A stretch of DNA of 64,000 nucleotides from Streptomyces durmitorensis (GTDB lineage: Bacteria; Actinomycetota; Actinomycetes; Streptomycetales; Streptomycetaceae), in the NCBI RefSeq assembly GCF_023498005.1, contig NZ_CP097289.1, positions 3,472,001-3,536,000 on the forward strand, written 5' to 3'. This document shows, piece by piece, positions 1 to 64,000 of this stretch. A program made the position numbers and the translations under genes. The notes under the pieces are model-generated. The model ran no database searches. It was not told the DNA's origin and saw only the letters and a list, made by a program, of their open reading frames with translations. The stretch's first letter is position 1. Each line of letters begins with the position of its first letter.

Positions 1-1268
1 TCCTTGCTGGTGCCGCCGCGAACGGCGGAGACCTCGACCGTTCCGGTGTCGCCTTCCTGGAAGCCGTGCTCCAGGGCGTTCTGCAGAACCTCCGTGAGGA
101 CCATCGACAGCGGGGTCGCGACCTCGGCGTCCAGGATGCCGAAGCGTCCGGTGCGCCGTCCTGTGACCTTGCCGGGTGAGATCTCCGCCACCATCGCGAG
201 GACACGGTCGGCGATCTCGTCGAACTCCACGCGCTCGTCAAGGTTCTGGGACAGCGTCTCGTGCACGATGGCGATGGAGCCCACGCGGCGTACGGCCTCT
301 TCGAGCGCCTCGCGTCCGGTGGCGGAGTCGATGCGGCGCGCCTGGAGGCGAAGGAGCGCGGCGACCGTCTGGAGGTTGTTCTTCACCCGGTGGTGGATCT
401 CCCGGATGGTCGCGTCCTTGGTGATCAACTCCCGCTCGCGACGGCGCAGTTCGGTGACGTCGCGCAGCAGTACGAGCGAACCGATGCGCGGGCCCTTGGG
501 CTTGAGCGGGATCGCGCGGAGCTGGATCACGCCGTCGCCGCCCTCGATCTCGAACTCACGGGGCGCCCAGCCGCTGGCGACCTTGGCGAGCGCCTCGTCC
601 ACCGGGCCGCGGGACGGGGCGAGTTCGGCGGTCGCCGTGCCGAGGTGGTGACCGACCAGGTCGGCGGCGAGGCCGAGGCGGTGGTACGCGGAGAGGGCGT
701 TCGGCGACGCGTACTGGACGATGCCGTCGGCGTCGAGGCGGAGCAGACCGTCGCCCACGCGCGGGGACGCGTCCATGTCGACCTGCTGGCCGGGGAAGGG
801 GAAGGACCCGGCGGCGATCATCTGCGCCAGGTCGGATGCCGACTGAAGGTAGGTCAGTTCAAGGCGCGAGGGGGTGCGCACCGTGAGCAGGTTCGTGTTG
901 CGGGCGATGACGCCCAGGACGCGCCCTTCCCTGCGTACGGGAATGGACTCGACCCGCACCGGCACCTCTTCGCGCCACTCGGGGTCGCCCTCGCGCACGA
1001 TGCGGCCCTCGTCCAGGGCGGCGTCGAGCAGTGGGCGGCGTCCGCGCGGGACGAGGTGGCCGACCATGTCGTCCTGGTAGGAGGTGGGGCCGGTGTTGGG
1101 CCGCATCTGCGCCACGGAGACATAGCGGGTGCCGTCGCGCGTGGGGACCCACAGCACGAGGTCGGCGAAGGAGAGATCGGAGAGCAGCTGCCACTCCGAG
1201 ACCAGCAGATGCAGCCACTCGAGATCGGAGTCACCGAGAGCGGTGTGCTGGCGGACGAGGTCGTTCAT
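1..1268 (-). CDS. Sensor histidine kinase, PdtaS-like (HisKA_2/HATPase), partial
   Basis: Minus-strand reading frame open from an ATG at 1268 to the left edge: 422 codons with no stop, so the C-terminal part of the ATPase domain is missing. The N-terminus is GAF-like (about 1-150), then a PAS-like sensor stretch (DGIVQYASPNAL and GSLVLLRDVTEL). The phosphoacceptor block begins EIHHRVKNNLQTVAALLRLQ, the HisKA_2 signature with the phosphorylated His in HRVKNN. The start of the ATPase N-box follows (VLTEVLQNALEHGF). Domain order and length match the actinobacterial PdtaS family, cytosolic kinases that usually pass phosphate to an ANTAR RNA-binding regulator. No partner regulator lies in this window. 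A candidate DasR site at 1514-1529 lies 245 bp upstream of the start. Confidence 0.9.
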   Translation of the reverse strand, partial: MNDLVRQHTALGDSDLEWLHLLVSEWQLLSDLSFADLVLWVPTRDGTRYVSVAQMRPNTGPTSYQDDMVGHLVPRGRRPLLDAALDEGRIVREGDPEWREEVPVRVESIPVRREGRVLGVIARNTNLLTVRTPSRLELTYLQSASDLAQMIAAGSFPFPGQQVDMDASPRVGDGLLRLDADGIVQYASPNALSAYHRLGLAADLVGHHLGTATAELAPSRGPVDEALAKVASGWAPREFEIEGGDGVIQLRAIPLKPKGPRIGSLVLLRDVTELRRRERELITKDATIREIHHRVKNNLQTVAALLRLQARRIDSATGREALEEAVRRVGSIAIVHETLSQNLDERVEFDEIADRVLAMVAEISPGKVTGRRTGRFGILDAEVATPLSMVLTEVLQNALEHGFQEGDTGTVEVSAVRGGTSK

Positions 1269-1614
1269 GGAGGGCACGTGTGCGAGCGTACCTGGCAGGT
1301 CCGGCGGGTCCGCTCGGGGCGATTCCCGACGAGCCGCGGCGCCAGGGCGGGACCCTCAACCCACCCACGGCACCGCAGCCCTTCAGGAACACCGACCACC
1401 GGAATGTGCGGTACCGGACGGTCGATCGGAGGATCCGACACGGTCAGGGCAGAGAGTGCCGGCTCCTCGGTCCGTCCTCCTGTGCGGGAAGGACGGATGC
1501 TTTACCAACGCATTGTGGACTAGACCATTCTCCTGTGTCTACGCGTCGGCAGATGTTTGTTGTTGTCTCTTTCTCTCACTTGTCGCCCGGCGGACTTCCG
1601 CCGTCCCTGCGGAC
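1269..1614. other. Intergenic region with a candidate DasR site
   Basis: A 346-bp stretch between the kinase start and the end of the TetR gene. I see no gene with a good ribosome-binding site and codon bias. It holds the dre-like palindrome at 1514-1529 and presumably the promoter of the kinase. Confidence 0.5.
1514..1529. promoter_or_regulatory. Candidate DasR operator (dre)
   Basis: TGTGGACTAGACCATT contains the 12-mer TGGACTAGACCA, one mismatch from the palindromic dre core TGGTCTAGACCA. It lies upstream of the sensor kinase and 3' of the TetR gene. A functional site here would add the kinase to the GlcNAc regulon. This is inference from sequence match only. Confidence 0.4.
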
Positions 1615-2211
1615 TTATACCCCGGGCCAGACCCGCATGGCCAGTTCGGCGACCGCTTCCAGCTCCTGCCGGCTCGCGCCGTCGCGGGACTGCTGGGACA
1701 TGCCCTGGAGCACGGCTCCGGTGTAGCGGGCCAGGGCGGGGGCGTCCGTGTGCGGGGGGAGCTCGCCCGTGGCGGTGGCGGCCTTGATGCGGCTCTCGAT
1801 GGAGCTGATGTTGGCGTTGCGCCGGTCGCGCAGGGCCGATTCGACCTCCGGCGTCGCGCAGTTCGTCGCGGCGTAGATGACGAGGCAGCCGCGGGGGTGC
1901 CCGGCTTCCGTGTACTTGTCCGCCGCCTCGCGCAGCATCCGTGCGACTCCGCCGCGGACGGTCGGCTCCTGCGCGAAGGCGCGCTCGCTGATGGAGCCGT
2001 GCGTCCGCCCGTACAGCACCACGACCTCCTCGAACAGTGACTGCTTGTCACCGAAGGCCGCGTACATGCTCGGGGCGCCGATGCCCATGGCCCGGGTGAG
2101 GTCCGTGACCGATGTCGCCTCGTACCCGTGCTCCCAGAAGGTGCTCAGGGCCTGCTCCAGTGCGGTCTCCCGGTCGAAGGAGCGGGGACGCCCGCGCTGT
2201 TTCGTCGCCAT
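1615..2211 (-). CDS. TetR/AcrR-family transcriptional regulator
   Basis: 198 aa. The N-terminus carries a TetR helix-turn-helix: GRPRSFDRETALEQAL leads into TSVTDLTRAMGIGAPSMYAA at about 34-53. The C-terminal half is the ligand-binding domain of the YxaF/LmrA type (ADKYTEAGHPRGCLVI). It is divergent from the SDR gene at 2305 with 93 bp between them. That gap holds the inverted repeat TAGCG-GG-CGCTA (2225-2236), a likely self-operator. This arrangement usually means the regulator represses itself and the neighbouring oxidoreductase, with an unknown small ligand. Confidence 0.9.
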   Translation of the reverse strand: MATKQRGRPRSFDRETALEQALSTFWEHGYEATSVTDLTRAMGIGAPSMYAAFGDKQSLFEEVVVLYGRTHGSISERAFAQEPTVRGGVARMLREAADKYTEAGHPRGCLVIYAATNCATPEVESALRDRRNANISSIESRIKAATATGELPPHTDAPALARYTGAVLQGMSQQSRDGASRQELEAVAELAMRVWPGV

Positions 2212-2224
2212 GGAGTGAATTGTA

Positions 2225-2236
2225 TAGCGGGCGCTA
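2225..2236. promoter_or_regulatory. Inverted repeat, putative TetR operator
   Basis: Perfect inverted repeat TAGCGGGCGCTA just upstream of the TetR gene start (2211) and within the divergent promoter region with the SDR gene. Position and symmetry fit a TetR dimer site; not proven. Confidence 0.45.
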
Positions 2237-2304
2237 GAAAAACGGCCCGGGGTCGGCTACGGTTCTTTCTGTAACGACCACTAGAGAAATAGGGGGCGGC
2301 TCTC

Positions 2305-3051
2305 ATGGGCGCGCTTGCGGGGAAGACGGCACTGGTCACGGGCGGAAGCCGCGGCATCGGGCGGGGCATCGCCGAGCGGCTCGGGCGGGACGGCGCACGG
2401 GTCGCCGTGCACTACGGCAGCAATGAGACGGCGGCCAAGGAAACGGTCGCGGCGATCGAGGCCGCGGGGGGCTCCGCCTTCGCCTTCGGCACGGAGCTGG
2501 GCGTCCCTGGCGACGCCGAGACCCTGTGGACCGAGTTCGACCGGCACGCCGACGGTCTGGACATCCTGGTGAACAACGCGGGGATCGGGCTCTACAGCCA
2601 GGTGGGAGAGGTCCAGGAGGCGGATTACGACCGGGTGTTCGCGGTCAATGTGAAGGCGCCGTTCTTCGTCATCCAGAAGGGACTCGACCGGCTGCGCGAC
2701 GGCGGCCGGATCATCAACATCTCCTCGGGCGTCACCCGCATCGCCTTCCCCATCACGATCGGGTATTCGATGACGAAGGGCGCGCTCAATGTCCTGACGC
2801 ACACCCTGGCGCAGGAGCTGGGCCCGCGCGGGATCACGGTCAACGCGGTGGCGCCGGGGATCATCGAGACGGAGATGATGGAGGGGATTCCCGAGGCACA
2901 GCGCGCCGAGATGGCCGGGTACTCGACCTTCGACCGCATAGGCCAGCCCGCGGACGTGGCGGACATCGTCAGCTTCGTCGCCTCGGGCGACGCACGCTGG
3001 ATCACCGGCCAGTACATCGACGCGACGGGCGGCTCGGTCCTCGGAGTGTGA
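2305..3051 (+). CDS. SDR-family NAD(P)-dependent oxidoreductase
   Basis: 248 aa, classical short-chain dehydrogenase/reductase of usual length. It shows the cofactor motif TGGSRGIGRG at about 13-22, NNAGIG near 90, the catalytic Ser in INISSG, and YSMTKG (Tyr and Lys of the catalytic tetrad). The C-terminus TGQYIDATGG is typical of 3-oxoacyl-ACP reductase-like members that act on carbonyl/hydroxyl groups. The substrate cannot be deduced. It is expressed divergently from the TetR gene and likely controlled by it. Confidence 0.93.
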   Translation: MGALAGKTALVTGGSRGIGRGIAERLGRDGARVAVHYGSNETAAKETVAAIEAAGGSAFAFGTELGVPGDAETLWTEFDRHADGLDILVNNAGIGLYSQVGEVQEADYDRVFAVNVKAPFFVIQKGLDRLRDGGRIINISSGVTRIAFPITIGYSMTKGALNVLTHTLAQELGPRGITVNAVAPGIIETEMMEGIPEAQRAEMAGYSTFDRIGQPADVADIVSFVASGDARWITGQYIDATGGSVLGV

Positions 3052-3060
3052 TGCCCCGCG

Positions 3061-4131
3061 TCAGCGGGTCTCCGTCACCTTCGCCAGGGCGCGCGGGGCG
3101 TCCGGGTCCTGGCCGCGGGCGATGGTGACCTCGTGGGCGAGCAGCTGGAGCGGGATGATCTCCAGGATCGGCTGGAGCTCTTCCGGTACGCCGTCGGTCG
3201 GCAGGACGAAACCGGCCGACGCCTGCTCGACCTGGGCCTTCGGGCCGACGACCACGAGGTCGGCGCCGCGTCCGCGCAGGCGGTCGAGGACCGGCTGCAG
3301 GGCCTGCCCCCCTCTGCCGTCGGTGACGACCGCGATGACGGGCGAGATGTTGTCGACCATGGCGAGCGGGCCGTGCAGCAGGTCGGCCCCCGAGTAGGCG
3401 AGGGCGGGGATGTAGCTCGTCTCCATCAGCTTCAGGGCCGCTTCCTTCGCGGTCGGGTAGCCGTAGCCGCGCGAGGTGATGACCATGCGGTCGGCGAATC
3501 GGTAGCGGGCGGCGAGGGACTTGACCTCGGCCTGGCGGTCCAGGAGCCGAGCGGCGAGTCCGGGCAGTGCGGTGGCGGCGGCGCCGTCGCCACCGCGCAG
3601 CCCTTCGACGAAGAGATAGAGGGCGAGGAGGGATGCCGTGTAGGTCTTGGTGGCGGGGAGCGCCTTCTCCGCGCCGGCCTGGATGTCGATGTGGTGCTCG
3701 GAGACGGCGGCCAGGGCCGAATCGGGGTTGTTGGTCACCGCGAGGGTGATCGCGCCGGCCTCGCGGGCCGCTCGGGCCGAGGCCACCAGGTCGGGCGAGC
3801 CCCCGGACTGGCTGACGGTGACGGCGAGGACGTCCCGCAGGTCGGGCTTGGCTCCGTAGGCCGTGATGGTGGACATGGAGGTCAGACCGCAGGGCACACC
3901 CAGACGGACTTCGAGGAGGTACTTGGCGTAGAGAGCGGCATGGTCGGAGGTGCCGCGTGCGGTGAGGAGGACGAAGCGGGGCTTTTTGGCGGCCACCAGC
4001 CGGGCGGTCTCCTGGATCTCCGGGGCGCCGGTGCCCAGGAGGCGGCGCAGGACCTCGGGCTGCTCGGACATCTCCCGGGACATGATCCGGCCGGGCTGCT
4101 CGCTCTGCGGGGCCGTCGGCATGGCGGTCAT
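3061..4131 (-). CDS. SIS-domain sugar isomerase/aminotransferase-like protein
   Basis: About 356 aa with two SIS (sugar isomerase) domains resembling the isomerase half of GlmS. FVLLTARGTSDHAALYAKYL begins the first, TVSQSGGSPDLV is the phosphosugar-binding loop, and SRGYGYPTAKEAALKLMETS is the second SIS signature. There is no glutamine amidotransferase domain, so it is not a full GlmS. It most likely acts on amino-sugar phosphates in the cytoplasm. It is divergent from nagB, and the shared 234-bp gap carries a DasR site, so co-control by GlcNAc is likely. GGGAGG sits 1 nt before the ATG at 4131 but 10 nt before an in-frame ATG at 4122, so 4122 may be the true start. Confidence 0.88.
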   Translation of the reverse strand: MTAMPTAPQSEQPGRIMSREMSEQPEVLRRLLGTGAPEIQETARLVAAKKPRFVLLTARGTSDHAALYAKYLLEVRLGVPCGLTSMSTITAYGAKPDLRDVLAVTVSQSGGSPDLVASARAAREAGAITLAVTNNPDSALAAVSEHHIDIQAGAEKALPATKTYTASLLALYLFVEGLRGGDGAAATALPGLAARLLDRQAEVKSLAARYRFADRMVITSRGYGYPTAKEAALKLMETSYIPALAYSGADLLHGPLAMVDNISPVIAVVTDGRGGQALQPVLDRLRGRGADLVVVGPKAQVEQASAGFVLPTDGVPEELQPILEIIPLQLLAHEVTIARGQDPDAPRALAKVTETR

Positions 4132-4207
4132 GCCTCCCACTTTCCCCGCTCGGGGCGTGGCTTGCTCGACGGGCGGGGGCGGGCCGGAGAGCCGAGCATG
4201 GAACGCG

Positions 4208-4253
4208 GGAACCGAAGCCGGAACCGAAGCCTGAACCGAAGCGAACCGAAGCC
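4208..4253. repeat. Short tandem repeats GAACCGAAGC in the nagB upstream region
   Basis: Four imperfect copies of about 10-12 bp with core GAACCGAAGC lie in tandem between the divergent sugar isomerase gene and nagB, roughly 35 bp upstream of the dre site. Function unknown. Confidence 0.7.
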
Positions 4254-4289
4254 CGGGAACCTGGGGTCCGGGCGGGTCAGCTCTGCTAG

Positions 4290-4305
4290 ATTGGTCTATA
4301 CCACA
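4290..4305. promoter_or_regulatory. DasR operator (dre) upstream of nagB
   Basis: ATTGGTCTATACCACA matches the dre consensus ACTGGTCTAGACCA(C/G)T at the conserved TGGTCTA-ACCA positions. It lies 61 bp upstream of the nagB GTG. DasR control of nagB is established in S. coelicolor, where glucosamine-6-phosphate releases DasR. Confidence 0.88.
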
Positions 4306-4365
4306 TTGTCCCCCGTGGGTCCTCTCCAGACCCGTGAGTCCCCTCTCCAGATCGGCAGGCCCAGC

Positions 4366-5151
4366 GTGGAAGTTGTCATCGTCCCGGACGCCAAGGCAGG
4401 CGGCGAGCTCATCGCGGAGGCCATGGCCGCCTTGGTGCGCCGCAAGCCTGACGCCCTGCTCGGTGTCGCCACCGGATCCACCCCGCTGCCCATCTACGAA
4501 GCCCTTGCCGCCAAGGTCGGCTCCGGTGCCGTGGATGCCTCGCGGGCGCGGATCTGCCAGCTCGACGAGTACGTGGGGCTGCCCGCCGGGCACCCCGAGT
4601 CGTACCGCTCCGTGGTGCTGCGCGAGGTCGTCGAACCGCTGGGGCTCAGCGAGAAGTCCTTCATGGGGCCCGACGGCAGCGCGCAGGACGTGCAGGCGGC
4701 CTGCGAGGCGTACGACCAGGAGCTCGCGGCGGCCGGAGGTGTGGACCTCCAGCTGCTCGGGATCGGCACGGACGGGCACATCGGGTTCAACGAACCGTGC
4801 TCCTCGCTCGCCTCGCGCACGCGGATCAAGACGCTGACGGAGCAGACGCGGGTGGACAACGCGCGGTTCTTCGACGGGGACATCGAGCAGGTGCCGCACC
4901 ACGTGATCACGCAGGGCATCGGGACGATCCTCGAGGCCCGGCATCTGGTGCTGCTCGCCACGGGTGAGGGCAAGGCGGACGCGGTGGCCGCGACGGTGGA
5001 GGGGCCTGTCGCCGCGGTTGTTCCGGCTTCGGCCCTGCAGTTGCACCGGCATGCGACGGTCGTCGTGGACGAGGCCGCTGCCTCCAAGCTGAAGCTCGGG
5101 GAGTACTTCCGGGCGACGTACGCGGCGAAGCCCGCCTGGCAGGGGCTTTAA
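4366..5151 (+). CDS. nagB: Glucosamine-6-phosphate deaminase NagB
   Basis: 261 aa from the GTG at 4366, the family's usual length. It converts glucosamine-6-phosphate to fructose-6-phosphate and ammonia, the last step of N-acetylglucosamine catabolism. Visible signatures are GVATGSTPLPIY (phosphate loop), ICQLDEYVGLP with the catalytic Asp and Glu, and LLGIGTDGHIGFNEP (active-site DGHIGFNEP block with the ring-opening His). The reading frame is open further upstream, but conservation starts at VEVVIVPDAKAGGEL. A dre site and short repeats precede it, and a strong terminator follows at 5166-5213. Confidence 0.96.
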   Translation: MEVVIVPDAKAGGELIAEAMAALVRRKPDALLGVATGSTPLPIYEALAAKVGSGAVDASRARICQLDEYVGLPAGHPESYRSVVLREVVEPLGLSEKSFMGPDGSAQDVQAACEAYDQELAAAGGVDLQLLGIGTDGHIGFNEPCSSLASRTRIKTLTEQTRVDNARFFDGDIEQVPHHVITQGIGTILEARHLVLLATGEGKADAVAATVEGPVAAVVPASALQLHRHATVVVDEAAASKLKLGEYFRATYAAKPAWQGL

Positions 5152-5165
5152 GAGGTAGTGGCGTG

Positions 5166-5213
5166 ACGGAAGGTGCCGGGTGCCCCCTTGGTGGGGTTCC
5201 CGGCACCTTCCGT
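5166..5213 (+). terminator. Rho-independent-type terminator of nagB
   Basis: A 15-bp perfect stem, arms ACGGAAGGTGCCGGG (5166-5180) and its complement (5199-5213), is followed by a T-rich tail. It lies 14 nt after the nagB stop. Confidence 0.85.
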
Positions 5214-5240
5214 TTGTCTTCACTCCGCGGGTGCGTGGGG

Positions 5241-5277
5241 GCTGATCGCGCAGTTCCCCGCGCCCCTTACGGGGCCC
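5241..5277. repeat. Dispersed Streptomyces intergenic element (copy 1)
   Basis: Contains the core CGCGCAGTTCCCCGCGCCCC, the reverse complement of a sequence at 53098-53135. The same element occurs in many Streptomyces intergenic regions in my experience. Here it lies at the 3' ends of the convergent nagB and dasD genes. Confidence 0.6.
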
Positions 5278-5280
5278 GCT

Positions 5281-6792
5281 CTAGCCCCCGGTGATGACCT
5301 CTGCCGCCGCCAGGCCGCAGACCCTTGCCGCGCCGTGTGTGGCGATGTGCAGGGAGCCCGTCGGGGGTGACTGGGGGACGCCCATCTCGACCACGATCGT
5401 GTCGGGGCGGGCGCTCAGCAGGGTGTTCAGGGACTCCGCCATCCACGCGTGGCGGTGGGCGTCGCGGACGACGGCCACGATCCGCCGCTCCCCCGCCTCG
5501 GCCAGCGCGAGCGCACCCGCGTCCGCGCCGGTGAAGCTGCCCGTCTGTGTGCCGGGGAGCAGGCGTTCCAGCTCCGCGGCCACGCCCCACGGGGTCTCGT
5601 CGCCCACCGCGATGTTGGCCATCGGGGTGAAGGCGGCGACGAACGGAGCTTCGGTGAGCGGGGCGGCGTAGGACTCGCCCCGGGTGACCGTCAGGGCGCG
5701 GCGGGCCGCGACCAGGCCGATCTCGGTGCCGGGCGCGCCCCCCGAACGGTCGGCCGCGCCCGACACCGAGGTCCAGTGGGCCAGCGCACGGACGCGGGCT
5801 GCCGCATCGGCGAGGCGTTCTTCGGAGAGTTCACCCGAGCGTACGGCCGCGACCAGCGCGTCCCGCAGGCGCAGGACCGTCTCGTCGTCCGCGAGGCCGC
5901 CGCCCACGCAGATCGCGTCGGCGCCCGCGGCGATGGCGAGGACGCTGCCGCGCTCGATCCCGTACGTGGCGGAGATGGCCTGCATCTCCATGCCGTCCGT
6001 GACGATGAGGCCGTCGAAGTTCAGTTCCTCGCGCAGGATGCCCGTCAGGATGCGGCGCGAGAGCGTCGCCGGGTACTCCGCGTCCAGGGACGGCACGAGG
6101 ATGTGCGCGCTCATCACGGCGCGCGAGCCCGCGGCGATCGCGGCCCGGAACGGCGCGAGGTCGCGGGCGCGCAGGACCTCGGGGTCGACGCCGATGCGCG
6201 GCACGTCGTGGTGCGAGTCGACCGCGGTGTCGCCGTGCCCCGGGAAGTGCTTGGTGCAGGCGGCGACGCCCGCGGACTGCAGCCCTTCGACGTACGCGGC
6301 GGTGTGCCGGGCCACCAGGAGCGGATCCGCGCCGAAGGAACGTACGCCGATGACGGGATTGTCCGGGTTGGAGTTGACGTCGGCGGACGGCGCCCAGTTG
6401 AGGTTGACGCCGCACGCGGCGAGCCGGCGGCCGAGCTCGGCGGCCACGTCACGGGTCAGCGCCGTGTCGTCGACCGCGCCGAGCGCGTGGTTGCCGGGGA
6501 AGGAGGAGCCGGAGCGGACCTCCAGGCGGGTCACGTCACCGCCCTCCTCGTCGATGGCGACCAGGACGTCGTCGCGCTCGGCGCGCAACTGGGCGGTCAG
6601 CGCGGCCAGTTGTTCGGGCGAGGCGATGTTGCGGCCGAACAGGCCGACCGACGCGAGGCCTTCACCGATCCTGCGGAGCAGCCAGTCCGGTGCGCTGGTC
6701 CCGACGAAGCCGGGCTGCAGGACGGTCAGGGCGTCGCGGGTCAGGCCATCGTTTGGATTGGATGCAGTGGTGGGACGGGTGAGTGTCGTCAT
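5281..6792 (-). CDS. dasD: Beta-N-acetylglucosaminidase DasD (glycoside hydrolase family 3)
   Basis: 503 aa from ATG 6792. A GH3 NagZ-type enzyme that cleaves imported chitobiose-like N-acetylglucosamine oligomers. The family block KHFPGHGDTAVDSHHDVP (about 185-202) carries the Lys-His and the Asp-His dyad typical of N-acetylglucosaminidases. IVTDGMEMQAI holds the likely nucleophile Asp. There is no signal peptide, so it is cytoplasmic. It starts 9 nt after the dasC stop and is last in the dasABCD order. The reading frame upstream of 6792 overlaps dasC in another frame and is not coding. Confidence 0.94.
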   Translation of the reverse strand: MTTLTRPTTASNPNDGLTRDALTVLQPGFVGTSAPDWLLRRIGEGLASVGLFGRNIASPEQLAALTAQLRAERDDVLVAIDEEGGDVTRLEVRSGSSFPGNHALGAVDDTALTRDVAAELGRRLAACGVNLNWAPSADVNSNPDNPVIGVRSFGADPLLVARHTAAYVEGLQSAGVAACTKHFPGHGDTAVDSHHDVPRIGVDPEVLRARDLAPFRAAIAAGSRAVMSAHILVPSLDAEYPATLSRRILTGILREELNFDGLIVTDGMEMQAISATYGIERGSVLAIAAGADAICVGGGLADDETVLRLRDALVAAVRSGELSEERLADAAARVRALAHWTSVSGAADRSGGAPGTEIGLVAARRALTVTRGESYAAPLTEAPFVAAFTPMANIAVGDETPWGVAAELERLLPGTQTGSFTGADAGALALAEAGERRIVAVVRDAHRHAWMAESLNTLLSARPDTIVVEMGVPQSPPTGSLHIATHGAARVCGLAAAEVITGG

Positions 6793-6800
6793 ATGGCGTG

Positions 6801-7649
6801 TTATCCCTTCACGGCGCCGTCGGTCAGACCGCTGACGGCCCTGCGCTGCAGGAAGACGAAGAGGACCAGGATCGGGATGGCGAAGAGCGAGGCGGCGGCC
6901 ATGGTGGCACCCCAGTCGTCGCCGAAGGCGGTCTGGAATCCGGACAGCCACACCGGCAGGGTCTTGGCTTCCGCCTCCTTGTTGAGGACAAGGACGAGCG
7001 GGAATTCGTTCCAGGCGGTGATGAAGCCGAAGAGCGAGGTTGACATCAGGCCCGGCGCGAGCAGCGGCAGGATCACCCGGCGGAAGGCCTGCATCCGGGA
7101 ACAGCCGTCCACCATCGCCGACTCCTCCAGCTCCCGCGGCACCGCGGCGACGAAGCCGCGCAGCGTCAGGAGCGTGAAGGGCAGGATCATCACCATGTAG
7201 AAGAGGGTGAGCGGGACCAGGCTGTTCAGCATGTCGGCGTCGCGCACGATCATGTAGATCGCGATGACCATGACTTCCCAGGGCGCCATCTGGGCCAGCA
7301 TGAAGCCGATGATGAAGCCCTTGCGGCCCTTGAACCGCATCCGGGCGAGCGCGAAGGCCGACGCCAGGCCGATGATCAGCGAGAAGACCACGGCGAGCAG
7401 CGTGACGGTGAGGGAGTTGCCGACCATCGTCCAGAAGTGGTCGGCCTCCACGGCCGTCTTGAAGTGCTCGAACGTGACGTCGGTCGGGATCCACACCGGG
7501 TTCTCGCTGATGATGTCGCCGGTCGGCTTGAAGGCCGTGGCGAACATCCAGTAGACCGGGAAGACGAAGCCGATGAAGAGTACGACGGCCACCGCGTTGG
7601 GCCAGATACGGCGGATACGGCGGGACCTCGACGAAGCGGTGCTCGTCAC
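6801..7649 (-). CDS. dasC: ABC sugar transporter permease DasC
   Basis: 282 aa, MalG-type inner-membrane permease with about six transmembrane helices, the first at about 20-40. The EAA loop that docks the ATPase reads EESAMVDGCSRMQAFRRVIL. The GTG start at 7649 overlaps the dasB stop (GTGA), so the two permeases are translationally coupled. It forms the channel with DasB for chitobiose (GlcNAc)2 import. No ATP-binding subunit is encoded next to it; in Streptomyces the shared ATPase MsiK, encoded elsewhere, energises this transporter. Confidence 0.94.
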   Translation of the reverse strand: MTSTASSRSRRIRRIWPNAVAVVLFIGFVFPVYWMFATAFKPTGDIISENPVWIPTDVTFEHFKTAVEADHFWTMVGNSLTVTLLAVVFSLIIGLASAFALARMRFKGRKGFIIGFMLAQMAPWEVMVIAIYMIVRDADMLNSLVPLTLFYMVMILPFTLLTLRGFVAAVPRELEESAMVDGCSRMQAFRRVILPLLAPGLMSTSLFGFITAWNEFPLVLVLNKEAEAKTLPVWLSGFQTAFGDDWGATMAAASLFAIPILVLFVFLQRRAVSGLTDGAVKG

Positions 7650-8650
7650 AGCTCGTCCTCCTCTTGCTTGAGCACGATCCGCAGGTAGAAGGCGGTCAGG
7701 GCGAGCAGGATGACGATGGTGAGCAGCGCGATCGCGGCACCCATGCCGAAGTGCTGGTTGCCCATGCCCTCGATGTAGGCGTAGACGGGCAGGATCTCGG
7801 TGAGCCGGTCAGGGCCACCCTCGTTGAGCGCCATGACCTGGGCGAACGCCTTGAAGACCCAGATGATCTCCAGGAACGTCGTCGCGTAGAGGAAGGGCCG
7901 CAGGTAGGGCAGCGTCACGTTCGTGAAGCGCTTCCAGGCGCCTGCGCCGTCCAGCGACGCGGCCTCGTAGAGCTCCTTGGGGATCACCGTCGTCGCGGCG
8001 TACAGGTTGATCGCCACGAAGGGGATCGACATCCAGACGATCAGGAAGATGACCACGAAGAACGTGGAGAGCTGGCTGCCCATCCAGTCGAAGTCGGCCA
8101 TCGAGTGCCAGCCGGCCTTGTCCAGGACCCAGTTGACGACACCGAAGCGCTGGGCGAACAGCCACTGGTAGACGGTCGTCGCCGCGATGACCGGCATCGC
8201 CCAGGCCAGCACGAGCCCGACCAGGAGGAACGTCCGCATCCGCTTGCCGAGCCGTGCGAGCAGCAGGCCCACCAGGGTGCCGATCACCATGATCAGTGCG
8301 ACGTTGACCGCGGTGAACGCGATCGAGCGCCCGGTGACCCGCCAGAAGTCCTCTCCGGTGAGGACCTCCTTGAAGTTGTCGATCCCGTTCCACTCCGTGA
8401 GGTGGAGGATGAACTGCCTCATGTTGAGGTTCTGGAACGACAGCATCCCGTTGTTGACCAGCGGCCAGCCGAGGAACACGAGCGTGGCCGCGAGCGCGGG
8501 AAGCAGTAGCAGATAAGGGGCGAGCGACCGGGCACGCTCGCGGGGCTTGCCCGGATCTCCCGGCCGTCCGTCCGTTTTCACGACGTCCGGCGGGCCGGTG
8601 GGCGGCCGTTCGGTCTGCACGGTCATGCTCGCCATCTCTTTCGTGGGCAT
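7646..8650 (-). CDS. dasB: ABC sugar transporter permease DasB
   Basis: MalF-type permease of up to 334 aa with six predicted membrane spans, the first at about 45-65 (APYLLLLPALAATLVFLGWP). The EAA loop reads ELYEAASLDGAGAWKRFTNV. The listed ATG at 8650 has no clear Shine-Dalgarno. In-frame ATGs at 8635 and 8626 are alternatives, and 8626 is preceded by AAAGAG at suitable distance. It lies 83 bp after dasA, with a GC-rich hairpin between them. Confidence 0.92.
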   Translation of the reverse strand: MPTKEMASMTVQTERPPTGPPDVVKTDGRPGDPGKPRERARSLAPYLLLLPALAATLVFLGWPLVNNGMLSFQNLNMRQFILHLTEWNGIDNFKEVLTGEDFWRVTGRSIAFTAVNVALIMVIGTLVGLLLARLGKRMRTFLLVGLVLAWAMPVIAATTVYQWLFAQRFGVVNWVLDKAGWHSMADFDWMGSQLSTFFVVIFLIVWMSIPFVAINLYAATTVIPKELYEAASLDGAGAWKRFTNVTLPYLRPFLYATTFLEIIWVFKAFAQVMALNEGGPDRLTEILPVYAYIEGMGNQHFGMGAAIALLTIVILLALTAFYLRIVLKQEEDEL

Positions 8651-8678
8651 CGCGGAACGCAGCGCTGTGCCGGGGCAG

Positions 8679-8710
8679 CGGGCCCGGGGGCGGGTGACAC
8701 CCCGGGCCCG
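8679..8710 (-). promoter_or_regulatory. dasA-dasB intercistronic hairpin
   Basis: An 11-bp stem (8679-8689 with 8700-8710, CGGGCCCGGGG and complement) sits between the binding-protein and permease genes with no T-run. Such hairpins usually protect the upstream message or partly terminate, giving more binding protein than permease. The role here is inferred. Confidence 0.6.
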
Positions 8711-8733
8711 AAGTCCCCGGCAGGAGCGCGTCC

Positions 8734-10014
8734 TTACTGCTTCTGCGACAGGCGCTTGTTGAGCTCGCCCTCGACCTGCTTGGCGGCCGCGTCGTTCGAC
8801 TTACCGTTCAGCACCGCGGTCATGTAGTTCTTGATCGGGTTCGGCGGGTTCTCCACCGCTGCCCACTCCGGGATCAGCGGCGTGGTGCCGCCGCCCGCGG
8901 TGGCGGGGGCCATGGCCTCGGCGGCCGGGTTGCCCTTGAGCTGGGCCTCCAGGGCCTGCTTGTTCGGGATGACGCCGCCTTCCTTGGCGAGCGCACCCTC
9001 GAACTTGTCGTTCAGCGCGATCTTCAGGAACTCCTTGGCGAGCTCCTGCTTCTTGCTGGTCGCGGCGACGGCGAGGTTCGAGCCGCCGAGGAAGACGCCC
9101 TCGGGCTTGTCGGCCGTGGCACCGGGGATGGTGAAGTAGCCGATGTTGTCCTTGAACTTCTTGTCCTTGCTGGCCTCGATCGCGGTCGCGGCCTCCCAGC
9201 TCATACCGATGAAGGCGCCGGTCTTGCCCTTGGCGAAGACCTCGGCCTGCTGCGGGGTTGCCTCGTCCTTGTTCTTGGGGGCCTTGGAGAGGTCCGCGAA
9301 CTCCTTGTACGTCTTCATGGCCTTGGCGACCTTGGGGTCGGTCAGGTTGGAGACGTACTTGTCGCCGTCCTTCTTGACCAGTTCGGCGCCCTCACCGATG
9401 GTCAGGCCGACGAAGTGGTACCAGTTCTGGCCCGGCAGGTAGATCGGCTCGGCGTCCGTCTTGGACTCGATCGCCTTGAGGTCCTTGAGGAACTCGGCGC
9501 GGGTCTTGGGGGTCTCCTTGATGCCGGCGTCGGCCCAGACCTTCTTGTTGTAGATCACGACGCGGTTCAGGACGAACCACGGGGCGGCGTACTGCTTGCC
9601 GTCCACGACCGAGGACTTGTTGATCGACTCGGTCCAGTCGGCGCCGACCCCTTCCTTGAGGTCGCTCAGGTCGGCGAGGCCGCCGGTCTTGGCGTACGCG
9701 GCGGTCTGGGTGTTGCCGATCTCGAAGACGTCCGGCGGGTTCTCCTCGGAGAGGGCCGTGGTCAGCTTCTGCTGGATGCCGTTCCACTGCTGGACTTCGA
9801 GCTTCAGCTTGGCGCCGGTCTTCTTCTCGAAGGCGGCCTTGACGTCCTTGGTCCAGCCGGCGGGCGTGGAGCCGTCCATCGCCCAGAGCGTCAGGGTCTC
9901 CCCCTTGAAGCCGTCCGCCCCGGCCTTCTTGTCGTCGCTGTCGTCGCTGCCACAGGCCGCGATCGAGACCAACATGCCCGCGACACCGATGGCCGCTATG
10001 AGCTTGCGCTTCAC
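8734..10014 (-). CDS. dasA: Chitobiose-binding lipoprotein DasA
   Basis: 426 aa extracellular solute-binding protein of the maltose/sugar family. The signal peptide MKRKLIAAIGVAGMLVSI ends in the lipobox IAAC at Cys21, so it is a lipoprotein anchored on the outer face of the membrane. The body has the family's EVQQWNGIQQKLTTAL and ISLAKE-like C-terminal segments. It delivers (GlcNAc)2 to DasBC. It is first in the minus-strand operon and divergent from dasR. Two DasR sites sit between, so it is strongly repressed without aminosugars. Confidence 0.95.
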   Translation of the reverse strand: MKRKLIAAIGVAGMLVSIAACGSDDSDDKKAGADGFKGETLTLWAMDGSTPAGWTKDVKAAFEKKTGAKLKLEVQQWNGIQQKLTTALSEENPPDVFEIGNTQTAAYAKTGGLADLSDLKEGVGADWTESINKSSVVDGKQYAAPWFVLNRVVIYNKKVWADAGIKETPKTRAEFLKDLKAIESKTDAEPIYLPGQNWYHFVGLTIGEGAELVKKDGDKYVSNLTDPKVAKAMKTYKEFADLSKAPKNKDEATPQQAEVFAKGKTGAFIGMSWEAATAIEASKDKKFKDNIGYFTIPGATADKPEGVFLGGSNLAVAATSKKQELAKEFLKIALNDKFEGALAKEGGVIPNKQALEAQLKGNPAAEAMAPATAGGGTTPLIPEWAAVENPPNPIKNYMTAVLNGKSNDAAAKQVEGELNKRLSQKQ

Positions 10015-10103
10015 GTCACCCTCCTCAAGGGATGCCAGTCAACCCCCCACCCGCAGCGACCAAATGGACCGAGATCTGCCCGTGGGACTGGAACCTGGTC
10101 TTT

Positions 10104-10119
10104 AATGGTGTAGACCAGT
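10104..10119. promoter_or_regulatory. DasR operator (dre1) of dasA
   Basis: AATGGTGTAGACCAGT, reverse complement ACTGGTCTACACCATT, matches the dre consensus at nearly every conserved position. It lies 90 bp upstream of the dasA start, in the dasA-dasR divergent region. Confidence 0.9.
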
Positions 10120-10127
10120 ACGGGGAG

Positions 10128-10143
10128 CTTGGCCTAGACCTTT
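10128..10143. promoter_or_regulatory. DasR operator (dre2) of dasA/dasR
   Basis: CTTGGCCTAGACCTTT keeps the GG-CTAGACC core of the dre palindrome and lies 24 bp (just over two helical turns) from dre1. A paired weak site is consistent with cooperative DasR binding. Confidence 0.7.
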
Positions 10144-10201
10144 AGGGGTGTCAAGGGTGTATAAGAAGGGCTGTCAGGTCCGTTATCGGACCGACACCTG
10201 A

Positions 10202-11098
<897 letters not shown>

Positions 11099-11195
11099 CC
11101 CGTTCCTCCCGAAGGACTCTTCCGGGGTCTGGCGCAGATCACCGTGCTGCTCTACGTTCCTCCCGTCATCGCATGATGAACGGGAGGACGACCCG

Positions 11196-13349
11196 GTGCG
11201 CACAGCGAATCCCCGATCCATCGTCATCTGGACCCTCGTCGCGCTGGTGGGCGCCGCGGGCTGGACCGTGCTCGCGCTCTCGCGCGACGAGGAGGTGTCG
11301 GCCGCCTGGATGGTGGCCGCGGCCGTCGGCTCGTACGCGATCGCCTATCGCTTCTACTCGAAGTTCATCGTCCATCGCGTCCTGAAGGTCGACAAGAACC
11401 GGGCCACTCCCGCGGAGCGCCTGGACAACGGCATCGACTACCACCCGACCGACCGCCGCGTCCTGCTCGGCCACCACTTCGCGGCGATCGCGGGCGCGGG
11501 GCCGCTCGTGGGGCCCGTACTGGCCGCGCAGATGGGGTACTTGCCGGGCACGATCTGGATCATCGTCGGCGTGATCTTCGCGGGCGCCGTGCAGGACATG
11601 GTCGTCCTCTTCTTCTCCACGCGGCGTGACGGCAAGTCGCTCGGCCAGATGGCGCGCGAGGAGATCGGTCCCTTCGGCGGGGCCGCGGCGCTGCTCGCCG
11701 CCTTCGCCATCATGATCATCCTGCTCGGGGTGCTCGCGCTCGTCATCGTCAACGCGCTCGCGGACTCGCCGTGGGGCACCTTCTCCATCGCGATGACCAT
11801 TCCGATCGCGCTGTTCATGGGCTTCTACCTGCGGATCCTGCGGCCAGGGCGGGTCAGCGAGGTCTCCCTCATCGGGATCGCGCTGCTGCTGCTCGCACTC
11901 GTCGCCGGGCGATGGGTCGCCGAGTCGTCCCTCGCGGATACGTTCACGCTCGCGCCGTCGACACTGGTCATCTGGCTGGTGGCGTACGGATTCATCGCAT
12001 CGATCCTGCCGGTGTGGATGCTGCTCGCGCCGCGCGACTATCTCTCCACCTTCATGAAGATCGGCACGATCCTGCTGCTCGCGCTCGGCGTCGTCTTCAC
12101 GCTGCCGACGCTGAAGATGGACCCGGTGACCGACTTCGCCTCGCGCGGCGACGGGCCCGTCTTCGCGGGATCGCTCTTCCCGTTCGTCTTCATCACCATC
12201 GCCTGCGGGGCCCTGTCCGGCTTCCACGCGCTGATCTCCTCGGGCACGACGCCGAAGATGGTCCAGAAGGAGACGCAGATCCGGATGATCGGCTACGGCT
12301 CCATGCTGATGGAGTCGGCGGTCGCGGTGATGGCGCTCATCGCGGCGAGCATCATCGACCCCGGGCTGTACTTCGCGATGAACGCGCCCGCGGGCGTCAT
12401 CGGGGACAACGTCCAGGCCGCGTCCCAGGCCGTCGCCGGATTCGGGTACTCCATCTCCCCCGAAGACCTGGCGCAGGCCGCCAAGAACGTCGAGGAGTCC
12501 TCGCTGCTCTCGCGCACCGGTGGCGCGCCCACGCTCGCGGTCGGTGTCTCCGAGATCTTCTCGAAGGTCACCGGCGGCTCCATGAAGGCGTTCTGGTACC
12601 ACTTCGCGATCATGTTTGAGGCGCTGTTCATCCTGACCGCGCTCGACGCGGGCACGCGCGTGGGCCGCTTCATGCTCCAGGACATGCTCGGGAACGTCTA
12701 CAAGCCCTTCAAGAGGGTCAGTTGGAAGCCCGGACTCATCATCACGAGTGCGGTCGTCACCGGCCTGTGGGGCTACTTCCTGTGGGTGGGCGTGCACGAG
12801 CCGCTCGGCGGGATCAACCAGCTCTTCCCGATCTTCGGCATCTCCAACCAGCTCCTGGCCGCGGTCGCGCTCGCCGTCTGCACGACGCTCCTGGTGAAGT
12901 CCGGACGCCTCAAGTGGGCCTGGATCACGGGCATTCCGCTCGCCTGGGACGCCACGGTGACGCTCACCGCGAGCTGGCAGAAGGTGTTCTCCAGCGATCC
13001 GCGCGTCGGCTTCTTCAAGCAGCGTTCGATCTACCAGGACGCGATCGACGACGGGAAGATCCTGCCGCCCGCCAAGTCCATGGACGACATGCACACCGTC
13101 GTCACCAACTCCACGGTGGACGGCGTCCTTTCGGCGACGCTCGCCCTGCTCATCGTCATCGTGATCGCGGACGCGGCCCGGATCTGCGTGAAGCACGTCC
13201 GCAACCCGCAGTCGTCCAAGCTGAGCGAGGCGGAGTACGTCGAGTCGAAGCTGACCGCGCCGGCCGGGCTCATCCCGACCCAGGAGGAGAAGGCGGAACT
13301 GGCGGCGGCCGAAGCGAAGGTCACCAGCGACGCGAAGGCCCCGTCATGA
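11196..13349 (+). CDS. cstA: CstA-family carbon starvation / pyruvate or peptide transporter
   Basis: 717 aa, polytopic membrane protein with many hydrophobic spans. GTG at 11196 follows GGGAGGA with 7-nt spacing. Family blocks visible: GHHFAAIAGAGPLVGPVLAA near 90, FHALISSGTTPKMV near 350 and TRVGRFMLQDMLG near 490. The C-terminal about 60 residues are a charged cytoplasmic tail. CstA/BtsT proteins import pyruvate or peptides during carbon limitation. The next gene encodes a YbdD/YjiX small protein overlapping by ATGA, the conserved partner in this family, which strengthens the call. Exact substrate here unknown. Confidence 0.93.
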   Translation: MRTANPRSIVIWTLVALVGAAGWTVLALSRDEEVSAAWMVAAAVGSYAIAYRFYSKFIVHRVLKVDKNRATPAERLDNGIDYHPTDRRVLLGHHFAAIAGAGPLVGPVLAAQMGYLPGTIWIIVGVIFAGAVQDMVVLFFSTRRDGKSLGQMAREEIGPFGGAAALLAAFAIMIILLGVLALVIVNALADSPWGTFSIAMTIPIALFMGFYLRILRPGRVSEVSLIGIALLLLALVAGRWVAESSLADTFTLAPSTLVIWLVAYGFIASILPVWMLLAPRDYLSTFMKIGTILLLALGVVFTLPTLKMDPVTDFASRGDGPVFAGSLFPFVFITIACGALSGFHALISSGTTPKMVQKETQIRMIGYGSMLMESAVAVMALIAASIIDPGLYFAMNAPAGVIGDNVQAASQAVAGFGYSISPEDLAQAAKNVEESSLLSRTGGAPTLAVGVSEIFSKVTGGSMKAFWYHFAIMFEALFILTALDAGTRVGRFMLQDMLGNVYKPFKRVSWKPGLIITSAVVTGLWGYFLWVGVHEPLGGINQLFPIFGISNQLLAAVALAVCTTLLVKSGRLKWAWITGIPLAWDATVTLTASWQKVFSSDPRVGFFKQRSIYQDAIDDGKILPPAKSMDDMHTVVTNSTVDGVLSATLALLIVIVIADAARICVKHVRNPQSSKLSEAEYVESKLTAPAGLIPTQEEKAELAAAEAKVTSDAKAPS

Positions 13350-13543
13350 CGTGGGTGCTTCGCGGACTGCGCTGGGTGCGATGGTACGCACGGGAGTTGA
13401 CCGACGAGTCCGCGTACGACCGTTATGTCGCGCACACGCGGAAGACGCATCCCGGGGCATCCGTCCCGTCCCGGAGGGAGTTCGAGCGAAAGCGGACGGA
13501 CCAACAGGAGTCAGACCCCAGGCAGGGGTTCCGCTGCTGCTGA
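13346..13543 (+). CDS. YbdD/YjiX-family small protein (CstA partner)
   Basis: 65 aa, starting inside the cstA stop (ATGA overlap), so translation is coupled. The sequence has the family's pattern: LRGLRWVRWYARELTDESAYDRYV, then HPGASVPSRREFERKR, and a Cys-Cys at the very C-terminus. YbdD-type proteins are needed for full activity of CstA/BtsT carriers in other bacteria. No transmembrane segment is visible; it is probably cytoplasmic and membrane associated. Confidence 0.9.
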   Translation: MTWVLRGLRWVRWYARELTDESAYDRYVAHTRKTHPGASVPSRREFERKRTDQQESDPRQGFRCC

Positions 13544-13664
13544 GCAGGCATGTCGAGGACATCGCGGCCCGTCCGGTATCCGGACGGGGGTTCCATAGAT
13601 CAATCCTCTCGCTTAGATTTCCCGCACGTTAAAGGTGGGATAAGCGAGGGAGCGGAGCCGCGAA

Positions 13665-13934
13665 GTGTCAGATGCGCCTGAAGTGAGCAGACCGGTGATC
13701 ACGCCGGTCCGCGTGGTCATTGCCCTCTGCCTCGTCGCGCCGTTCGTGGCGATGCTCTGGGTGAGCTCCTACGCGAAGGTCGAACCGACCTTCATCGGCA
13801 TCCCGTTCTTCTACTGGTACCAGATGCTGTGGGTGCTCATATCCACCGCTCTCACCATGATCGCGTACAAACTGTGGCAGCGTGACCAGCGCGCCCGCAA
13901 GGCCGAGCAGGCCCAGGGGGGTGCGACCCGATGA
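13665..13934 (+). CDS. DUF3311 small membrane protein, symporter partner
   Basis: 89 aa from GTG 13665, preceded by GGGAGCGGAG. Two hydrophobic helices at about 12-32 and 43-63, with PFFYWYQMLWV between them, are the DUF3311 pattern, followed by a basic C-terminal tail. It overlaps the sodium-solute symporter gene by ATGA. DUF3311 proteins are small accessory subunits paired with MctP-like monocarboxylate symporters. Confidence 0.88.
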   Translation: MSDAPEVSRPVITPVRVVIALCLVAPFVAMLWVSSYAKVEPTFIGIPFFYWYQMLWVLISTALTMIAYKLWQRDQRARKAEQAQGGATR

Positions 13935-15580
13935 ACGAGCTCGCAGCGGACACGGGCGGCGTCAACGGCATCGCCCTCGCCGTCTTCATCTTCTTCTTCG
14001 CCGCCGTCACGGCGATGGGCTTCCTGGCCGCGCGCTGGCGCAAGGCCGAGACCGAGAGCCTGGACGAATGGGGCCTGGGAGGCCGCTCGTTCGGCACCTG
14101 GGTCACGTGGTTCCTGCTCGGCGGCGACCTCTACACCGCGTACACCTTCGTGGCCGTCCCGGCGGCGATCTACGCGGCGGGCGCGGCCGGCTTCTTCGCG
14201 GTGCCGTACACGATCCTCGTCTACCCGCTGATCTTCACCTTCCTGCCGCGCCTGTGGTCGGTGTCGCACAAGCACGGATACGTGACCACCTCGGACTTCG
14301 TGCGCGGGCGCTTCGGCTCCAAGGGGCTCTCCCTTGCCGTCGCGGTCACCGGCATCCTCGCCACGATGCCGTACATCGCGCTCCAACTGGTCGGCATCCA
14401 GGCCGTCCTCGACGTCATGGGCGTCGGCGGCGGTCCGGACACGAACTGGTTCATCAAGGACCTGCCGCTCCTGATCGCGTTCGCGGTGCTCGCCGCGTAC
14501 ACGTACTCGTCGGGTCTGCGCGCCCCCGCGCTGATCGCGTTCGTGAAGGACGGCCTGATCTACCTCGTCATCGCCGTCGCGATCATCTACATCCCGATCA
14601 AGCTCGGCGGCTTCGACGAGATCTTCCAGGCGGCGAACGACAAGTTCTCGTCGGCGAACGAGGCGGCGGGCAAGCCCGTCGCGGGTCTCGCGCCGGGCCA
14701 CGCGGGTCAGTGGACCTACGCCACGCTCGCGCTCGGCTCCGCGCTCGCGCTGTTCATGTACCCGCACTCGATCACGGCGACGCTCTCCTCCAAGAGCCGC
14801 AACGTGATCCGCCGCAACACCACGATCCTGCCGCTCTACTCGCTGATGCTGGGCCTGCTCGCGCTGCTCGGCTTCATGGCGATCGCGGCCGGGGTCAAGG
14901 TCGAGAACGGGCAGCTGGCGATCCCGCAGCTGTTCGAGACGATGTTCCCCGACTGGTTCACCGGCGTCGCGTTCGCGGCGATCGGCATCGGCGCGCTCGT
15001 GCCGGCCGCCATCATGTCCATCGCGGCCGCGAATCTCTTCACCAGGAACATCTACAAGGACTTCATCAAGCCGGACGCGACACCCGCGCAGGAGACCAAG
15101 GTCTCCAAGCTGGTCTCGCTCCTGGTGAAGGTCGGCGCGCTCGCCTTCGTCCTCACCATGGACAAGACGGTCGCGATCAACTTCCAGCTCCTGGGCGGCA
15201 TCTGGATCCTGCAGACCATGCCCGCGCTGGTCGGCGGCCTGTTCACACGGTGGTTCCACCGCTGGGCGCTGCTCGCGGGCTGGGCGGTCGGCATGGTCTA
15301 CGGCACGGTCGCCGCGTACGGCGTCGCCTCGCCGACGCAGAAGCACTTCGGCGGCTCGTCCGACGAGATTCCCGGCATCGGCGAGATCGGCTACATCGGC
15401 CTCACGGCGTTCGTCCTGAACGTGGTGGTCACCGTGGTCATGACCTTCGTCCTGCGCGCCATGAAGGCCCCTGACGGCATCGACGAGACCTCTCCCGGGG
15501 ACTACACCGCGGACGCGGGCGACCCGGGTGTCGTTGAGGAGCTGCCGCCGGCCACGGCCGGGGCGCCTGCCGGGCACTGA
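13931..15580 (+). CDS. Sodium:solute symporter family protein (monocarboxylate-type)
   Basis: 549 aa with about 13 membrane spans. The SSS-family core is visible: EWGLGGRSFGTWVTWFLLGG near 36-55, the loop YVTTSDFVRGRFGSKG near 115, and GIGALVPAAIMSIAAANLFT near 355, matching the sodium-site helix. It is translationally coupled to the DUF3311 gene. By family context it imports a short-chain monocarboxylate such as acetate, lactate or pyruvate with Na+, which would complement the neighbouring CstA system. Substrate inferred. Confidence 0.9.
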   Translation: MNELAADTGGVNGIALAVFIFFFAAVTAMGFLAARWRKAETESLDEWGLGGRSFGTWVTWFLLGGDLYTAYTFVAVPAAIYAAGAAGFFAVPYTILVYPLIFTFLPRLWSVSHKHGYVTTSDFVRGRFGSKGLSLAVAVTGILATMPYIALQLVGIQAVLDVMGVGGGPDTNWFIKDLPLLIAFAVLAAYTYSSGLRAPALIAFVKDGLIYLVIAVAIIYIPIKLGGFDEIFQAANDKFSSANEAAGKPVAGLAPGHAGQWTYATLALGSALALFMYPHSITATLSSKSRNVIRRNTTILPLYSLMLGLLALLGFMAIAAGVKVENGQLAIPQLFETMFPDWFTGVAFAAIGIGALVPAAIMSIAAANLFTRNIYKDFIKPDATPAQETKVSKLVSLLVKVGALAFVLTMDKTVAINFQLLGGIWILQTMPALVGGLFTRWFHRWALLAGWAVGMVYGTVAAYGVASPTQKHFGGSSDEIPGIGEIGYIGLTAFVLNVVVTVVMTFVLRAMKAPDGIDETSPGDYTADAGDPGVVEELPPATAGAPAGH

Positions 15581-15610
15581 GCCTCTCCCCCACACCGATC
15601 AGCACGCCAG

Positions 15611-15640
15611 GCGGGCCGCCGGAGGAATCCGGCGGCCCGC
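15611..15640 (+). terminator. Hairpin terminator after the symporter gene
   Basis: Perfect 13-bp stem GCGGGCCGCCGGA with its complement and a GGAA loop, 30 bp after the symporter stop and upstream of the nrd control region. Confidence 0.75.
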
Positions 15641-15666
15641 ACTTGTGTGTGTGGTACGCAGTGCCG

Positions 15667-15712
15667 ACACAAGATGTGGGGCTGCTTCTCAGAGCCAGCA
15701 CAAGATGTATGC
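15667..15712 (+). promoter_or_regulatory. Tandem NrdR-like boxes and promoter of nrdABS
   Basis: The 10-mer CACAAGATGT occurs at 15668-15677 and at 15699-15708, exactly 31 bp (three helical turns) apart. That is the arrangement of paired NrdR boxes in front of ribonucleotide reductase operons, where NrdR represses in response to (d)ATP levels. A TATGCT -10-like hexamer overlaps the second box, and the riboswitch begins just downstream. Confidence 0.75.
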
Positions 15713-15719
15713 TCGTGCT

Positions 15720-15847
15720 CGCTGTCGCCGCAGGGGAATCCGGTGCAAGTCCGGAACTGTCCCGCAACGGTGTATGAGTACGCATTTGTCGTGCCCACGA
15801 GTCCGAAGACCTGTCGACAGCGCACCCGTTCCGACCGGTCCGGGTGC
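15720..15847 (+). ncRNA. Cobalamin (B12) riboswitch of nrdABS
   Basis: P1 stem CGCTGTCG (15720-15727) pairs with CGACAGCG (15815-15822). Inside are the conserved GGGAATCCGGTGCAAGTCC and ACTGTCCCGCAACGG segments and the B12-box form GAGTCCGAAGACCTGTCG. A downstream hairpin GCACCCG/CGGGTGC (15822-15847), sharing a base with P1, is the likely expression platform. Coenzyme B12 is known to shut off the class Ia nrdABS operon this way in S. coelicolor, so that the B12-dependent class II enzyme is used instead. Confidence 0.93.
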
Positions 15848-15967
15848 CAACGACGTCCGGGCCTCGTGGAATGGGCTGGTGGACGCGGAGCACAGCCCTG
15901 CCCTGGGCGCGCCCGTGCGTCACCTTCCCCTCCCCAAGGCTCTGAGCCGAGCGAGGGAGTGCTCCAC

Positions 15968-18376
15968 GTGACCATCGCGCCAGCCGAACCTGCGTCAGCG
16001 CAGACCACCGACGGTCAGCAGACCGCCGACGGCCCAGGAACCGCGCTGCTGCGTACCCTGACCGAACTCACCGTCGACCTCCCCGACGCCGACCCCGGCC
16101 GCGTCGCCGCCGCCGCGCTGCGTGGGCGTTCGGCCCGAGCGGATCTGGCGGAGCTGCGGGAGCTGGCTACCGAGGCCGCAGCCGGTCTCATCTCCGAGGA
16201 CCCGACGTACTCGCAGCTCGCGGCCAGGCTGCTCAGCCTCAGCATCCGTGACGAGGCCGCGTCGCAGGGCGTGCGCTCCTTCTCGGACTCGGTCGCCGTG
16301 GGGCACCGCGAGGGCCTGATCGCGGACCGCACCGCCGCGTTCGTCACCGACCACGCGGAGCACCTCGACACTCTCGTGGAGGCGGCGCTTCAGGACGGCG
16401 CCGACTTCCGCTTCGGCTACTTCGGCCTGCGCACCCTGCACAGCCGCTATCTCCTGCGCCACCCGATCACCCGGCATGTCATCGAGACCCCGCAGCACTT
16501 CATGCTGCGCGTGGCGAGCGGCCTGGCAGAGGACGGCAGTACGCGCTCGGTGGACGAAGTCGCCGCCCTGTACCGCCTGATGAGCCGCCTGGACTACCTG
16601 CCGTCCTCGCCGACGCTCTTCAACTCCGGCACCCGCCACCCGCAGATGTCCTCCTGCTACCTCCTCGACTCCCCGCTGGACGAGCTGGACTCCATCTACG
16701 ACCGCTACCACCAGGTCGCCCGCCTCTCCAAGCACGCGGGCGGCATCGGCCTCTCGTACTCCCGCATCCGCGCCCGCGGTTCACTGATCCGCGGCACGAA
16801 CGGCCACTCCAACGGCATCGTCCCGTTCCTCAAGACCCTGGACGCCTCCGTCGCCGCCGTGAACCAGGGCGGCCGCCGCAAGGGCGCCGCCGCGGTCTAC
16901 CTGGAGACGTGGCACTCCGACATCGAGGAGTTCCTGGAGCTGCGCGACAACACGGGTGAGGACCAGCGGCGCACGCACAACCTCAACCTCGCGCACTGGA
17001 TCCCGGACGAGTTCATGCGCCGGGTCGCCGCGAGCCAGGACTGGTCGCTGTTCTCGCCGGCCGACGTGCCCGAGCTGGTCGACCTGTGGGGCGACGAGTT
17101 CGACGCCGCCTACCGCAAGGCCGAGGCGGACGGGCTCGCCCGCAAGACCATCCCGGCCCGTGACCTGTACGGCCGCATGATGCGCACTCTCGCGCAGACC
17201 GGCAACGGCTGGATGACGTTCAAGGACGCCGCCAACCGCACCGCCAACCAGACGGCGGAGCCCGGCCACACGGTCCACTCCTCCAACCTCTGCACGGAGA
17301 TCCTGGAGGTGACGGACGACGGGGAGACGGCCGTCTGCAACCTCGGTTCGGTGAACCTCGGCGCCTTCGTGGACACCGCCGCCGGTGACATCGACTGGGA
17401 GCGGCTCGACGAGACCGTCCGTACCGCCGTCACGTTCCTCGACCGCGTCGTCGACATCAACTTCTACCCGACCGAGCAGGCCGGACGCTCCAACGCCAGG
17501 TGGCGTCCGGTGGGCCTGGGCGCCATGGGGCTTCAGGACGTCTTCTTCCAGCTGAAGCTGCCCTTCGACTCCCCCGCGGCGCGCGCCCTCTCGACGCGCA
17601 TCGCCGAGCGGATCATGCTCGCCGCGTACGAGGCGTCCGCCGACCTGGCAGAGCGCAACGGTCCGCTCCCCGCCTGGGAGAAGACCCGCACCGCGCGCGG
17701 TGTCCTGCACCCCGACCACTACGGCGTCGAGCCGGCCTGGCCGGAGCGCTGGGCCGCGCTGCGGGAACGCATCGCCGTGACCGGCATGCGCAACTCGCTC
17801 CTCCTGGCGATCGCGCCGACCGCCACGATCGCGTCCATCGCGGGCGTGTACGAGTGCATCGAGCCGCAGGTCTCCAACCTGTTCAAGCGCGAGACGCTGA
17901 GCGGTGAATTCCTCCAGGTCAACGCCTACTTGGTGCAGGAGCTCAAGCGGCTCGGCGTCTGGGACGCGCAGACCCGTGAGGCGCTGCGCGAGGCCAACGG
18001 CTCGGTGCAGGGCTTCAGCTGGATCCCCGCCGAGGTGCGCGAGCTCTACCGCACCGCGTGGGAGATCCCGCAGCGCGGCCTGATCGACATGGCCGCCGCG
18101 CGCACGCCGTTCCTGGACCAGGCGCAGTCCCTGAACCTGTTCCTGGAGACGCCGACCATCGGCAAGCTCTCCTCGATGTACGCGTACGCCTGGCAGCAGG
18201 GTCTGAAGACCACGTACTACCTGCGCTCGCGCCCCGCGACCCGGATCGCCCGCGCGGCGGCCGGCCGCACCGAGGCCGCCGAGCCCACCCCCGCCCCCGT
18301 ACCTGCGCAGGCATCGGCCGAAGAGGCCGTCGCCTGCTCCCTGGAAAACCCCGAGTCCTGCGAGGCCTGCCAGTAA
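15968..18376 (+). CDS. nrdA: Ribonucleoside-diphosphate reductase class Ia, alpha subunit NrdA
   Basis: 802 aa from GTG 15968, preceded by GAGGGAG. It reduces ribonucleotides to deoxyribonucleotides, using the tyrosyl radical generated on NrdB. Visible active-site elements: SPTLFNSGTRHPQMSSCYLL with a redox Cys, SSNLCTEILEV with the Asn, radical Cys and Glu triad, and the C-terminal thiol pair in PESCEACQ, rereduced by thioredoxin. The N-terminal part carries an ATP-cone-like region. It is first in nrdABS under NrdR boxes and the B12 riboswitch. The frame is open through the riboswitch, but that stretch is leader RNA, not protein. Confidence 0.95.
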   Translation: MTIAPAEPASAQTTDGQQTADGPGTALLRTLTELTVDLPDADPGRVAAAALRGRSARADLAELRELATEAAAGLISEDPTYSQLAARLLSLSIRDEAASQGVRSFSDSVAVGHREGLIADRTAAFVTDHAEHLDTLVEAALQDGADFRFGYFGLRTLHSRYLLRHPITRHVIETPQHFMLRVASGLAEDGSTRSVDEVAALYRLMSRLDYLPSSPTLFNSGTRHPQMSSCYLLDSPLDELDSIYDRYHQVARLSKHAGGIGLSYSRIRARGSLIRGTNGHSNGIVPFLKTLDASVAAVNQGGRRKGAAAVYLETWHSDIEEFLELRDNTGEDQRRTHNLNLAHWIPDEFMRRVAASQDWSLFSPADVPELVDLWGDEFDAAYRKAEADGLARKTIPARDLYGRMMRTLAQTGNGWMTFKDAANRTANQTAEPGHTVHSSNLCTEILEVTDDGETAVCNLGSVNLGAFVDTAAGDIDWERLDETVRTAVTFLDRVVDINFYPTEQAGRSNARWRPVGLGAMGLQDVFFQLKLPFDSPAARALSTRIAERIMLAAYEASADLAERNGPLPAWEKTRTARGVLHPDHYGVEPAWPERWAALRERIAVTGMRNSLLLAIAPTATIASIAGVYECIEPQVSNLFKRETLSGEFLQVNAYLVQELKRLGVWDAQTREALREANGSVQGFSWIPAEVRELYRTAWEIPQRGLIDMAAARTPFLDQAQSLNLFLETPTIGKLSSMYAYAWQQGLKTTYYLRSRPATRIARAAAGRTEAAEPTPAPVPAQASAEEAVACSLENPESCEACQ

Positions 18377-19398
18377 TGAGCTCCACCACCAACGCCGAGA
18401 AGAACCTCCTCGACCCGGGCTTCGAGCTGACCCTGCGTCCCATGCGCTACCCGGACTTCTACGAGCGCTACCGGGACGCGATCAAGAACACCTGGACCGT
18501 CGAGGAGGTCGACCTCCACTCGGACGTCGCCGACCTCGCCAAGCTCTCGCCCGGCGAGCAGCACATGATCGGCCGTCTGGTCGCGTTCTTCGCGACCGGC
18601 GACTCGATCGTCTCCAACAACCTCGTGCTCACGCTCTACAAGCACATCAACTCCCCCGAGGCACGGCTCTACTTGAGCCGCCAGCTCTTCGAGGAGGCCG
18701 TGCACGTCCAGTTCTATCTGACGCTGCTCGACACCTATCTGCCCGACCCGGACGACCGCGCCGCCGCGTTCGACGCGGTCGAGGAGATCCCCTCCATCCG
18801 CGAGAAGGCCGAGTTCTGCTTCCGGTGGATGGACTCCGTCGAGAAGATGGACCGCCTGGAGTCCAAGGCCGACCGGCGCCGCTTCCTGCTGAACCTGATC
18901 TGCTTCGCCGCGTGCATCGAGGGGCTCTTCTTCTACGGTGCCTTCGCCTACGTCTACTGGTTCCGCTCGCGCGGTCTGCTGCACGGCCTGGCGACCGGCA
19001 CGAACTGGGTCTTCCGCGACGAGACGATGCACATGAGCTTCGCCTTCGACGTCGTCGACACCGTCCGCAAGGAGGAGCCCGAGCTCTTCGACGACGCGCT
19101 GCAGACGCAGGTCACGGACATGCTCAAGGAGGCCGTCGAGGCCGAGCTGCAGTTCGCGCGCGACCTGTGCGGTGAGGGCCTGCCCGGCATGAACACCGAC
19201 TCCATGCGCGAATACCTGCAGTGCGTCGCCGACCAGCGGCTCCAGCGCCTGGGCTTCGCGCCGGTCTACGGCTCGTCAAACCCGTTCTCGTTCATGGAGC
19301 TCCAGGGTGTCCAGGAGCTGACCAACTTCTTCGAGCGGCGTCCTTCGGCCTACCAGGTCGCGGTCGAGGGTTCGGTCTCCTTCGACGACGAGTTCTAG
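18376..19398 (+). CDS. nrdB: Ribonucleotide reductase class Ia, beta subunit NrdB
   Basis: 340 aa. The ATG shares one base with the nrdA stop (TAATG), so translation is coupled. Di-iron ligands are visible in order: the Asp in ATGDSIVSNN, EEAVHVQFY (Glu, His and three residues later the candidate radical Tyr), the Glu in ACIEGLFFYG, and RDETMHMSF (Glu and His). The C-terminus ends VEGSVSFDDEF, an acidic tail of the type that docks to NrdA. It generates and stores the tyrosyl radical. Confidence 0.95.
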   Translation: MSSTTNAEKNLLDPGFELTLRPMRYPDFYERYRDAIKNTWTVEEVDLHSDVADLAKLSPGEQHMIGRLVAFFATGDSIVSNNLVLTLYKHINSPEARLYLSRQLFEEAVHVQFYLTLLDTYLPDPDDRAAAFDAVEEIPSIREKAEFCFRWMDSVEKMDRLESKADRRRFLLNLICFAACIEGLFFYGAFAYVYWFRSRGLLHGLATGTNWVFRDETMHMSFAFDVVDTVRKEEPELFDDALQTQVTDMLKEAVEAELQFARDLCGEGLPGMNTDSMREYLQCVADQRLQRLGFAPVYGSSNPFSFMELQGVQELTNFFERRPSAYQVAVEGSVSFDDEF

Positions 19399-19548
19399 GC
19401 CGTCCGACTGCCGTGAGCTGCGCGGGGAACGGGGGGCCTCGCGCAGCTCGCGGTCGATCCGGCGGTCGTGGACGTACCCGACGAGCGAGGGTGCGGCCAG
19501 CAGGAGGAGGACGGTCAGGACGGTCGCGTAATCCAGGAATGCGTTCAT
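19276..19548 (-). CDS. Possible small membrane protein antisense to the nrdB 3' end
   Basis: Minus-strand frame of 90 codons. Its first 35 residues look protein-like: DYATVLTVLLLLAAPSLVG is a clean membrane helix, followed by basic YVHDRRIDREL. The remainder becomes low quality and overlaps the 3' end of nrdB by 123 nt. GAGGA lies very close to the ATG. It may be a real short gene lying between nrdB and nrdS; I do not recognise a family and treat it as uncertain. Confidence 0.35.
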   Translation of the reverse strand: MNAFLDYATVLTVLLLLAAPSLVGYVHDRRIDRELREAPRSPRSSRQSDGLELVVEGDRTLDRDLVGRRTPLEEVGQLLDTLELHERERV

Positions 19549-19641
19549 GTCCTCACTGTCCTGCGCGCCGGACGGTGGCGTCAGTGGCAGGACTGCCACA
19601 CACCATCGACTTACTGCCAGTCCTGCGGCACACTGGCGGAC

Positions 19642-20658
19642 ATGCTGAAGGCAGACACTCTGAAGAACGTGGCCGCCGTACTGCTCGACGGCGTGAATCC
19701 CTTCGAACTCGGCGTGGTCTGCGAGGTGTTCGGCCTCGACCGGAGCGACGAGGGCCTTCCCGTGTACGACTTCGCGGTGGTCGCCGGTGAGAGCGGACCC
19801 CTGAGCAATCACGCGGGGTTCACGATCACCACTCCGTACGGCATCGACCGGCTCGAAGAGGCCGATCTCATCGCCGTGCCCGCGGGCCAGTCGTTCGTGG
19901 ACCGCGACTACCCCGAGGACCTGCTCGCCGCCCTGCGCCGCGCGGTGGACCGCGGTGCCCGCGTCCTCTCCGTCTGCTCCGGCGTCTTCGTGCTCGGCGC
20001 CGCGGGCCTGCTCGACGGCCGCCGCTGCGCCGTGCACTGGCAGCACGCCACGGAGCTCGCGGTGCGCTATCCGCGCGCCCGCGTCGAGCCCGACGTCCTG
20101 TACGTGGACGAGAGCCCGGTGATCACATCGGCGGGCACCGCCGCCGGCATCGACGCCTGTCTGCACATCGTGCGCCAGGCACACGGCACCGAGGTCGCCA
20201 ACGCCATCGCCCGGCGCATGGTCGTACCGCCCCACCGCGACGGCGGCCAGGCCCAGTTCGTGGCGCGCCCGCTGCCGCGCACGGCCTGCGACACCGTGGG
20301 CGGGGTGCTCGCCTGGATGGAGCGCCATCTGGACACGGACATCACCGTCGAGAAGCTCGCCGAGCGCGCGCACATGTCGCCGCGCACCTTCGCGCGCCGC
20401 TTCCAGCAGGAGACCGGCACCACGCCCTACCGCTGGCTCCTGCGCCAACGGGTGCTCCTGGCGCAGGAGTTGCTCGAAGGGTCGGACGAGACGGTGGACG
20501 CCATCGCCGGGCGTGCCGGTTTCGGCAACGCCGCGGCGATGCGTCACCAGTTCCTGCGGGCGCTCGGCACCACACCGAACGCCTACCGCCGCACGTTCCG
20601 CGGCCCCGCCGTCAGCGCTTCTCGACCCGAAGGACGAGCTTCTTCGGCTGCAGCGTGA
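19642..20658 (+). CDS. nrdS: NrdS, AraC-family regulator with DJ-1/PfpI-like domain
   Basis: 338 aa. The N-terminal half (about 1-190) is a GATase1/DJ-1-like domain with VCSGVFVLGAAGLLDGRRCA, containing the Cys nucleophile-elbow equivalent. The C-terminal half has two AraC helix-turn-helices (VEKLAERAHMSPRTFARRF and VDAIAGRAGFGNAAAMRHQF). This FtrA/GlxA-like architecture is the third gene of nrdABS in S. coelicolor, where its exact role is unclear. It starts 243 bp after nrdB. Its 3' end overlaps the convergent P450 gene by 47 bp. Confidence 0.9.
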   Translation: MLKADTLKNVAAVLLDGVNPFELGVVCEVFGLDRSDEGLPVYDFAVVAGESGPLSNHAGFTITTPYGIDRLEEADLIAVPAGQSFVDRDYPEDLLAALRRAVDRGARVLSVCSGVFVLGAAGLLDGRRCAVHWQHATELAVRYPRARVEPDVLYVDESPVITSAGTAAGIDACLHIVRQAHGTEVANAIARRMVVPPHRDGGQAQFVARPLPRTACDTVGGVLAWMERHLDTDITVEKLAERAHMSPRTFARRFQQETGTTPYRWLLRQRVLLAQELLEGSDETVDAIAGRAGFGNAAAMRHQFLRALGTTPNAYRRTFRGPAVSASRPEGRASSAAA

Positions 20659-21967
20659 TGCCGATCTTCGTGTCGGCGTCGGTCTCCGGGACCGGCGCCA
20701 GGTGCCACTTCGGGGCCACCGTCGCCAGGATGATGGCGAGTTCGGCCAGGCTGAAGTGGTCGCCCGGGCACTTGCGGTTACCGGTGCCGAACGGCATCAT
20801 CGCGAACTCCGGTACGTCCGAAGCACGTTCCGGATTCCAGCGGTCCGGGTCGAACCGCAGGTGCTGCTCGAAGGAACGCGGATCGCGCTGCATCGCGTAC
20901 ACGCTGTAGACGATGTCGGCGTTGGCCGGAATGCGGTAGCCGCCCAGGTTGGTTTCTCCCACCGATCGGCGCGTGAATATCCAGGCGGCGGGCTGTATAC
21001 GCATGGCCTCGGTGACCACATTTCGGGTGTGCGGCAGGTCCTTGAGGTCGGCGAATGTGATCTCCCGGCCCTGCGCGACGGAATTTACCTCTTCAACCAA
21101 TCGCCTTTCCTGCTCGGGGTGTTCGGCCAGCAGATGGAACGTCCATGCCAGGGTCGACGCGATATTCTCGGCGCCCGCCACGACAAGCGAGATCACGTGG
21201 TCGTGGATCTCCTGGTCGCTGAGCGGCTGCCCCGACTCGTCGCGCGCCCGCAGCATTTCGGACAGCAGATCGTCCTGGCTCGCATCCGCCGCCCTGCCCG
21301 CGGCGACGATCTCGTCGACCACCGCGTGCAGATCGGCGAGCGCGTTCTGGAAGCGGCGGTTGCCCTGGGTCGGCACGCGGTACAGCGGCCCGACCGAGAG
21401 GACCATCCTCCGGTAGAGCCCCTCGAAGACGGTGTGCAGCGCCTCGGCGATGCGGTCCGCCTTCTCGCCGATCGCGTCGACCTCCAGGAGCGAGCGGGAC
21501 ACGATGCGCACGGCCGCGCGGAACATCTCCGCGCCGACGTCGACCGTGTCGCCCGGCTGCCAGCGCGCGGCCGTGGCGCGGGCCTCCTCCTCCATCACCT
21601 TGGCGTAGTCGGCGATGCGCTCGGGCCGGAACGCGGGCTGCATCATGCGCCTCTGCCGCCGGTGCAGCTTGCCGTTGCTGGTCGCCACGCCCTTGCCGAG
21701 GAGGACTTCCAGCGTGTCCCAGAGCGGCCCTCCGACGATGTAGTCGGGGCTCCGCAGGAGCCGTCCGACCAGCTCCGGGTCGCAGACCGCGTACGCCGTC
21801 TTGGGTCCCAGCCTGATCCGTACGAGATCACCGTGGTCGCGCAGCGCGGCGAGGAAGCCGAGCGGGTCGCGCACCAGGTTCCAGGCGTGCCCGATGAGCG
21901 GGGCGCCGCCGCCGACGAGAGGTGGGGTTGTCGCGGGTGTCGCGGGTATCGCGGATTCGACGCTCAT
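20612..21967 (-). CDS. Cytochrome P450 of the CYP170 type (albaflavenone monooxygenase)
   Basis: 451 aa. Heme loop FGTGNRKCPGD with the axial Cys near 400, ExxR as EAMR, and an I-helix AGAENIAST in which Asn replaces the usual proton-relay Thr. It starts within the stop of the terpene synthase gene (ATGA overlap), the two-gene layout of the albaflavenone pathway, where CYP170A1 oxidises epi-isozizaene twice to albaflavenone. The segment where I recall the moonlighting farnesene-synthase DDxxD motif of CYP170A1 reads ARDESGQPL here, so that second activity may be absent. Confidence 0.92.
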   Translation of the reverse strand: MSVESAIPATPATTPPLVGGGAPLIGHAWNLVRDPLGFLAALRDHGDLVRIRLGPKTAYAVCDPELVGRLLRSPDYIVGGPLWDTLEVLLGKGVATSNGKLHRRQRRMMQPAFRPERIADYAKVMEEEARATAARWQPGDTVDVGAEMFRAAVRIVSRSLLEVDAIGEKADRIAEALHTVFEGLYRRMVLSVGPLYRVPTQGNRRFQNALADLHAVVDEIVAAGRAADASQDDLLSEMLRARDESGQPLSDQEIHDHVISLVVAGAENIASTLAWTFHLLAEHPEQERRLVEEVNSVAQGREITFADLKDLPHTRNVVTEAMRIQPAAWIFTRRSVGETNLGGYRIPANADIVYSVYAMQRDPRSFEQHLRFDPDRWNPERASDVPEFAMMPFGTGNRKCPGDHFSLAELAIILATVAPKWHLAPVPETDADTKIGITLQPKKLVLRVEKR

Positions 21968-23085
21968 TCCTCACCAACCAATTCAGTTTCGGCCAAGTCG
22001 CTCATTCCGGCGTCGCTCACATACGGGGGAATGGACCTGTCGTCCCAGCTGTCCACCCGATAGCGGCCGGATTCGTGGTGGAACCAGTACACCGATGAGA
22101 ACCAGTTCCGCATGTTGAAGACGCAGGATTCCACCGCGCCCGAGAGTTCCCGTCCACGCGCACTTCCGTCGTCCAATTTCCCGGCGAGGCACCGTACTTC
22201 TTTCTCCGCCACGAGGAAATCCGATATGCAACCGGTGACCCGCCGGTGGACTTCCGCCACGGCTTCTTCGAGGGACAGTCCCTCGTGCTGGATCAGGCTG
22301 ATCCCGAGATTGTGCAATTCATCTCCCGCGAGTTCCTTGGGGAGTGAGCACAGGTCGTTGTACCAGGCGGAGAAATCCTGCGTGGCGAGCGCTGCCCGCC
22401 GATATGCCGGATGCTTCCGCACGTCCCGCGGCAGTTCGTGGCGCGCCGTGGGTTCGAGCAGGTCGATCCACGCCCAGTGGGCGAAGGTCAGCCTTCGCAA
22501 CTCAATGTAGGCCTCGACCGTCGGTACCGTCCCGGTCCTGCGGTTCCTGAACTCCAGGTCGTACGCCTCGATCACGCTGTGGAAGTGCCTGGCGAACCGG
22601 GCGTTCCAGCTGGCCCCGAGGTGCGAGTACAGCCGCAGGACGCAGTCCGCGAATCCCGCGACCAGAGGGTCGCGGTGGCGCAGTTGCTGCCGGGGCGCAC
22701 GGAGCGTCTCGTGGAGTCCGCGGCACAGCCGGCGCCACTGCGCCGCCCTGCCGTGCACGGAGTCGCGGTCGTGCCGGTCGTCCCAGGCGAAGAACCAACT
22801 GCTGAGGTCGGCTATCGCGCTGAGCAACTCATCGGGGGCGCCAATGTAGTAGCCGGCGACCAGGTCGGTGTAGCACAGACTGTCGGCGTACCGCTCGACC
22901 TTGTCCGCGGGCATCAGCCGCATTTCGCGCAGCCATGTCCTGGACTTCTCCTGAAGCTCCGGCCAATACGGATGCAGTCGTCGTGGAAAATCTGCCTCGA
23001 TCACCGGGAGCGCCAGCGCCGGTGGCACGGATACCGCCGGTGTCTGTGGCTGTGTCGGTGAAGTGCCATATGAATATGCAGGCAC
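21964..23085 (-). CDS. epi-Isozizaene synthase (sesquiterpene cyclase)
   Basis: 373 aa, class I terpene synthase that cyclises farnesyl diphosphate to the tricyclic sesquiterpene epi-isozizaene. The aspartate-rich metal motif is AWDDRHDRD near 108-112. The NSE/DTE triad is YNDLCSLPKE, and SSVYWFHHESGRY near the C-terminus is the RY region closing the active site. The sequence closely resembles S. coelicolor SCO5222 as I remember it. It is first gene of the operon with the CYP170 P450. Product volatile, cytosolic enzyme. Confidence 0.95.
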   Translation of the reverse strand: MPAYSYGTSPTQPQTPAVSVPPALALPVIEADFPRRLHPYWPELQEKSRTWLREMRLMPADKVERYADSLCYTDLVAGYYIGAPDELLSAIADLSSWFFAWDDRHDRDSVHGRAAQWRRLCRGLHETLRAPRQQLRHRDPLVAGFADCVLRLYSHLGASWNARFARHFHSVIEAYDLEFRNRRTGTVPTVEAYIELRRLTFAHWAWIDLLEPTARHELPRDVRKHPAYRRAALATQDFSAWYNDLCSLPKELAGDELHNLGISLIQHEGLSLEEAVAEVHRRVTGCISDFLVAEKEVRCLAGKLDDGSARGRELSGAVESCVFNMRNWFSSVYWFHHESGRYRVDSWDDRSIPPYVSDAGMSDLAETELVGEE

Positions 23086-23395
23086 GGACTAGCCCCTCTC
23101 AGCCGCCTGGGGACGCGCGCCCCTCCCGCCGTACCAGGCGCGCGCCGTTGTGTATCCCCGCGCTTTCCATTCAGCACCACAACTGACCGTTCAGGGAACA
23201 GATTTGCGCCATTCACTACCCCCCAGTGCCGAGAAAATCCACTTACGTGACCGAATCTGGATCATCAGAAGCCTGTTTTGCTCGTACAGCTGACCGGTTC
23301 ATGCGAACGGCCCCTGGCCGGGAAGGAGTTCCCGGCCAGGGGCCGCAGGTGGCTCGCGGTGCGCGCGTGCCTGGAGTCGACTCAGTCGTGTCGAC
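23086..23395. other. Intergenic region between the terpene synthase and def
   Basis: 310 bp. Contains the presumptive promoter of the terpene operon in a locally AT-richer stretch (23160-23280), the strong hairpin 23308-23345 and a 14-bp tandem duplication reaching into the def 3' end. No gene seen. Confidence 0.6.
23308..23345. terminator. Strong hairpin terminator after def
   Basis: Perfect 17-bp stem CGGCCCCTGGCCGGGAA with its complement around a GGAG loop, about 50 bp downstream of the def stop. No strong T-run, as is usual in Streptomyces. Confidence 0.8.
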
Positions 23396-23403
23396 TCAGT
23401 CGT
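23376..23403. repeat. 14-bp tandem duplication at the def 3' end
   Basis: GTCGACTCAGTCGT occurs twice head to tail. The second copy contains the def stop codon (minus strand, 23396-23398), so the duplication may have placed or duplicated the stop region. Confidence 0.8.
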
Positions 23404-24046
23404 TCGGCACGACGGGGTAGCGCGGTGTGCCCTCTTCCATCTGCCGCAGCGCGTCCTTGCGGTCACGCTTGGACAGGCGGTCGATGTAGAGGTAGCCGTA
23501 CAGGTGGTCCGTCTCGTGCTGGAGGCAGCGCGAGAAGTAGCCGGTGCCCCGCACCTTGATGGGGTTGCCCTTCTCGTCCTGCCCGGTCACCTCGGCGTAG
23601 TCCGGGCGGGCCAGCTCGGCGTAGGCCGTGGGCACGGAGAGGCAGCCCTCGTTCGACTCGTCCAGCTGGCGGCGGTCGGCGGGGACCTCGCGCAGCACGG
23701 GGTTGCAGACCGCGCCGACGTGGCGGCGGCCCTCGTCGTCCATGCAGTCGTAGACGAAGACCTTCAGGTCGACGCCGATCTGGTTGGCGGCCAGGCCCAC
23801 GCCCTCGGCGGTCCGCTGGCTGGCGAACATGTCGGCGACGAGCTGCGCGAGCTCGTCGTCGAAGGCGGTGACGTCCTTGCACTCCTTGTGCAGCACAGGG
23901 TTGCCGACGACCGTGATGGGCCGGGACGTGCCGCGCTCGCGGTGGGCCGTCTCCCGCTCCTCGCAGTCCTCCGTATCGATGACGAAGCCCTCGTCGTCTA
24001 CGGGGAGGACCCCGCCCGAGGCCTGCTGCTCAGTGTCCTGCGCCAT
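23396..24046 (-). CDS. def: Peptide deformylase
   Basis: 216 aa from ATG 24046; a GTG at 24076 would add 10 residues. It removes the formyl group from nascent protein N-termini. All three family motifs are visible: [10 protein letters not shown] (motif I), EGCLSVP (motif II with the metal Cys) and QHETDHLYG (motif III with two metal His and the catalytic Glu). The 45-residue acidic N-terminal extension before [12 protein letters not shown] is common in Streptomyces paralogues. It lies downstream of the TPR gene, 64 bp after its stop, in the same direction. Confidence 0.95.
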
Positions 24047-24110
24047 TGTCCGACGTACGCCTTCCTGGGAACCCACAAGAGATAGTGCCGGTACAGCCTA
24101 CGGCCAGGAG

Positions 24111-25190
24111 TCAGCAGACCTCTTCCAGATCCCGCCAGTCACGGGAGTCCGGACTGTCCGCGACCCAGCCGTCGAGCAGCCCGCGCACCAGTGCCGCGGG
24201 CGCCGCGATGCCGCACTCGCGCTCGGGCACCCACAGGGCGCCGGGGCTGCGGTGGCCGAGCGGTCCGGGGTGGCCCGGTTCGCTGTGGTCGTGCGGGTCC
24301 AGGTGCTCGCCGTCGCCCTCGTCGCTCGGCATACGGCTCTCGGAGCACATGCGGCACAGCAGCCGTACGGACGACGACCAGTCCTCGGCGGCGAAGCCCG
24401 CGTCGGCGGCGAGCTTCTCCAGGGCGTCCCGGTCGTCCTCGGTGGCGGCCTCCAGGAGAACCACCCAGGTGGGGACCGGTGAGGGCGCCCACAGCTCGAT
24501 CTCGTCGAAGACGGGATACGAGTCCCCGGCCCCCGTCGTCCGCTCGCCGTGCGGAACGCCGTCGTGCAGCACGGCCTCGCCCCAGCGGCGCCCGGAGGAG
24601 GGCAGCGGAATGGAGAGCACCTCGATGCGGGCGGGGTCGAGCCTGCGCCCCCACACGACCTCGGCCTCCCCCTCGGGCGAGAGCCGCACGGCGGCGCTGC
24701 CCAGGTCCATGCCGGTGGGCTCCCCGGAGGCGGCCACCCCGCCCGGCACCTTCAGGCCGTACGCCTGCCAGGCGCGCCGGGCAAGCGGCCAGTCCTGAAG
24801 GGCGGTGGCGGCGATCCCCACGTTCCACCAGTCGGGGGCGCCCTGCGACCGGTCGAGCAGCGCGACGGCCCGCAGGCCCGCGGCCCGCGCCTGCTCCCAG
24901 TCGTGCCGGAACTTGTGGAGCAGCGCGAGGTTGAACCAGGACTCCGAGAGCCACGGCTCCAGATCCGCCGCGCGGGTCAGCAGAGCGCCCGCGTCCTCGT
25001 ACCGCCCGTCGCCGATCAGCGTGAAGGCGCGGTCGGTGGCCTGCCGCCATGAGGCGGAGGGCCGGTGCCGTCCCTTGCCGAAGATCCTCACGATTCCCGC
25101 CTGCCGGTACTTGAGTCCTGCGTTCCGATGTGCCCTGAGGGCCCTCTTTGCATCCAACCACGTACGGTCGGACGGCCGCTCATTACCCAT
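24111..25190 (-). CDS. Tetratricopeptide-repeat protein of unknown function
   Basis: 359 aa. At about 47-140 there are two to three TPR-like units (WRQATDRAFTLIGDGRYEDA, ESWFNLALLHKFRHDWEQA, WWNVGIAATALQDWPLA). The C-terminal half is a separate domain including WSSSVRLLCRMCSESRMP with a CxxC, then a His/Asp-rich stretch. No signal peptide. It follows the HD-domain gene by 3 nt, so it is co-transcribed. I do not recognise a defined function. Confidence 0.85.
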   Translation of the reverse strand: MGNERPSDRTWLDAKRALRAHRNAGLKYRQAGIVRIFGKGRHRPSASWRQATDRAFTLIGDGRYEDAGALLTRAADLEPWLSESWFNLALLHKFRHDWEQARAAGLRAVALLDRSQGAPDWWNVGIAATALQDWPLARRAWQAYGLKVPGGVAASGEPTGMDLGSAAVRLSPEGEAEVVWGRRLDPARIEVLSIPLPSSGRRWGEAVLHDGVPHGERTTGAGDSYPVFDEIELWAPSPVPTWVVLLEAATEDDRDALEKLAADAGFAAEDWSSSVRLLCRMCSESRMPSDEGDGEHLDPHDHSEPGHPGPLGHRSPGALWVPERECGIAAPAALVRGLLDGWVADSPDSRDWRDLEEVC

Positions 25191-25193
25191 GGG

Positions 25194-26450
25194 TTACCCA
25201 GCCGACGGCAAGCTATGACCGCCCCGCGCAAGCACGCGGGCCAGCGCTTCCACCACCTCGGGCTGGTAGTCGCGGCCGGTGCCCAGACGCAGCCGCTCCA
25301 GGGCGTTGAGAGGGCCTGTGGGACCTTCTCCCCTGGCCATCTCGTCGTACGCGTTGGCGGCCCGCACGATGCGGGCGGTGAGCGGCTGCTCGCGGTACGG
25401 GTCCGCCTGCCGCTCCACGACCACGGCGACGTCGCCCTTCACCCCCGTCTGACGCACGACGGCGCCCCCGAGCAGGGCGATCCGCCGCTGTTCCGCGTCC
25501 GGCAGGAAGGCGGTGGCGCCCGCGGGCACGGGGTCGACGAGGGAGAGCTGCCCGATGTCGTGCATGAGGGCCGCGTACTCCAGGACGGCGAGGTCGGGCT
25601 CCGAGAGGCCCAGCTCACGCCCGACGGCCCGGCTGAGCCCGGCGACGCGGCGGGCGTGGCCCTGCGGGGTGTACCCGGCGATCTCGGTGGACCGGGCGAG
25701 CGAGGTGATGGTCTGCCGGTAGGTGGTCCGCACCGCGGCGTACCGCCCGAAGGACAGCTGGGTCAGGAGCAGCGGCAGGCTGAACACCGGCAGCGCCCAG
25801 AGCCCCGTCACGGCCACCGCGAGCGCCATGACGGCCCCTGTCGCGCAGACGGCGGACCCGATGCCGAGCATGGCCCGCAGCTCGTCGCGCAGGAGCGGTC
25901 CGAAGGGCCAGAGGGTACGGGCGTGGGCCATGGCCGCGGCGAGCACGGCGTCGCACAGGGCGGTCAGGACGAGCAGCGCGGCGATGACGACGGCGAAGGC
26001 GGGCCCCTGGCCCACCCACTCCTCCAACTTCCCCGCATTGTAGAGCGGTTGGAAGCACGCGGCGGCGAACCCGACGGTCAGCACGCGCCGCGCCACGTGA
26101 TCGAGGGCGGGCCCCTTGCCGAGCGCCACGTGCGGCACGGCCCCGACGAGCGCGGCCGCGACGACGACGGCGATCACCTGGAGGACGCCGTGGTGCGTGG
26201 TCCGCCCCCCGACCTCGCCGAGCAGCGCGTACGCGAGCGCGCCCGCGGCCCCGAGCGGCGCGGGCTCCCGGTCGCTTCCCCCGGCCCCCCACCGGGCAAG
26301 CTCCCCCACGGCGACGAGCCCCCCGAAGGCGAGCGCGACCCCTCCCTCATGCACCCCGTGCCAGAGGGTCCAGCCGAGACCGAGGAGGGTGAGAATTCCG
26401 GCAGAGCCGTAAATCACCGCCGCCACGGTTGTGGGCAGGCGGGCGCTCAC
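25194..26450 (-). CDS. Membrane protein with degenerate HD-GYP-like domain
   Basis: 418 aa from GTG 26450, which overlaps the stop of the upstream HD-GYP gene (GTGA). The N-terminal about 230 residues form a hydrophobic array of six to eight helices. The C-terminal part is an HD domain: GHARRVAGLSRAVGRELGL then EYAALMHDIGQLSL with the metal-binding HD. The second half lacks the HH-E and GYP motifs (VVERQADPYREQPL), so c-di-GMP hydrolysis by the GYP mechanism is doubtful. Paired with a complete HD-GYP protein, it may be a regulatory partner. Confidence 0.86.
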   Translation of the reverse strand: MSARLPTTVAAVIYGSAGILTLLGLGWTLWHGVHEGGVALAFGGLVAVGELARWGAGGSDREPAPLGAAGALAYALLGEVGGRTTHHGVLQVIAVVVAAALVGAVPHVALGKGPALDHVARRVLTVGFAAACFQPLYNAGKLEEWVGQGPAFAVVIAALLVLTALCDAVLAAAMAHARTLWPFGPLLRDELRAMLGIGSAVCATGAVMALAVAVTGLWALPVFSLPLLLTQLSFGRYAAVRTTYRQTITSLARSTEIAGYTPQGHARRVAGLSRAVGRELGLSEPDLAVLEYAALMHDIGQLSLVDPVPAGATAFLPDAEQRRIALLGGAVVRQTGVKGDVAVVVERQADPYREQPLTARIVRAANAYDEMARGEGPTGPLNALERLRLGTGRDYQPEVVEALARVLARGGHSLPSAG

Positions 26451-27808
26451 CGCGCTCCCGCCTGGGGGGCCGCAGGAACGCCGGTGGCCCCTTGCCGCGG
26501 GACCGGCAGGTCCGCGGTGTCCGAGGTGTCCGAGGTGACCGCCGGATGCCACCCATGCCGCTCCAGCGCCCGCTGCAACGCGGCGACCATCGCAGGGTCG
26601 AACTGCGCCCCCGCGCAGCGGGACAACTCGGCCACGGCGGCCTCGACAGGCCGCCCTCGCCGATAGGACCGCGTGGACGTCATGGCGTCGAACGCGTCCG
26701 CGACGGCCACCACCCGCGCGAACTCCGGGATCTGCCGCCCCACGAGCCCGTACGGATACCCGCTCCCGTCGATCCGCTCGTGGTGGTGCAGGATCGCCGC
26801 CCGCGCCTCCCCGAGGAAGCCGATCCCGCGCACCATCTCGTGCCCGTACTCGGGATGCAGTTCGATGATCCGACGCTCCTGAGGGGTCAGAGGGCCGTCC
26901 TTGCGCAGCAGCCGGGTCGGTACGCCGAGTTTGCCGACGTCGTGCAGGATCCCGGCGAACCGCAGGCTCTCCACCCTCTCGTCCGCCATCCCCAGCTCCC
27001 GCGCGATCATCACGGAGGCCCGCCCCACGCGCTCGCTGTGCCCGCGGGTGTACTGGTCCTTGATGTCGACGGCCTGCACGAGCGCCCTGATCGTGGCCTG
27101 GTGGGCGGCGCGCTCGCGGTGGTACTGCGCGAAGACCCAGCAGGAGACCCCCATCGGGAGCAGCACGAGGAGCGCGGCGAGCGGCCCGTACGGACTGCGC
27201 CACAGCACCGCCATCATCAGACCGGCGAGGCCGTGCACCGCCACCGGCGCGAACGACCGCAGGAAGAGCCCACGCCAGGCGGTCCGCACCGGCACCCGTT
27301 CCGCGGTGGCCAGGATGCCGCCGTCCAGGACGGTCAGGACGAGGGAGAAGGCGAGGACGGCCGCTCCGGCGGGCGCAAGGGCGTACGGAAAGTCGGGCGC
27401 GGCCACCGCGTCGCGCCCGCCGAGCGCTCCGTGCACCCACGCCGCGGCCCAGGCGGCCAGGGCGATCTGGGCCGCGCGCCAGACCCTGCGCACCCACCGC
27501 GGCTTTCGCTCGACGCGGGCGAGCAGCGCCCCCGGCACCGCGACGAGCGCAGCGGCGGCGGGCGGCAGCAGGAAGACGGCGGCGAGCAGCACGGGGAAGA
27601 AGGTGCCGAGGCCGCCCAGACCGGGCGTGGCACGGCGGCCGATGACCCGACACCGCGTGACCTGCTCGCACCCGGCGTAGAGCGCGCCGAGCAGCGCGAG
27701 CGCGCCCCACGGCGTGCGCGACGAGGTCAGCGCGGGCGCGGCGCAGGCGGCGCCGGCGAGGGCGGCGCACAGGATGTAGGCGCGCGCCCATGGAGCGATG
27801 GACCGCAT
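26447..27808 (-). CDS. Membrane HD-GYP domain phosphodiesterase-like protein
   Basis: 453 aa from ATG 27808, preceded by GGAGGAG at 8 nt. Residues about 1-230 are membrane spans. The C-terminal domain begins at ALVQAVDIKDQYTRGHSERV, with LRFAGILHDVGKLGVP (HD pair), HHHERIDGSGYPYGL (HHE and GYP) and VADAFDAMTSTRSYR. All expected HD-GYP residues are present, so it is a plausible cyclic-dinucleotide phosphodiesterase. It is the first gene of a run HD-GYP, degenerate HD, TPR protein, possibly def. Confidence 0.9.
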   Translation of the reverse strand: MRSIAPWARAYILCAALAGAACAAPALTSSRTPWGALALLGALYAGCEQVTRCRVIGRRATPGLGGLGTFFPVLLAAVFLLPPAAAALVAVPGALLARVERKPRWVRRVWRAAQIALAAWAAAWVHGALGGRDAVAAPDFPYALAPAGAAVLAFSLVLTVLDGGILATAERVPVRTAWRGLFLRSFAPVAVHGLAGLMMAVLWRSPYGPLAALLVLLPMGVSCWVFAQYHRERAAHQATIRALVQAVDIKDQYTRGHSERVGRASVMIARELGMADERVESLRFAGILHDVGKLGVPTRLLRKDGPLTPQERRIIELHPEYGHEMVRGIGFLGEARAAILHHHERIDGSGYPYGLVGRQIPEFARVVAVADAFDAMTSTRSYRRGRPVEAAVAELSRCAGAQFDPAMVAALQRALERHGWHPAVTSDTSDTADLPVPRQGATGVPAAPQAGAR

Positions 27809-27991
27809 GGCACTGTCTCCTCCCCCGTGACCGTCCCCAGGGACCACGTTCCAAGGTCCGGAGACTAGAACGGCTGCCCCTCTCTCCGAGACCCCCTCGC
27901 AGAAATTGGCACGTACGAGTGATGGAGAACAGAAAAAAGCAGGTCGTGACGGAGTCCCGTCACGACCTGCCCACACTCAACTTCCGGAAGC

Positions 27992-28336
27992 TCAGGCCTC
28001 CTTGGCGCGCAGGCCCTTGGCCTGCACACCGCCCTCGGCGGTCACCGTCTCCACCGTCACGTCGTGGTCGGGCACGGCCTCGCCCGAGCGGATCAGATCG
28101 ATGCGTCCCATGACCTTGGCGCGCAGGTCGACGGGCACGTCGTCCTGGCCGCAGCAGCGCTTGACCAGCTTCTTGACCGCCTGCTCGAGGCCGTACTTCT
28201 CCAGGCACGGAGAGCACTCCTCGAAGTGCGTCTCGAACTTGGTGCAGTCGCTGTCCGGCATCTCGTGGTCCAGGAACTCATAGAGATGGTCCAGGACTTC
28301 ACTGCAATCCGTCTCGTGCGGCTCTCCGCAGCTCAT
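27992..28336 (-). CDS. rsrA: Redox-sensing zinc anti-sigma factor RsrA
   Basis: 114 aa, typical ZAS anti-sigma factor. It binds sigma-R when reduced; on disulfide stress it forms an intramolecular disulfide, releases zinc and frees sigma-R. The key residues fall exactly where the S. coelicolor protein has them: Cys3, Cys11, Cys31, His37, Cys41, Cys44, Cys61 and Cys62, with HFEECSPC as the core. Its ATG overlaps the sigR stop (ATGA), enforcing stoichiometric synthesis. Confidence 0.97.
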
Positions 28337-29166
28337 GAGCCTGAGCCTTTCGCTTCGTTCGACGACTCTGACGCGGCGCCGGCGGGGACGAGGCCGCGGT
28401 CACGGGCGTAGTCCTCGAGCATGCCGCGCAGTTGGCGACGGCCGCGGTGCAACCGGGACATCACCGTACCGATGGGTGTCCCCATAATGTCCGCGATCTC
28501 CTTGTACGCAAAGCCCTCTACATCTGCGAGATAGACGGCGATGCGGAATTCCTCGGGGATCGCCTGCAGCGCGGACTTCACGTCCGAGTCCGGCAGGTGG
28601 TCCAGCGCCTGCGACTCGGCCGAGCGCAGACCGGTGGACATGTGCGACTCGGCGCGCGCGAGCTGCCAGTCCTCGATCTCCTCGGCGGCGCTGCGCTGGG
28701 GCTCGCGCTGCTTCTTGCGGTACGAGTTGATGAACGTGTTGGTGAGGATGCGGTACAGCCACGCCTTGAGGTTGGTGCCCTCACGGAACTGGTGGAACGA
28801 CGCGTACGCCTTGGCGTAGGTCTCCTGCACCAGGTCCTCGGCGTCCGCCGGGTTGCGCGTCATGCGCAGCGCCGCCGAGTACATCTGGTCGAGGAATCCC
28901 AGGGCGTCCCGCTCGAAGCGGGCCGTGCGCTCCGCCTGCGTCTCCTCGGGCTGCGCCTGGCCGTTCTCGGCCCCTGCGTCGGTCCCAGTGACCGGACCCA
29001 CCTCCTCCAAAGACGTGGTGAGACCGAATGCAGCCCCACTCGAATCGGAGGATAGACGACGATCCGGTCCCGCCGCCGCCCGAATAGGAGCGGTCTTGGG
29101 CGCGCTCAGCACCGTCCATTCCAGGTCAGAGGCGCTGGAGCGGGCCGGGCAGATGGTCGAACCCAT
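28333..29166 (-). CDS. sigR: ECF sigma factor SigR, with long-form sigma-R' start
   Basis: 277 codons from ATG 29166. An internal GTG at 29001, directly after GAGGAG, gives the standard 222-residue sigma-R. The long start adds exactly 55 residues, as reported for the unstable, stress-induced sigma-R' of S. coelicolor. Region 2 includes [20 protein letters not shown] and [12 protein letters not shown]; region 4 has [18 protein letters not shown] and [14 protein letters not shown]. It directs thiol-oxidative-stress genes (trx, mycothiol). The upstream sigma-R promoter at 29215-29240 gives positive autoregulation. Confidence 0.96.
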
Positions 29167-29214
29167 GCGGCGGACTTCCTCTCGTACTAACAGCGTTTAG
29201 CGTCTGTTCGGCAC

Positions 29215-29240
29215 AACAGAGGTCATCCGCGCAACATTCC
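29215..29240 (-). promoter_or_regulatory. Sigma-R-dependent promoter of sigR (sigRp2 type)
   Basis: On the minus strand GGAAT (29240-29236), 18 nt, then GTT (29217-29215), the exact sigma-R consensus GGAAT-N18-GTT. It lies 49 bp before the long sigR ATG and overlaps the last codons of the upstream hydrolase gene. Confidence 0.9.
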
Positions 29241-29900
29241 CGTCCAGCGGATGACGCCATCCGTGATGAGCGTCATGGCATCGGCCTCGCTGATTCCCGC
29301 GCGTTTCGGCGTCCCGAAGCTGTGATCGCCGCTGGGCACCTCCACCAGTTCGTACGACCCCTCGGGGAATTCGGCGGGCTTCCCGAAGGGGTCGTTGCCG
29401 CCCTGCACCACCAGCGTCGGCACTCCGGCGCCGAGCAGTTCCTCCGCGCGCGACTTCTCCGGCTTGCCCGGCGGGTGCAGCGGGAAGCTGAGGGCGAGCA
29501 CAGCGGCGGCGCCCAGTTCGGTGGCGGTGCGGCACGCGACGCGGGCCCCGGCGCTGCGACCTCCCGCGATCACCGGGAGCCCCGGTTTCGCCAGCGCGGG
29601 CCACAGGCCCCGCCATCCCACGTCCAGCGTCTTGGGGGCGGGCGCCAGCTTCTTGCCCGCCACCCGCCAGGGCTGCTCCACCAGGGCGACGGTCACGCCG
29701 TGTGCGGGCAGCGCGGCGGCGACGGCTTTCAGGTCACGGGCCTCGATGCCGCCGCCCGCTCCGTGGCTGAGGGCCAGGATCAGCCGCGCCTCGGCCTTGG
29801 GCGCGGGGTGCCAGGTGATGCGCGCGTCACCCGCGTCGGTCGGAACGATCTCACTCTTGGGCTCGCTCTGGGGCTCACTCTGGGGCTCACTCTTGGTCAC
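29223..29900 (-). CDS. Alpha/beta-hydrolase of the KANL3/Tex30 (dienelactone hydrolase-like) type
   Basis: 225 aa from GTG 29900, one base after the stop of the SRAP gene. Catalytic triad candidates: Ser in GGRSAGARV, Asp in VVQGGNDPFG and His in PSGDHSFGTP. SHGAGGGI forms the oxyanion strand-turn. The N-terminus has a short repeat of Ser-Glu-Pro units encoded by direct DNA repeats. Substrate unknown. Its 3' end carries the sigR promoter, so read-through from here also reaches sigR. Confidence 0.87.
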   Translation of the reverse strand: MTKSEPQSEPQSEPKSEIVPTDAGDARITWHPAPKAEARLILALSHGAGGGIEARDLKAVAAALPAHGVTVALVEQPWRVAGKKLAPAPKTLDVGWRGLWPALAKPGLPVIAGGRSAGARVACRTATELGAAAVLALSFPLHPPGKPEKSRAEELLGAGVPTLVVQGGNDPFGKPAEFPEGSYELVEVPSGDHSFGTPKRAGISEADAMTLITDGVIRWTGMLRG

Positions 29901-29901
29901 G

Positions 29902-30717
29902 TCAGAAGAGTGTGCCTTCTTCGGGGCCCTCCAGCTCCTTGAGCAGCTCCGGCCCGTTGTTGCGCACGTTGCTGACCGCCGTCGACACCGGGTAGGCCCG
30001 CATCAGGCCGTGCGGCGGCGGTTCCAGGAGCGTCCGCAGGTCCTCGACGTCCGTGCGCGCGGGGTCGAGCCAGGCGTCCCAGCGGTCCGGCGTCAGCATC
30101 AGCGGCATCCGCGGGTGGATGTCGGCCAGCGTGCGCGGCCCCTCGTCGGGCGCGACCGCCAGGGGCGAGGTCTCCGCCTCCGTGGTGATCACCGTGCAGG
30201 TCACCCACCAGGCGAGGGGGTGCTCGTCGGGGAGCGTCTTGTCGCGCCAGAACTCATAGAGCCCCGCCATCGCGAAGACCGAGCCGTCGGCGGGCGTCAC
30301 GAAGTACGGCTGCTTGCGCGGCCTCTTCTTCTTGCCCTCGACCTCGAGGTCCCGCTCGCCGGATCCCGTGACCCACTCGTAGTACCCGTCGGCCGGGATG
30401 ACGCAGCGGCGCGAGGTGAAGGCCCGGCGGTACGAGGGCTTCTCGTGCACCGTCTCCGCGCGGGCGTTGATCATCCGGGCGCCGCCCTCGGGCGTCTTGG
30501 ACCAGGACGGGACGAGGCCCCACTTGAGTGTGCGCAGCTGGCGAACCGGTCGGGGGTCTTCGGCGTCTTTCACAGGACGGTCGAGGACCGCGTAGACCTC
30601 CTTCGTGGGAGCCACGTTGAAATCGGGGGCCAGCGCCTCCTCCGGCTCCCACTTCTCGATCTCGAAGACTCCTGCGAGATCCTCGGGCCTACGACTCGAT
30701 GCATACCGTCCGCACAT
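29902..30717 (-). CDS. SOS response-associated peptidase (SRAP/HMCES/YedK family)
   Basis: 271 aa. It begins MCGRY; Cys2 becomes N-terminal after Met removal and forms the thiazolidine crosslink with abasic sites in single-stranded DNA. Other family landmarks: NVAPTKEVYAV, LKWGLVPSWS, INARAETV, RRCVIPADGYYEW with the Glu, and DIHPRMPLML with the catalytic His. It shields abasic sites at replication forks. The ATG at 30717 is fixed by the MCGRY requirement. The divergent M50 gene is only 49 bp away. Confidence 0.94.
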   Translation of the reverse strand: MCGRYASSRRPEDLAGVFEIEKWEPEEALAPDFNVAPTKEVYAVLDRPVKDAEDPRPVRQLRTLKWGLVPSWSKTPEGGARMINARAETVHEKPSYRRAFTSRRCVIPADGYYEWVTGSGERDLEVEGKKKRPRKQPYFVTPADGSVFAMAGLYEFWRDKTLPDEHPLAWWVTCTVITTEAETSPLAVAPDEGPRTLADIHPRMPLMLTPDRWDAWLDPARTDVEDLRTLLEPPPHGLMRAYPVSTAVSNVRNNGPELLKELEGPEEGTLF

Positions 30718-30766
30718 ACGTGCCAGACTGCCAGACCCCGTACGACCAGAGGAGCCGGTCCCGACA

Positions 30767-31501
30767 ATGGCACGAGCAATGGAAAGCATGGCGAACGCCA
30801 GCCTGACCGACCTCTGGGACCGCGTCTTCGGCACCCAGGCCGCCCCCGACGAGTGGCTGGTGATCGCCACCGGTGTCGTCGCGCTCGCCGTCGTCGTCCC
30901 GCACGGCATCTGGCGGGTCGCCCGCAACGCGATCACCATCGCGCACGAGGGCGGCCACGGCCTGGTCGCGCTGCTCACCGGGCGCCGCCTCGACGGCATC
31001 CGGCTGCACTCCGACACCAGCGGCCTCACCGTCTCCCGCGGCAAGCCCACAGGGCTCGGCATGATCCTCACCGCGGCCTCCGGCTACACCGCGCCGCCCC
31101 TCCTGGGCCTCGCCGGCGCCGCGCTGCTCGCCGCCGACCACATCACGGCGTTCCTGTGGATCGCGACGGCGCTGCTCATCGTGATGCTCGTCATGATCCG
31201 GAACGCGTACGGCGCCCTCACCGTGATCATCACCGGCGGCACCTTCCTGCTCGTCTCCTGGCTGACCAGCTCGCAGGTGCAGGCAGCGTTCGCGTACGCG
31301 GTGGTGTGGTTCCTGCTCCTGGGAGGCGTACGTCCCGCCTTCGAGCTCCAGTCCAAGCGCAGGCGCGGCGGCGCGGGCGACTCGGACGCGGACCAGCTGT
31401 CCCGGCTCACGCACGTGCCCGCGGGTATGTGGCTCTTCCTCTTCCACGCCGTCTCACTGTGCTCACTGATAGGCGGCGGACGCTGGCTGCTCGGGCTCTG
31501 A
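30767..31501 (+). CDS. M50B-type membrane zinc metallopeptidase
   Basis: 244 aa from ATG 30767, with alternatives at 30779 and 30788. The zinc motif HEGGH lies in TIAHEGGHGLVALLTGRRLDG, followed by several membrane helices (PPLLGLAGAALLAAD, FLWIATALLIVMLVMI, VVWFLLLGG). This is the compact M50 family annotated in actinobacteria, different from the larger site-2 protease Rip1. No PDZ domain is seen. Substrate unknown. Divergent from the SRAP gene. Confidence 0.86.
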   Translation: MARAMESMANASLTDLWDRVFGTQAAPDEWLVIATGVVALAVVVPHGIWRVARNAITIAHEGGHGLVALLTGRRLDGIRLHSDTSGLTVSRGKPTGLGMILTAASGYTAPPLLGLAGAALLAADHITAFLWIATALLIVMLVMIRNAYGALTVIITGGTFLLVSWLTSSQVQAAFAYAVVWFLLLGGVRPAFELQSKRRRGGAGDSDADQLSRLTHVPAGMWLFLFHAVSLCSLIGGGRWLLGL

Positions 31502-31542
31502 GCAGCGGACTTCCCCCAGCTCCCTGCCACTAAAGTGGGGGC

Positions 31543-32859
31543 ATGACCGTTAACCCAGCGCACAGCACCCTCTGGCCAGCCCCGCACGCGAGCGGAGCCG
31601 TCGCCGCGACGGTCCATGTGCCCGGGTCCAAATCGGTCACCAACCGCGGCCTCGTCCTCGCCGCACTCGCCGCCGAGCCCGGCTGGCTGCGCCGGCCGCT
31701 GCGCTCCCGCGACACGTTGCTGATGGCGGGAGCCCTGCGCACGCTCGGCGTCGGCATCGAGGAGGGCGTGGGCCCGGACGGCTCCGGTGAGGCCTGGCGC
31801 ATCATCCCGTCCGGCCTCCAGGGCCCCGCCACGGTCGACGTCGGCAACGCCGGCACGGTCATGCGGTTCCTGCCCCCGGTCGCCGCCCTGGCCGACGGCT
31901 CGATCCGCTTCGACGGCGACCCCCGTTCGTACGAGCGGCCGCTGGACGGCGTGATCGACGCCCTGCGCGTGCTCGGCGCCCGTATCGACGACGACAGCCG
32001 CGGCGCGCTGCCGCTGACCGTGCACGGCAGCGGCGCCCTGGACGGCGGCCCGGTCGAGATCGACGCCTCCTCCTCCTCGCAGTTCGTCAGCGCCCTGCTG
32101 CTCTCGGGCCCGCGCTTCAACCAGGGTGTCGAGGTACGTCACACCGGCTCCGCCCTGCCCTCCATGCCGCACATCCGGATGACCGTCGACATGCTCCGCG
32201 CGGTCGGCGCCCAGGTGGACACCCCGGAGTCCGGCGGCGAGCCGAACGTGTGGCGGGTCACCCCCGGCGCTCTCCTCGGCCGCGACCTGACCGTCGAGCC
32301 CGACCTCTCCAACGCCCAGCCGTTCCTGGCCGCCGCGCTGGTCACCGGCGGCCGTGTCACCATCCCCGACTGGCCCGCGCACACCACGCAGCCCGGCGAC
32401 AAGCTGCGGGAGATCTTCACCGAGATGGGTGGTTCCTGCGAACTGACCCCGCAGGGGCTCGTGTTCACCGGCTCCGGCTCGATCCACGGCATCGACGTGG
32501 ACCTGAGCGAGGTCGGCGAGCTCACCCCCGGCATCGCGGCCGTCGCGGCCCTCGCCGACTCCCCCTCGACCCTGCGCGGCGTCGCCCACCTGCGCCTGCA
32601 CGAGACGGACCGCCTGGCGGCCCTCACCAAGGAGATCAACGAACTGGGCGGCGACGTCACGGAGACCGCCGACGGCCTGCACATCCGTCCGCGCCGCCTG
32701 CACGGCGGGATCTTCCACACGTACGACGACCACCGCATGGCCACCGCGGGCGCGATCATCGGCCTGGCGGTGGAGGGCGTACAGATCGAGAATGTCGCGA
32801 CGACGGCGAAGACGCTGCCCGACTTCCCCGACCTCTGGACCGGAATGCTCGGGAACTGA
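31543..32859 (+). CDS. aroA: 3-Phosphoshikimate 1-carboxyvinyltransferase (EPSP synthase)
   Basis: 438 aa, the usual length. It joins shikimate-3-phosphate and phosphoenolpyruvate in the shikimate pathway. Substrate-binding blocks: [20 protein letters not shown] near the N-terminus, [16 protein letters not shown], and at the C-terminus [20 protein letters not shown] with [18 protein letters not shown]. The PEP-site segment is GNAGTVMRF, with Val where many class I enzymes have a Thr/Ala pair. It is followed 15 nt later by rsgA, probably in one transcript. Confidence 0.96.
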
Positions 32860-32874
32860 CGGGCTGATCCAGAC

Positions 32875-33888
32875 ATGCGCCGCTACGGAAAGAACCCCGA
32901 CGAGGACGACATCCGCGTCCGCCCCAACCGCAAGGGCAACCGCCCGCGCACCCACATCAGGCCCAAGCACGAGGACGCGTCCGACGGGATGGTCCTCACC
33001 GTCGACCGGGGCCGCCTCACCGTCCTGGTCGACGACCGGATCGTGCTGGCCATGAAGGCCCGCGAACTGGGCCGCAAGGCCGCCGTGGTGGGCGACCGGG
33101 TCTCGCTCGTCGGCGATCTCTCCGGCAAGAAGGACACCCTCGCGCGCATCGTGCGCATCTCGCCGCGCACGTCGGTCCTGCGGCGCACGGCCGACGACGA
33201 CGACCCCTACGAGCGGGTGGTCGTCGCCAACGCCGACCAGCTCGCCATCGTGACCGCCCTCGCCGATCCGGAGCCGCGCACGCGCCTGATCGACCGCTGC
33301 ATCGTGGCGGCGTACGACGGCGGTCTCACGCCGCTCCTCGTCCTGACCAAGTCCGACCTGGCGTCCGCGGACAAGCTCCTGGAGACGTACTCCACGCTCG
33401 ACATGCCCTACGTGGTGACCAGCCGCGAGGAGTTCACCGACGACGCGGAGCTCTCCCGGGTGCACGAGGTGCTCGACGGCAAGGTCACCGCGTTCGTCGG
33501 GCACTCCGGGGTGGGCAAGACGACGCTGGTCAACGCCCTGGTCCCGGAGGAGCAGCGGCGCAGCACCGGGCACGTCAACGCCGTCACGGGCCGCGGCCGG
33601 CACACCACCGTGTCGGCGCTCGCGCTCCCCCTGGCGGGCTCGACCGGCGGCTGGGTGGTCGACACGCCCGGCGTGCGCTCCTTCGGCCTGCACCACGTCG
33701 ACCCGTCCCGCGTCATCCTCGCCTTCCCTGACCTGGTGCCGGGGACGGAGGGCTGTCCGCGTGCGTGCAGTCACGACGAGACGGACTGCGCACTGGACGC
33801 GTGGGTGGAGGAGGGACACGCGGATCCCGCGCGTCTCTACTCACTGCGCAGGCTCCTCGAGACCCGCGAGCGACGCGAGGACGACTGA
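32875..33888 (+). CDS. rsgA: Ribosome small-subunit GTPase RsgA
   Basis: 337 aa, circularly permuted GTPase that checks late 30S maturation. An N-terminal OB fold starts near 35. G4 (LTKSD) precedes G1 (VGHSGVGKTTLVNAL) and G3 (DTPGVRSFG), the permuted order diagnostic of the family. The C-terminal zinc finger shows CPRACSHDETDC. It lies 15 nt after aroA in the same direction. Confidence 0.95.
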   Translation: MRRYGKNPDEDDIRVRPNRKGNRPRTHIRPKHEDASDGMVLTVDRGRLTVLVDDRIVLAMKARELGRKAAVVGDRVSLVGDLSGKKDTLARIVRISPRTSVLRRTADDDDPYERVVVANADQLAIVTALADPEPRTRLIDRCIVAAYDGGLTPLLVLTKSDLASADKLLETYSTLDMPYVVTSREEFTDDAELSRVHEVLDGKVTAFVGHSGVGKTTLVNALVPEEQRRSTGHVNAVTGRGRHTTVSALALPLAGSTGGWVVDTPGVRSFGLHHVDPSRVILAFPDLVPGTEGCPRACSHDETDCALDAWVEEGHADPARLYSLRRLLETRERREDD

Positions 33889-33997
33889 CCTCGCCGTTGT
33901 GCGCGCCCGATCCACCGCGGCAAGGGCATAATCGCACCAGGCCTGATCCAGGCCGGGCGAGGCGGTCACCGAACGTACGGTTGCGGGAGGCAGATTC

Positions 33998-34321
33998 ATG
34001 GCGTGGCTGCTGGTCATCGTCGCGGGGTTCCTGGAGACCGGGTTCGCGGTCTGCCTCAAGCTCTCGCACGGCTTCACCCGGCTCTGGCCGACGATCACCT
34101 TCGCTGCCTTCGCCCTCGGCAGTTTCGGCCTGCTCACCCTCGCGCTGCGCAAGCTCGACGTGGGTCCCGCGTACGCGGTCTGGACGGGCATCGGCGCCGC
34201 GGGCACCGCGATCTACGGAATGGTCTTCCTCGGCGACGTGGTCTCGACGCTCAAGATCGTCTCCATCTCGCTGGTGATCGCGGGCGTCATCGGCCTCCAG
34301 CTCTCGGGCTCCGCCCACTGA
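33998..34321 (+). CDS. Small multidrug resistance (SMR) family exporter
   Basis: 107 aa with four membrane helices, the usual SMR size. The essential membrane Glu is in AGFLETGFAVCLKLSHGF, and AYAVWTGIGAAGTAIYGMVF is the family's helix-3 signature. The sequence resembles the SugE/guanidinium exporter branch more than QacE, but this is uncertain. GGGAGG precedes the ATG. It converges with the TetR gene 21 bp downstream, which may regulate it. Confidence 0.92.
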   Translation: MAWLLVIVAGFLETGFAVCLKLSHGFTRLWPTITFAAFALGSFGLLTLALRKLDVGPAYAVWTGIGAAGTAIYGMVFLGDVVSTLKIVSISLVIAGVIGLQLSGSAH

Positions 34322-34342
34322 GCACTCGTTGAGCGCGAGCCC

Positions 34343-34948
34343 TCAGGCGCCGGTCCACCGTCCGATCACCCCGCGCACCAGCTCCACGGGATCCTCACCC
34401 GCCGGCGAGGGCGCGACGACGTACGACAGCGCCATCCGCACGGCGCTCTCGCAGGCCATCGCCAGCTCCTCGGTGTCCTTCGGCCGCGCCCTGCCGTTCA
34501 GTGCGTTCACCGCCTTGTCCCGGACGAGGGCGAGCAGTTCGGCGGGCGAGGGGACGCCCGCGTCCGCGCGCCGCTGCGCCGGTACGGGCGACGCGGAGGC
34601 CCTGGGCCTGCTCGGCGCGGGCAGGCGTTCGCTCCAGCAGCCGGTGAGCATGGCCCGCGCGAGTTCGTTCCCGCGTGCGGCGGCGATCGTCCACGCGCTC
34701 ACGGCGGCGAGCCGGTCCACCGGACCGCCCTCCACCGCCAACGCGCGCTCCACACCGTGCAGATACGCGTCGGTCTCGCGCCGGAGCAGGGCGCGCGCGA
34801 GGCCGTCCTTGCTGCCGAACTCGTTGTAGAGGGTCTGCCGGGACACTCCGGCGGTGGCCGCGACATCGACCATGCGTACGCCTGGCCAAGGTCGGCGGGC
34901 GAGCGCCGTCTTGGCCGCGTCCAGTAAGGATTCCCGTGCTGCAGGCAT
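34343..34948 (-). CDS. TetR-family transcriptional regulator
   Basis: 201 aa. The N-terminal helix-turn-helix reads VRMVDVAATAGVSRQTLYNEF at about 24-44, followed by KDGLARALLRRE. The C-terminal ligand domain has no recognisable specificity. It lies tail to tail with the SMR gene and is divergent from hisN. A role in controlling efflux is possible but unproven. Confidence 0.9.
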   Translation of the reverse strand: MPAARESLLDAAKTALARRPWPGVRMVDVAATAGVSRQTLYNEFGSKDGLARALLRRETDAYLHGVERALAVEGGPVDRLAAVSAWTIAAARGNELARAMLTGCWSERLPAPSRPRASASPVPAQRRADAGVPSPAELLALVRDKAVNALNGRARPKDTEELAMACESAVRMALSYVVAPSPAGEDPVELVRGVIGRWTGA

Positions 34949-35111
34949 CGTCGCCTCCCGGGGGCCGAAGCGGCTCTGCGGCCAGAGTTGACGCGCTCGG
35001 GAGCGGTGTCAATAGTCCCGGCGCGACCTCGCACGGTATGCGTCATGTCCCGGAATGGCCCGGACATACGGTGCTGTGGCTCAGGCACAACGAGATCGAT
35101 ACTGTTCACTC

Positions 35112-35912
35112 ATGCCCGACTACCACGATGATCTGCGTCTTGCCCACGTCCTCGCGGACGCCGCCGACGCCGCGACGATGGACCGGTTCAAGGCCCTCGA
35201 CCTCAAGGTCGAGACCAAGCCGGACATGACGCCGGTGAGCGAGGCGGACAAAACGGCCGAGGAACTGATCCGGTCGAACCTGAAGCGGGGGCGGCCGCGC
35301 GACGCGATCCTCGGCGAGGAGTTCGGCGTCGAGGGCACGGGCCCACGCCGCTGGGTGATCGACCCGATCGACGGCACCAAGAACTACGTACGCGGGGTGC
35401 CGGTCTGGGCCACGCTGATCGCGCTGATGGAGGCGGGCGAGGGCGGCTTTCAGCCGGTGGTGGGTGTCGTGTCGGCGCCGGCCCTCGGGCGGCGCTGGTG
35501 GGCGGCGAAGGGTGCGGGCGCCTTCACCGGGCGCAGCCTGACCTCCGCGAGCCGGCTCAAGGCCTCCAAGGTCTCGCGGCTCCAGGACGCTTCCTTCGCG
35601 TACTCCTCGCTCTCGGGCTGGGAGGAGCAGGGACGCCTCGACGGGTTCATGGACCTCACGCGCGCGGTCTGGCGCACCCGTGGGTACGGCGACTTCTGGC
35701 CGTACATGATGGTCGCCGAGGGCTCGATCGACATCTGCGCGGAGCCCGAGCTCTCGCTCTGGGACATGGCGGCGACCGCGATCATCGTGACCGAGGCGGG
35801 CGGCACCTTCACCGGCCTCGACGGCGCTCCGGGCCCGCACAGCGGCAACGCGGCGGCGTCGAACGGCCTGCTCCACGACGAGCTGCTCGGCTACCTCAAC
35901 CAGCGCTACTGA
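35112..35912 (+). CDS. hisN: Histidinol-phosphatase HisN (inositol monophosphatase family)
   Basis: 266 aa. Metal and phosphate ligands: Glu in [22 protein letters not shown] (two Asp, Asp-Gly-Thr) and [17 protein letters not shown]. The actinobacterial HisN branch has this [10 protein letters not shown] form. It dephosphorylates L-histidinol phosphate, the penultimate part of histidine biosynthesis; other IMPase substrates cannot be excluded. It is not next to other his genes, as is normal for this phosphatase in actinobacteria. Confidence 0.9.
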
Positions 35913-36058
35913 GGCGCGCGCCTCGTCGGCGCACGCCCTGAACCGGCAGCACGCGCCCTCTTGTTGATGACCCGCATGGCTGCGACTCTGAGAGTCCCCC
36001 CACTTGTGAACTTGTGAATCGCTTCTCTTGCGGTCCACTCAGGAGGTGGCTCAAGCCC

Positions 36059-36460
36059 ATGCTCGTCCGCGACGCCATGAGCACGATGGTCCTCACCATC
36101 GGCCCCGCCCACACACTGCGCCAGGCGGCCCGCCTGATGTCGACGCGCCGCGTCGGCGCGGCCGTCGTCCTCGACCCCGACACCTGCGGCCTGGGAATTC
36201 TGACCGAGCGCGACGTCCTCATCTCGGTGGGCCAGGGCCAGAGCCCTGACACCGAGACCGCGGGCACGCACACCACGACCGACGTCGTCTTCGCCGACCC
36301 GTCCTGGACCTTGGAGGAAGCGGCCGACGCCATGTCGCACGGCGGCTTCCGGCACCTGATCGTGATGGAGGACAACGAACCCGTCGGGATCGTCTCGGTC
36401 CGCGACATCATCCGCTGCTGGGCCCCCAGCAGGCGCCGCGCGGCGACCCTGACGGCCTGA
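36059..36460 (+). CDS. CBS-domain pair protein
   Basis: 133 aa consisting of one Bateman module. First CBS: VRDAMSTMVLTIGPAHTLRQ to GLGILTERDVL. Second: TDVVFADPSWTLEEAADAM to GIVSVRDIIR. No catalytic domain. Such stand-alone pairs bind adenosine nucleotides and regulate partner proteins; the partner is unknown. AGGAGG precedes the ATG, and a terminator follows at 36480-36516. Confidence 0.92.
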   Translation: MLVRDAMSTMVLTIGPAHTLRQAARLMSTRRVGAAVVLDPDTCGLGILTERDVLISVGQGQSPDTETAGTHTTTDVVFADPSWTLEEAADAMSHGGFRHLIVMEDNEPVGIVSVRDIIRCWAPSRRRAATLTA

Positions 36461-36479
36461 GCGCTCCCCGAGTACGGCA

Positions 36480-36516
36480 GCGGGCCGGACCCCCCAGGGG
36501 ATCCGGCCCGCCTTTT
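36480..36516 (+). terminator. Rho-independent terminator between the CBS gene and catA
   Basis: 10-bp stem GCGGGCCGGA with its complement, loop about 12 nt, followed by TTTT at 36513-36516. Placed between convergent genes; probably works in both directions. Confidence 0.85.
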
Positions 36517-36533
36517 CCCTACGACAAGCGGTC

Positions 36534-37985
36534 TCAGCCGCGCAGGGCCTGGACCGCGGCCTCCAGACGCTTGCCGAAGTCACCGTCCGCCTGACGGAAG
36601 TTGTTGATCGCGCGCTCGGCGATGTCGTCGCGCGAGACGCCCGCGATGTTGCCCGCGAGGTTCTCGATCAGACGGCCCTTCTCGTCCTCGGACATCTTGC
36701 GGTAGAGGTTGCCCGCCTGCACGAAGTCGTTGTCCTCGGCGTGCGAGGGGGCCTCGTGGTTGCCGGTGCCGCCGGTGACCGGGGTGGACACCCACAGCGG
36801 CCGGTCCGTCTGGAACGGGCCGCCGAAGGAGTTCGGCTCGTAGTTCTTCGCGCCCTTGTGGCGGCCGTCGTACAGCGCGCCGTCACGCGAGTTGGTGCGC
36901 GCCTCGGTGGCGTGCGGGCGGTTCACCGGCAGGTGGTCGGCGTTGATGCCGACGCGGTAGCGGTGGGCGTCGCCGTACGCGAAGAGGCGGCCCTGGAGCA
37001 TCTTGTCCGGCGAGGGACCGATGCCCGGCACGAAGTGGGCGGGGCTGAAGATGGACTGCTCGACCTCGGCGAAGATGTTCTCCGGGTTGCGGTTGAGCTC
37101 CAGCTTGCCGATCTCGATCGGCGGGTAGTCCTCGTGCGGCCACACCTTGGTGAGGTCGAACGGGTTGAAGCGGTAGTTCGCCGCCTCGGCCGCCGGCATG
37201 ATCTGCACCTGCACGGTCCAGGACGGGAACTCGCCGCGCTCGATGGCCTCGCGCAGGTCGCGCTGGTGGGAGTCGGCGTCCTCACCCGCGAGCTTCGCCG
37301 CGTCGGCCGCCGTCAGGTTCTTGATCCCCTGGTCGGTCTTGAAGTGGTACTTGACCCAGAAGACCTCGCCGGCCTCGTTGTTCCACTGGTACGTGTGCGA
37401 GCCGTACCCGTTCATGTGGCGCAGCGTCGCCGGGATGCCGCGGTCGCCGAAGAGCCACGTGACCTGGTGGGTCGACTCGGGGCTCAGGCCCCAGAAGTCC
37501 CAGACGTTGTCGGCTTCCTGCGAGCCCGTGTACGGGTCGCGCTTCTGCGTGTGGATGAAGTCGGGGAACTTGATGGCGTCCTTGATGAAGAAGACGGGGG
37601 TGTTGTTCCCGACCAGGTCGTAGTTCCCCTCCTCCGTGTAGAACTTCAGCGCGAAGCCACGGGGGTCACGCACGGCGTCGGCGGAGCCGAGGTTGCCGGC
37701 GACGGTGGAGAAGCGGAGGAAGGTCTCCGTCTGCTTGCCGACCTCGGAGAGGAACTTCGCACGCGTCCACTGCGAGACGTCGCGGGTCAGCGTGAAGGTG
37801 CCGTACGCCCCGGCGCCGCGGGCGTGGACGATGCGCTCCGGGATGCGCTCGCGGTTGAAGTGCGCGAGCTTCTCAAGGAGTGCCTGGTCCTGGACGAGCA
37901 CCGGACCGCCGACACCAGCGGTCTCGCTGTTCTGATTGTCGGCGACCGGCGCGCCGGCCTCCGTGGTGAGCGGTCCCTGCGTCAC
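36534..37985 (-). CDS. catA: Monofunctional heme catalase CatA
   Basis: 483 aa from GTG 37985, which follows GGAGG at 5 nt; earlier in-frame TTG (38012) and ATG (38003) codons lack proper spacing. It dismutates hydrogen peroxide. Landmarks: [15 protein letters not shown] with the distal His, [20 protein letters not shown], the Asn in VGNNTPVFF, and the proximal heme Tyr in [12 protein letters not shown]. The N-terminus [20 protein letters not shown] matches S. coelicolor CatA from memory. It is divergent from catR, with a dyad-symmetric operator candidate between. Confidence 0.95.
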
Positions 37986-38090
37986 GTGCGCCTCCTGCGT
38001 CATTTCCTGCAAGTCCTGTCCTTCGGCGTCTGCCTCGGCGTCTGCCCTTGACGTCCGCTCTTGGCGTCCGTCGATCCCGATCCTACGATG

Positions 38091-38123
38091 GACTTTGTCT
38101 AAGTCAAGTAGACATCCAAAGTC
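38091..38123. promoter_or_regulatory. Candidate CatR operator in the catA-catR intergenic region
   Basis: Arms GACTTTG (38091-38097) and CAAAGTC (38117-38123), with an inner pair TGTCTA/TAGACA slightly offset, form an AT-rich dyad in an otherwise GC-rich region. Position in the divergent promoter fits the Fur-family peroxide regulator CatR acting on catA and on itself. Confidence 0.65.
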
Positions 38124-38168
38124 ACACCTCGTCGGGACTTAGGTCCCTCGCCTGCTAGGCTGGTTCAC

Positions 38169-38585
38169 ATGAGCGACCTGTTGGAACGACTGCGCGGACG
38201 CGGTTGGCGCATGACCGCACAGCGGCGCGTCGTGGCCGAGGTCCTCGACGGCGACCACGTGCACCTGACCGCGGACGAGGTGCACTCCCGCGCCGTGGAC
38301 AAGCTGCCCGAGATCTCCCGGGCGACCGTCTACAACACCCTGGGCGAGCTGGTGACCCTCGGCGAGGTCCTCGAGGTGTCGACGGACCGCAGGGCCAAGC
38401 GGTACGACCCGAACGCCCACCGCCCCCACCAGCACCTGGTGTGCGCGCAATGCGGCACGATCCGCGACGTCCACCCCACGGGCAACCCCCTGGCCAGCCT
38501 CCCCGACTCGGAACGCTTCGGCTTCACGATCGAGGGCGCGGACGTCACGTACAGGGGCACGTGCCCGAACTGCGCGAAGGCGTAG
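38169..38585 (+). CDS. catR: Fur-family peroxide-responsive repressor CatR
   Basis: 138 aa, PerR-like. The winged helix covers about 1-80 (WRMTAQRRVVAEVLDGDHVH then ISRATVYNTLGELVTLGEV). HRPHQHLVCAQCGTIRDVHP contains regulatory-metal His residues and the first CxxC, and GTCPNCAKA the second CxxC of the structural zinc site. Divergent from catA; oxidation by peroxide should relieve repression. A terminator follows. Confidence 0.94.
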   Translation: MSDLLERLRGRGWRMTAQRRVVAEVLDGDHVHLTADEVHSRAVDKLPEISRATVYNTLGELVTLGEVLEVSTDRRAKRYDPNAHRPHQHLVCAQCGTIRDVHPTGNPLASLPDSERFGFTIEGADVTYRGTCPNCAKA

Positions 38586-38601
38586 CACTTCTTCTTACGT
38601 T

Positions 38602-38641
38602 CACGAAGCCCCCGGAGCCCACGAGGCACCGGGGGCTCGTG
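38602..38641 (+). terminator. Hairpin terminator after catR
   Basis: Arms CACGAAGCCCCCGG and CCGGGGGCTCGTG pair with one bulged base, 17 bp after the catR stop. Confidence 0.75.
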
Positions 38642-38731
38642 TGGTTTGCGGGCAGACCTCTTCCGGAATCTGACGGTGCGTCATATGGTCGGCGGCGCCC
38701 AACATCCGCCTGCCCTCCGCAAGGAGACACC

Positions 38732-39517
38732 GTGGGAGATCCGCACCCCAAACTAGAAGCCCACGCAGTAACGAGAACATTCGGCCGCGGCGCCAAGGCC
38801 GTGGCCGCGTTAGGCCCCGTGGACCTGGAGATCGCCCCAGGCGAATTCACCTGCATAGTCGGCCCCTCAGGCTGCGGAAAATCAACGCTGCTCCGCATAG
38901 CCGCAGGCCTCCTGCGCCCCAGCAGGGGCGAGCTGACCATCCGCACAGCCGCGCAGCGACCCGCAGCGATGATCTTCCAGGACTACGGCATCTACGACTG
39001 GAAGACCGTCCAGGCCAACGTCCGCTTCGGCCTGGACATCCAGCGCGTACCGCGAAAAGAAGCAAACGCCCGCGCCACGGACTGGCTGACCCGCCTCGGC
39101 CTCGCCGACTTCGCCGACGCCTACCCCGCCACCCTCTCCGGCGGCATGCGCCAACGCGTGGCCATCGCCCGCGCCCTGGCCGTGGAACCCGAGATCCTCC
39201 TGATGGACGAGCCGTTCGCGGCCCTGGACGCCCAGCTCCGCACGATCCTCCAGGACGAGCTGCTCGACCTCACCCAGACCACCCGCACCACCACCCTCTT
39301 CATCACCCACAGCCTCGAAGAGGCGATCGTGCTCGGCGACCGCGTCCTGGTCATGTCCGCACGGCCGGGCCGCATCATCGCCGAACACCGCCCGCCGTTC
39401 CCGAGGCCCCGCACCGGCGACGTACGCGCGACTCCCGAATTCACCGCCCTCAAGGGCGAGTTGTGGGACCTGCTGCGCGGCGAGGTGGTCCGCAAGGACG
39501 AGGCGGTCCCGGCATGA
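38732..39517 (+). CDS. ABC transporter ATPase, nitrate/sulfonate/taurine type
   Basis: 261 aa from GTG 38732 after AAGGAG. Walker A GPSGCGKST, Q-loop IFQDYGIYDWKTV, signature LSGGMRQRVAIARAL, Walker B ILLMDEPFAALD, and the H-loop His in FITHSLEEAI. The Q-loop/D-loop style is that of SsuB/TauB/ThiZ importers. The start codon of the permease overlaps its stop (ATGA), making a three-gene importer operon. Confidence 0.93.
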   Translation: MGDPHPKLEAHAVTRTFGRGAKAVAALGPVDLEIAPGEFTCIVGPSGCGKSTLLRIAAGLLRPSRGELTIRTAAQRPAAMIFQDYGIYDWKTVQANVRFGLDIQRVPRKEANARATDWLTRLGLADFADAYPATLSGGMRQRVAIARALAVEPEILLMDEPFAALDAQLRTILQDELLDLTQTTRTTTLFITHSLEEAIVLGDRVLVMSARPGRIIAEHRPPFPRPRTGDVRATPEFTALKGELWDLLRGEVVRKDEAVPA

Positions 39518-40389
39518 CGACGACCACCCCGCGCAAGACGGCCGACCCCGAGGCCGGCGTGCTCGTCCGCAGGCCGGGCCCCCAGGAGCTGCACCCCGCC
39601 CGCACCCACCGCAGGCGCCGCACCCTGGAGACCGGCCTCGCCGTCGCCGTCCCGCTCGCCCTGATCCTCTTGTGGCAACTGGCCGCCACCCAGGCCTGGA
39701 TCGACGACCGCGTCTACCCCGCCCCCCAGACCATCCTGGAGGACGGCTGGCAGCGCGCGGCGGACGGCGACCTGTGGCCCGACGTCTGGGCCACGCTCAA
39801 GCGCGTGCTCGGCGGCTACGCGATCGGCACGGTCACCGGCTACGCCCTCGGCCTCCTCATGGGCTCGCTCTCCCTCGTGCGCGCGGCGCTCGAACCGCTC
39901 CTGGACGCGCTGTACGTCGTACCGAAGCTGGCCCTGCTGCCCGTCTTCCTGAACATGTTCGGCCTCGGGGAAGGCCCGCAGATCGCGCTCGTCGCGGCCA
40001 CCGTCTTCTTCTTCGTCTGGATCTCGACGATGGCGGCGGTGCTCGCCGTGCCCTCCGGACACCGCGACGCGGGCCAGGTCTTCGGGGCGTCGCCGTGGCA
40101 GATGTTCCGCCACGTCCTGCTGCCCGCATCGCTGCCCGCCGTGCTCGTCGGCGCGCGGATCGCGGCGGGCGTCGCGGTCCTGGTGATCGTCGCGTCGGAG
40201 CAGATCGCGGCGGCGAACGGCCTCGGCCACCTGATCTTCGACTCCCGGGCGCTGTTCCAGAACGACGTGATGTTCGTCGGCATCGTCTGCGTCGCCGTGC
40301 TCGGCGTCGTCTTCTCCGAACTGGTGCGGATCGTCGGCCGGTTGCTCACTCCCTGGGCCCCGCGCGATCGCGGCAGAAGCCAGTCATGA
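39514..40389 (+). CDS. ABC transporter permease, nitrate/sulfonate/taurine type
   Basis: 291 aa with five to six membrane helices after a basic N-terminus (helix 1 about 45-65). The EAA-type loop is seen at DAGQVFGASPWQMFRHVLLP, and LPAVLVGARIAAGVAVLVIV continues the inner-membrane core. It overlaps both neighbours by ATGA, so all three subunits are coupled. Confidence 0.92.
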   Translation: MTTTTPRKTADPEAGVLVRRPGPQELHPARTHRRRRTLETGLAVAVPLALILLWQLAATQAWIDDRVYPAPQTILEDGWQRAADGDLWPDVWATLKRVLGGYAIGTVTGYALGLLMGSLSLVRAALEPLLDALYVVPKLALLPVFLNMFGLGEGPQIALVAATVFFFVWISTMAAVLAVPSGHRDAGQVFGASPWQMFRHVLLPASLPAVLVGARIAAGVAVLVIVASEQIAAANGLGHLIFDSRALFQNDVMFVGIVCVAVLGVVFSELVRIVGRLLTPWAPRDRGRSQS

Positions 40390-40415
40390 ACCATTCGTAC
40401 GCGTACGGAGGCTCC

Positions 40416-41555
40416 ATGCACACCCGCATCCCCGCCCTCGCGCTGCTCCTCGCGGGCTCGCTGCTCGCCTCCGCGGGCTGCGCGAAGGAGGACGACACCA
40501 CGGACTCGGCGGCGTCCGCCGAGCCCCGCACCGTCAAGGCGGTCGCAGGCTGCGGCAAGAGCAGCTGGACGGACCCGGCCGACCTCTCCAAGGACCGCGC
40601 GCCCGCCCGCTGCGACAAGGGCGCCCCGGCCCCGCGCCCGCTCGCCAAGGAGCGCAGCCTCACCATCGCGACCGGCACGCTGAGCGCCGAGTACGTCGCG
40701 CCCCTCCAAATGGCCGTGGAGAAGGGCGAGTTCAAAAAGGAGGGCCTGGACGTCCACCTCAAGGTGCTCCCGACCCCCGATGCGCTCCCGCTCCTGGCCA
40801 AGGGAGACATCGACGCCCAGTGGGCCGCCCCCGAGGCCGCCGTCATGAACGGCATCACCAGCGGCTTCACCATCAAGTGGGCGGCCGGGAACTTCTCCCC
40901 CGACCCGAAGTCCAAGAGCGGCCTGTGGGTGAAGCTGAAGAAGGGCGAGAGCGCGGACCACGTCCCGATGGCAGGCCGAAAGCTCGGCACCATGATCGGC
41001 AAGGGCTCGGTCATCTCGTACCCCATGGGCAGGACCCTGAAGAAGCACGGCGGCGGCCTCGACAAGATCCAGTTCCAGCAGCTGGGTTCGGCGGACGTCC
41101 TGACCGCCCTCCAGAACGGCGGCACCGACTCCGCCTGGCTCCTCGACCCGGTGTGGCGCAAAGTCGACGGCGACAAGCAGTACGCGTTCCTCGGCGGCCA
41201 GCCCCAGGGCGAACCGCTCGGCGGTCTGCTGTTCGGCCCCAACCTCCTGACCGAGGACCCGGACGCGGGCGTCGCGCTGCTGCGCGCGTACATCAGGACC
41301 GTGAACACGTACTTCGCCGGTGACTACAAGGCCGACAAGACCTTCGTGACCGAGCTCGCCAAGCTCCTGAAGACCGACGAGGCGGTCCTGAGGTCGACTC
41401 CGTCGCTGCGCATGGACTGGGAGATCCGGGCCGGGACGACGGACAGGCTCCAGGCGGCGTACGAGACGGCGGGCGTCGCCGAGGGGGACAAGGTCCCGGA
41501 GGAGAAGGCGGTGGACCGCACGCTGTACGAGGAGGCGGTGGGCCACAAGCGGTAG
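40416..41555 (+). CDS. ABC transporter substrate-binding lipoprotein (NMT1/SsuA-like)
   Basis: 379 aa from ATG 40416, preceded by GGAGG; an ATG at 40386 overlapping the permease stop would add 10 residues before the signal. Signal peptide RIPALALLLAGSLLASAG, lipobox Cys at about residue 22. The mature part has LAKERSLTIATGTLSAEYVA, then GDIDAQWAAPEAAVMNGIT and GSADVLTALQNGGTDSAWLL, the pattern of periplasmic-type binding proteins for nitrate, sulfonates or thiamine precursors. Ligand unknown. Confidence 0.9.
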   Translation: MHTRIPALALLLAGSLLASAGCAKEDDTTDSAASAEPRTVKAVAGCGKSSWTDPADLSKDRAPARCDKGAPAPRPLAKERSLTIATGTLSAEYVAPLQMAVEKGEFKKEGLDVHLKVLPTPDALPLLAKGDIDAQWAAPEAAVMNGITSGFTIKWAAGNFSPDPKSKSGLWVKLKKGESADHVPMAGRKLGTMIGKGSVISYPMGRTLKKHGGGLDKIQFQQLGSADVLTALQNGGTDSAWLLDPVWRKVDGDKQYAFLGGQPQGEPLGGLLFGPNLLTEDPDAGVALLRAYIRTVNTYFAGDYKADKTFVTELAKLLKTDEAVLRSTPSLRMDWEIRAGTTDRLQAAYETAGVAEGDKVPEEKAVDRTLYEEAVGHKR

Positions 41556-41585
41556 CCGTCCCCGGGAACACCGGGGGCGGACACA

Positions 41586-41621
41586 CCAGAGGCCGGGAAG
41601 CTGATGCTTCCCGGCCTCTGG
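41586..41621. terminator. Hairpin terminator between the ABC operon and tRNA-fMet
   Basis: 16-bp perfect stem CCAGAGGCCGGGAAGC with its complement and loop TGAT, lying just after the 3' end of the minus-strand tRNA and after the plus-strand ABC operon; it can serve both. Confidence 0.85.
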
Positions 41622-41628
41622 CCTTTAG

Positions 41629-41702
41629 TAGCGGGGACAGGATTTGAACCTGCGACCTCTGGGTTATGAGCCCAGCGAGCTACCGAGCTGCTCCACCCCG
41701 CG
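41629..41702 (-). tRNA. tRNA-Met (CAT), initiator tRNA-fMet, copy 1
   Basis: 74 nt, no encoded CCA. Anticodon CAT in CTGGGCTCATAACCCAG. Three consecutive G-C pairs in the anticodon stem and a C1-T72 mismatch at the top of the acceptor stem (CGCGGGG against CCCCGCT) are the initiator-tRNA hallmarks. Identical to the copy at 43891-43964. Confidence 0.96.
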
Positions 41703-41764
41703 CCGTTGTGTTGCAACCGTACGTCAGAGCCCCCGACCAGCGCAAATCCGTTCGGCGCCTGGCT

Positions 41765-41803
41765 GTGGGCAGGCGTTCCGTCCCGCAGTGGGCAGGCGTT
41801 CCG
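41765..41803. repeat. Direct repeat in the fMet-Sel1 intergenic region
   Basis: GTGGGCAGGCGTTCCG occurs at 41765-41780 and 41788-41803, followed by a GGCGGAACG arm that can fold back on the second copy. Upstream of tRNA copy 1 on its template strand; function unknown. Confidence 0.75.
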
Positions 41804-41837
41804 CGGGGCGGAACGAGCACAGGCACAGGCGCAGGGG

Positions 41838-43670
41838 CTACGCAGTCAGCTCCTGCTGAAGCGCTTCGCGCAACCGCGCCGCCCGCTCGGAAACCTCAGC
41901 GGGCCCAAGCTCCACGGCACGCGAAGCCCACCGCTGCCCCTCGACCAGCTGCCCGCGCCGAGCGTAGAGCAGCGCAAGGCGCAGCGCCGCCCGCCCGTGC
42001 CCCGCATCAGCGGCCCGGGTCCACCACAGCGCGGCCTCCGGCTCACTCCCCTCACGCGCAAGGAGAAGCCCCAGGTTGAACGCGCCGTTCCGGCTCCCGG
42101 CGTCCGCCGCGAGGCGGTACCACCGCGCCGCCTCCACGACGTCCCCGCGCCCCGCGGCCAGCATCCCGACCCTGACCTGCGCACGCCGGTGCCCCTGCTC
42201 GGCCGCCCGCTCGTACCACTCCTCGCACTCGGTCTTCTCGGCAGCGGGCTCGCCGAGCGCGGGCGGCCCGGCAGGCGGCCGGCGGGCGTCGAGGACCGTG
42301 CCGAGGCGGTAGGCGGCCTCCGCGCTGCCGCCGCCCGCCGCGCACCGCAGATGCCGCTCGGCCTCCTGCTCGTCGCCTTCCCGCAGCCGCGCGGTGCCGA
42401 CCTGGAGCGCGGCCTCGGTGTGCCCGGCGGCGGCCGCACGCTCGTACCAGGGCAGGGCGGAGCCCTCGTCGTCACGGGACGCGTACAGAATCCCGAGGTT
42501 GAAGGCCGCGTCCACGCTGCCCGCCTCCGCGGCCTTGGAGAACCACGGCTCGGCGCCCGCCGCGTCGCCGCCCTGGAGCAGCAGCACGGCGAGCGCGTTG
42601 GCGGCCTCGCGGTGACCGGCGTACGCGGCACGCCTGTACCACTGGTCGGCCTGCGCGGTCCGCCCCTGCTCGGCGCAGAGCAGACCGAGGTTGTACGCGC
42701 CGTTCACGTCGCCCGCGTCCATGGCCGCGCGGTACCACCGCTCGGCGGTCTGGGTCTCGCCCCGCTCGGCGTGCAGCGCGCCCAGGGCGTTCGCGGCGTT
42801 CCCGTCGCCGTCCTGGGCTGCTTTCAGCCACCAGACGGCGGCGCTCTCCTCGTCGCCCGCGTCACGCAGCAGGAAGCCCAGCGCGCAGGCGGCGCGCGCC
42901 TCCCCGTCCTTCGCGGAGTTCAGGTACCAGCGCCCCGCCTCCTTCAGCTCGCCGCGCTGCTCCAGGATCGCGCCGAGGTGCAGCGCGGCCCGCCGGTGCC
43001 CGCGCGCGGCGGCCTGGCGGTACCACTGCTCGGCCTCGGCCTCGGCGGAACGTGCTCCTTTGGCCTTGGCGTCGGCCTTGGCCTTGGCGGCGGCCTTGGT
43101 GTCGCCGCGCTCGGCGGTGGCCCGCCGGTCCAGGGCGCGGGCGATGCGGTACGCGGCCTCGCGGTGGCCGCGCTCGGCCGACGCCCGCATCCAGCGCTCG
43201 GCGCCGACGTCACCGCGGTGCTCCAGAAGATCGGCGAGGGCATACGCGCCCAGGGCATGGCCCTGCTCGGCGGACTGCCGCAGCCAGTACTCGGCGGCGG
43301 GCTCGTCGCCGCGCTCGCGGTGGTGGCGCCCGAGCGCGTGCGCGGCAGCGGCGGAACCCGCGACGGCGGCGACCCGCCACCATCCGGCCGCCTCGTCGGC
43401 GTACCCGCGCTGGTGGAGGAGGACTCCGAGGTTGTTGGCGGCGGCGCGGTCGCCCTCGGCGGTCGCGGCGCGCAGCAGGGATTCGGCCCCGTCGAGATCA
43501 CCGCGGCGCAGCAGAAGACTCCCGAGGACGCTCATCGCGTCGACGTCTCCGGCCTCGGCGGCCAGCCGATGGCGCATCTCCTCGGCGGCCGCCCCGGGAT
43601 CCTCCCGGTCGGCCGGCTGCACAAACCGCCCTGTCTCCAACAGAGTTGCCTTGTCCCCCATAACGTCCAT
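41838..43670 (-). CDS. Sel1/TPR-like repeat protein
   Basis: 610 aa built almost entirely of about 16 Sel1-like repeats of 35-37 residues with the pattern A-LG-L---RGD---AE-WYR-AA-AGH--AA (for example GAYNLGLLCAEQGRTAQADQ). There is one Lys/Ala-rich insertion near 190-215 (DTKAAAKAKADAKAKG). No signal peptide or membrane span. Such solenoids are protein-protein scaffolds; the partner is unknown. It lies between two identical tRNA-fMet genes on the same strand. Confidence 0.92.
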   Translation of the reverse strand: MDVMGDKATLLETGRFVQPADREDPGAAAEEMRHRLAAEAGDVDAMSVLGSLLLRRGDLDGAESLLRAATAEGDRAAANNLGVLLHQRGYADEAAGWWRVAAVAGSAAAAHALGRHHRERGDEPAAEYWLRQSAEQGHALGAYALADLLEHRGDVGAERWMRASAERGHREAAYRIARALDRRATAERGDTKAAAKAKADAKAKGARSAEAEAEQWYRQAAARGHRRAALHLGAILEQRGELKEAGRWYLNSAKDGEARAACALGFLLRDAGDEESAAVWWLKAAQDGDGNAANALGALHAERGETQTAERWYRAAMDAGDVNGAYNLGLLCAEQGRTAQADQWYRRAAYAGHREAANALAVLLLQGGDAAGAEPWFSKAAEAGSVDAAFNLGILYASRDDEGSALPWYERAAAAGHTEAALQVGTARLREGDEQEAERHLRCAAGGGSAEAAYRLGTVLDARRPPAGPPALGEPAAEKTECEEWYERAAEQGHRRAQVRVGMLAAGRGDVVEAARWYRLAADAGSRNGAFNLGLLLAREGSEPEAALWWTRAADAGHGRAALRLALLYARRGQLVEGQRWASRAVELGPAEVSERAARLREALQQELTA

Positions 43671-43848
43671 CGTCGCACCACCTGCAACCTGGGTACACCT
43701 GGTATACCGCAGCCAGTGAGGTCACTTCAGCGTTTTGTCGACATGCCCACAGAGAGATAAGTGAAACACAGTTTCCCCAACTCCCCTCGGGCGGAGCACG
43801 GTTCGCACAGACCAGCGCACGCCGCCACGGACCCCACCCACACACGAC

Positions 43849-43881
43849 GAAGGCCCGGATCCGATAAGGATCCGGGCCTTC
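43849..43881. terminator. Terminator after tRNA-fMet copy 2
   Basis: 14-bp perfect stem GAAGGCCCGGATCC with complement, loop GATAA, directly downstream of the tRNA (minus strand). Confidence 0.85.
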
Positions 43882-43890
43882 ATCTTCTAG

Positions 43891-43964
43891 TAGCGGGGAC
43901 AGGATTTGAACCTGCGACCTCTGGGTTATGAGCCCAGCGAGCTACCGAGCTGCTCCACCCCGCG
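43891..43964 (-). tRNA. tRNA-Met (CAT), initiator tRNA-fMet, copy 2
   Basis: Identical 74-nt sequence to copy 1, with the same C1-T72 mismatch and GC-rich anticodon stem. The identity extends into the 5' flank (GCCGTTGTGTT), so the duplication includes the leader. Confidence 0.96.
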
Positions 43965-44014
43965 CCGTTGTGTTCAAACCGTACCACGGCGCGGAGGGGG
44001 TGTTTCGCAGCTGG

Positions 44015-46948
44015 TCAGCCGCCCTTCTTGTCGCCGTTCTTGTCCCCGCTCTTGTCCGCGCTCTTGTCGGCCTTCTTGTCCGCCGCGGCCTGGGCGTCCT
44101 CGGCCCGCTGGAGGGCGTCCTCCAGCTTCTCCTGGGCTTCGCCGTAGGCCTTCCAGTCGCCGTCCTTCAGGGCCGTCTGCCCGTCCTCGAACGCCGTCTG
44201 GGCGTCGTCGAGGGCAGCCTGCACCGTCGGGTCGTTCGTCTTGGGCGGCTCGGTCGGCTCATCCGTGTCACCGTCGTCGGCCGGTGGCTTGGTGGTCCCC
44301 TCGGCACCGAAGACCTGGTTGAGGCCGTCGCTCAGGGAGTCCGCGAACGCGGTCTCCGTGCCGTACGACACCGCCACCTTCTTCAGAAGCGGATACGCCG
44401 ATTTGCGTCCCTGTACGTACACGGGCTCGACGTAGAGGAAACCGTCGTCCAGTGGCACGGTGAGCAGGTTTCCGTAGAGGACGTCGGAGTCGGCGCCCTT
44501 CATGTCCCGGACGAAGTTGCCGACCTCCGTCATCGAGTTCAGCTTGTTCTGGACCTGTTCCGGGCCGTCCACGTCGCCCGTGACTCTCAGCAGCTTCATC
44601 GTGCCGAAGTTCTTGCTTCTGGCGTCGGCGTCGACCGTCATGAAGGCCCGTAGGTTGGGCCGTCCACTGGGCGTGAACGTCGTCGTCAGCGAGAACTGCT
44701 GCTGTGCCTGACCCGGCGCCTTCATGGACAGGTAGTACGGCGGGACCGCGCTGTTGTCCTTCTTCGTCGGGTCGTTCGGCACCTGCCACGCGTCACTCGC
44801 GTTGTAGAACTGGCCGGGGTCCGTGACGTGGTAGAGCGTCAGGAGCTCGCGCTGCACCTTGAACATATCCTGCGGGTAGCGCAGGTGGTCCATCAGGGCC
44901 TTGGGGATGTCGCCCTTGTCCTTGACGGTGTCCGGGAACGCCTTCTTCCAGGTCTTGAGGACCGGGTCCTTCTCGTCCCAGGTGTAGAGCTTGACCTCAC
45001 CCGTGTACGCGTCGACGGTCGCCTTCACCGAGTTGCGGATGTAGTTGACCCGGTTCTGCTGGGCCACCACCGCGCGGGCGTCGTCGGACTCGGAGAGCGA
45101 GTCCGCCGTCGTGTCGCCGAGCGTGGTCCGCGAGGCGTACGGATAGCCGTTGCTCGTCGTGTAGGCGTCGACGACCCACTGGATCTTGCCGTCGACCACC
45201 GTCGGATACGTGTCGCCGTCGATGGTCAGCCAGGGAGCCACCGACTCGACGCGCTCCTTGGGCGTGCGGTTGTAGAGGATCCGCGAGCCCTCGCCGATCG
45301 CGCCCGAGTACAGCATCTGCGGTTCGCCGAAGGACACGGCGTACGCGGCGCGGTTGATCGGGTTGGAGAGGTTGACCCCGCTGTCGCCCTTGTAGCTGTA
45401 GGTCTTCTGACCGCCGCCGTCCTCTTCGTAGTCGAGCTCCTTCTGGGGCCCGCCCACGATCGAGTACTGGGTGGTCTTCTCGCCGTAGTAGATCCGCTGC
45501 TCGTACGGGCCGAGGTTGCCGGTGGTGGGCAGGCCGGACTCCGTGAAGTCCGGGGCGCCCTTGGAGCCCTTCTCGGTCTCCGTGCCCTTGGCGGTGACCA
45601 TTCCATAGCCATGGGTGTAGGCGAAGTGGTCGTTGATCCAGTTGCGCTTGTCCAGCTTGTCGAGGCTGAGCTCACGCAGACCGACGATGGTGTCCTGGCC
45701 GTTGTAGCGGTCCACGTCCAGGGTCGTCGGGAAGCGGTAGTACTCGCGCTCCTGCTCCAGCTGCTGGAACGTCGGCGAGACGATGTTCGGGTCGTTCAGC
45801 CGGTAGTTGGCGGCCGAGTCCGCGTCGTCGCGCTTCTTCTTGGGGTCCTCGTCGGCCTTGCCCGCGCCCTTGTAGTCCTCGGGCTTCACACCGCTGATGC
45901 CGTACGCGTTGCGCGTGGCCTCGATGTTCTTCTCGATGTACGGCGCTTCCTTGGCCTGCTCGTTCGGCTGGACCTGGAACTTCTGCACGATGGCCGGGTA
46001 CAGACCGCCGATGAGGATGGCGGAGAGGACCATCAGGCCGAAGCCGATGACCGGCAGCTGCCAGGTGCGACGCCACAGCGTCCCGAAGAAGAGCAGCGCG
46101 CAGATGACGGCGATGCAGAACAGGATGGTCTTCGCCGGCAGGTACGCGTTCGCGTCCACGTAGCGAAGGCCCGTCCAGTCGCCCGTCGCCTTGAAGTCGC
46201 TGGACTTCACCGCGAGGCCGTACCGGTCGAGCCAGTACGCCACGGCCTTGAGCGTCACGAAGACGCCGAGCAGCACCGACAGGTGCCCCGTCGAGGCCGC
46301 CGTGGCGCGCGCGCCGGGGCTGGTGATCCGCAGCCCGCCGTACAGGTAGTGGGTGAGGGCCGCGGCGATCAGGGAGAGCACCGTGGCCGCGAAGCCGAAG
46401 CCCAGCAGGAAGCGGTACCAGGGAAGGTCGAACGCGAAGAACGACACGTCCAGGTGGAACTGCGGGTCCTTCTGACCGAAGGAGACGCCGTTCACCCACA
46501 GCAGCCATGTGCGCCACTGGCCCGCTGCCGACGCTCCGGCGATCAGGCCGACGAGCGTGGCGATGCCGAGCAGCAGCCACTTCTTGTACGGCGCGATGCT
46601 CATGCGGTACCGGTCGAGGCTCTGCTGCTCCATCGACATGGCGCTCAGCGGCGGGCGCAGCCGGTGCGCCAGCCAGATGTTCAGTCCGACCGCGGCCGCC
46701 ATCAGGAGGCCGAAGACGAAGAACAGGCCGATCTTGGTCCACAGGGTCGTCGTGAAGACCGACGAATAGTTGACCGAGCGATACCACAGCCAGTCCGTCC
46801 AGAACCCCGCGAACATGACGAACACCATGGCCAGAACGGCCAGGATGCCCAGTGTCATGAGCAGGGTCCGGACGCGACGGGACGGTCGGCCCACTCTGAT
46901 CCGTGGCCCCGTCGGGCCTCCGCCGCGGTCCGGCATCTGGAAAGCCAA
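44015..46948 (-). CDS. UPF0182-family large membrane protein
   Basis: 977 aa from TTG 46948, which follows GAGGT at 7 nt and gives the family N-terminus (M)[13 protein letters not shown]; the ATG at 46936 has no Shine-Dalgarno. Seven membrane helices lie in the first about 320 residues. A large extracytoplasmic domain (about 330-890) follows, including [12 protein letters not shown] and [12 protein letters not shown]. The C-terminus is acidic, then Lys/Asp-repetitive ([18 protein letters not shown]). Conserved in actinobacteria (Rv3193c homologue), function unknown. Confidence 0.94.
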
Positions 46949-47082
46949 GGTGCGCACCTCGAAGTTCGATGTTGATTCTGTTGGTCCGTCAGGGTCCTGT
47001 GATCGTGGACCCACACCTATGCAACTTACCTACGCTTTACTCGGTTCCCGTTTCTCGGGACTAACGAGGCAGGATTGTGACC

Positions 47083-47625
47083 ATGTCCAACACTCCCATG
47101 GCAGCGAGCCCCCTCACCCGTGCCGTGCTCGAGATCGATGAGTACGCGTCCGGCCTCGGCTGGGACCAGCCCGCGCGCCTCTTCGCGCTCGTCGACACGG
47201 CGCGACTCCGCACCCAAGAACCCGGCCTCGCCACGCAGCTCGGCCTCGACAACTCCCCCGAGGAGACCGCCCTCACCCCCATCGAGCAGGAGGAGATCCC
47301 GGCGGGCAAGCCGCTGGACGAGTTCCTCGGCACCATCGCCTGGCCGGACGCCGTGGTGGGCTGCGCCCTCACGGTGGAGCGCCTGATGCTGCCGCCGTCC
47401 GCCGAGACGTCCGTCCCGGAAGGGCTCGGTGAGGCCCAGCTCGCGAAGTGGGTGGCCGAGCACCCCGACCGCCAGGAGGTCCGCATGACGGTCGCGGTGC
47501 TCCGTGACGGGGCGCGTGAGTCGGCCCTGCGGCTGCGTGAGAAGGACTCGCCGACCGAGGTCCTCACGGGGTCCGACCTGGTTCCGGGTCTCGCGGAGGC
47601 GCTGGCGGCGACGTTCGCCGAGTAG
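47083..47625 (+). CDS. PPA1309-family protein
   Basis: 180 aa, cytoplasmic, no membrane segment. The sequence MAASPLTRAVLEIDEYASGL, then GWDQPARLFALVDTARLR and QLAKWVAEHPDRQEVRMTVA is the actinobacterial PPA1309 family as I know it. Function unknown. ATG 47083 chosen; a GTG at 47077 would add two residues. Divergent from the UPF0182 gene. Confidence 0.88.
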   Translation: MSNTPMAASPLTRAVLEIDEYASGLGWDQPARLFALVDTARLRTQEPGLATQLGLDNSPEETALTPIEQEEIPAGKPLDEFLGTIAWPDAVVGCALTVERLMLPPSAETSVPEGLGEAQLAKWVAEHPDRQEVRMTVAVLRDGARESALRLREKDSPTEVLTGSDLVPGLAEALAATFAE

Positions 47626-47733
47626 TCACCGCGGCTCCGTCCGCCGGGCAGTCACCGCGGCTTCGGCTTCTTCACAGGGCGCGGGTGGGGTTCGTCCCCG
47701 CCCGCGCCCTTCCTTCTGCTCCGGGGGCGGCCG

Positions 47734-48819
47734 CTACTTCGCGGTGCACTGCGGCAGGTCCGCGGTGTCGCCCTTGCGGATGTCGGCGAGGGCGTCGACC
47801 GCGTCGTCGATGGTGTCCACCTTGACCAGCGTGAGGCCGTCCGGGACGTCCTTGGCGGCCGTGGCGCAGTTGTCCTTCGGCGTCAGGAAGTACTCGGCGC
47901 CCTTGGCGCGCGCGCCGACCGTCTTCATCCCGATGCCGCCGATCGGACCGACCTTGCCCTTGTCGTCGATCGTGCCGGTGCCGGCCACGAACTTGCCGCC
48001 GGTGAGGTCGTCCCGGGTCAGCTTGTCGACGATGCCGAGCGCGAACATCAGTCCGGCGCTGGGGCCGCCGACGTCGGCGAGCTTGATGTCGATGGTGAAC
48101 GGGAACGTGTGATCGGTGCCCGCCTGGATGCCGACGATCGCCCGGCCGTCCTTCGCCTTCTCCGTGGTGATCTTGACGTCTTCCGTCCGGGTCGGCTCCT
48201 TGCCCGCCTTCTCGGCGGCGGCCGCCTCCTTGACGGGGACGACGCTGAAGACGACGTCCTGGCCCGGCTTGTGCTTGGTGACCAGCTTGGCGACGTCCGT
48301 CATCTCCTTCACGGGCGTGCCGTCGACCTTCTTGATGACGTCGCCCGCGTGGAGCGTGCCCTCCGCGGGGCTGTCCTTGAAGACGGTGGAGACGACGACC
48401 TGGGACTTCACCGGGATGTCCAGCTCCCGCAACGCCGCGACCTTGGCGCTCTCCTGGGACTGGCTGAACTCCTCGGCGTTCTCCTGGGTCGACTGCTGCT
48501 CGGTCTTGCCGTCCGGGTAGAGGGTGTCGTGCGGCACCACGATGTTGTCGTGGGCCAGCCATCCGTACACGGCCTCGGCGATGTTCATGTTGTAGTCGGC
48601 GCTCGTGACCCGGACCGTCGTCATGTTGAGGTGACCGGTCGTCGGGTAGGTCTTGCGGCCGGAGATCTGCAGCACCGGCTCGCCGCCGTGGTCGCCGAGG
48701 GTGTTCACCGTGGGACCCGGGGACATCTCCGAGTACGGCACTTTGATGAGCACTCCGGCGCAGAGCAGCGCGATCAGCATGAGGGTGGAGGCGAGCATCG
48801 TCGCGGTGCGGCGTGGCAT
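47734..48819 (-). CDS. PDZ/Lon-like S16 serine protease (YlbL family)
   Basis: 361 aa. One N-terminal membrane anchor (TMLASTLMLIALLCAGVLIK), then an extracytoplasmic PDZ domain around 125-200 (DSPAEGTLHAGDVIKKVDGT). The C-terminal Lon-type proteolytic domain has catalytic Ser in VGGPSAGLMFAL and Lys in GGIGMKTVGARAKGA, forming the Ser-Lys dyad. Equivalent to Rv3194c by position and architecture. Substrates unknown. Confidence 0.93.
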   Translation of the reverse strand: MPRRTATMLASTLMLIALLCAGVLIKVPYSEMSPGPTVNTLGDHGGEPVLQISGRKTYPTTGHLNMTTVRVTSADYNMNIAEAVYGWLAHDNIVVPHDTLYPDGKTEQQSTQENAEEFSQSQESAKVAALRELDIPVKSQVVVSTVFKDSPAEGTLHAGDVIKKVDGTPVKEMTDVAKLVTKHKPGQDVVFSVVPVKEAAAAEKAGKEPTRTEDVKITTEKAKDGRAIVGIQAGTDHTFPFTIDIKLADVGGPSAGLMFALGIVDKLTRDDLTGGKFVAGTGTIDDKGKVGPIGGIGMKTVGARAKGAEYFLTPKDNCATAAKDVPDGLTLVKVDTIDDAVDALADIRKGDTADLPQCTAK

Positions 48820-48887
48820 GGAACGACAGTACGGGACCTGCCTGTCAGTGCACCGCTGGGGCCAGTCCGTACGGGGCCCGGCGGGCC

Positions 48888-49058
48888 TCACGTGCCGGAG
48901 TGGGACTTCTCCATCGCCTCGCGGAAGGCCGCGTAGCCGTTGAGCTCGGTGTTGTCACCGGTCTTGCCCGACTTGCGGTTGCGCGCCGCCAAGGCGGCCC
49001 ACAGTCCCGCACCGACAGCTGCCGCAAACGGAATCAGCAACCAGGCAAGTGATGCCAT
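48888..49058 (-). CDS. Small conserved membrane protein
   Basis: 56 aa, short. ATG 49058 follows GGGAGG at 5 nt, a near-perfect ribosome-binding site. One N-terminal helix (LAWLLIPFAAAVGAGLWAAL) is followed by ARNRKSGKTGDNTELNGYAA and FREAMEKSHSG. The helix plus basic-acidic tail and strong initiation site support a real gene. It lies upstream of the PDZ protease gene, 69 bp before it, in the same direction, so may be co-transcribed. Function unknown. Confidence 0.85.
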   Translation of the reverse strand: MASLAWLLIPFAAAVGAGLWAALAARNRKSGKTGDNTELNGYAAFREAMEKSHSGT

Positions 49059-49197
49059 GTCGACCTCCCGACCCCATGAGCGAACGCAACTGACTGATCA
49101 GCAGATTAACCATCCGCTGCGTCAACGCTCACGCCAGGGGTCGGGTTACGCAACCGGAGACTCTTGGGCCAACTGGCTTGGCGGAGGAGGCAAGAGA

Positions 49198-49662
49198 TCA
49201 GCAGGCGCCGACCCACTCTTCCTTCCCGTCGGCGAACCGCTGATGCTTCCAGATCGGCACCTCGTGCTTGAGGTCGTCGATCAGCTTGCGGCAGGCGGCG
49301 AAGGCCTCCGCGCGGTGCGGGCAGGAGACGGCCACGACGACCGCGAGGTCGCCCACCGCCAGGTCACCGACGCGGTGGACGGCGGCCAGGGCACGCACCG
49401 GATATTCGCCGACGACCTTCTCGGCCACCCGGCGCATCTCGGCCTCGGCCGTCGGGTGGGTCGAATAGCCGAGCTCGTCGACGTCCGCACCGCCGTCGTG
49501 ATTGCGCACGGTCCCCACGAAGAGCGCCGTGCCGCCCGCGGCGTCGTCGCCGACGGCCCGGAAGACCTCGTCCAGGGACAGCGGTGCGTCACGGATCGCC
49601 AGGAGCCGGATGGGGTCCTGTGCGGCCTGCTCGCCGGGGTGCTCGTTCGTGGTGCGTGCCAT
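49198..49662 (-). CDS. moaE: Molybdopterin synthase catalytic subunit MoaE
   Basis: 154 aa. It transfers sulfur from MoaD to precursor Z to form molybdopterin. Family features: GGTALFVGTVRNHDGGADVD, the YSTHPTAEAEMRRVAEKV helix, VVVAVSCPHRAEAFAACRKL, and the catalytic Lys residues in PIWKHQRFADGKEEWVGA. No other moa gene is adjacent. The ATG lacks a clear Shine-Dalgarno; a GTG at 49680 is an alternative. Confidence 0.94.
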   Translation of the reverse strand: MARTTNEHPGEQAAQDPIRLLAIRDAPLSLDEVFRAVGDDAAGGTALFVGTVRNHDGGADVDELGYSTHPTAEAEMRRVAEKVVGEYPVRALAAVHRVGDLAVGDLAVVVAVSCPHRAEAFAACRKLIDDLKHEVPIWKHQRFADGKEEWVGAC

Positions 49663-49779
49663 GCGGCCATGGTGCCGCACGGCACGGACATCACGGAATA
49701 GCGCTTTCGCCCGGCACGCGCGCGTGCCGCGTTGGAGTTCTCTACAGGTGCACCGGGCGCTCGGCGGATCCCGGGGGAC

Positions 49780-50892
49780 TCAGATCCGGCGGCGTGCCTT
49801 CCGCGCGCGCCGCACCACCGCCGCCGCGCCGAGGAGCGCGACCGTCGCACCGGCGGCACCCGCGGCCGTCGCGTCCTTGCGCCCGAGCCTGCGTCCCGCC
49901 ACGGTCCGGCGCCCGGCGACCTCTTCGAGCAGCTCCGCGAGGACCTCCTCGTTGGTCCACTGCGGCCGCCATCCCGCGTCGTGCAGCCTGCTGACGCTGA
50001 CCACCCACGGGTACATCGTGTACGCGAGGTCACCGGCCGGGGACGGAGTGAGACCGATCCGGTGCAGCCGGGCCGCCGCACCGAGGGCCACCGTGGAGGG
50101 CAGCTCCATGCGGCGGATCTCGCTGAGCTCCTCGACCTCCTCCTGCTCCAGCCATCCGTCGCAGCCGACGGCCAGCTCCCCGTCGACCTTCTCCAGGACG
50201 GCGTACTCCAGGGCGCTGCACAGGTCCTCGACGTGGCAGAACTGCCAGGCCGGACGCGAGCCCGCCACCACGAGCAGCCTGGGCGACTCGAAGTACCGCG
50301 TGAGCGCGGTGTCCGTGCCGCCCACCAGGACCGCGGGCCGCACCACGGTGACGTTCAGGCCCGGGTGCGCACGGGGAGCGCGCCGGGCGAGCCGCTCGAC
50401 CTCCAGGAGGTCACCGACGCCGGTCGCCTCCGCGGTGGCGCGCAGTTCGGAGTCTTCGGAGAGGGGCAGTTCGTTGTCGGACAGGGCTCCGTAGACCATC
50501 GCCGACGTGCAGAGCACGACGCGGTGGACACCGGCCGCCGCGGCGGCCGTCAGCACGGTCTGCGTGCCGCGTACGTTGTACGCCGTACGGGCGGCGGCGT
50601 CCGTCTCCAGGTCGAGATCGAGCGCGAGGTGGACCACGACGTCCACGCCCCGCAGCTTCTCGGCGATGGCCGGATCCCTGACGTCCAGGATGTGCCACTG
50701 GGCCTGGGCGCACTCGCCCCGCCGCTCGTCGATGGCAACGACCTGCTTGATCTCCTCGGACGCGGCCAGGCGCTCGGTCAGCAGCGCGCCCACGCCGGAC
50801 GCGGCGCCGGTGACGGCGACCACGGGCCCGCGTACGGGGGCCGGGGTAGAAAGGTTTCGCGCTGCGCGAACCTGTGGATCTGGGGAACTCAC
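49780..50892 (-). CDS. NAD-dependent epimerase/dehydratase-type SDR
   Basis: 370 aa from GTG 50892 after GGAGA. Extended SDR: the nucleotide-binding turn is VVAVTGAASGVGALL near 25-40, DVRDPAIAEKLRGVDVVVHL follows, with TSAMVYGALSDNELPL (Ser plus the Tyr of the active site). YxxxK is not conserved: Tyr is followed by GAL. The C-terminal tail has an Ala-rich hydrophobic stretch and an Arg-rich end (VRRARKARRR), suggesting membrane proximity. Substrate unknown. Confidence 0.85.
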   Translation of the reverse strand: MSSPDPQVRAARNLSTPAPVRGPVVAVTGAASGVGALLTERLAASEEIKQVVAIDERRGECAQAQWHILDVRDPAIAEKLRGVDVVVHLALDLDLETDAAARTAYNVRGTQTVLTAAAAAGVHRVVLCTSAMVYGALSDNELPLSEDSELRATAEATGVGDLLEVERLARRAPRAHPGLNVTVVRPAVLVGGTDTALTRYFESPRLLVVAGSRPAWQFCHVEDLCSALEYAVLEKVDGELAVGCDGWLEQEEVEELSEIRRMELPSTVALGAAARLHRIGLTPSPAGDLAYTMYPWVVSVSRLHDAGWRPQWTNEEVLAELLEEVAGRRTVAGRRLGRKDATAAGAAGATVALLGAAAVVRRARKARRRI

Positions 50893-51083
50893 CGGGCGTC
50901 TCCAGCGGTTGTCTTCAGTAGATACGCGAATGACGCGTACGTACCAGGTGGCATCCATCCTGCCGCAGGCCATGAGTCGGCGGAGCACTGAGGCCCTATC
51001 CCGTCACGGTGTCTACGCTGGGTGGTGTTGTAGGGCAGCCGCCGCCGGAACAGTACCGGCGGCCTGACGAGCCGAGGAATCCC

Positions 51084-52556
51084 GTGAGTGACACCCCATT
51101 CGGATTCGGCCTTCCGCCGGAGGAGCCGGAGAACGGCGACGAGGGCAAGAAGAAGGACAGCCCCGGAGGGGGACAGGGTGCAGGTGGTGGCCCTGGGAAC
51201 CCGTTCGGCTTCGGCGGCCTGCCCGGCGCGGGCGGTCCCGGCGGCCAGGGCGGTGACAATCCCTTCGCCGCGATGTTCGGCTCGATGAACCCGAACGACC
51301 TGGGCGCCGCCTTCCAGCAGCTCGGCCAGATGCTCTCGTACGAGGGCGGCCCGGTGAACTGGGACATGGCCAAGGACATCGCCCGCCAGACCGTCTCCCA
51401 GGGCACGCCCGACGGCACCAAGGACGCGAGCGTCGGTCCCACGGAGCGCGGCGCGGTCGAGGAGGCCATCCGCCTGGCCGACCTGTGGCTCGACGACGCG
51501 ACGTCGCTGCCCTCAGGATCCGGCGTGGCCGTGGCCTGGAGCCGCGCCGAGTGGGTCGAGGCGACCCTTCCGGTGTGGAAGGAGCTGGTCGATCCGGTCG
51601 CCGAGCGCGTCGGCCTCGCCATGGGTGACGTGCTGCCCGAGGAGATGCAGGCCATGGCGGGCCCGCTGATCGGGATGATGCGCTCCATGGGCGGCGCCAT
51701 GTTCGGCCAGCAGATCGGCCAGGCCGTGGGCGTGCTCGCGGGCGAGGTCGTCGGCTCCACGGACATCGGCCTGCCGCTCGGCCCGGCCGGCAAGGCCGCC
51801 CTGCTCCCGGTGAACGTCGAGGCCTTCGGCAAGGACCTGGGCGTCCCGCAGGAGGAGGTCCGGCTCTACCTCGCGCTGCGCGAGGCCGCCCACCAGCGCC
51901 TCTTCGCCCACGTGCCGTGGCTGCGCTCGCATCTGTTCGGCGCGGTCGAGGGGTACGCCCGCGGCATCAAGGTCGACACGGCCAAGCTGGAGGACGTGGT
52001 CGGCCAGCTCGACCCGCAGAATCCCGAGCAGCTGCAGGAGGCGCTCCAGCAGGGCATGTTCCAGCCGGAGGACACTCCCGCGCAGAAGGCCGCCCTGGCC
52101 CGCCTGGAGACGGCTCTCGCGCTCGTCGAGGGCTGGGTGGACGCGGTCGTGCACGCGGCGGCCAAGCCCCGCCTGACGTCCGCCGACGCCCTCCGCGAGA
52201 CGCTGCGCCGCCGCCGCGCGACGGGCGGCCCCGCCGAGCAGACCTTCGCCACGCTCATCGGCCTCGAGCTGCGCCCGCGCAGGCTGCGGGACGCCTCGCG
52301 CCTGTGGGCCTCGCTCACGGACGCGCGTGGTGTGGACGGACGTGACGGCCTGTGGGCACACCCGGACATGCTGCCGACGGCATCGGACCTGGACGACCCG
52401 GACGGCTTCGTGCACCACGAGCCGGTGGACTTCTCCGAGCTGGACAAGATGCTCGGCGAGGCGGCGGGCGGCGGTTCCGCCAAGCCGGACCTCAAGAAGG
52501 ACCCCGAAAGCGACGGCGACACCAAGGGCGAGGACAAGGGCGACAGCGACAAGTGA
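51084..52556 (+). CDS. DUF2342 zincin-like protein, probably lacking the zinc motif
   Basis: 490 aa. Gly/Pro-rich N-terminus (about 1-60), then the DUF2342 core (SYEGGPVNWDMAKDIARQTV, MAGPLIGMMRSMGGAMFGQQ). Where relatives carry HExxH, the sequence is LREAAHQRLFAHVPW, so only one His remains and metallopeptidase activity is doubtful. The acidic C-terminus ends in Asp/Lys repeats. By position it corresponds to Rv3195. GAGGAAT precedes the GTG. It overlaps the NUDIX gene by GTGA. Confidence 0.87.
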   Translation: MSDTPFGFGLPPEEPENGDEGKKKDSPGGGQGAGGGPGNPFGFGGLPGAGGPGGQGGDNPFAAMFGSMNPNDLGAAFQQLGQMLSYEGGPVNWDMAKDIARQTVSQGTPDGTKDASVGPTERGAVEEAIRLADLWLDDATSLPSGSGVAVAWSRAEWVEATLPVWKELVDPVAERVGLAMGDVLPEEMQAMAGPLIGMMRSMGGAMFGQQIGQAVGVLAGEVVGSTDIGLPLGPAGKAALLPVNVEAFGKDLGVPQEEVRLYLALREAAHQRLFAHVPWLRSHLFGAVEGYARGIKVDTAKLEDVVGQLDPQNPEQLQEALQQGMFQPEDTPAQKAALARLETALALVEGWVDAVVHAAAKPRLTSADALRETLRRRRATGGPAEQTFATLIGLELRPRRLRDASRLWASLTDARGVDGRDGLWAHPDMLPTASDLDDPDGFVHHEPVDFSELDKMLGEAAGGGSAKPDLKKDPESDGDTKGEDKGDSDK

Positions 52557-53083
52557 GCCTTCACGACGACGCGGTCCTCGTACTGAAGGGCTACGAGGAC
52601 GCGACCCAGGAAGAGCTGCGCCAGTACTACCTGGACCATCTCGCCGCCCACGCCGATGACGGCATGTGGAAGGCCTGCACGGTCGGCCATGTGACGGCCA
52701 GCGCGCTGGTCATCGACCCCGCGCGCGGGCGCGTGCTCCTGACCCTGCACAAGAAGCTGCGGATGTGGCTCCAGATGGGCGGCCACTGCGAGCCGGGTGA
52801 CCCGACGCTGGCCGCGGCCGCGCTGCGCGAGGCCACCGAGGAGTCCGGCGTGCCGGGCCTGACGCTTCTCCCTGGCGGCCCCGTCCGCCTGGACCGGCAC
52901 CCGATCCCGGGACCCTGCACGCAGCACCTCGACGTGCAGTACGCGGCGCTGGCCCCGCAGGACGCCGTCGAGGCGATCAGCGACGAGTCACTGGACCTGC
53001 GCTGGTTCGCGTACGACGAGGTCGCGGAGGTGGCCGACGAGTCGGTGGTGCGCCTGCTGGAAGCAACAAGGGCGCGGCTCTAA
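52553..53083 (+). CDS. NUDIX hydrolase
   Basis: 176 aa, translationally coupled to the DUF2342 gene (GTGA). The NUDIX helix reads GGHCEPGDPTLAAAALREATEESG: REATEESG is canonical but the first Glu position of the box is Asp with one extra residue, so catalysis should be tested. Substrates would be nucleoside diphosphate-linked compounds. A hairpin-forming dispersed element follows. Confidence 0.9.
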   Translation: MSLHDDAVLVLKGYEDATQEELRQYYLDHLAAHADDGMWKACTVGHVTASALVIDPARGRVLLTLHKKLRMWLQMGGHCEPGDPTLAAAALREATEESGVPGLTLLPGGPVRLDRHPIPGPCTQHLDVQYAALAPQDAVEAISDESLDLRWFAYDEVAEVADESVVRLLEATRARL

Positions 53084-53097
53084 GAGGCGCCCCAGGG

Positions 53098-53156
53098 GCG
53101 CCCCGTAAGGGGCGCGGGGAACTGCGCGACCAGCCACGACCGGCCCGCAGTTCCCC
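53098..53156. repeat. Dispersed intergenic element (copy 2) with terminator hairpin
   Basis: Contains CCCCGTAAGGGGCGCGGGGA and ACTGCGCGACCAGCC, the reverse complement of 5241-5277. Arms GGGGAACTGCG (53116-53126) and CGCAGTTCCCC (53146-53156) form an 11-bp stem, a terminator for the convergent NUDIX and AIM24 genes. Confidence 0.7.
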
Positions 53157-53199
53157 ACGCTCCTGTCCTACCCGTTCAGACCAGGCGCAGAGCGATCGT

Positions 53200-53955
53200 T
53201 CAGCTCCAGACGTTGCCCTGGTTCTGCCCCCGAGCGCCCTGCTGGCCCATGCCGTACTGAGCCCTGGCGCCCTGCCCGAGGACCGCGTTCTGCGGCGGCA
53301 GCAACTCGCTCGGCTGGACGAGGGCGTAGCCCTGGCCCATGAAGCTGAGCTCCCAGCCCTCACCGGTGTTGCCGCGGCGCCGCCACACGCCCGACGCGTG
53401 CGTCTGGGCCTGCATCTGCACCCGCAGGCCGTTCGACCAGGCGACGATCGCGTCGGCGTCGGCGTTCACGTACTGGTCCGGCGTGACCTGGAGCATCAGC
53501 GGCTGGCCCGAGGTCATCAGGGCGACCTTGCCGCGACCCGTGATGTTGAGCTGGTACTTGCCGGACCCGGAGATGCCGTACTGGCTGTCGACGGCGATGA
53601 CCTGATGGGTCAGCGACGAGTCGAGCGCGAGGACATAGCTGCTGTCCACGGTCAGACCGTCCTGGTCAACATCCACCACGTGGATGTACTGGGCGAGGTT
53701 GGCGAGATAGACCGTGCCCTGACCGTGGCAGCGCATCAGGTCGAGGCCTTCGCCGGTGTGCGCGCGGGCCCGCTGGTTGCCCTGGCTCTGGTACTCGGCG
53801 TCGAACTCCATCAGACCCTGGTAGGCGACCATGGCGCCCTTGCGGGCCAGGATGTCGTCGTGGCCCTGGAGGGCGACCCGCAGCAGCTGCGGGTTCTGGA
53901 CGGTGTAGCGCTCCTGAGTCTGCTGCTCGGTGTGCGCGAAAAGTGGGCTCTGCAT
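53200..53955 (-). CDS. AIM24-family protein (third of cluster)
   Basis: 251 aa. AIM24 beta-barrel domain with the family spacing LARKGAMVAYQGLMEFDAEY, GQGTVYLANLAQYIHVVDVD, LTVDSSYVLALDSSLTHQV and GYALVQPSELLPP. The C-terminus is Gly/Gln-rich. GGGAG precedes ATG 53955, 16 bp after the preceding AIM24 gene. Function unknown; in Streptomyces these proteins are found with TerD-type tellurite/calcium-binding proteins. Confidence 0.88.
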   Translation of the reverse strand: MQSPLFAHTEQQTQERYTVQNPQLLRVALQGHDDILARKGAMVAYQGLMEFDAEYQSQGNQRARAHTGEGLDLMRCHGQGTVYLANLAQYIHVVDVDQDGLTVDSSYVLALDSSLTHQVIAVDSQYGISGSGKYQLNITGRGKVALMTSGQPLMLQVTPDQYVNADADAIVAWSNGLRVQMQAQTHASGVWRRRGNTGEGWELSFMGQGYALVQPSELLPPQNAVLGQGARAQYGMGQQGARGQNQGNVWS

Positions 53956-53971
53956 GGTGTGTTGCTCCCCC

Positions 53972-54652
53972 TCAGCCCCGAGCTCGGAGACGGTCGGTGC
54001 TGTCCTCGCTGGGCTGTACGACGACGATGCCCTCCCCGGAGAAGCCCATCTGGTAGGCCTCACCGCTGCCGCGCCCGATGAGCGAACCGGCCTTGAAGCT
54101 GCGCTTGCCCTTGACCTTGAGGTTCGGGGACCAGGCGATCAGGGCGTCGGGGTCGACGTACGTCTCGTCCTCGCCGCGGCCGCAGTCGACGACGATCGGG
54201 GTGCCGCGGGAGGTCAGCGCCACCCAGCCCTGACCGGAGATCTTGATGTTCCACAGGCCCTGCCCGGCGAACTTGGCCATCCCCTTGACCCGCTCGACGC
54301 CCCACTGGAGGGACGTGTCGAAGGCGAGGAGGTTCGTGCCGTTCACCGAGAGCGAGTCGCCCGCCAGGTTGATGACGACGACATCGGCTCCGTAGTCGGC
54401 GAGATAGAGCAGGCCGTCTCCGGAGCACTTCATCAGAGGTGCGCCCTCGCCGGTCATCCACTCCTTGGCGATCTGGCGGACCGCGGGAGGATTGGGCTCG
54501 TACGTGACGAACCCTTCGTAGGCGACCATCGACCCCACGCGCGCGAGGAGGTCGTTTCCGCTCTGCATGGCCACCTTGAGCATGTGGTTGCCATGGTTCT
54601 CCATACGGGCGGCGACTGGCGCCGGGGCAAAGCCCGCGAGTTGCTGATTCAT
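53972..54652 (-). CDS. AIM24-family protein (second of cluster)
   Basis: 226 aa. Same fold pattern as its neighbours: LARVGSMVAYEGFVTYEPNP, GDGLLYLADYGADVVVINLA, VNGTNLLAFDTSLQWGVERV, and terminal GIVVVQPSEDST. No signal peptide or membrane helix. Middle gene of a three-gene minus-strand operon, 11 bp after the TerD-AIM24 fusion gene. Confidence 0.88.
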   Translation of the reverse strand: MNQQLAGFAPAPVAARMENHGNHMLKVAMQSGNDLLARVGSMVAYEGFVTYEPNPPAVRQIAKEWMTGEGAPLMKCSGDGLLYLADYGADVVVINLAGDSLSVNGTNLLAFDTSLQWGVERVKGMAKFAGQGLWNIKISGQGWVALTSRGTPIVVDCGRGEDETYVDPDALIAWSPNLKVKGKRSFKAGSLIGRGSGEAYQMGFSGEGIVVVQPSEDSTDRLRARG

Positions 54653-54663
54653 GACGGGCTCCC

Positions 54664-56388
54664 TCAGACCTCGTACGGCTGGACGATGATGAAGTTGCCG
54701 GGAGCGCCCCGGAACTGGAGGTTCACGCTCTCCCCCGTGGAGCCCGCGTACGCGTTGCTGCGCACTCGCACCTGGCTGGAGACGATCGCCTGGGCCGCCG
54801 CCGACCAGGCGACCACGGACTGGCAGTCGGCGAACGTCGTCGGCGTGACGGGCAGGACGACGGGCACACCGTGCGTCTTGACGATGACCGTGCCGCTGCC
54901 CTGGAACTGCATCACGAACAGCGCGCCACCGGGGATGCCGTGCCCCTCGATCCTGCGCACCTCGTGCTGGAGCGTCTCGTCGAACGCGAGGACGTTCTCC
55001 GCGGAGACACAGATCGCGTCACCCTGGAGCTCGATGGGGTGCAGATGCGTGGCTTGCTCGGCGAGGAAGACCTGGCCTCGGCCGGAGCAGCGCATCAGCT
55101 GCATCTCCTGGCCGGTCGCGTTGCCCACGACGCGGCCCGCGAAGCCCGCGCCCTTGTAGCTGAACTCGACCTTGCCCTGGTAGAGCACCATGCTGCCCTG
55201 CCGGGCGAGCACGGCCTGCTCACTGACGCCGAGGTCGACGCGGACCATCTTCTCGTTCTGCTGCGTCCAGCGCTGCCCGGTGGGGGCCTCGCGGTACGCG
55301 GCGAGGGCCGCGGCCACACCGCCGCCCTGCGGAGAACCCTGGGGGAGGCCAGCTCCGTACGGGGACGGGGCGGCGGGCTGACCGGGGAACTGGCCGGGAG
55401 GCTGCTGGCCGGGCTGCTGGCCGTAGCCGGGAGGCATCGGGGCGCTGGGCTGCTGGCCGTAACCGGGCGGCGGGGGCGCCGACTGGCCGGGGACCTGGCC
55501 GAACTGCGGCTGCTGCGGCGGCTGCTGGCCGGGCTGTCCCGGCTGTCCGTACGGCGCGGGGGCCGGCGGGGGCGGCATCGTGCCGCCCTGCGGCTGGTTC
55601 ATCGGCGCCACGATGGTCTGCGCCGCGTGCACCGACGGGTCCACGGGAGCAGGGGCGGGCGGCGGAGTGGCACCCTGCGGCGGCGCGAAATTCTGGGCCG
55701 GAGCAGGGGCGGGCGCGGGGGCCGGAGCGGGCGCGGGGGCCGGTGCCGGGGTCTGCGCGGGTGCCGCGGGGGCGCCGAACGCGGGCGGCGCGGCGGCCTG
55801 TCCGGGCGGGGCGAAGGACGGGGCGCCGGTGGCCTGCGGTGCCTGCGGCGCGGGCTCCTCCTCGGCGACCTCGCCGCCGAAGTTCTTCAGGAGCGCGTCG
55901 AGACCGCCGTCGAAGCCCTGACCGATCGCGGCGAACCGCCAGACGTCCTTCAGATAGAAGTCGCCCAGCATCACGGCACGTTCCGTGGAGAACTCCGCGC
56001 CGTTGAACGAGTAGCGGGCCACTTCCTCGCCGCCCGCGACGATCCGGATGTAGCCGGGTGCGACCTGCGACATCTGCCCGGCGCCGTCGATCGTCGCGGT
56101 GAACGACAGCTTCTTGATCCGGGACGGGATCCGGTCGAGCGTGACCCGGAAGGACTCCGTGTCACCGGCCTGCGCGCCGAGGAGCTGGATGGACTCCTCG
56201 GGCGACTTCGGCTGGTTGAAGAAGATGAAGTAACTGTCGTCCGAGAGGCGCTCGTCCGCGTCCAGGCCGAAGCAGCTGATGTCGAAGCTCAGTCCGGGGG
56301 CGGAGATCTGCACGCCTACGTACAGATCGGTGCCCGCGGTGAGGTCACTGATCTTGGCCTTGTGGCCGCGTTGGAATTCCCTGGCCAT
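54664..56388 (-). CDS. TerD-AIM24 fusion protein with Pro/Gln/Ala-rich linker
   Basis: 574 aa. Residues about 1-180 form a TerD domain: REFQRGHKAKISDL, FDISCFGLDADERLSDDSYF (acidic calcium-site loop DADERLSDD), GGEEVARYSFNGAEFSTERA and GDFYLKDVWRFAAIGQGFDG. About 185-385 is a low-complexity Pro/Ala/Gln/Gly linker. About 390-574 is an AIM24 domain (EQAVLARQGSMVLYQGKVEF to FIIVQPYEV). TerD proteins sense Ca2+ and join membrane-associated stress complexes; the fusion puts AIM24 in that setting. The tail-end PGQQPP repeats resemble linkers of membrane recruitment proteins. Confidence 0.9.
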   Translation of the reverse strand: MAREFQRGHKAKISDLTAGTDLYVGVQISAPGLSFDISCFGLDADERLSDDSYFIFFNQPKSPEESIQLLGAQAGDTESFRVTLDRIPSRIKKLSFTATIDGAGQMSQVAPGYIRIVAGGEEVARYSFNGAEFSTERAVMLGDFYLKDVWRFAAIGQGFDGGLDALLKNFGGEVAEEEPAPQAPQATGAPSFAPPGQAAAPPAFGAPAAPAQTPAPAPAPAPAPAPAPAPAQNFAPPQGATPPPAPAPVDPSVHAAQTIVAPMNQPQGGTMPPPPAPAPYGQPGQPGQQPPQQPQFGQVPGQSAPPPPGYGQQPSAPMPPGYGQQPGQQPPGQFPGQPAAPSPYGAGLPQGSPQGGGVAAALAAYREAPTGQRWTQQNEKMVRVDLGVSEQAVLARQGSMVLYQGKVEFSYKGAGFAGRVVGNATGQEMQLMRCSGRGQVFLAEQATHLHPIELQGDAICVSAENVLAFDETLQHEVRRIEGHGIPGGALFVMQFQGSGTVIVKTHGVPVVLPVTPTTFADCQSVVAWSAAAQAIVSSQVRVRSNAYAGSTGESVNLQFRGAPGNFIIVQPYEV

Positions 56389-56505
56389 ACGTAACGACCG
56401 TCCCCCATCCCGAATGTAAATGCGTCGCGTCAGGCTAACCGGAAAGTCCGACAACGAACCAAGCCGGTACAGACCCGGTACACAACCTCCCGACGCGGCG
56501 GAAGT

Positions 56506-57102
56506 TCACTCGTCGCGGGCGGCGGGCAGATGGGGCAGCCGGTCGGCCGCGACCACACCTTCGAGGTACCCACGAGCCCGCTCCGTCCGGGGGTACGCCT
56601 CGAGGAGCTGCCAGAAGTTGGGCCCGTGCCCGGGGACGAGGAGGTGCGCGAGCTCGTGGACGAGGACGTAGTCGACGACGTACTCGGGCATGCCCTGCAG
56701 CCGGTGCGAAAGGCGGATGCTGCCCTCCGACGGGGTGCACGAGCCCCACCGGGTGTTCTGGTTCGTGACCCAGCGAACGGACGTGGGCCTGGCGCGGCCG
56801 TCGAAGTACTGCTCGGAAAGACGCTCGGCGCGTTCGGAGAGTTCCGCGTCGCCCAGGACCCGCTTGCTCTCCTGGGCCGCGAGCTTGTCGAGCATGACGT
56901 TGACCCAGCGCTGTTCCTCGGCCTCGGACATGCGGGCGGGGATGAGCACGACGGTGCGATCGCCCTCTCGGTACGCGGAGACCGTTCTGCGCCGGCGGGC
57001 GCTCCGTCTGACCTCGACCGCGCTCGCCCCCGAGCCGGGTGACGGCGGGCTGGTCGTGCTGCGCTGTGGGTTTCCGGCGCGGTGCAGTGGGTCGGCGGGC
57101 AC
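56506..57102 (-). CDS. YgjP/M48-type zinc metallopeptidase (DUF45)
   Basis: 198 aa. The zinc-binding helix VDYVLVHELAHLLVPGHGPN has HELAH and a third His ligand five residues on. RWVTNQNTRWGSCTPSEGSI is the conserved block of the YgjP/SprT-like family. The N-terminal about 30 residues are basic. No membrane anchor. By position equivalent to genes beside Rv3196. Divergent from the ThiF-like gene. Confidence 0.9.
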   Translation of the reverse strand: MPADPLHRAGNPQRSTTSPPSPGSGASAVEVRRSARRRRTVSAYREGDRTVVLIPARMSEAEEQRWVNVMLDKLAAQESKRVLGDAELSERAERLSEQYFDGRARPTSVRWVTNQNTRWGSCTPSEGSIRLSHRLQGMPEYVVDYVLVHELAHLLVPGHGPNFWQLLEAYPRTERARGYLEGVVAADRLPHLPAARDE

Positions 57103-57180
57103 GCCCCGACGTTACCCGCTGGGCGTGGGGGAAGTCCCGCCTCCGGGACGGTTCGGCGGGGTATCGCTCCCCGTGCGATC

Positions 57181-57216
57181 GATTAGTACGACGAATACCC
57201 CCTGCCTGTGGACAAC
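57181..57216. promoter_or_regulatory. Bipartite element, copy 1 (with DnaA-box-like part)
   Basis: ATTAGTACGAC, 8 nt, then CCTGCCTGTGGACAAC. TGTGGACAA (57207-57215) is the complement of TTGTCCACA, the Streptomyces DnaA-box consensus. The same bipartite sequence with equal spacing occurs in inverse orientation at 63847-63882. It lies in the divergent gap between the metallopeptidase and ThiF-like genes. Confidence 0.6.
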
Positions 57217-57308
57217 GCTCCGCGGCTGTCGGCCGGGGCGGGCATTCTGGCTGTCGACCGGCGATGCGGACGGGGACCGACAGCGCCGGATGACCACGGG
57301 GGACGACC

Positions 57309-58457
57309 ATGCATCCGATCTTGAAACCGGCATTGCGGCGCGGCTGGCGCGATCTGAACACGATCCAGTTCGGCGTGGCGCCCGCCCATGCCCTGGTGCT
57401 CGGGCCGGTGGACACGGCGACGGGCAGCTTTCTCCAGCTCCTGGACGGGACACGCGGGCTGCCGCTCCTGCGCGACGAGGGCAAGCGGATGGGCCTGCCC
57501 GACGGTCACGTGGACCAGCTGGTGCGGCGGCTGTCCAGGGCCGGGCTCCTGGACGACGCGACGGGCGGCGGCGCGGCGGCCGACGCCCTGCGCAAGCGGG
57601 TCGCGGCCATGGACCGGCTGCGTCCGGATCTGGCCTCCCTGTCCGTCGTGACTCCCGGGCCGGGTGACGGGATGAGGAGACTGGCGGCGCGCCGCGCGAT
57701 GCGGGTGCAGGTGCGGGGAGCGGGCCGGGTGGGGGCGGTGGTGGCCTCGGTCCTGTCCGGGGCGGGCGTGGGGCAGGTCGATGTGATGGAGGGCGGAGTC
57801 GTCGAGCCCTGGGACGTGGCGCCGGGCGGTCTGCCCGCCGACGCGGTCGGCGACCGCAGGGACGCGGCGGCGCAGCGGGTCGTGCGGCAAGCGGCTCCGG
57901 ACAGGCCTCCTCGTCGGGGCCGGAGGGAGGCGGGGACGCAGGGGGAAGCGGAGCCGGGTCTCTCCCTCGTGATCATCGCCCCGCGGGACGGGCTCGACGC
58001 CCACGCCCCCGACCCGGTCACCGCCGAGCCGCTCGTCTCGTCGGGGACACCTCATCTCTATGCGGGCGTGATCGAAGGAACCGGCGTGGTGGGGCCGCTC
58101 GTCCTGCCGGGGGCGACAGCCTGCGCGGGCTGTCTGGCGCTTGACCGCGCGGATCGGGATCCCACCTGGCCACGCATGCTGGCGCAGTGGCGTTCGGGAC
58201 GTGCGCGCCATGTCACCGCGTGCGACCTGGCGCTGTCGACCACGGTCGCGGGCCTTGCCGCCGCGCATGCCCTGGCCTTCCTCGACGGGGCGGAGCCGGT
58301 GAGCGCGGGGGTCCGCTGGGAGGCGTCCGCGCCCGGATTCGACTGGCATGCACGGCCGGTGCCACCGCATCTCACGTGCCCATGCGGGGCGGGTGTGATG
58401 GATAACAGGGAACACCCCGCCGGGGACGAGGAGCCGCACGACACAATGGCCGGGTAA
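57309..58457 (+). CDS. ThiF/E1-like protein, probably catalytically altered
   Basis: 382 aa. Residues about 135-170 show a Rossmann GxGxxG (VRGAGRVGAVVASVLSGAGV) typical of ThiF/MoeB/E1 adenylyltransferases. CAGC near 265 and CPCG near 360 form the four-Cys zinc site of that superfamily. I do not see the usual Arg finger and ATP-binding Asp pattern, and the N-terminal 130 residues (winged-helix-like) resemble precursor-peptide-binding domains of RiPP cyclodehydratases. No YcaO or precursor gene is nearby. Rv3196 is a positional equivalent. Function unknown. Confidence 0.8.
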   Translation: MHPILKPALRRGWRDLNTIQFGVAPAHALVLGPVDTATGSFLQLLDGTRGLPLLRDEGKRMGLPDGHVDQLVRRLSRAGLLDDATGGGAAADALRKRVAAMDRLRPDLASLSVVTPGPGDGMRRLAARRAMRVQVRGAGRVGAVVASVLSGAGVGQVDVMEGGVVEPWDVAPGGLPADAVGDRRDAAAQRVVRQAAPDRPPRRGRREAGTQGEAEPGLSLVIIAPRDGLDAHAPDPVTAEPLVSSGTPHLYAGVIEGTGVVGPLVLPGATACAGCLALDRADRDPTWPRMLAQWRSGRARHVTACDLALSTTVAGLAAAHALAFLDGAEPVSAGVRWEASAPGFDWHARPVPPHLTCPCGAGVMDNREHPAGDEEPHDTMAG

Positions 58458-58498
58458 CCGCCTGACAAGGCGCGGCTGTCTGGGATTTGGAGGGGCGC

Positions 58499-59881
58499 AT
58501 GTCTGATCTTCCCCGGAAGGCGGTAACCCGTACCGCCAAGCTGGCCGCGCTGCCACTCGGCTTCGCCGGGCGGGCGACCTGGGGTCTCGGCAAGCGGATC
58601 GGGGGCAAGTCGGCGGAGATCGTCGGCCGTGAGCTGCAACAGCGCACGGCGGAGCAGCTGTTCAAGGTGCTCGGCGAGCTCAAGGGCGGGGCCATGAAGT
58701 TCGGCCAGGCGCTGTCGGTCTTCGAGTCGGCGCTGCCCGAGGAGGTCGCGGGCCCCTATCGCGCCGCGCTGACGAAGCTGCAGGAAGCGGCGCCGCCGAT
58801 GCCGACGCGCACCGTGCACGCCGTGCTCGCGGAACGGCTCGGCGAGGACTGGCGCGAGCTGTTCCTGGAGTTCGAGGACAAGCCGGCCGCCGCCGCGTCG
58901 ATCGGACAGGTCCACCGGGCGGTGTGGCAGGACGGGCGCGAGGTCGCGGTCAAGGTGCAGTATCCGGGGGCGGGCGAGGCGCTGCTCTCCGACCTGAACC
59001 AACTGAGCCGGTTCGCCCGGCTCCTGGGGCCGCTGATCCCGGGGATGGACATCAAGCCGCTCATCGCGGAGCTGCGCGACCGGGTCTCCGAGGAGCTCGA
59101 CTACAGCCTGGAGGCCCAGGCGCAGCACGCGCACGCCGAGGAGTTCGCGGACGACCCGGATGTCGTGGTGCCCGATGTGGTGCACCAGTGCGAGCAGGTT
59201 CTGGTGACCGAGTGGATCGACGGGGTGCCGCTGTCGGACGTGATCGCGGACGGCACGCAGGAACAGCGGGACCGGGCGGGACAGCTCCTCGCCCGTTTCC
59301 TCTTCTCGGGTCCGGCACGCACCGGCCTGCTGCATGCCGACCCGCATCCGGGCAACTTCCGTCTGCTGCCGGACGAGAAGGACGGCTGGCGGCTCGGGGT
59401 CCTGGACTTCGGCACGGTGGACCGGTTGCCCGGCGGGCTGCCCCCGACCATCGGGCGCTCCCTGCGGATGACGCTCGACGGCGAGGCCGACGCGGTCTAC
59501 GAGATGTTGCGCGAGGAGGACTTCGTCCAGGAGTCCGTCGAGCTCGAACCGGACGCGGTCCTCGACTATCTGCTGCCGATCATCGAACCCATGCTGGTGG
59601 AGGAGTTCACCTTCACCCGGGGCTGGATGCGCGGCCAGGCGGCTCGGGTGGCCGATCCACGCTCCCCCGCCTATCAGTTGGGCAAGCGGCTGAACCTCCC
59701 GCCGTCGTATCTGCTGATACACCGTGTGACGTTGAGCACGATCGGGGTGCTCTGTCAGCTCGGGGCGACGGTGCGGATGCGGGACGAGCTCGAGGAGTGG
59801 CTGCCGGGCTTCATGGAGGAGGGGCTCGAGGAGCTGGAGTCCGAGGAGCTGGAGGCGGACGATCCCGCGGCCGGGGCCTGA
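58499..59881 (+). CDS. ABC1/ADCK/UbiB-family atypical kinase
   Basis: 460 aa from ATG 58499 after GGAGG. The signature KxGQ-type motif is GGAMKFGQALSVFESALPEE near 65. An Ala-rich loop AAAASIGQVHRA replaces the glycine loop, followed by VAVKVQYPG (Lys), HADPHPGNF (catalytic-loop Asp and Asn) and LDFGTVDRL (DFG Asp). Homologous to Rv3197. These proteins are ATPases/kinases linked to quinone or isoprenoid lipid metabolism; exact function in Streptomyces unknown. Confidence 0.93.
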   Translation: MSDLPRKAVTRTAKLAALPLGFAGRATWGLGKRIGGKSAEIVGRELQQRTAEQLFKVLGELKGGAMKFGQALSVFESALPEEVAGPYRAALTKLQEAAPPMPTRTVHAVLAERLGEDWRELFLEFEDKPAAAASIGQVHRAVWQDGREVAVKVQYPGAGEALLSDLNQLSRFARLLGPLIPGMDIKPLIAELRDRVSEELDYSLEAQAQHAHAEEFADDPDVVVPDVVHQCEQVLVTEWIDGVPLSDVIADGTQEQRDRAGQLLARFLFSGPARTGLLHADPHPGNFRLLPDEKDGWRLGVLDFGTVDRLPGGLPPTIGRSLRMTLDGEADAVYEMLREEDFVQESVELEPDAVLDYLLPIIEPMLVEEFTFTRGWMRGQAARVADPRSPAYQLGKRLNLPPSYLLIHRVTLSTIGVLCQLGATVRMRDELEEWLPGFMEEGLEELESEELEADDPAAGA

Positions 59882-59896
59882 CGCCGCGGCTCGCCC

Positions 59897-60088
59897 TCAC
59901 CACCAGGCGGAGTCGAGCCGCCCCTCGATGGCCCGGAGATTCTCGCGGGCGCAGGTGTCACAGAAGTAGCGGCGCTCGCCGTTCTCCACGGAGCAAATCC
60001 AGGTGGGCGGCGTGCCTTCGGCGACCGTGCCGCAGCCGGAACACACGAGATTCTCGGCGCCCGCGGGCTCAGGAGTCTGCTGGTCCAC
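59897..60088 (-). CDS. Small zinc-ribbon protein
   Basis: 63 aa with CSGC and CDTC pairs (VCSGCGTVAEGTPPTWICSV, RRYFCDTCARENL), a four-Cys zinc ribbon plus an extra Cys. Ends in LDSAWW. Conserved small protein of unknown role; convergent with the ABC1 kinase gene, 15 bp away. Confidence 0.88.
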   Translation of the reverse strand: MDQQTPEPAGAENLVCSGCGTVAEGTPPTWICSVENGERRYFCDTCARENLRAIEGRLDSAWW

Positions 60089-60134
60089 CCGGCGACCCTA
60101 TCGCCGCTTCCGGAGGTTCGCCCGGCACAACGCA

Positions 60135-60170
60135 CCGCGGGGGCCGGTCCGTTCGGACCGGCCCCCGCGG
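60135..60170. terminator. Hairpin terminator between zinc-ribbon and wblC-linked genes
   Basis: Perfect 16-bp stem CCGCGGGGGCCGGTCC with complement and loop GTTC. It is downstream of the small gene ending at 60206 (minus strand) and upstream of the zinc-ribbon gene. Confidence 0.85.
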
Positions 60171-60205
60171 GCATCGTGGTGGTGCTCAGTCGGCGTGTCG
60201 CCTCG

Positions 60206-60529
60206 TCACTGCATGACGGCGATGGCGAGCGCGCGCCTGGCGCGCAGCGACGCGCGCTCGGCGCGGCGCTGCATCCGGCGAGCCGCCATCAGACGGGCGG
60301 CCGGGCGCCCGGCCTCGGCCTCACGCATGCGTTCGTGCATATGCGCACGAGCCATGGCTTCTGGGATGAGTTGCATCTCGCGGGTCCTGTTCTGACGCGA
60401 TCCGTTCGCGCCGGTGGTGGTGAAGTCCGGGATTGCGGAGCCTGCGGGCTCAGCGGTGGCTGCCTTCATGGGGGCCTGCTTCTTGGGGTCGTGCGTCAGG
60501 GGGCGATCGATCGTTCCGGTGATGGTCAT
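60206..60529 (-). CDS. Small basic protein coupled to wblC
   Basis: 107 aa. The ATG overlaps the wblC stop (ATGA), so it is translated with wblC. N-terminal ITGTIDRPLTHDPKKQAP, C-terminal half strongly basic and Ala/Arg/Met-rich (RMREAEAGRPAARLMAARRM). No known domain; could be an RNA- or DNA-binding accessory. Being downstream in the transcript it should be induced by antibiotics together with wblC. Confidence 0.78.
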   Translation of the reverse strand: MTITGTIDRPLTHDPKKQAPMKAATAEPAGSAIPDFTTTGANGSRQNRTREMQLIPEAMARAHMHERMREAEAGRPAARLMAARRMQRRAERASLRARRALAIAVMQ

Positions 60530-60894
60530 GCCGCTACCGGGTTCTTGCGCGGACGGCCACGCGGCCGCTTGCGGGCAACGACCACACCCTGGACGAAGAG
60601 CTCGCCGCCCCAGACGCCCCACGGCTCACGCCGCTCCTTGGCGCCGGCCAGGCAGGCCTCCATCAGCGGGCAGGTACGGCAGAGGGACTTGGCGTACTCG
60701 ACGTCCGCCGGCGACTCGGCGAAGAAGACCTCCGGGTCGTAGGCACGGCAGGGGACGGGTACGCCGAGGTTCTCGATGGCGTCGTCGAGCGCGGTGAGCG
60801 CGGTCAGGGGAGTCAAGGTCGGGTCCTCCGTGGGAGCGGGCGGGGGGAGAGTCTCTGAAGGCGGTACGGACGGGGCGTGCGCTTCGAGTTGCAC
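60526..60894 (-). CDS. wblC: WhiB-family iron-sulfur regulator WblC (WhiB7)
   Basis: 122 aa. The four cluster-ligating Cys are in VPCRAYDP, SLCRTCPLMEAC (Cys-x2-Cys-x5-Cys), then the GVWGG turn and a C-terminal AT-hook RPRGRPRK, which together identify WhiB7/WblC. With principal sigma factor region 4 it activates intrinsic antibiotic-resistance genes at AT-rich promoters, including its own. It is preceded by a long leader (60895-61540) with attenuator and leader ORF. The next gene overlaps its stop. Synteny with uvrD2 and mycoredoxin matches whiB7 in Mycobacterium. Confidence 0.95.
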   Translation of the reverse strand: MQLEAHAPSVPPSETLPPPAPTEDPTLTPLTALTALDDAIENLGVPVPCRAYDPEVFFAESPADVEYAKSLCRTCPLMEACLAGAKERREPWGVWGGELFVQGVVVARKRPRGRPRKNPVAA

Positions 60895-60995
60895 GGTGGT
60901 GTTTTCCTCGTCTGGTCGTGCCGGCCTGGGTCGGCCGGTTGGCGGCTGGTACCGGGTCTTGCTCGGCCCCTTCGCTCCGTCATCCCGTTTTTGGG

Positions 60996-61038
60996 AAAAC
61001 AGAAGGGCCGCGGATCCCGGGTGGGGTTCCGCGGCCCT
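60996..61038 (-). promoter_or_regulatory. Rho-independent attenuator in the wblC leader
   Basis: On the minus strand an 11-bp stem (AGGGCCGCGGA and complement, plus 3 inner GC pairs) is followed by TTCTGTTTT. It ends about 100 nt before the wblC ATG and after the leader ORF, exactly where a terminator-attenuator controlling wblC would sit. Confidence 0.85.
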
Positions 61039-61048
61039 GAAGGCGCCG

Positions 61049-61067
61049 GTCTGATCGAGGATCAGAC
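61049..61067 (-). promoter_or_regulatory. Hairpin covering the leader ORF stop codon
   Basis: Perfect 8-bp stem GTCTGATC/GATCAGAC with a 3-nt loop. The TGA stop of the leader ORF (61064-61062) lies inside the stem, so a terminating or stalled ribosome would disrupt it. It is 11 bp from the attenuator stem. Confidence 0.7.
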
Positions 61068-61436
61068 TGGATCACTCCAGGGTTCGAGCCCACGGAAGGC
61101 CCACATCGTGTGGTGCTGCTGCGTCGTCTGGTGCTGCGTCTTCTTCTTCGATCCGGCACCGGCTGCGGCAAAGGCATAGGCCTGCGCCTGTGCCGTCACT
61201 ACTGCTTCCGGTGCCTTGGTCGCTCGCTCGCTGCCTTCATTGACCTCACGCATCGGAAGAACGTTGAGACGCGGGAGGGACAGAGGCAGGACAGAGGACT
61301 CCGGACGGATGGCGGCGGCAGCGATGCCACCGGACAGACCGGTGCCCAGGTTCGAGAAGCCGAGCAGGCAGGAAGCGACGACCGAGCGATCGGTCATTTT
61401 CGCGGTGCTGATGAAGCTCTCGTTGATGCTGATCAC
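61062..61436 (-). CDS. Leader ORF upstream of wblC, unknown 124-aa protein
   Basis: 124 codons from GTG 61436, preceded by AGGAGG at 8 nt, an excellent ribosome-binding site. The first 60 codons have coding-type GC3. N-terminus ISINESFISTAKMTDRSVVA, then Gly/Ala/Leu-rich SCLLGFSNLGTGLSGGIAAA, a Gln/Thr/His-rich stretch, and an aromatic C-terminal end HTMWAFRGLEPWSDPV. An internal ATG would give the 14-residue peptide MWAFRGLEPWSDPV, a plausible regulatory uORF. Located inside the wblC leader; translation probably controls the attenuator. No family recognised. Confidence 0.65.
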   Translation of the reverse strand: MISINESFISTAKMTDRSVVASCLLGFSNLGTGLSGGIAAAAIRPESSVLPLSLPRLNVLPMREVNEGSERATKAPEAVVTAQAQAYAFAAAGAGSKKKTQHQTTQQHHTMWAFRGLEPWSDPV

Positions 61437-61500
61437 TGGAATCGCCTCCTCTCGGCGTCTATGGGATCGGCCGGAACCGATCCTGCGGGCTATTAAGTAC

Positions 61501-61542
61501 AGCACGGGGCGAGGGCTTCGGAGAAGCCGCCGTTCCCGTGCT
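61501..61542 (-). promoter_or_regulatory. Structured 5' end of the wblC leader
   Basis: AGCACGGG (61501-61508) pairs with CCCGTGCT (61535-61542), and an inner hairpin GGCTTC/GAAGCC is nested. With a start point near 61540 this would form a hairpin at or very near the 5' end of the transcript. Confidence 0.6.
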
Positions 61543-61546
61543 TAAG

Positions 61547-61587
61547 AACCTATGGGTCTTCCTTGCGCCTGCGCAAACTATTTTTTC
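61547..61587 (-). promoter_or_regulatory. WblC/WhiB7-type promoter of wblC leader
   Basis: Minus strand: AT-rich GAAAAAATAGT (61587-61577) lies immediately upstream of -35 TTGCGC (61576-61571), spacer 18 bp, -10 TAGGTT (61552-61547). An AT-rich block next to a -35 is the hallmark of WhiB7-activated promoters, and it stands out in this GC-rich genome. It gives a leader of about 645 nt before wblC. Confidence 0.8.
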
Positions 61588-61599
61588 GACGAGTTTGAA

Positions 61600-63807
61600 T
61601 CAGTTGCCATCGGCGCCCCTTACAGGGTCCCCACCTGCACAAATGGCGAGGACATCAGATCCGAAGCGGTTGAGCTTGCGCACGCCGACTCCGGGGATCC
61701 GGGCCAGTTCGCCCTCCTCGTCGGGTGCGACCTCCGCGATGGCGATCAAGGTCTTGTCCGTGAACACGCAGTAGGCGGGCTGTCCGAGGAGCTCAGCCTG
61801 GCCCGAACGCCACTCCCGCAGGCGTTCGTACAGCCCCTCGTCCATGTCGGACGGGCAGTCCTCGCACCGCATGAGCTTCATCTCGCCCGCGTCGGTCAGG
61901 GTCCGCCCGCAGACCCGGCAGCGGGCCGGGGACCTGCTCGTCCGCCGGCGGCTCTTCGCACCGCCGCTCTCCACGCCCCCACTGCCGCGCTCGACCCCGC
62001 CGGGCCCGCCGCCCGCGGCGCGCGCTCCCGCACCCGCCCCCGAGCCGGGGCGCAGCCCGTCGAGGAAGCGGCTGGGGCGGCGACCCGCGCGACCGCCCGG
62101 TGAGCGGGACAGCGCCCAGGAGAGGGAGAGGTGGAGGCGGGCCCGGGTCACGCCCACGTACAGGAGGCGGCGCTCCTCTTCGATCTGCTCGTCCGTCTTG
62201 GCGTACGTGATCGGCATCATGCCCTCGGCGAGGCCGACCAGGAACACGGCGTCCCACTCCAGGCCCTTGGCCGCGTGCAGCGAGGCGAGGGTGACGCCCT
62301 CGACGGTCGGCGCGTGCTGGGCGCTCGCGCGCTCGTCGAGCTCCCCCACGAGGTCGGAGAGCGTCGCGTCGGGCTTGGCCCCGGCGAAGTCCTCGGCGAG
62401 GCGCACGAGGGCCGCCAGGGACTCCCAGCGGTCGCGGGCCGCTCCTGAGCCCGCCGGGGGCTGCGTCGTCCAGCCCTTCGTGGACAGGACGGCCCGCACC
62501 TGCGAGGGCAGGTCGATGACGTCGTCAAGGAGGGAGTCGTTGCCCCCGAAGCGGGCCGCGCCGCGCAGGGCCGCGCCCGCCTCGCGGACCTCGGTGCGCT
62601 CGAAGAACCGCTCGGCGCCACGCAGCTGATAGGGCACGCCGGCGTCGGCGAGTGCCTGCTCGTAGATCTCGGACTGGGAGTTCGTGCGGAAGAGGACCGC
62701 GATCTCGCTCGCCGGGACGCCGTCGGCGATGAGGGCCCGGATGCGGCGGGCGGCGCCTTCGGCCTCGGCGGGCTCGTCCGCGTACTCCGTGTAGACCGGT
62801 TCGGCTCCGGCGTCGCGCTGGGAGATCAGTTCGAGGCGGTGGTCCGCGGCGCGGCCCCGGGCCTGGGAGAGCAGGCCGTTGGCGAGGTGGACGACCTGGG
62901 GCGTGGAGCGGTAGTCCCGGACGAGCTTGACGACCGTCGCTCCGGGGTGGCGGGTGCGGAAGTTCAGGAGGTGGTCGGGGGTCGCGCCGGTGAAGGAGTA
63001 GATCGTCTGGCTGGCGTCGCCGACGACGCAGAGGCTGTCGCGGTCGCCGAGCCACAGCTCCAGGAGGCGCTGCTGGAGCGGGCTGACGTCCTGATACTCG
63101 TCGACCACGAAGTGTTGGTACTGGGCGCGGACCTGGTCGGCGATGTCGTGGCGGTCCTGGAGGATGCCGACGGCCAGGAGCAGGACGTCCTCGAAGTCGA
63201 TGACGGAGCGCTCGCGCTTCAGGTCTTCGTACGCGCCGTAGATCTGGGCGATCTCCGCCGCGTCACGGGGGATGAGGCGGCCCGACTTCGCGGCGGCCGC
63301 CGCATAGTCCGAGGGGACGGTCTGGGTGACCTTGGACCACTCGATCTCGCTCGTCACGTCGCGCAGTTCGTTGCGGTCGAGGCGGATGCGGGATGCGGCC
63401 GCCGCGTCCGCGACGATCTTGATCTTCCGGTCGACGATCCGGGGCAGCGAGCCGCCGACCGCCTTGGGCCAGAAGAACTGGAGCTGGCGCAGGGCCGCGG
63501 AGTGGAACGTGCGCGCCTGGACCCCGGAGGCGCCGAGCTGGCGCAGGCGGCCGCGCATCTCGCCCGCCGCGCGGTTGGTGAACGTGACGGCGAGCACGCT
63601 GGCGGGCTGGAGGATCCCGGCGCGCACGCCATAGGCGATCCGGTGCGTGATCGCCCGTGTCTTGCCCGTCCCGGCGCCTGCCAGGACACACACCGGCCCG
63701 TGCAGGGCGGTGGCCACCTCGCGCTGCTCGGGGTCGAGCCCGGCGAGCACCGCGTCGGCAGAGTCCGGGACCTGCGGGAAGAGGGTGGAGTGCGTTGCTG
63801 CTGTCAC
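61600..63807 (-). CDS. uvrD2: UvrD2-type ATP-dependent DNA helicase with tetra-Cys and HRDC
   Basis: 735 aa from GTG 63807 (start uncertain, weak Shine-Dalgarno). Superfamily 1 helicase: Walker A VLAGAGTGKTRAITHR, motif Ia VTFTNRAAGEM, motif II FVVDEYQDVSPLQ, motif III VGDASQTIYSF, motif IV DYRSTPQVV, motif VI LYVGVTRAR. After it come CRVCGRTLTDAG and RCEDC forming CxxC-N14-CxxC, and a C-terminal HRDC domain (LYERLREWRSGQAELLGQPA). This matches mycobacterial UvrD2. Unwinds DNA 3'-5' in repair. Confidence 0.94.
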   Translation of the reverse strand: MTAATHSTLFPQVPDSADAVLAGLDPEQREVATALHGPVCVLAGAGTGKTRAITHRIAYGVRAGILQPASVLAVTFTNRAAGEMRGRLRQLGASGVQARTFHSAALRQLQFFWPKAVGGSLPRIVDRKIKIVADAAAASRIRLDRNELRDVTSEIEWSKVTQTVPSDYAAAAAKSGRLIPRDAAEIAQIYGAYEDLKRERSVIDFEDVLLLAVGILQDRHDIADQVRAQYQHFVVDEYQDVSPLQQRLLELWLGDRDSLCVVGDASQTIYSFTGATPDHLLNFRTRHPGATVVKLVRDYRSTPQVVHLANGLLSQARGRAADHRLELISQRDAGAEPVYTEYADEPAEAEGAARRIRALIADGVPASEIAVLFRTNSQSEIYEQALADAGVPYQLRGAERFFERTEVREAGAALRGAARFGGNDSLLDDVIDLPSQVRAVLSTKGWTTQPPAGSGAARDRWESLAALVRLAEDFAGAKPDATLSDLVGELDERASAQHAPTVEGVTLASLHAAKGLEWDAVFLVGLAEGMMPITYAKTDEQIEEERRLLYVGVTRARLHLSLSWALSRSPGGRAGRRPSRFLDGLRPGSGAGAGARAAGGGPGGVERGSGGVESGGAKSRRRTSRSPARCRVCGRTLTDAGEMKLMRCEDCPSDMDEGLYERLREWRSGQAELLGQPAYCVFTDKTLIAIAEVAPDEEGELARIPGVGVRKLNRFGSDVLAICAGGDPVRGADGN

Positions 63808-63846
63808 CCCGCCATGCTGCCAGGTCGCCGGAGGCGCGTGAGCCCG

Positions 63847-63882
63847 GTTGTCCACAGGGAGGCCGGTGCAGTCGTACTAATG
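63847..63882. promoter_or_regulatory. Bipartite element, copy 2 (with DnaA-box-like part)
   Basis: Plus strand GTTGTCCACAGGGAGG, 8 nt, GTCGTACTAAT; reverse complement matches the element at 57181-57216 with identical spacing. TTGTCCACA is at 63848-63856. It lies in the divergent uvrD2-mrx1 gap, just upstream of the sigma-R promoter. Confidence 0.6.
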
Positions 63883-63884
63883 CG

Positions 63885-63910
63885 GGAATGGTGGCCGGGT
63901 CGCGTACGTT
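63885..63910 (+). promoter_or_regulatory. Sigma-R-dependent promoter of mycoredoxin gene
   Basis: GGAAT (63885-63889), 18 nt, GTT (63908-63910): exact sigma-R consensus, 48 bp upstream of the mrx1 ATG. Fits a thiol-redox gene induced by disulfide stress. Confidence 0.88.
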
Positions 63911-63958
63911 CGAGTCTTTGCGATGACGCATGCCGAGCAACAAAGGAGCGCGAGACAC

Positions 63959-64000
63959 ATGCCGGGCACTGTGACGATGTACAGCACCACGTGGTGCGGC
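63959..64000 (+). CDS. mrx1: Mycoredoxin (glutaredoxin-like), 5' fragment
   Basis: Only 14 codons are inside the window: ATG 63959, then PGTVTMYSTTWCG, the beginning of a glutaredoxin fold ending at the first Cys of the expected CGYC redox motif. AAGGAG precedes it. Position next to uvrD2 and wblC and the sigma-R promoter identify it as mycoredoxin-1, which reduces mycothiol mixed disulfides. Truncated by the right edge. Confidence 0.88.
   Translation, partial: MPGTVTMYSTTWCG

Follow-up and report, generated by a model that had tools for sequence, protein, structure and literature searches.

The leader that precedes wblC on the minus strand of the window (the whole stretch of 64,000 nucleotides analysed here) is very probably a uORF-mediated transcription attenuator of wblC, as judged from sequence conservation and predicted folds. 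It appears to belong to the whiB7/wblC uORF attenuators, with the regulator gene, the promoter, a framed uORF, a terminator and a predicted antiterminator all found. More tentatively, and with some reserve, we suggest that the uORF could be a selected ‘translated spacer’, whose frame is kept open, in phase and long while its amino-acid sequence is almost free, length being tuned rather than peptide.

Anatomy of the wblC leader

The gene wblC (60526-60894, minus strand, GTG start at 60894) encodes a WhiB7-type regulator of 122 amino acids with the C-terminus KRPRGRPRKNPVAA, which matches the Pfam family PF02467 (WhiB) with 54.7 bits for a cut-off of 23.6. The genome that contains the window (G000, 9.86 Mb) has eight WhiB matches in all, the top one lying about 440 bases before the window start (G000:C1:3471359-3471565). 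A leader of about 645 nt lies between the neighbouring helicase gene (UvrD/HRDC; 61600-63855, minus strand) and wblC.

Passages of PMC7157823 give the WblC promoter consensus as GAAAWY, 3 nt, TKGMNN, 16-19 nt and TANNNT. The promoter of the window locus (61547-61576) agrees with it: a WblC-type AT-rich motif, AAAAAT (61580-61585), identical to GAAAWY at five of six bases, lies 3 nt upstream of the −35 element TTGCGC (61576-61571), which is separated by 18 nt from the −10 element TAGGTT (61552-61547), so that both the gap and the spacer fit. The same passages place the start site of WblC promoters 7-8 bp downstream of the −10 element, and by analogy wblC transcription would be expected to start near 61540. 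A block of the form AAATAGTTTG, or AAAT..TTTGC, is present in 70 of 70 family loci (L057-L126).

The 5′ part of the leader contains a hairpin, CACGGG...CCCGTG (61503-61540), recognised from its sequence and from kept pairs; of 59 Streptomyces leaders, 55-59 maintain five of its base pairs, some of which have changed from G-C to A-U. A second hairpin, GGATCGG/CCGATCC (61464-61483), was read from the sequence, and a stem of altered sequence is visible by eye at the same place in many relatives. The Shine-Dalgarno (SD) sequence AGGAGG (61445-61450), located 8 nt before the GTG codon of the uORF, lies within a 19-nt block, AGACGCCGAGAGGAGGCGA (61460-61442), that is nearly invariant in Streptomyces. 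This block could fold as CGCC-GAGAGGA-GGCG (−6.5 kcal/mol), a structure that might limit initiation at the uORF. RNAalifold, applied to 59 Streptomyces leaders (L025 was dropped, its −10 element not being found), did not give one conserved fold for the whole leader; most of the helices were short, and in the ORF body covariation was slight. The SD block could also pair at long range with the spacer preceding the terminator; this pairing appeared in the consensus fold of 57-59 of the 59 sequences with no covariation, and is unproven.

The uORF has 124 codons (61062-61436, minus strand), from the GTG at 61436 to the TGA at 61064-61062. Its stop codon is included in a perfect 8-bp hairpin, GUCUGAUC-cuc-GAUCAGAC (61049-61067), and an intrinsic terminator follows about 100 nt before wblC (60996-61037), composed of a stem (61037-61005) and a U-rich tail, TTCTGTTTT, that runs to 60996. 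The terminator helix consists of 13 pairs, with 99.3% of cells paired in 75 distinct sequences; nine of the 13 pairs never vary and hence say little. The original prediction for this locus had drawn the promoter, the 5′ hairpin, the SD sequence, the 124-codon ORF, the stop hairpin and the terminator almost base for base as we find them, and had made its case depend on a termination signal at 60996, where a conserved terminator is indeed present. A simple consensus scan of the window reported neither this promoter nor this terminator; the rules of the scan permit loops of 3-8 only, and both elements were judged by conservation instead.

An Rfam search of the window at the gathering score gave four matches, none at the wblC leader. 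A cobalamin riboswitch aptamer (15709-15832, plus strand, 44.5 bits) and the Streptomyces sRNA scr5239 (1339-1499, minus strand, 114.5 bits) were found elsewhere in the window, which also carries two tRNA genes (41629-41702 and 43891-43964, minus strand, 61.7 bits each), possibly copies of one gene.

The same layout could be read as an ordinary long 5′ UTR, with wblC transcribed from an internal start and the terminator ending the transcript of the upstream gene. The helicase gene on the same strand does end just upstream of the leader, but the promoter, the SD sequence, the frame, the stop hairpin and the terminator are all conserved together, and both start sites and attenuation are described for whiB7/wblC genes in passages of PMC7157823, PMC11550727 and PMC4128351, leaving this reading scarcely credible.

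Distribution of the uORF and conservation of its frame

A uORF is present upstream of wblC in 37 of 37 genomes of the same genus. A search with the ORF protein retrieved it in 36 of these and in none of 24 other genomes, and the missing one (G035) was recovered through wblC. The WblC cysteine motif lies 318-409 nt after the uORF stop in all 37. At the family level, wblC was matched in 149 of 150 genomes, the single miss being a genome 71% complete. Leaders were read from 70 of the 149; two were repeats (L057, L068), and the 68 new sequences were added to the 37 to give a set of 105. In each of the 68 further loci, an ORF preceded by an SD sequence ends shortly before the terminator. To count as a candidate, an ORF had to have 80-185 codons and a W close to its end; 40 leaders listed without this limit also show such an ORF, accompanied in a few cases by other candidates. 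Across the 105 sequences the uORF measures 273-546 nt, i.e. 91-182 codons, stop included. The 77-row leader alignment used below (75 distinct sequences) omits 28 Streptomyces leaders (L058-L086 without L068).

The comparison was extended to other genera with 25 loci, five of them from further families of the order and 20 from further families of the class. In 21 of these, a uORF of 64-148 codons preceded by an SD sequence was found; three had none by our rule and one had no readable wblC. The 21 uORFs end 203-367 nt before the wblC cysteine motif, and the terminator rule fired in 15 of these 21 loci. A stem of the GGCCGCGG type was present in 24 of 24 other-genera loci searched. With a looser SD rule, one or more uORFs that end close to the chosen terminator were present in 19 of 20 further loci of the class; taking the longest candidate at each locus, the length is 61-202 codons, but three loci also fit a candidate of 3-14 codons, a picture less clear than that of the 25 loci. 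The original prediction had held so long an ORF to be unusual; with 21 of the 25 loci carrying uORFs of 64-148 codons, these sequences indicate that a long uORF is common before wblC and not an oddity. One contig titled Streptosporangium nondiastaticum (L246, 2319-2367) bears a uORF end of the Streptomyces type, corresponding either to a mislabelled genome or to a transfer.

The spacing of conserved elements indicates that the uORF frame is under selection. The phase could be measured in 95 of the 105 sequences, those in which the nucleotide block GAGCGACCG (ERP block) or a near form of it was found. From the start codon to this block the distance is divisible by three in 95 of 95, with 32 distinct distances, and from the block to the terminal CCTGG a single phase is observed, again in 95 of 95, with 25 distinct distances. 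As non-coding controls, the distances from promoter to start are spread evenly over the three phases (33/35/37 of 105), as are those from the terminator to the wblC cysteine motif (31/36/38 of 105). Frame-breaking indels in relatives, which would have told against the original prediction, are thus not seen in the 95 measurable sequences of the 105. Among the gaps counted over 45 disjoint close pairs, those with a length divisible by three number 98 of 179 in the uORF versus 46 of 283 in the non-coding flanks, i.e. the 5′ leader and the spacer between terminator and wblC (Fisher p about 5e-18). The other 81 uORF gaps are individually not multiples of three, in a nucleotide alignment made without frame information; since the total spacing of the uORF is in phase, these gaps must offset one another. 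A stop is present in the +1 frame in 105 of 105 sequences and in the +2 frame in 87, the ORF frame being stop-free by construction.

With the frame held, first, second and third codon positions of the uORF body all appear to change about as fast as non-coding sequence, which is the pattern of a frame kept for translation. In 60 Streptomyces leaders (a set that omits five more distant ones, L027 and L034-L037), the mean pairwise mismatch of the body by codon position is.213/.209/.201 (pN/pS 0.91), and that of wblC in the genomes of the same leaders is.025/.008/.208 (pN/pS 0.07). A whole-ORF count on the first 37 leaders gave pS.236 and pN.206. As a safeguard against misalignment, the count was repeated on 42 disjoint pairs (of the 45) with at least 80% identity, yielding.107/.105/.115 for the uORF body (chi-square p 0.41),.011/.004/.146 for wblC,.115 for the non-coding 5′ leader and.08 for the spacer between terminator and wblC. 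The test gave no sign of purifying selection on the amino acids of the uORF body. The idea of a separate conserved peptide, put forward in the original prediction, gains no support here: the body changes about equally at the three positions, and the conservation of the tail is largely explained by base pairing (see below).

A uORF encoding its own functional small protein, co-expressed with wblC, would agree with the frame, start and SD sequence being kept in 105 sequences, and the composition of the uORF is coding-like. Such a protein is nevertheless very improbable in view of the flat mismatch in close pairs, about equal to that of the 5′ leader and unlike that of wblC, of the variation in length from 91 to 182 codons (with stop), and of the lack of any Pfam family at E 0.001. 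The drifting body contains four near-invariant nucleotide islands (61400-61382, 61346-61329, 61238-61211 and 61181-61171), which have no proven pairing partner or function. Some rare codons are also kept in the body: AAA in 98, CGA in 102 and GCA in 94 of 105.

The composition of the uORF led us to consider two further readings. Alanine, serine and threonine contexts are linked to context-specific peptidyl-transferase inhibitors, and the enrichment of these residues (36.8% versus 22.6% in three neighbouring genes) was considered as a target of such inhibitors; it was rejected, base composition explaining Ala and Thr almost fully and Ser less. Alternatively, the main job of the leader could be aminoacyl-tRNA sensing, with the uORF as an alanine-rich composition sensor and the drug response as a by-product. 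Alanine reaches 18.3% of the uORF body versus 13.5% in three neighbouring genes, and 18.0% in 23 uORFs of other genera; work by Poulton in 2024 is said to have found that whiB7 expression depends on uORF amino-acid composition. We regard this main role as unlikely: alanine is only 1.15 times as frequent as predicted from base composition per codon position, Gln, Lys, Phe and Ser exceed this prediction more, and Asp and Pro are depleted. Amino-acid starvation does induce whiB7/wblC according to passages of PMC11550727 and PMC13393426, and alanine sensing is compatible with, rather than opposed to, a uORF that acts as a timer of translation.

The conserved tail and the predicted antiterminator

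The original prediction had asked whether the whole protein or only its last 14 codons would prove conserved in alignments: the last 14 codons (MWAFRG.EPWSDP) are, with a pN/pS of 0.26, and the body, at 0.91, is not. Several tail codons are held fixed (AGT in 56, GAT in 59, CCA in 59 and GAA in 56 of 60 leaders), and AGT and CCA represent 1% and 4%, respectively, of the codons for their amino acid in four neighbouring genes. A shorter ORF of 14 codons, initiated at an internal ATG, had also been envisaged; that ATG is found in only 82 of the 105 sequences, the others having AAG, TTT, ACG, AGC or another codon, and the window has no AGGAGG-like site ahead of it, which argues against such an ORF.

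We propose that the tail is conserved mainly as RNA: a predicted antiterminator would take one of its strands from the tail, and the last codon shows covariation with the stop hairpin. The predicted 5′ strand (61076-61104) lies inside the last uORF codons and comprises three segments, GUGGG (61104-61100), UUCCGUGG (61097-61090) and CCCUGGA (61082-61076). Its putative partner (61021-61041) is formed by the spacer sequence UUCAGGG, the terminator 5′ arm CCGCGGAA and the loop CCCAC. The helix between CCCUGGA and UUCAGGG or its variants is 99.8% paired, and that between UUCCGUGG and CCGCGGAA, together with two G-C pairs, is 94.9% paired. These inner and middle helices hardly covary, the terminator holding their 3′ strand constant. 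For the outermost helix (GUGGG with CCCAC), pairing in a fixed register reaches only 55.4%; in a free register it has a mean of 4.83 pairs, against a mean of 4.65 and a maximum of 4.83 in 2000 shuffles uncorrected for relatedness. At this position, a change from TGG to CGG (W to R) tends to accompany the replacement of CCCAC by CCCGC or CCCGT in the terminator loop. Tested on five measures against 500 shuffles, which leave relatedness in, the whole structure beats every shuffle on four measures and 498 of them on the remaining one; it also beats every slid version except in pair types, for which one slide reaches 25 versus 24.

The stop hairpin is 93.3% paired in the 77-leader alignment, and four of its eight pairs have changed on both sides. 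In 37 leaders inspected by eye, the last codon (GCC, GTC or ACC) mostly changes together with GGC, GAC or GGT across the hairpin, the rest forming G-U pairs. In other genera, inspection by eye suggests that AGACCGG could pair with codons such as CCACCGGTC, which would make up the 5′ side of a stop hairpin. A small stem before the stop (CTGGA-GTGA-TCCAG at the window locus) looked good in 37 Streptomyces, the third base being T, C or A; as a conserved GNRA hairpin, CTGGA-GNGA-TCCAG, it was abandoned with 84% pairing and no covariation in 75 distinct family sequences.

Synonymous recoding proved a weak control for selection on the RNA, the recoded versions still pairing. Random recoding of the last 15 codons left a mean of 18.7 of the 22 antiterminator pairs, 143 of 1000 versions reaching all 22, and 679 of 1000 folded as stably or more stably. 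Codon choice alone is therefore no strong evidence, and some selection on the amino acids of the tail is possible.

This last point leaves some room for another explanation of the tail, namely a nascent-chain arrest peptide (MWAFRG.EPWSDP, or an ending in PPV in other genera) that would stall the ribosome with certain drugs, as in erm leaders. The low pN/pS of the last 14 codons relative to the body speaks for it as well, as do one W and one G column that are invariant in the 105 sequences, a P kept in 100 of them, and the PPV or PPA with which 19 of the 21 uORFs of other genera end. The changes seen in the tail follow pairing, however, W (TGG) tending to become R (CGG) with the loop and the last codon varying with the stop hairpin; the tail codons are rare ones kept unchanged (AGT and CCA above); the tail reads RERT or SWRTRT in some genera; and a stall in the last 12 or so codons would, in our model, itself cover the antiterminator strand. 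We therefore consider an arrest peptide quite improbable, and retain RNA pairing as the likely main reason for the conservation of the tail.

Switching model and relation to known attenuators

When the nascent transcript was folded up to the terminator loop, the antiterminator formed at least eight pairs in the minimum-energy fold of 77 of 77 leaders. Once the 3′ arm is included, the median energy favours the terminator fold by about 8 kcal/mol (−60.6 versus −52.2), a gap overstated by the comparison, in which the antiterminator state had its 3′ arm kept unpaired; L106, one of six cases shown, had a free fold with the 3′ arm that was not the terminator (−73.0 versus −72.7). These results imply that the outcome should depend on timing. 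We then masked a 31-nt ribosome footprint on the window leader, in which 22 antiterminator pairs are possible. In this model, all 22 pairs are available with the A site at codon −18 from the stop or earlier, 17 at −16, 16 at −14, nine at −12, none at −10, 0-9 from −8 to −2, and 18 at the stop. A ribosome would thus block the antiterminator while crossing the last 12 or so codons, and a delay before them would leave the strand bare. Since no block would come from a ribosome that waits at the stop codon, speed over the final codons should matter. The original prediction that the leader refolds according to ribosomes over the end of the ORF agrees with a predicted antiterminator that uses the last codons and with the nascent folds of all 77 leaders; uORF-linked attenuation at wblC, the WblC-type promoter, the terminator and the stop hairpin, also part of it, are likewise supported.

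The following sequence of events can be proposed. Transcription would start at the WblC-activated promoter, and ribosomes would load at the strong SD sequence and trail RNA polymerase through the 124-codon uORF. Ribosomes keeping pace would occupy the last 12 or so codons while the spacer and the terminator 5′ arm are made; the antiterminator strand being covered, the terminator would form and transcription would stop. If elongation is slowed anywhere upstream, by a drug or by amino-acid shortage, the antiterminator strand would be left bare and could form about 20 bp with a partner made of spacer, terminator 5′ arm and loop, allowing the polymerase to enter wblC, whose product would then activate its own promoter. 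The rare codons GAA, AGT, GAT and CCA may hold the ribosome in the blocking window, and the stop hairpin may pause the polymerase. The long frame may act as a sequence-agnostic translation timer, in which a long ribosome run behind the polymerase would sum small slow-downs, caused by any drug or by amino-acid shortage, into a lag that exposes the antiterminator.

The mechanism of whiB7/wblC attenuation is published (passages of PMC11550727, PMC10727445, PMC13393426 and PMC7157823) and is traced to Lee, Lee and Roe (2022, Mol Microbiol 117:179), as cited in PMC11550727, PMC10727445, PMC12421871 and PMC13393426. According to a 2024 review (PMC11550727), translation of the wblC uORF promotes the terminator, drugs favour the antiterminator and amino-acid starvation also acts. 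Actinobacterial whiB7 genes typically have long uORF-bearing leaders, with an antiterminator formed from overlapping uORF and terminator sequences (passages of PMC10727445, 2023). The predicted antiterminator of the window leader likewise uses both uORF and terminator sequences, with partial covariation and a weak outermost helix. Compared through the citing papers, the attenuator of Lee 2022 and the window leader have in common the gene, the autoactivated promoter, the uORF, the terminator and an antiterminator made from shared uORF and terminator sequences, and this indirect comparison established no difference between them. The whiB7 leaders of M. bovis, M. marinum and M. tuberculosis share the SD-preceded uORF, a 3′ stem-loop with a T-rich tail and attenuation before the whiB7 start (passages of PMC4128351 and PMC13236596); the mycobacterial start sites lie about 350 nt upstream according to the former, versus about 645 nt at the wblC of the window.

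Leaders of ABCF genes (tiaA and are5sc of Streptomyces) also use ribosome stalling to switch from terminator to antiterminator, but their uORFs have 3-9 codons with stalling at the start codon, whereas those of wblC leaders have 91-182 codons (with stop) and a body whose amino acids are not fixed (passages of PMC12421871 for the ABCF leaders). Amino-acid attenuators such as trp and ilvB1 share the principle that the position of the ribosome on the leader ORF picks one of two hairpins (passages of PMC13236596); unlike these, the wblC uORF shows no recognised run of regulatory codons, and what is kept is the open frame and its translation. The passages of the whiB7/wblC literature at hand contain no statement on uORF evolution that conserves the frame and is neutral for amino acids, which is not to claim that it is absent from print; as far as we have seen, the evolutionary signature of frame without sequence is apparently new.

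A worthwhile question about whiB7/wblC is how a single leader can sense many ribosome drugs that are unrelated to each other. That the frame is kept while the amino acids change as fast as non-coding DNA argues for a sensor of ribosome progress and not of a peptide motif, and this signature makes the choice between timer and arrest peptide experimentally addressable. It also calls for caution in taking conserved leader ‘peptides’ as protein, as the last codon's A/V/T changes look as though they compensate within base pairs, and the same holds in part for the W-to-R changes. If the uORF is indeed a translated spacer, it would give a single leader a broad and sensitive response.
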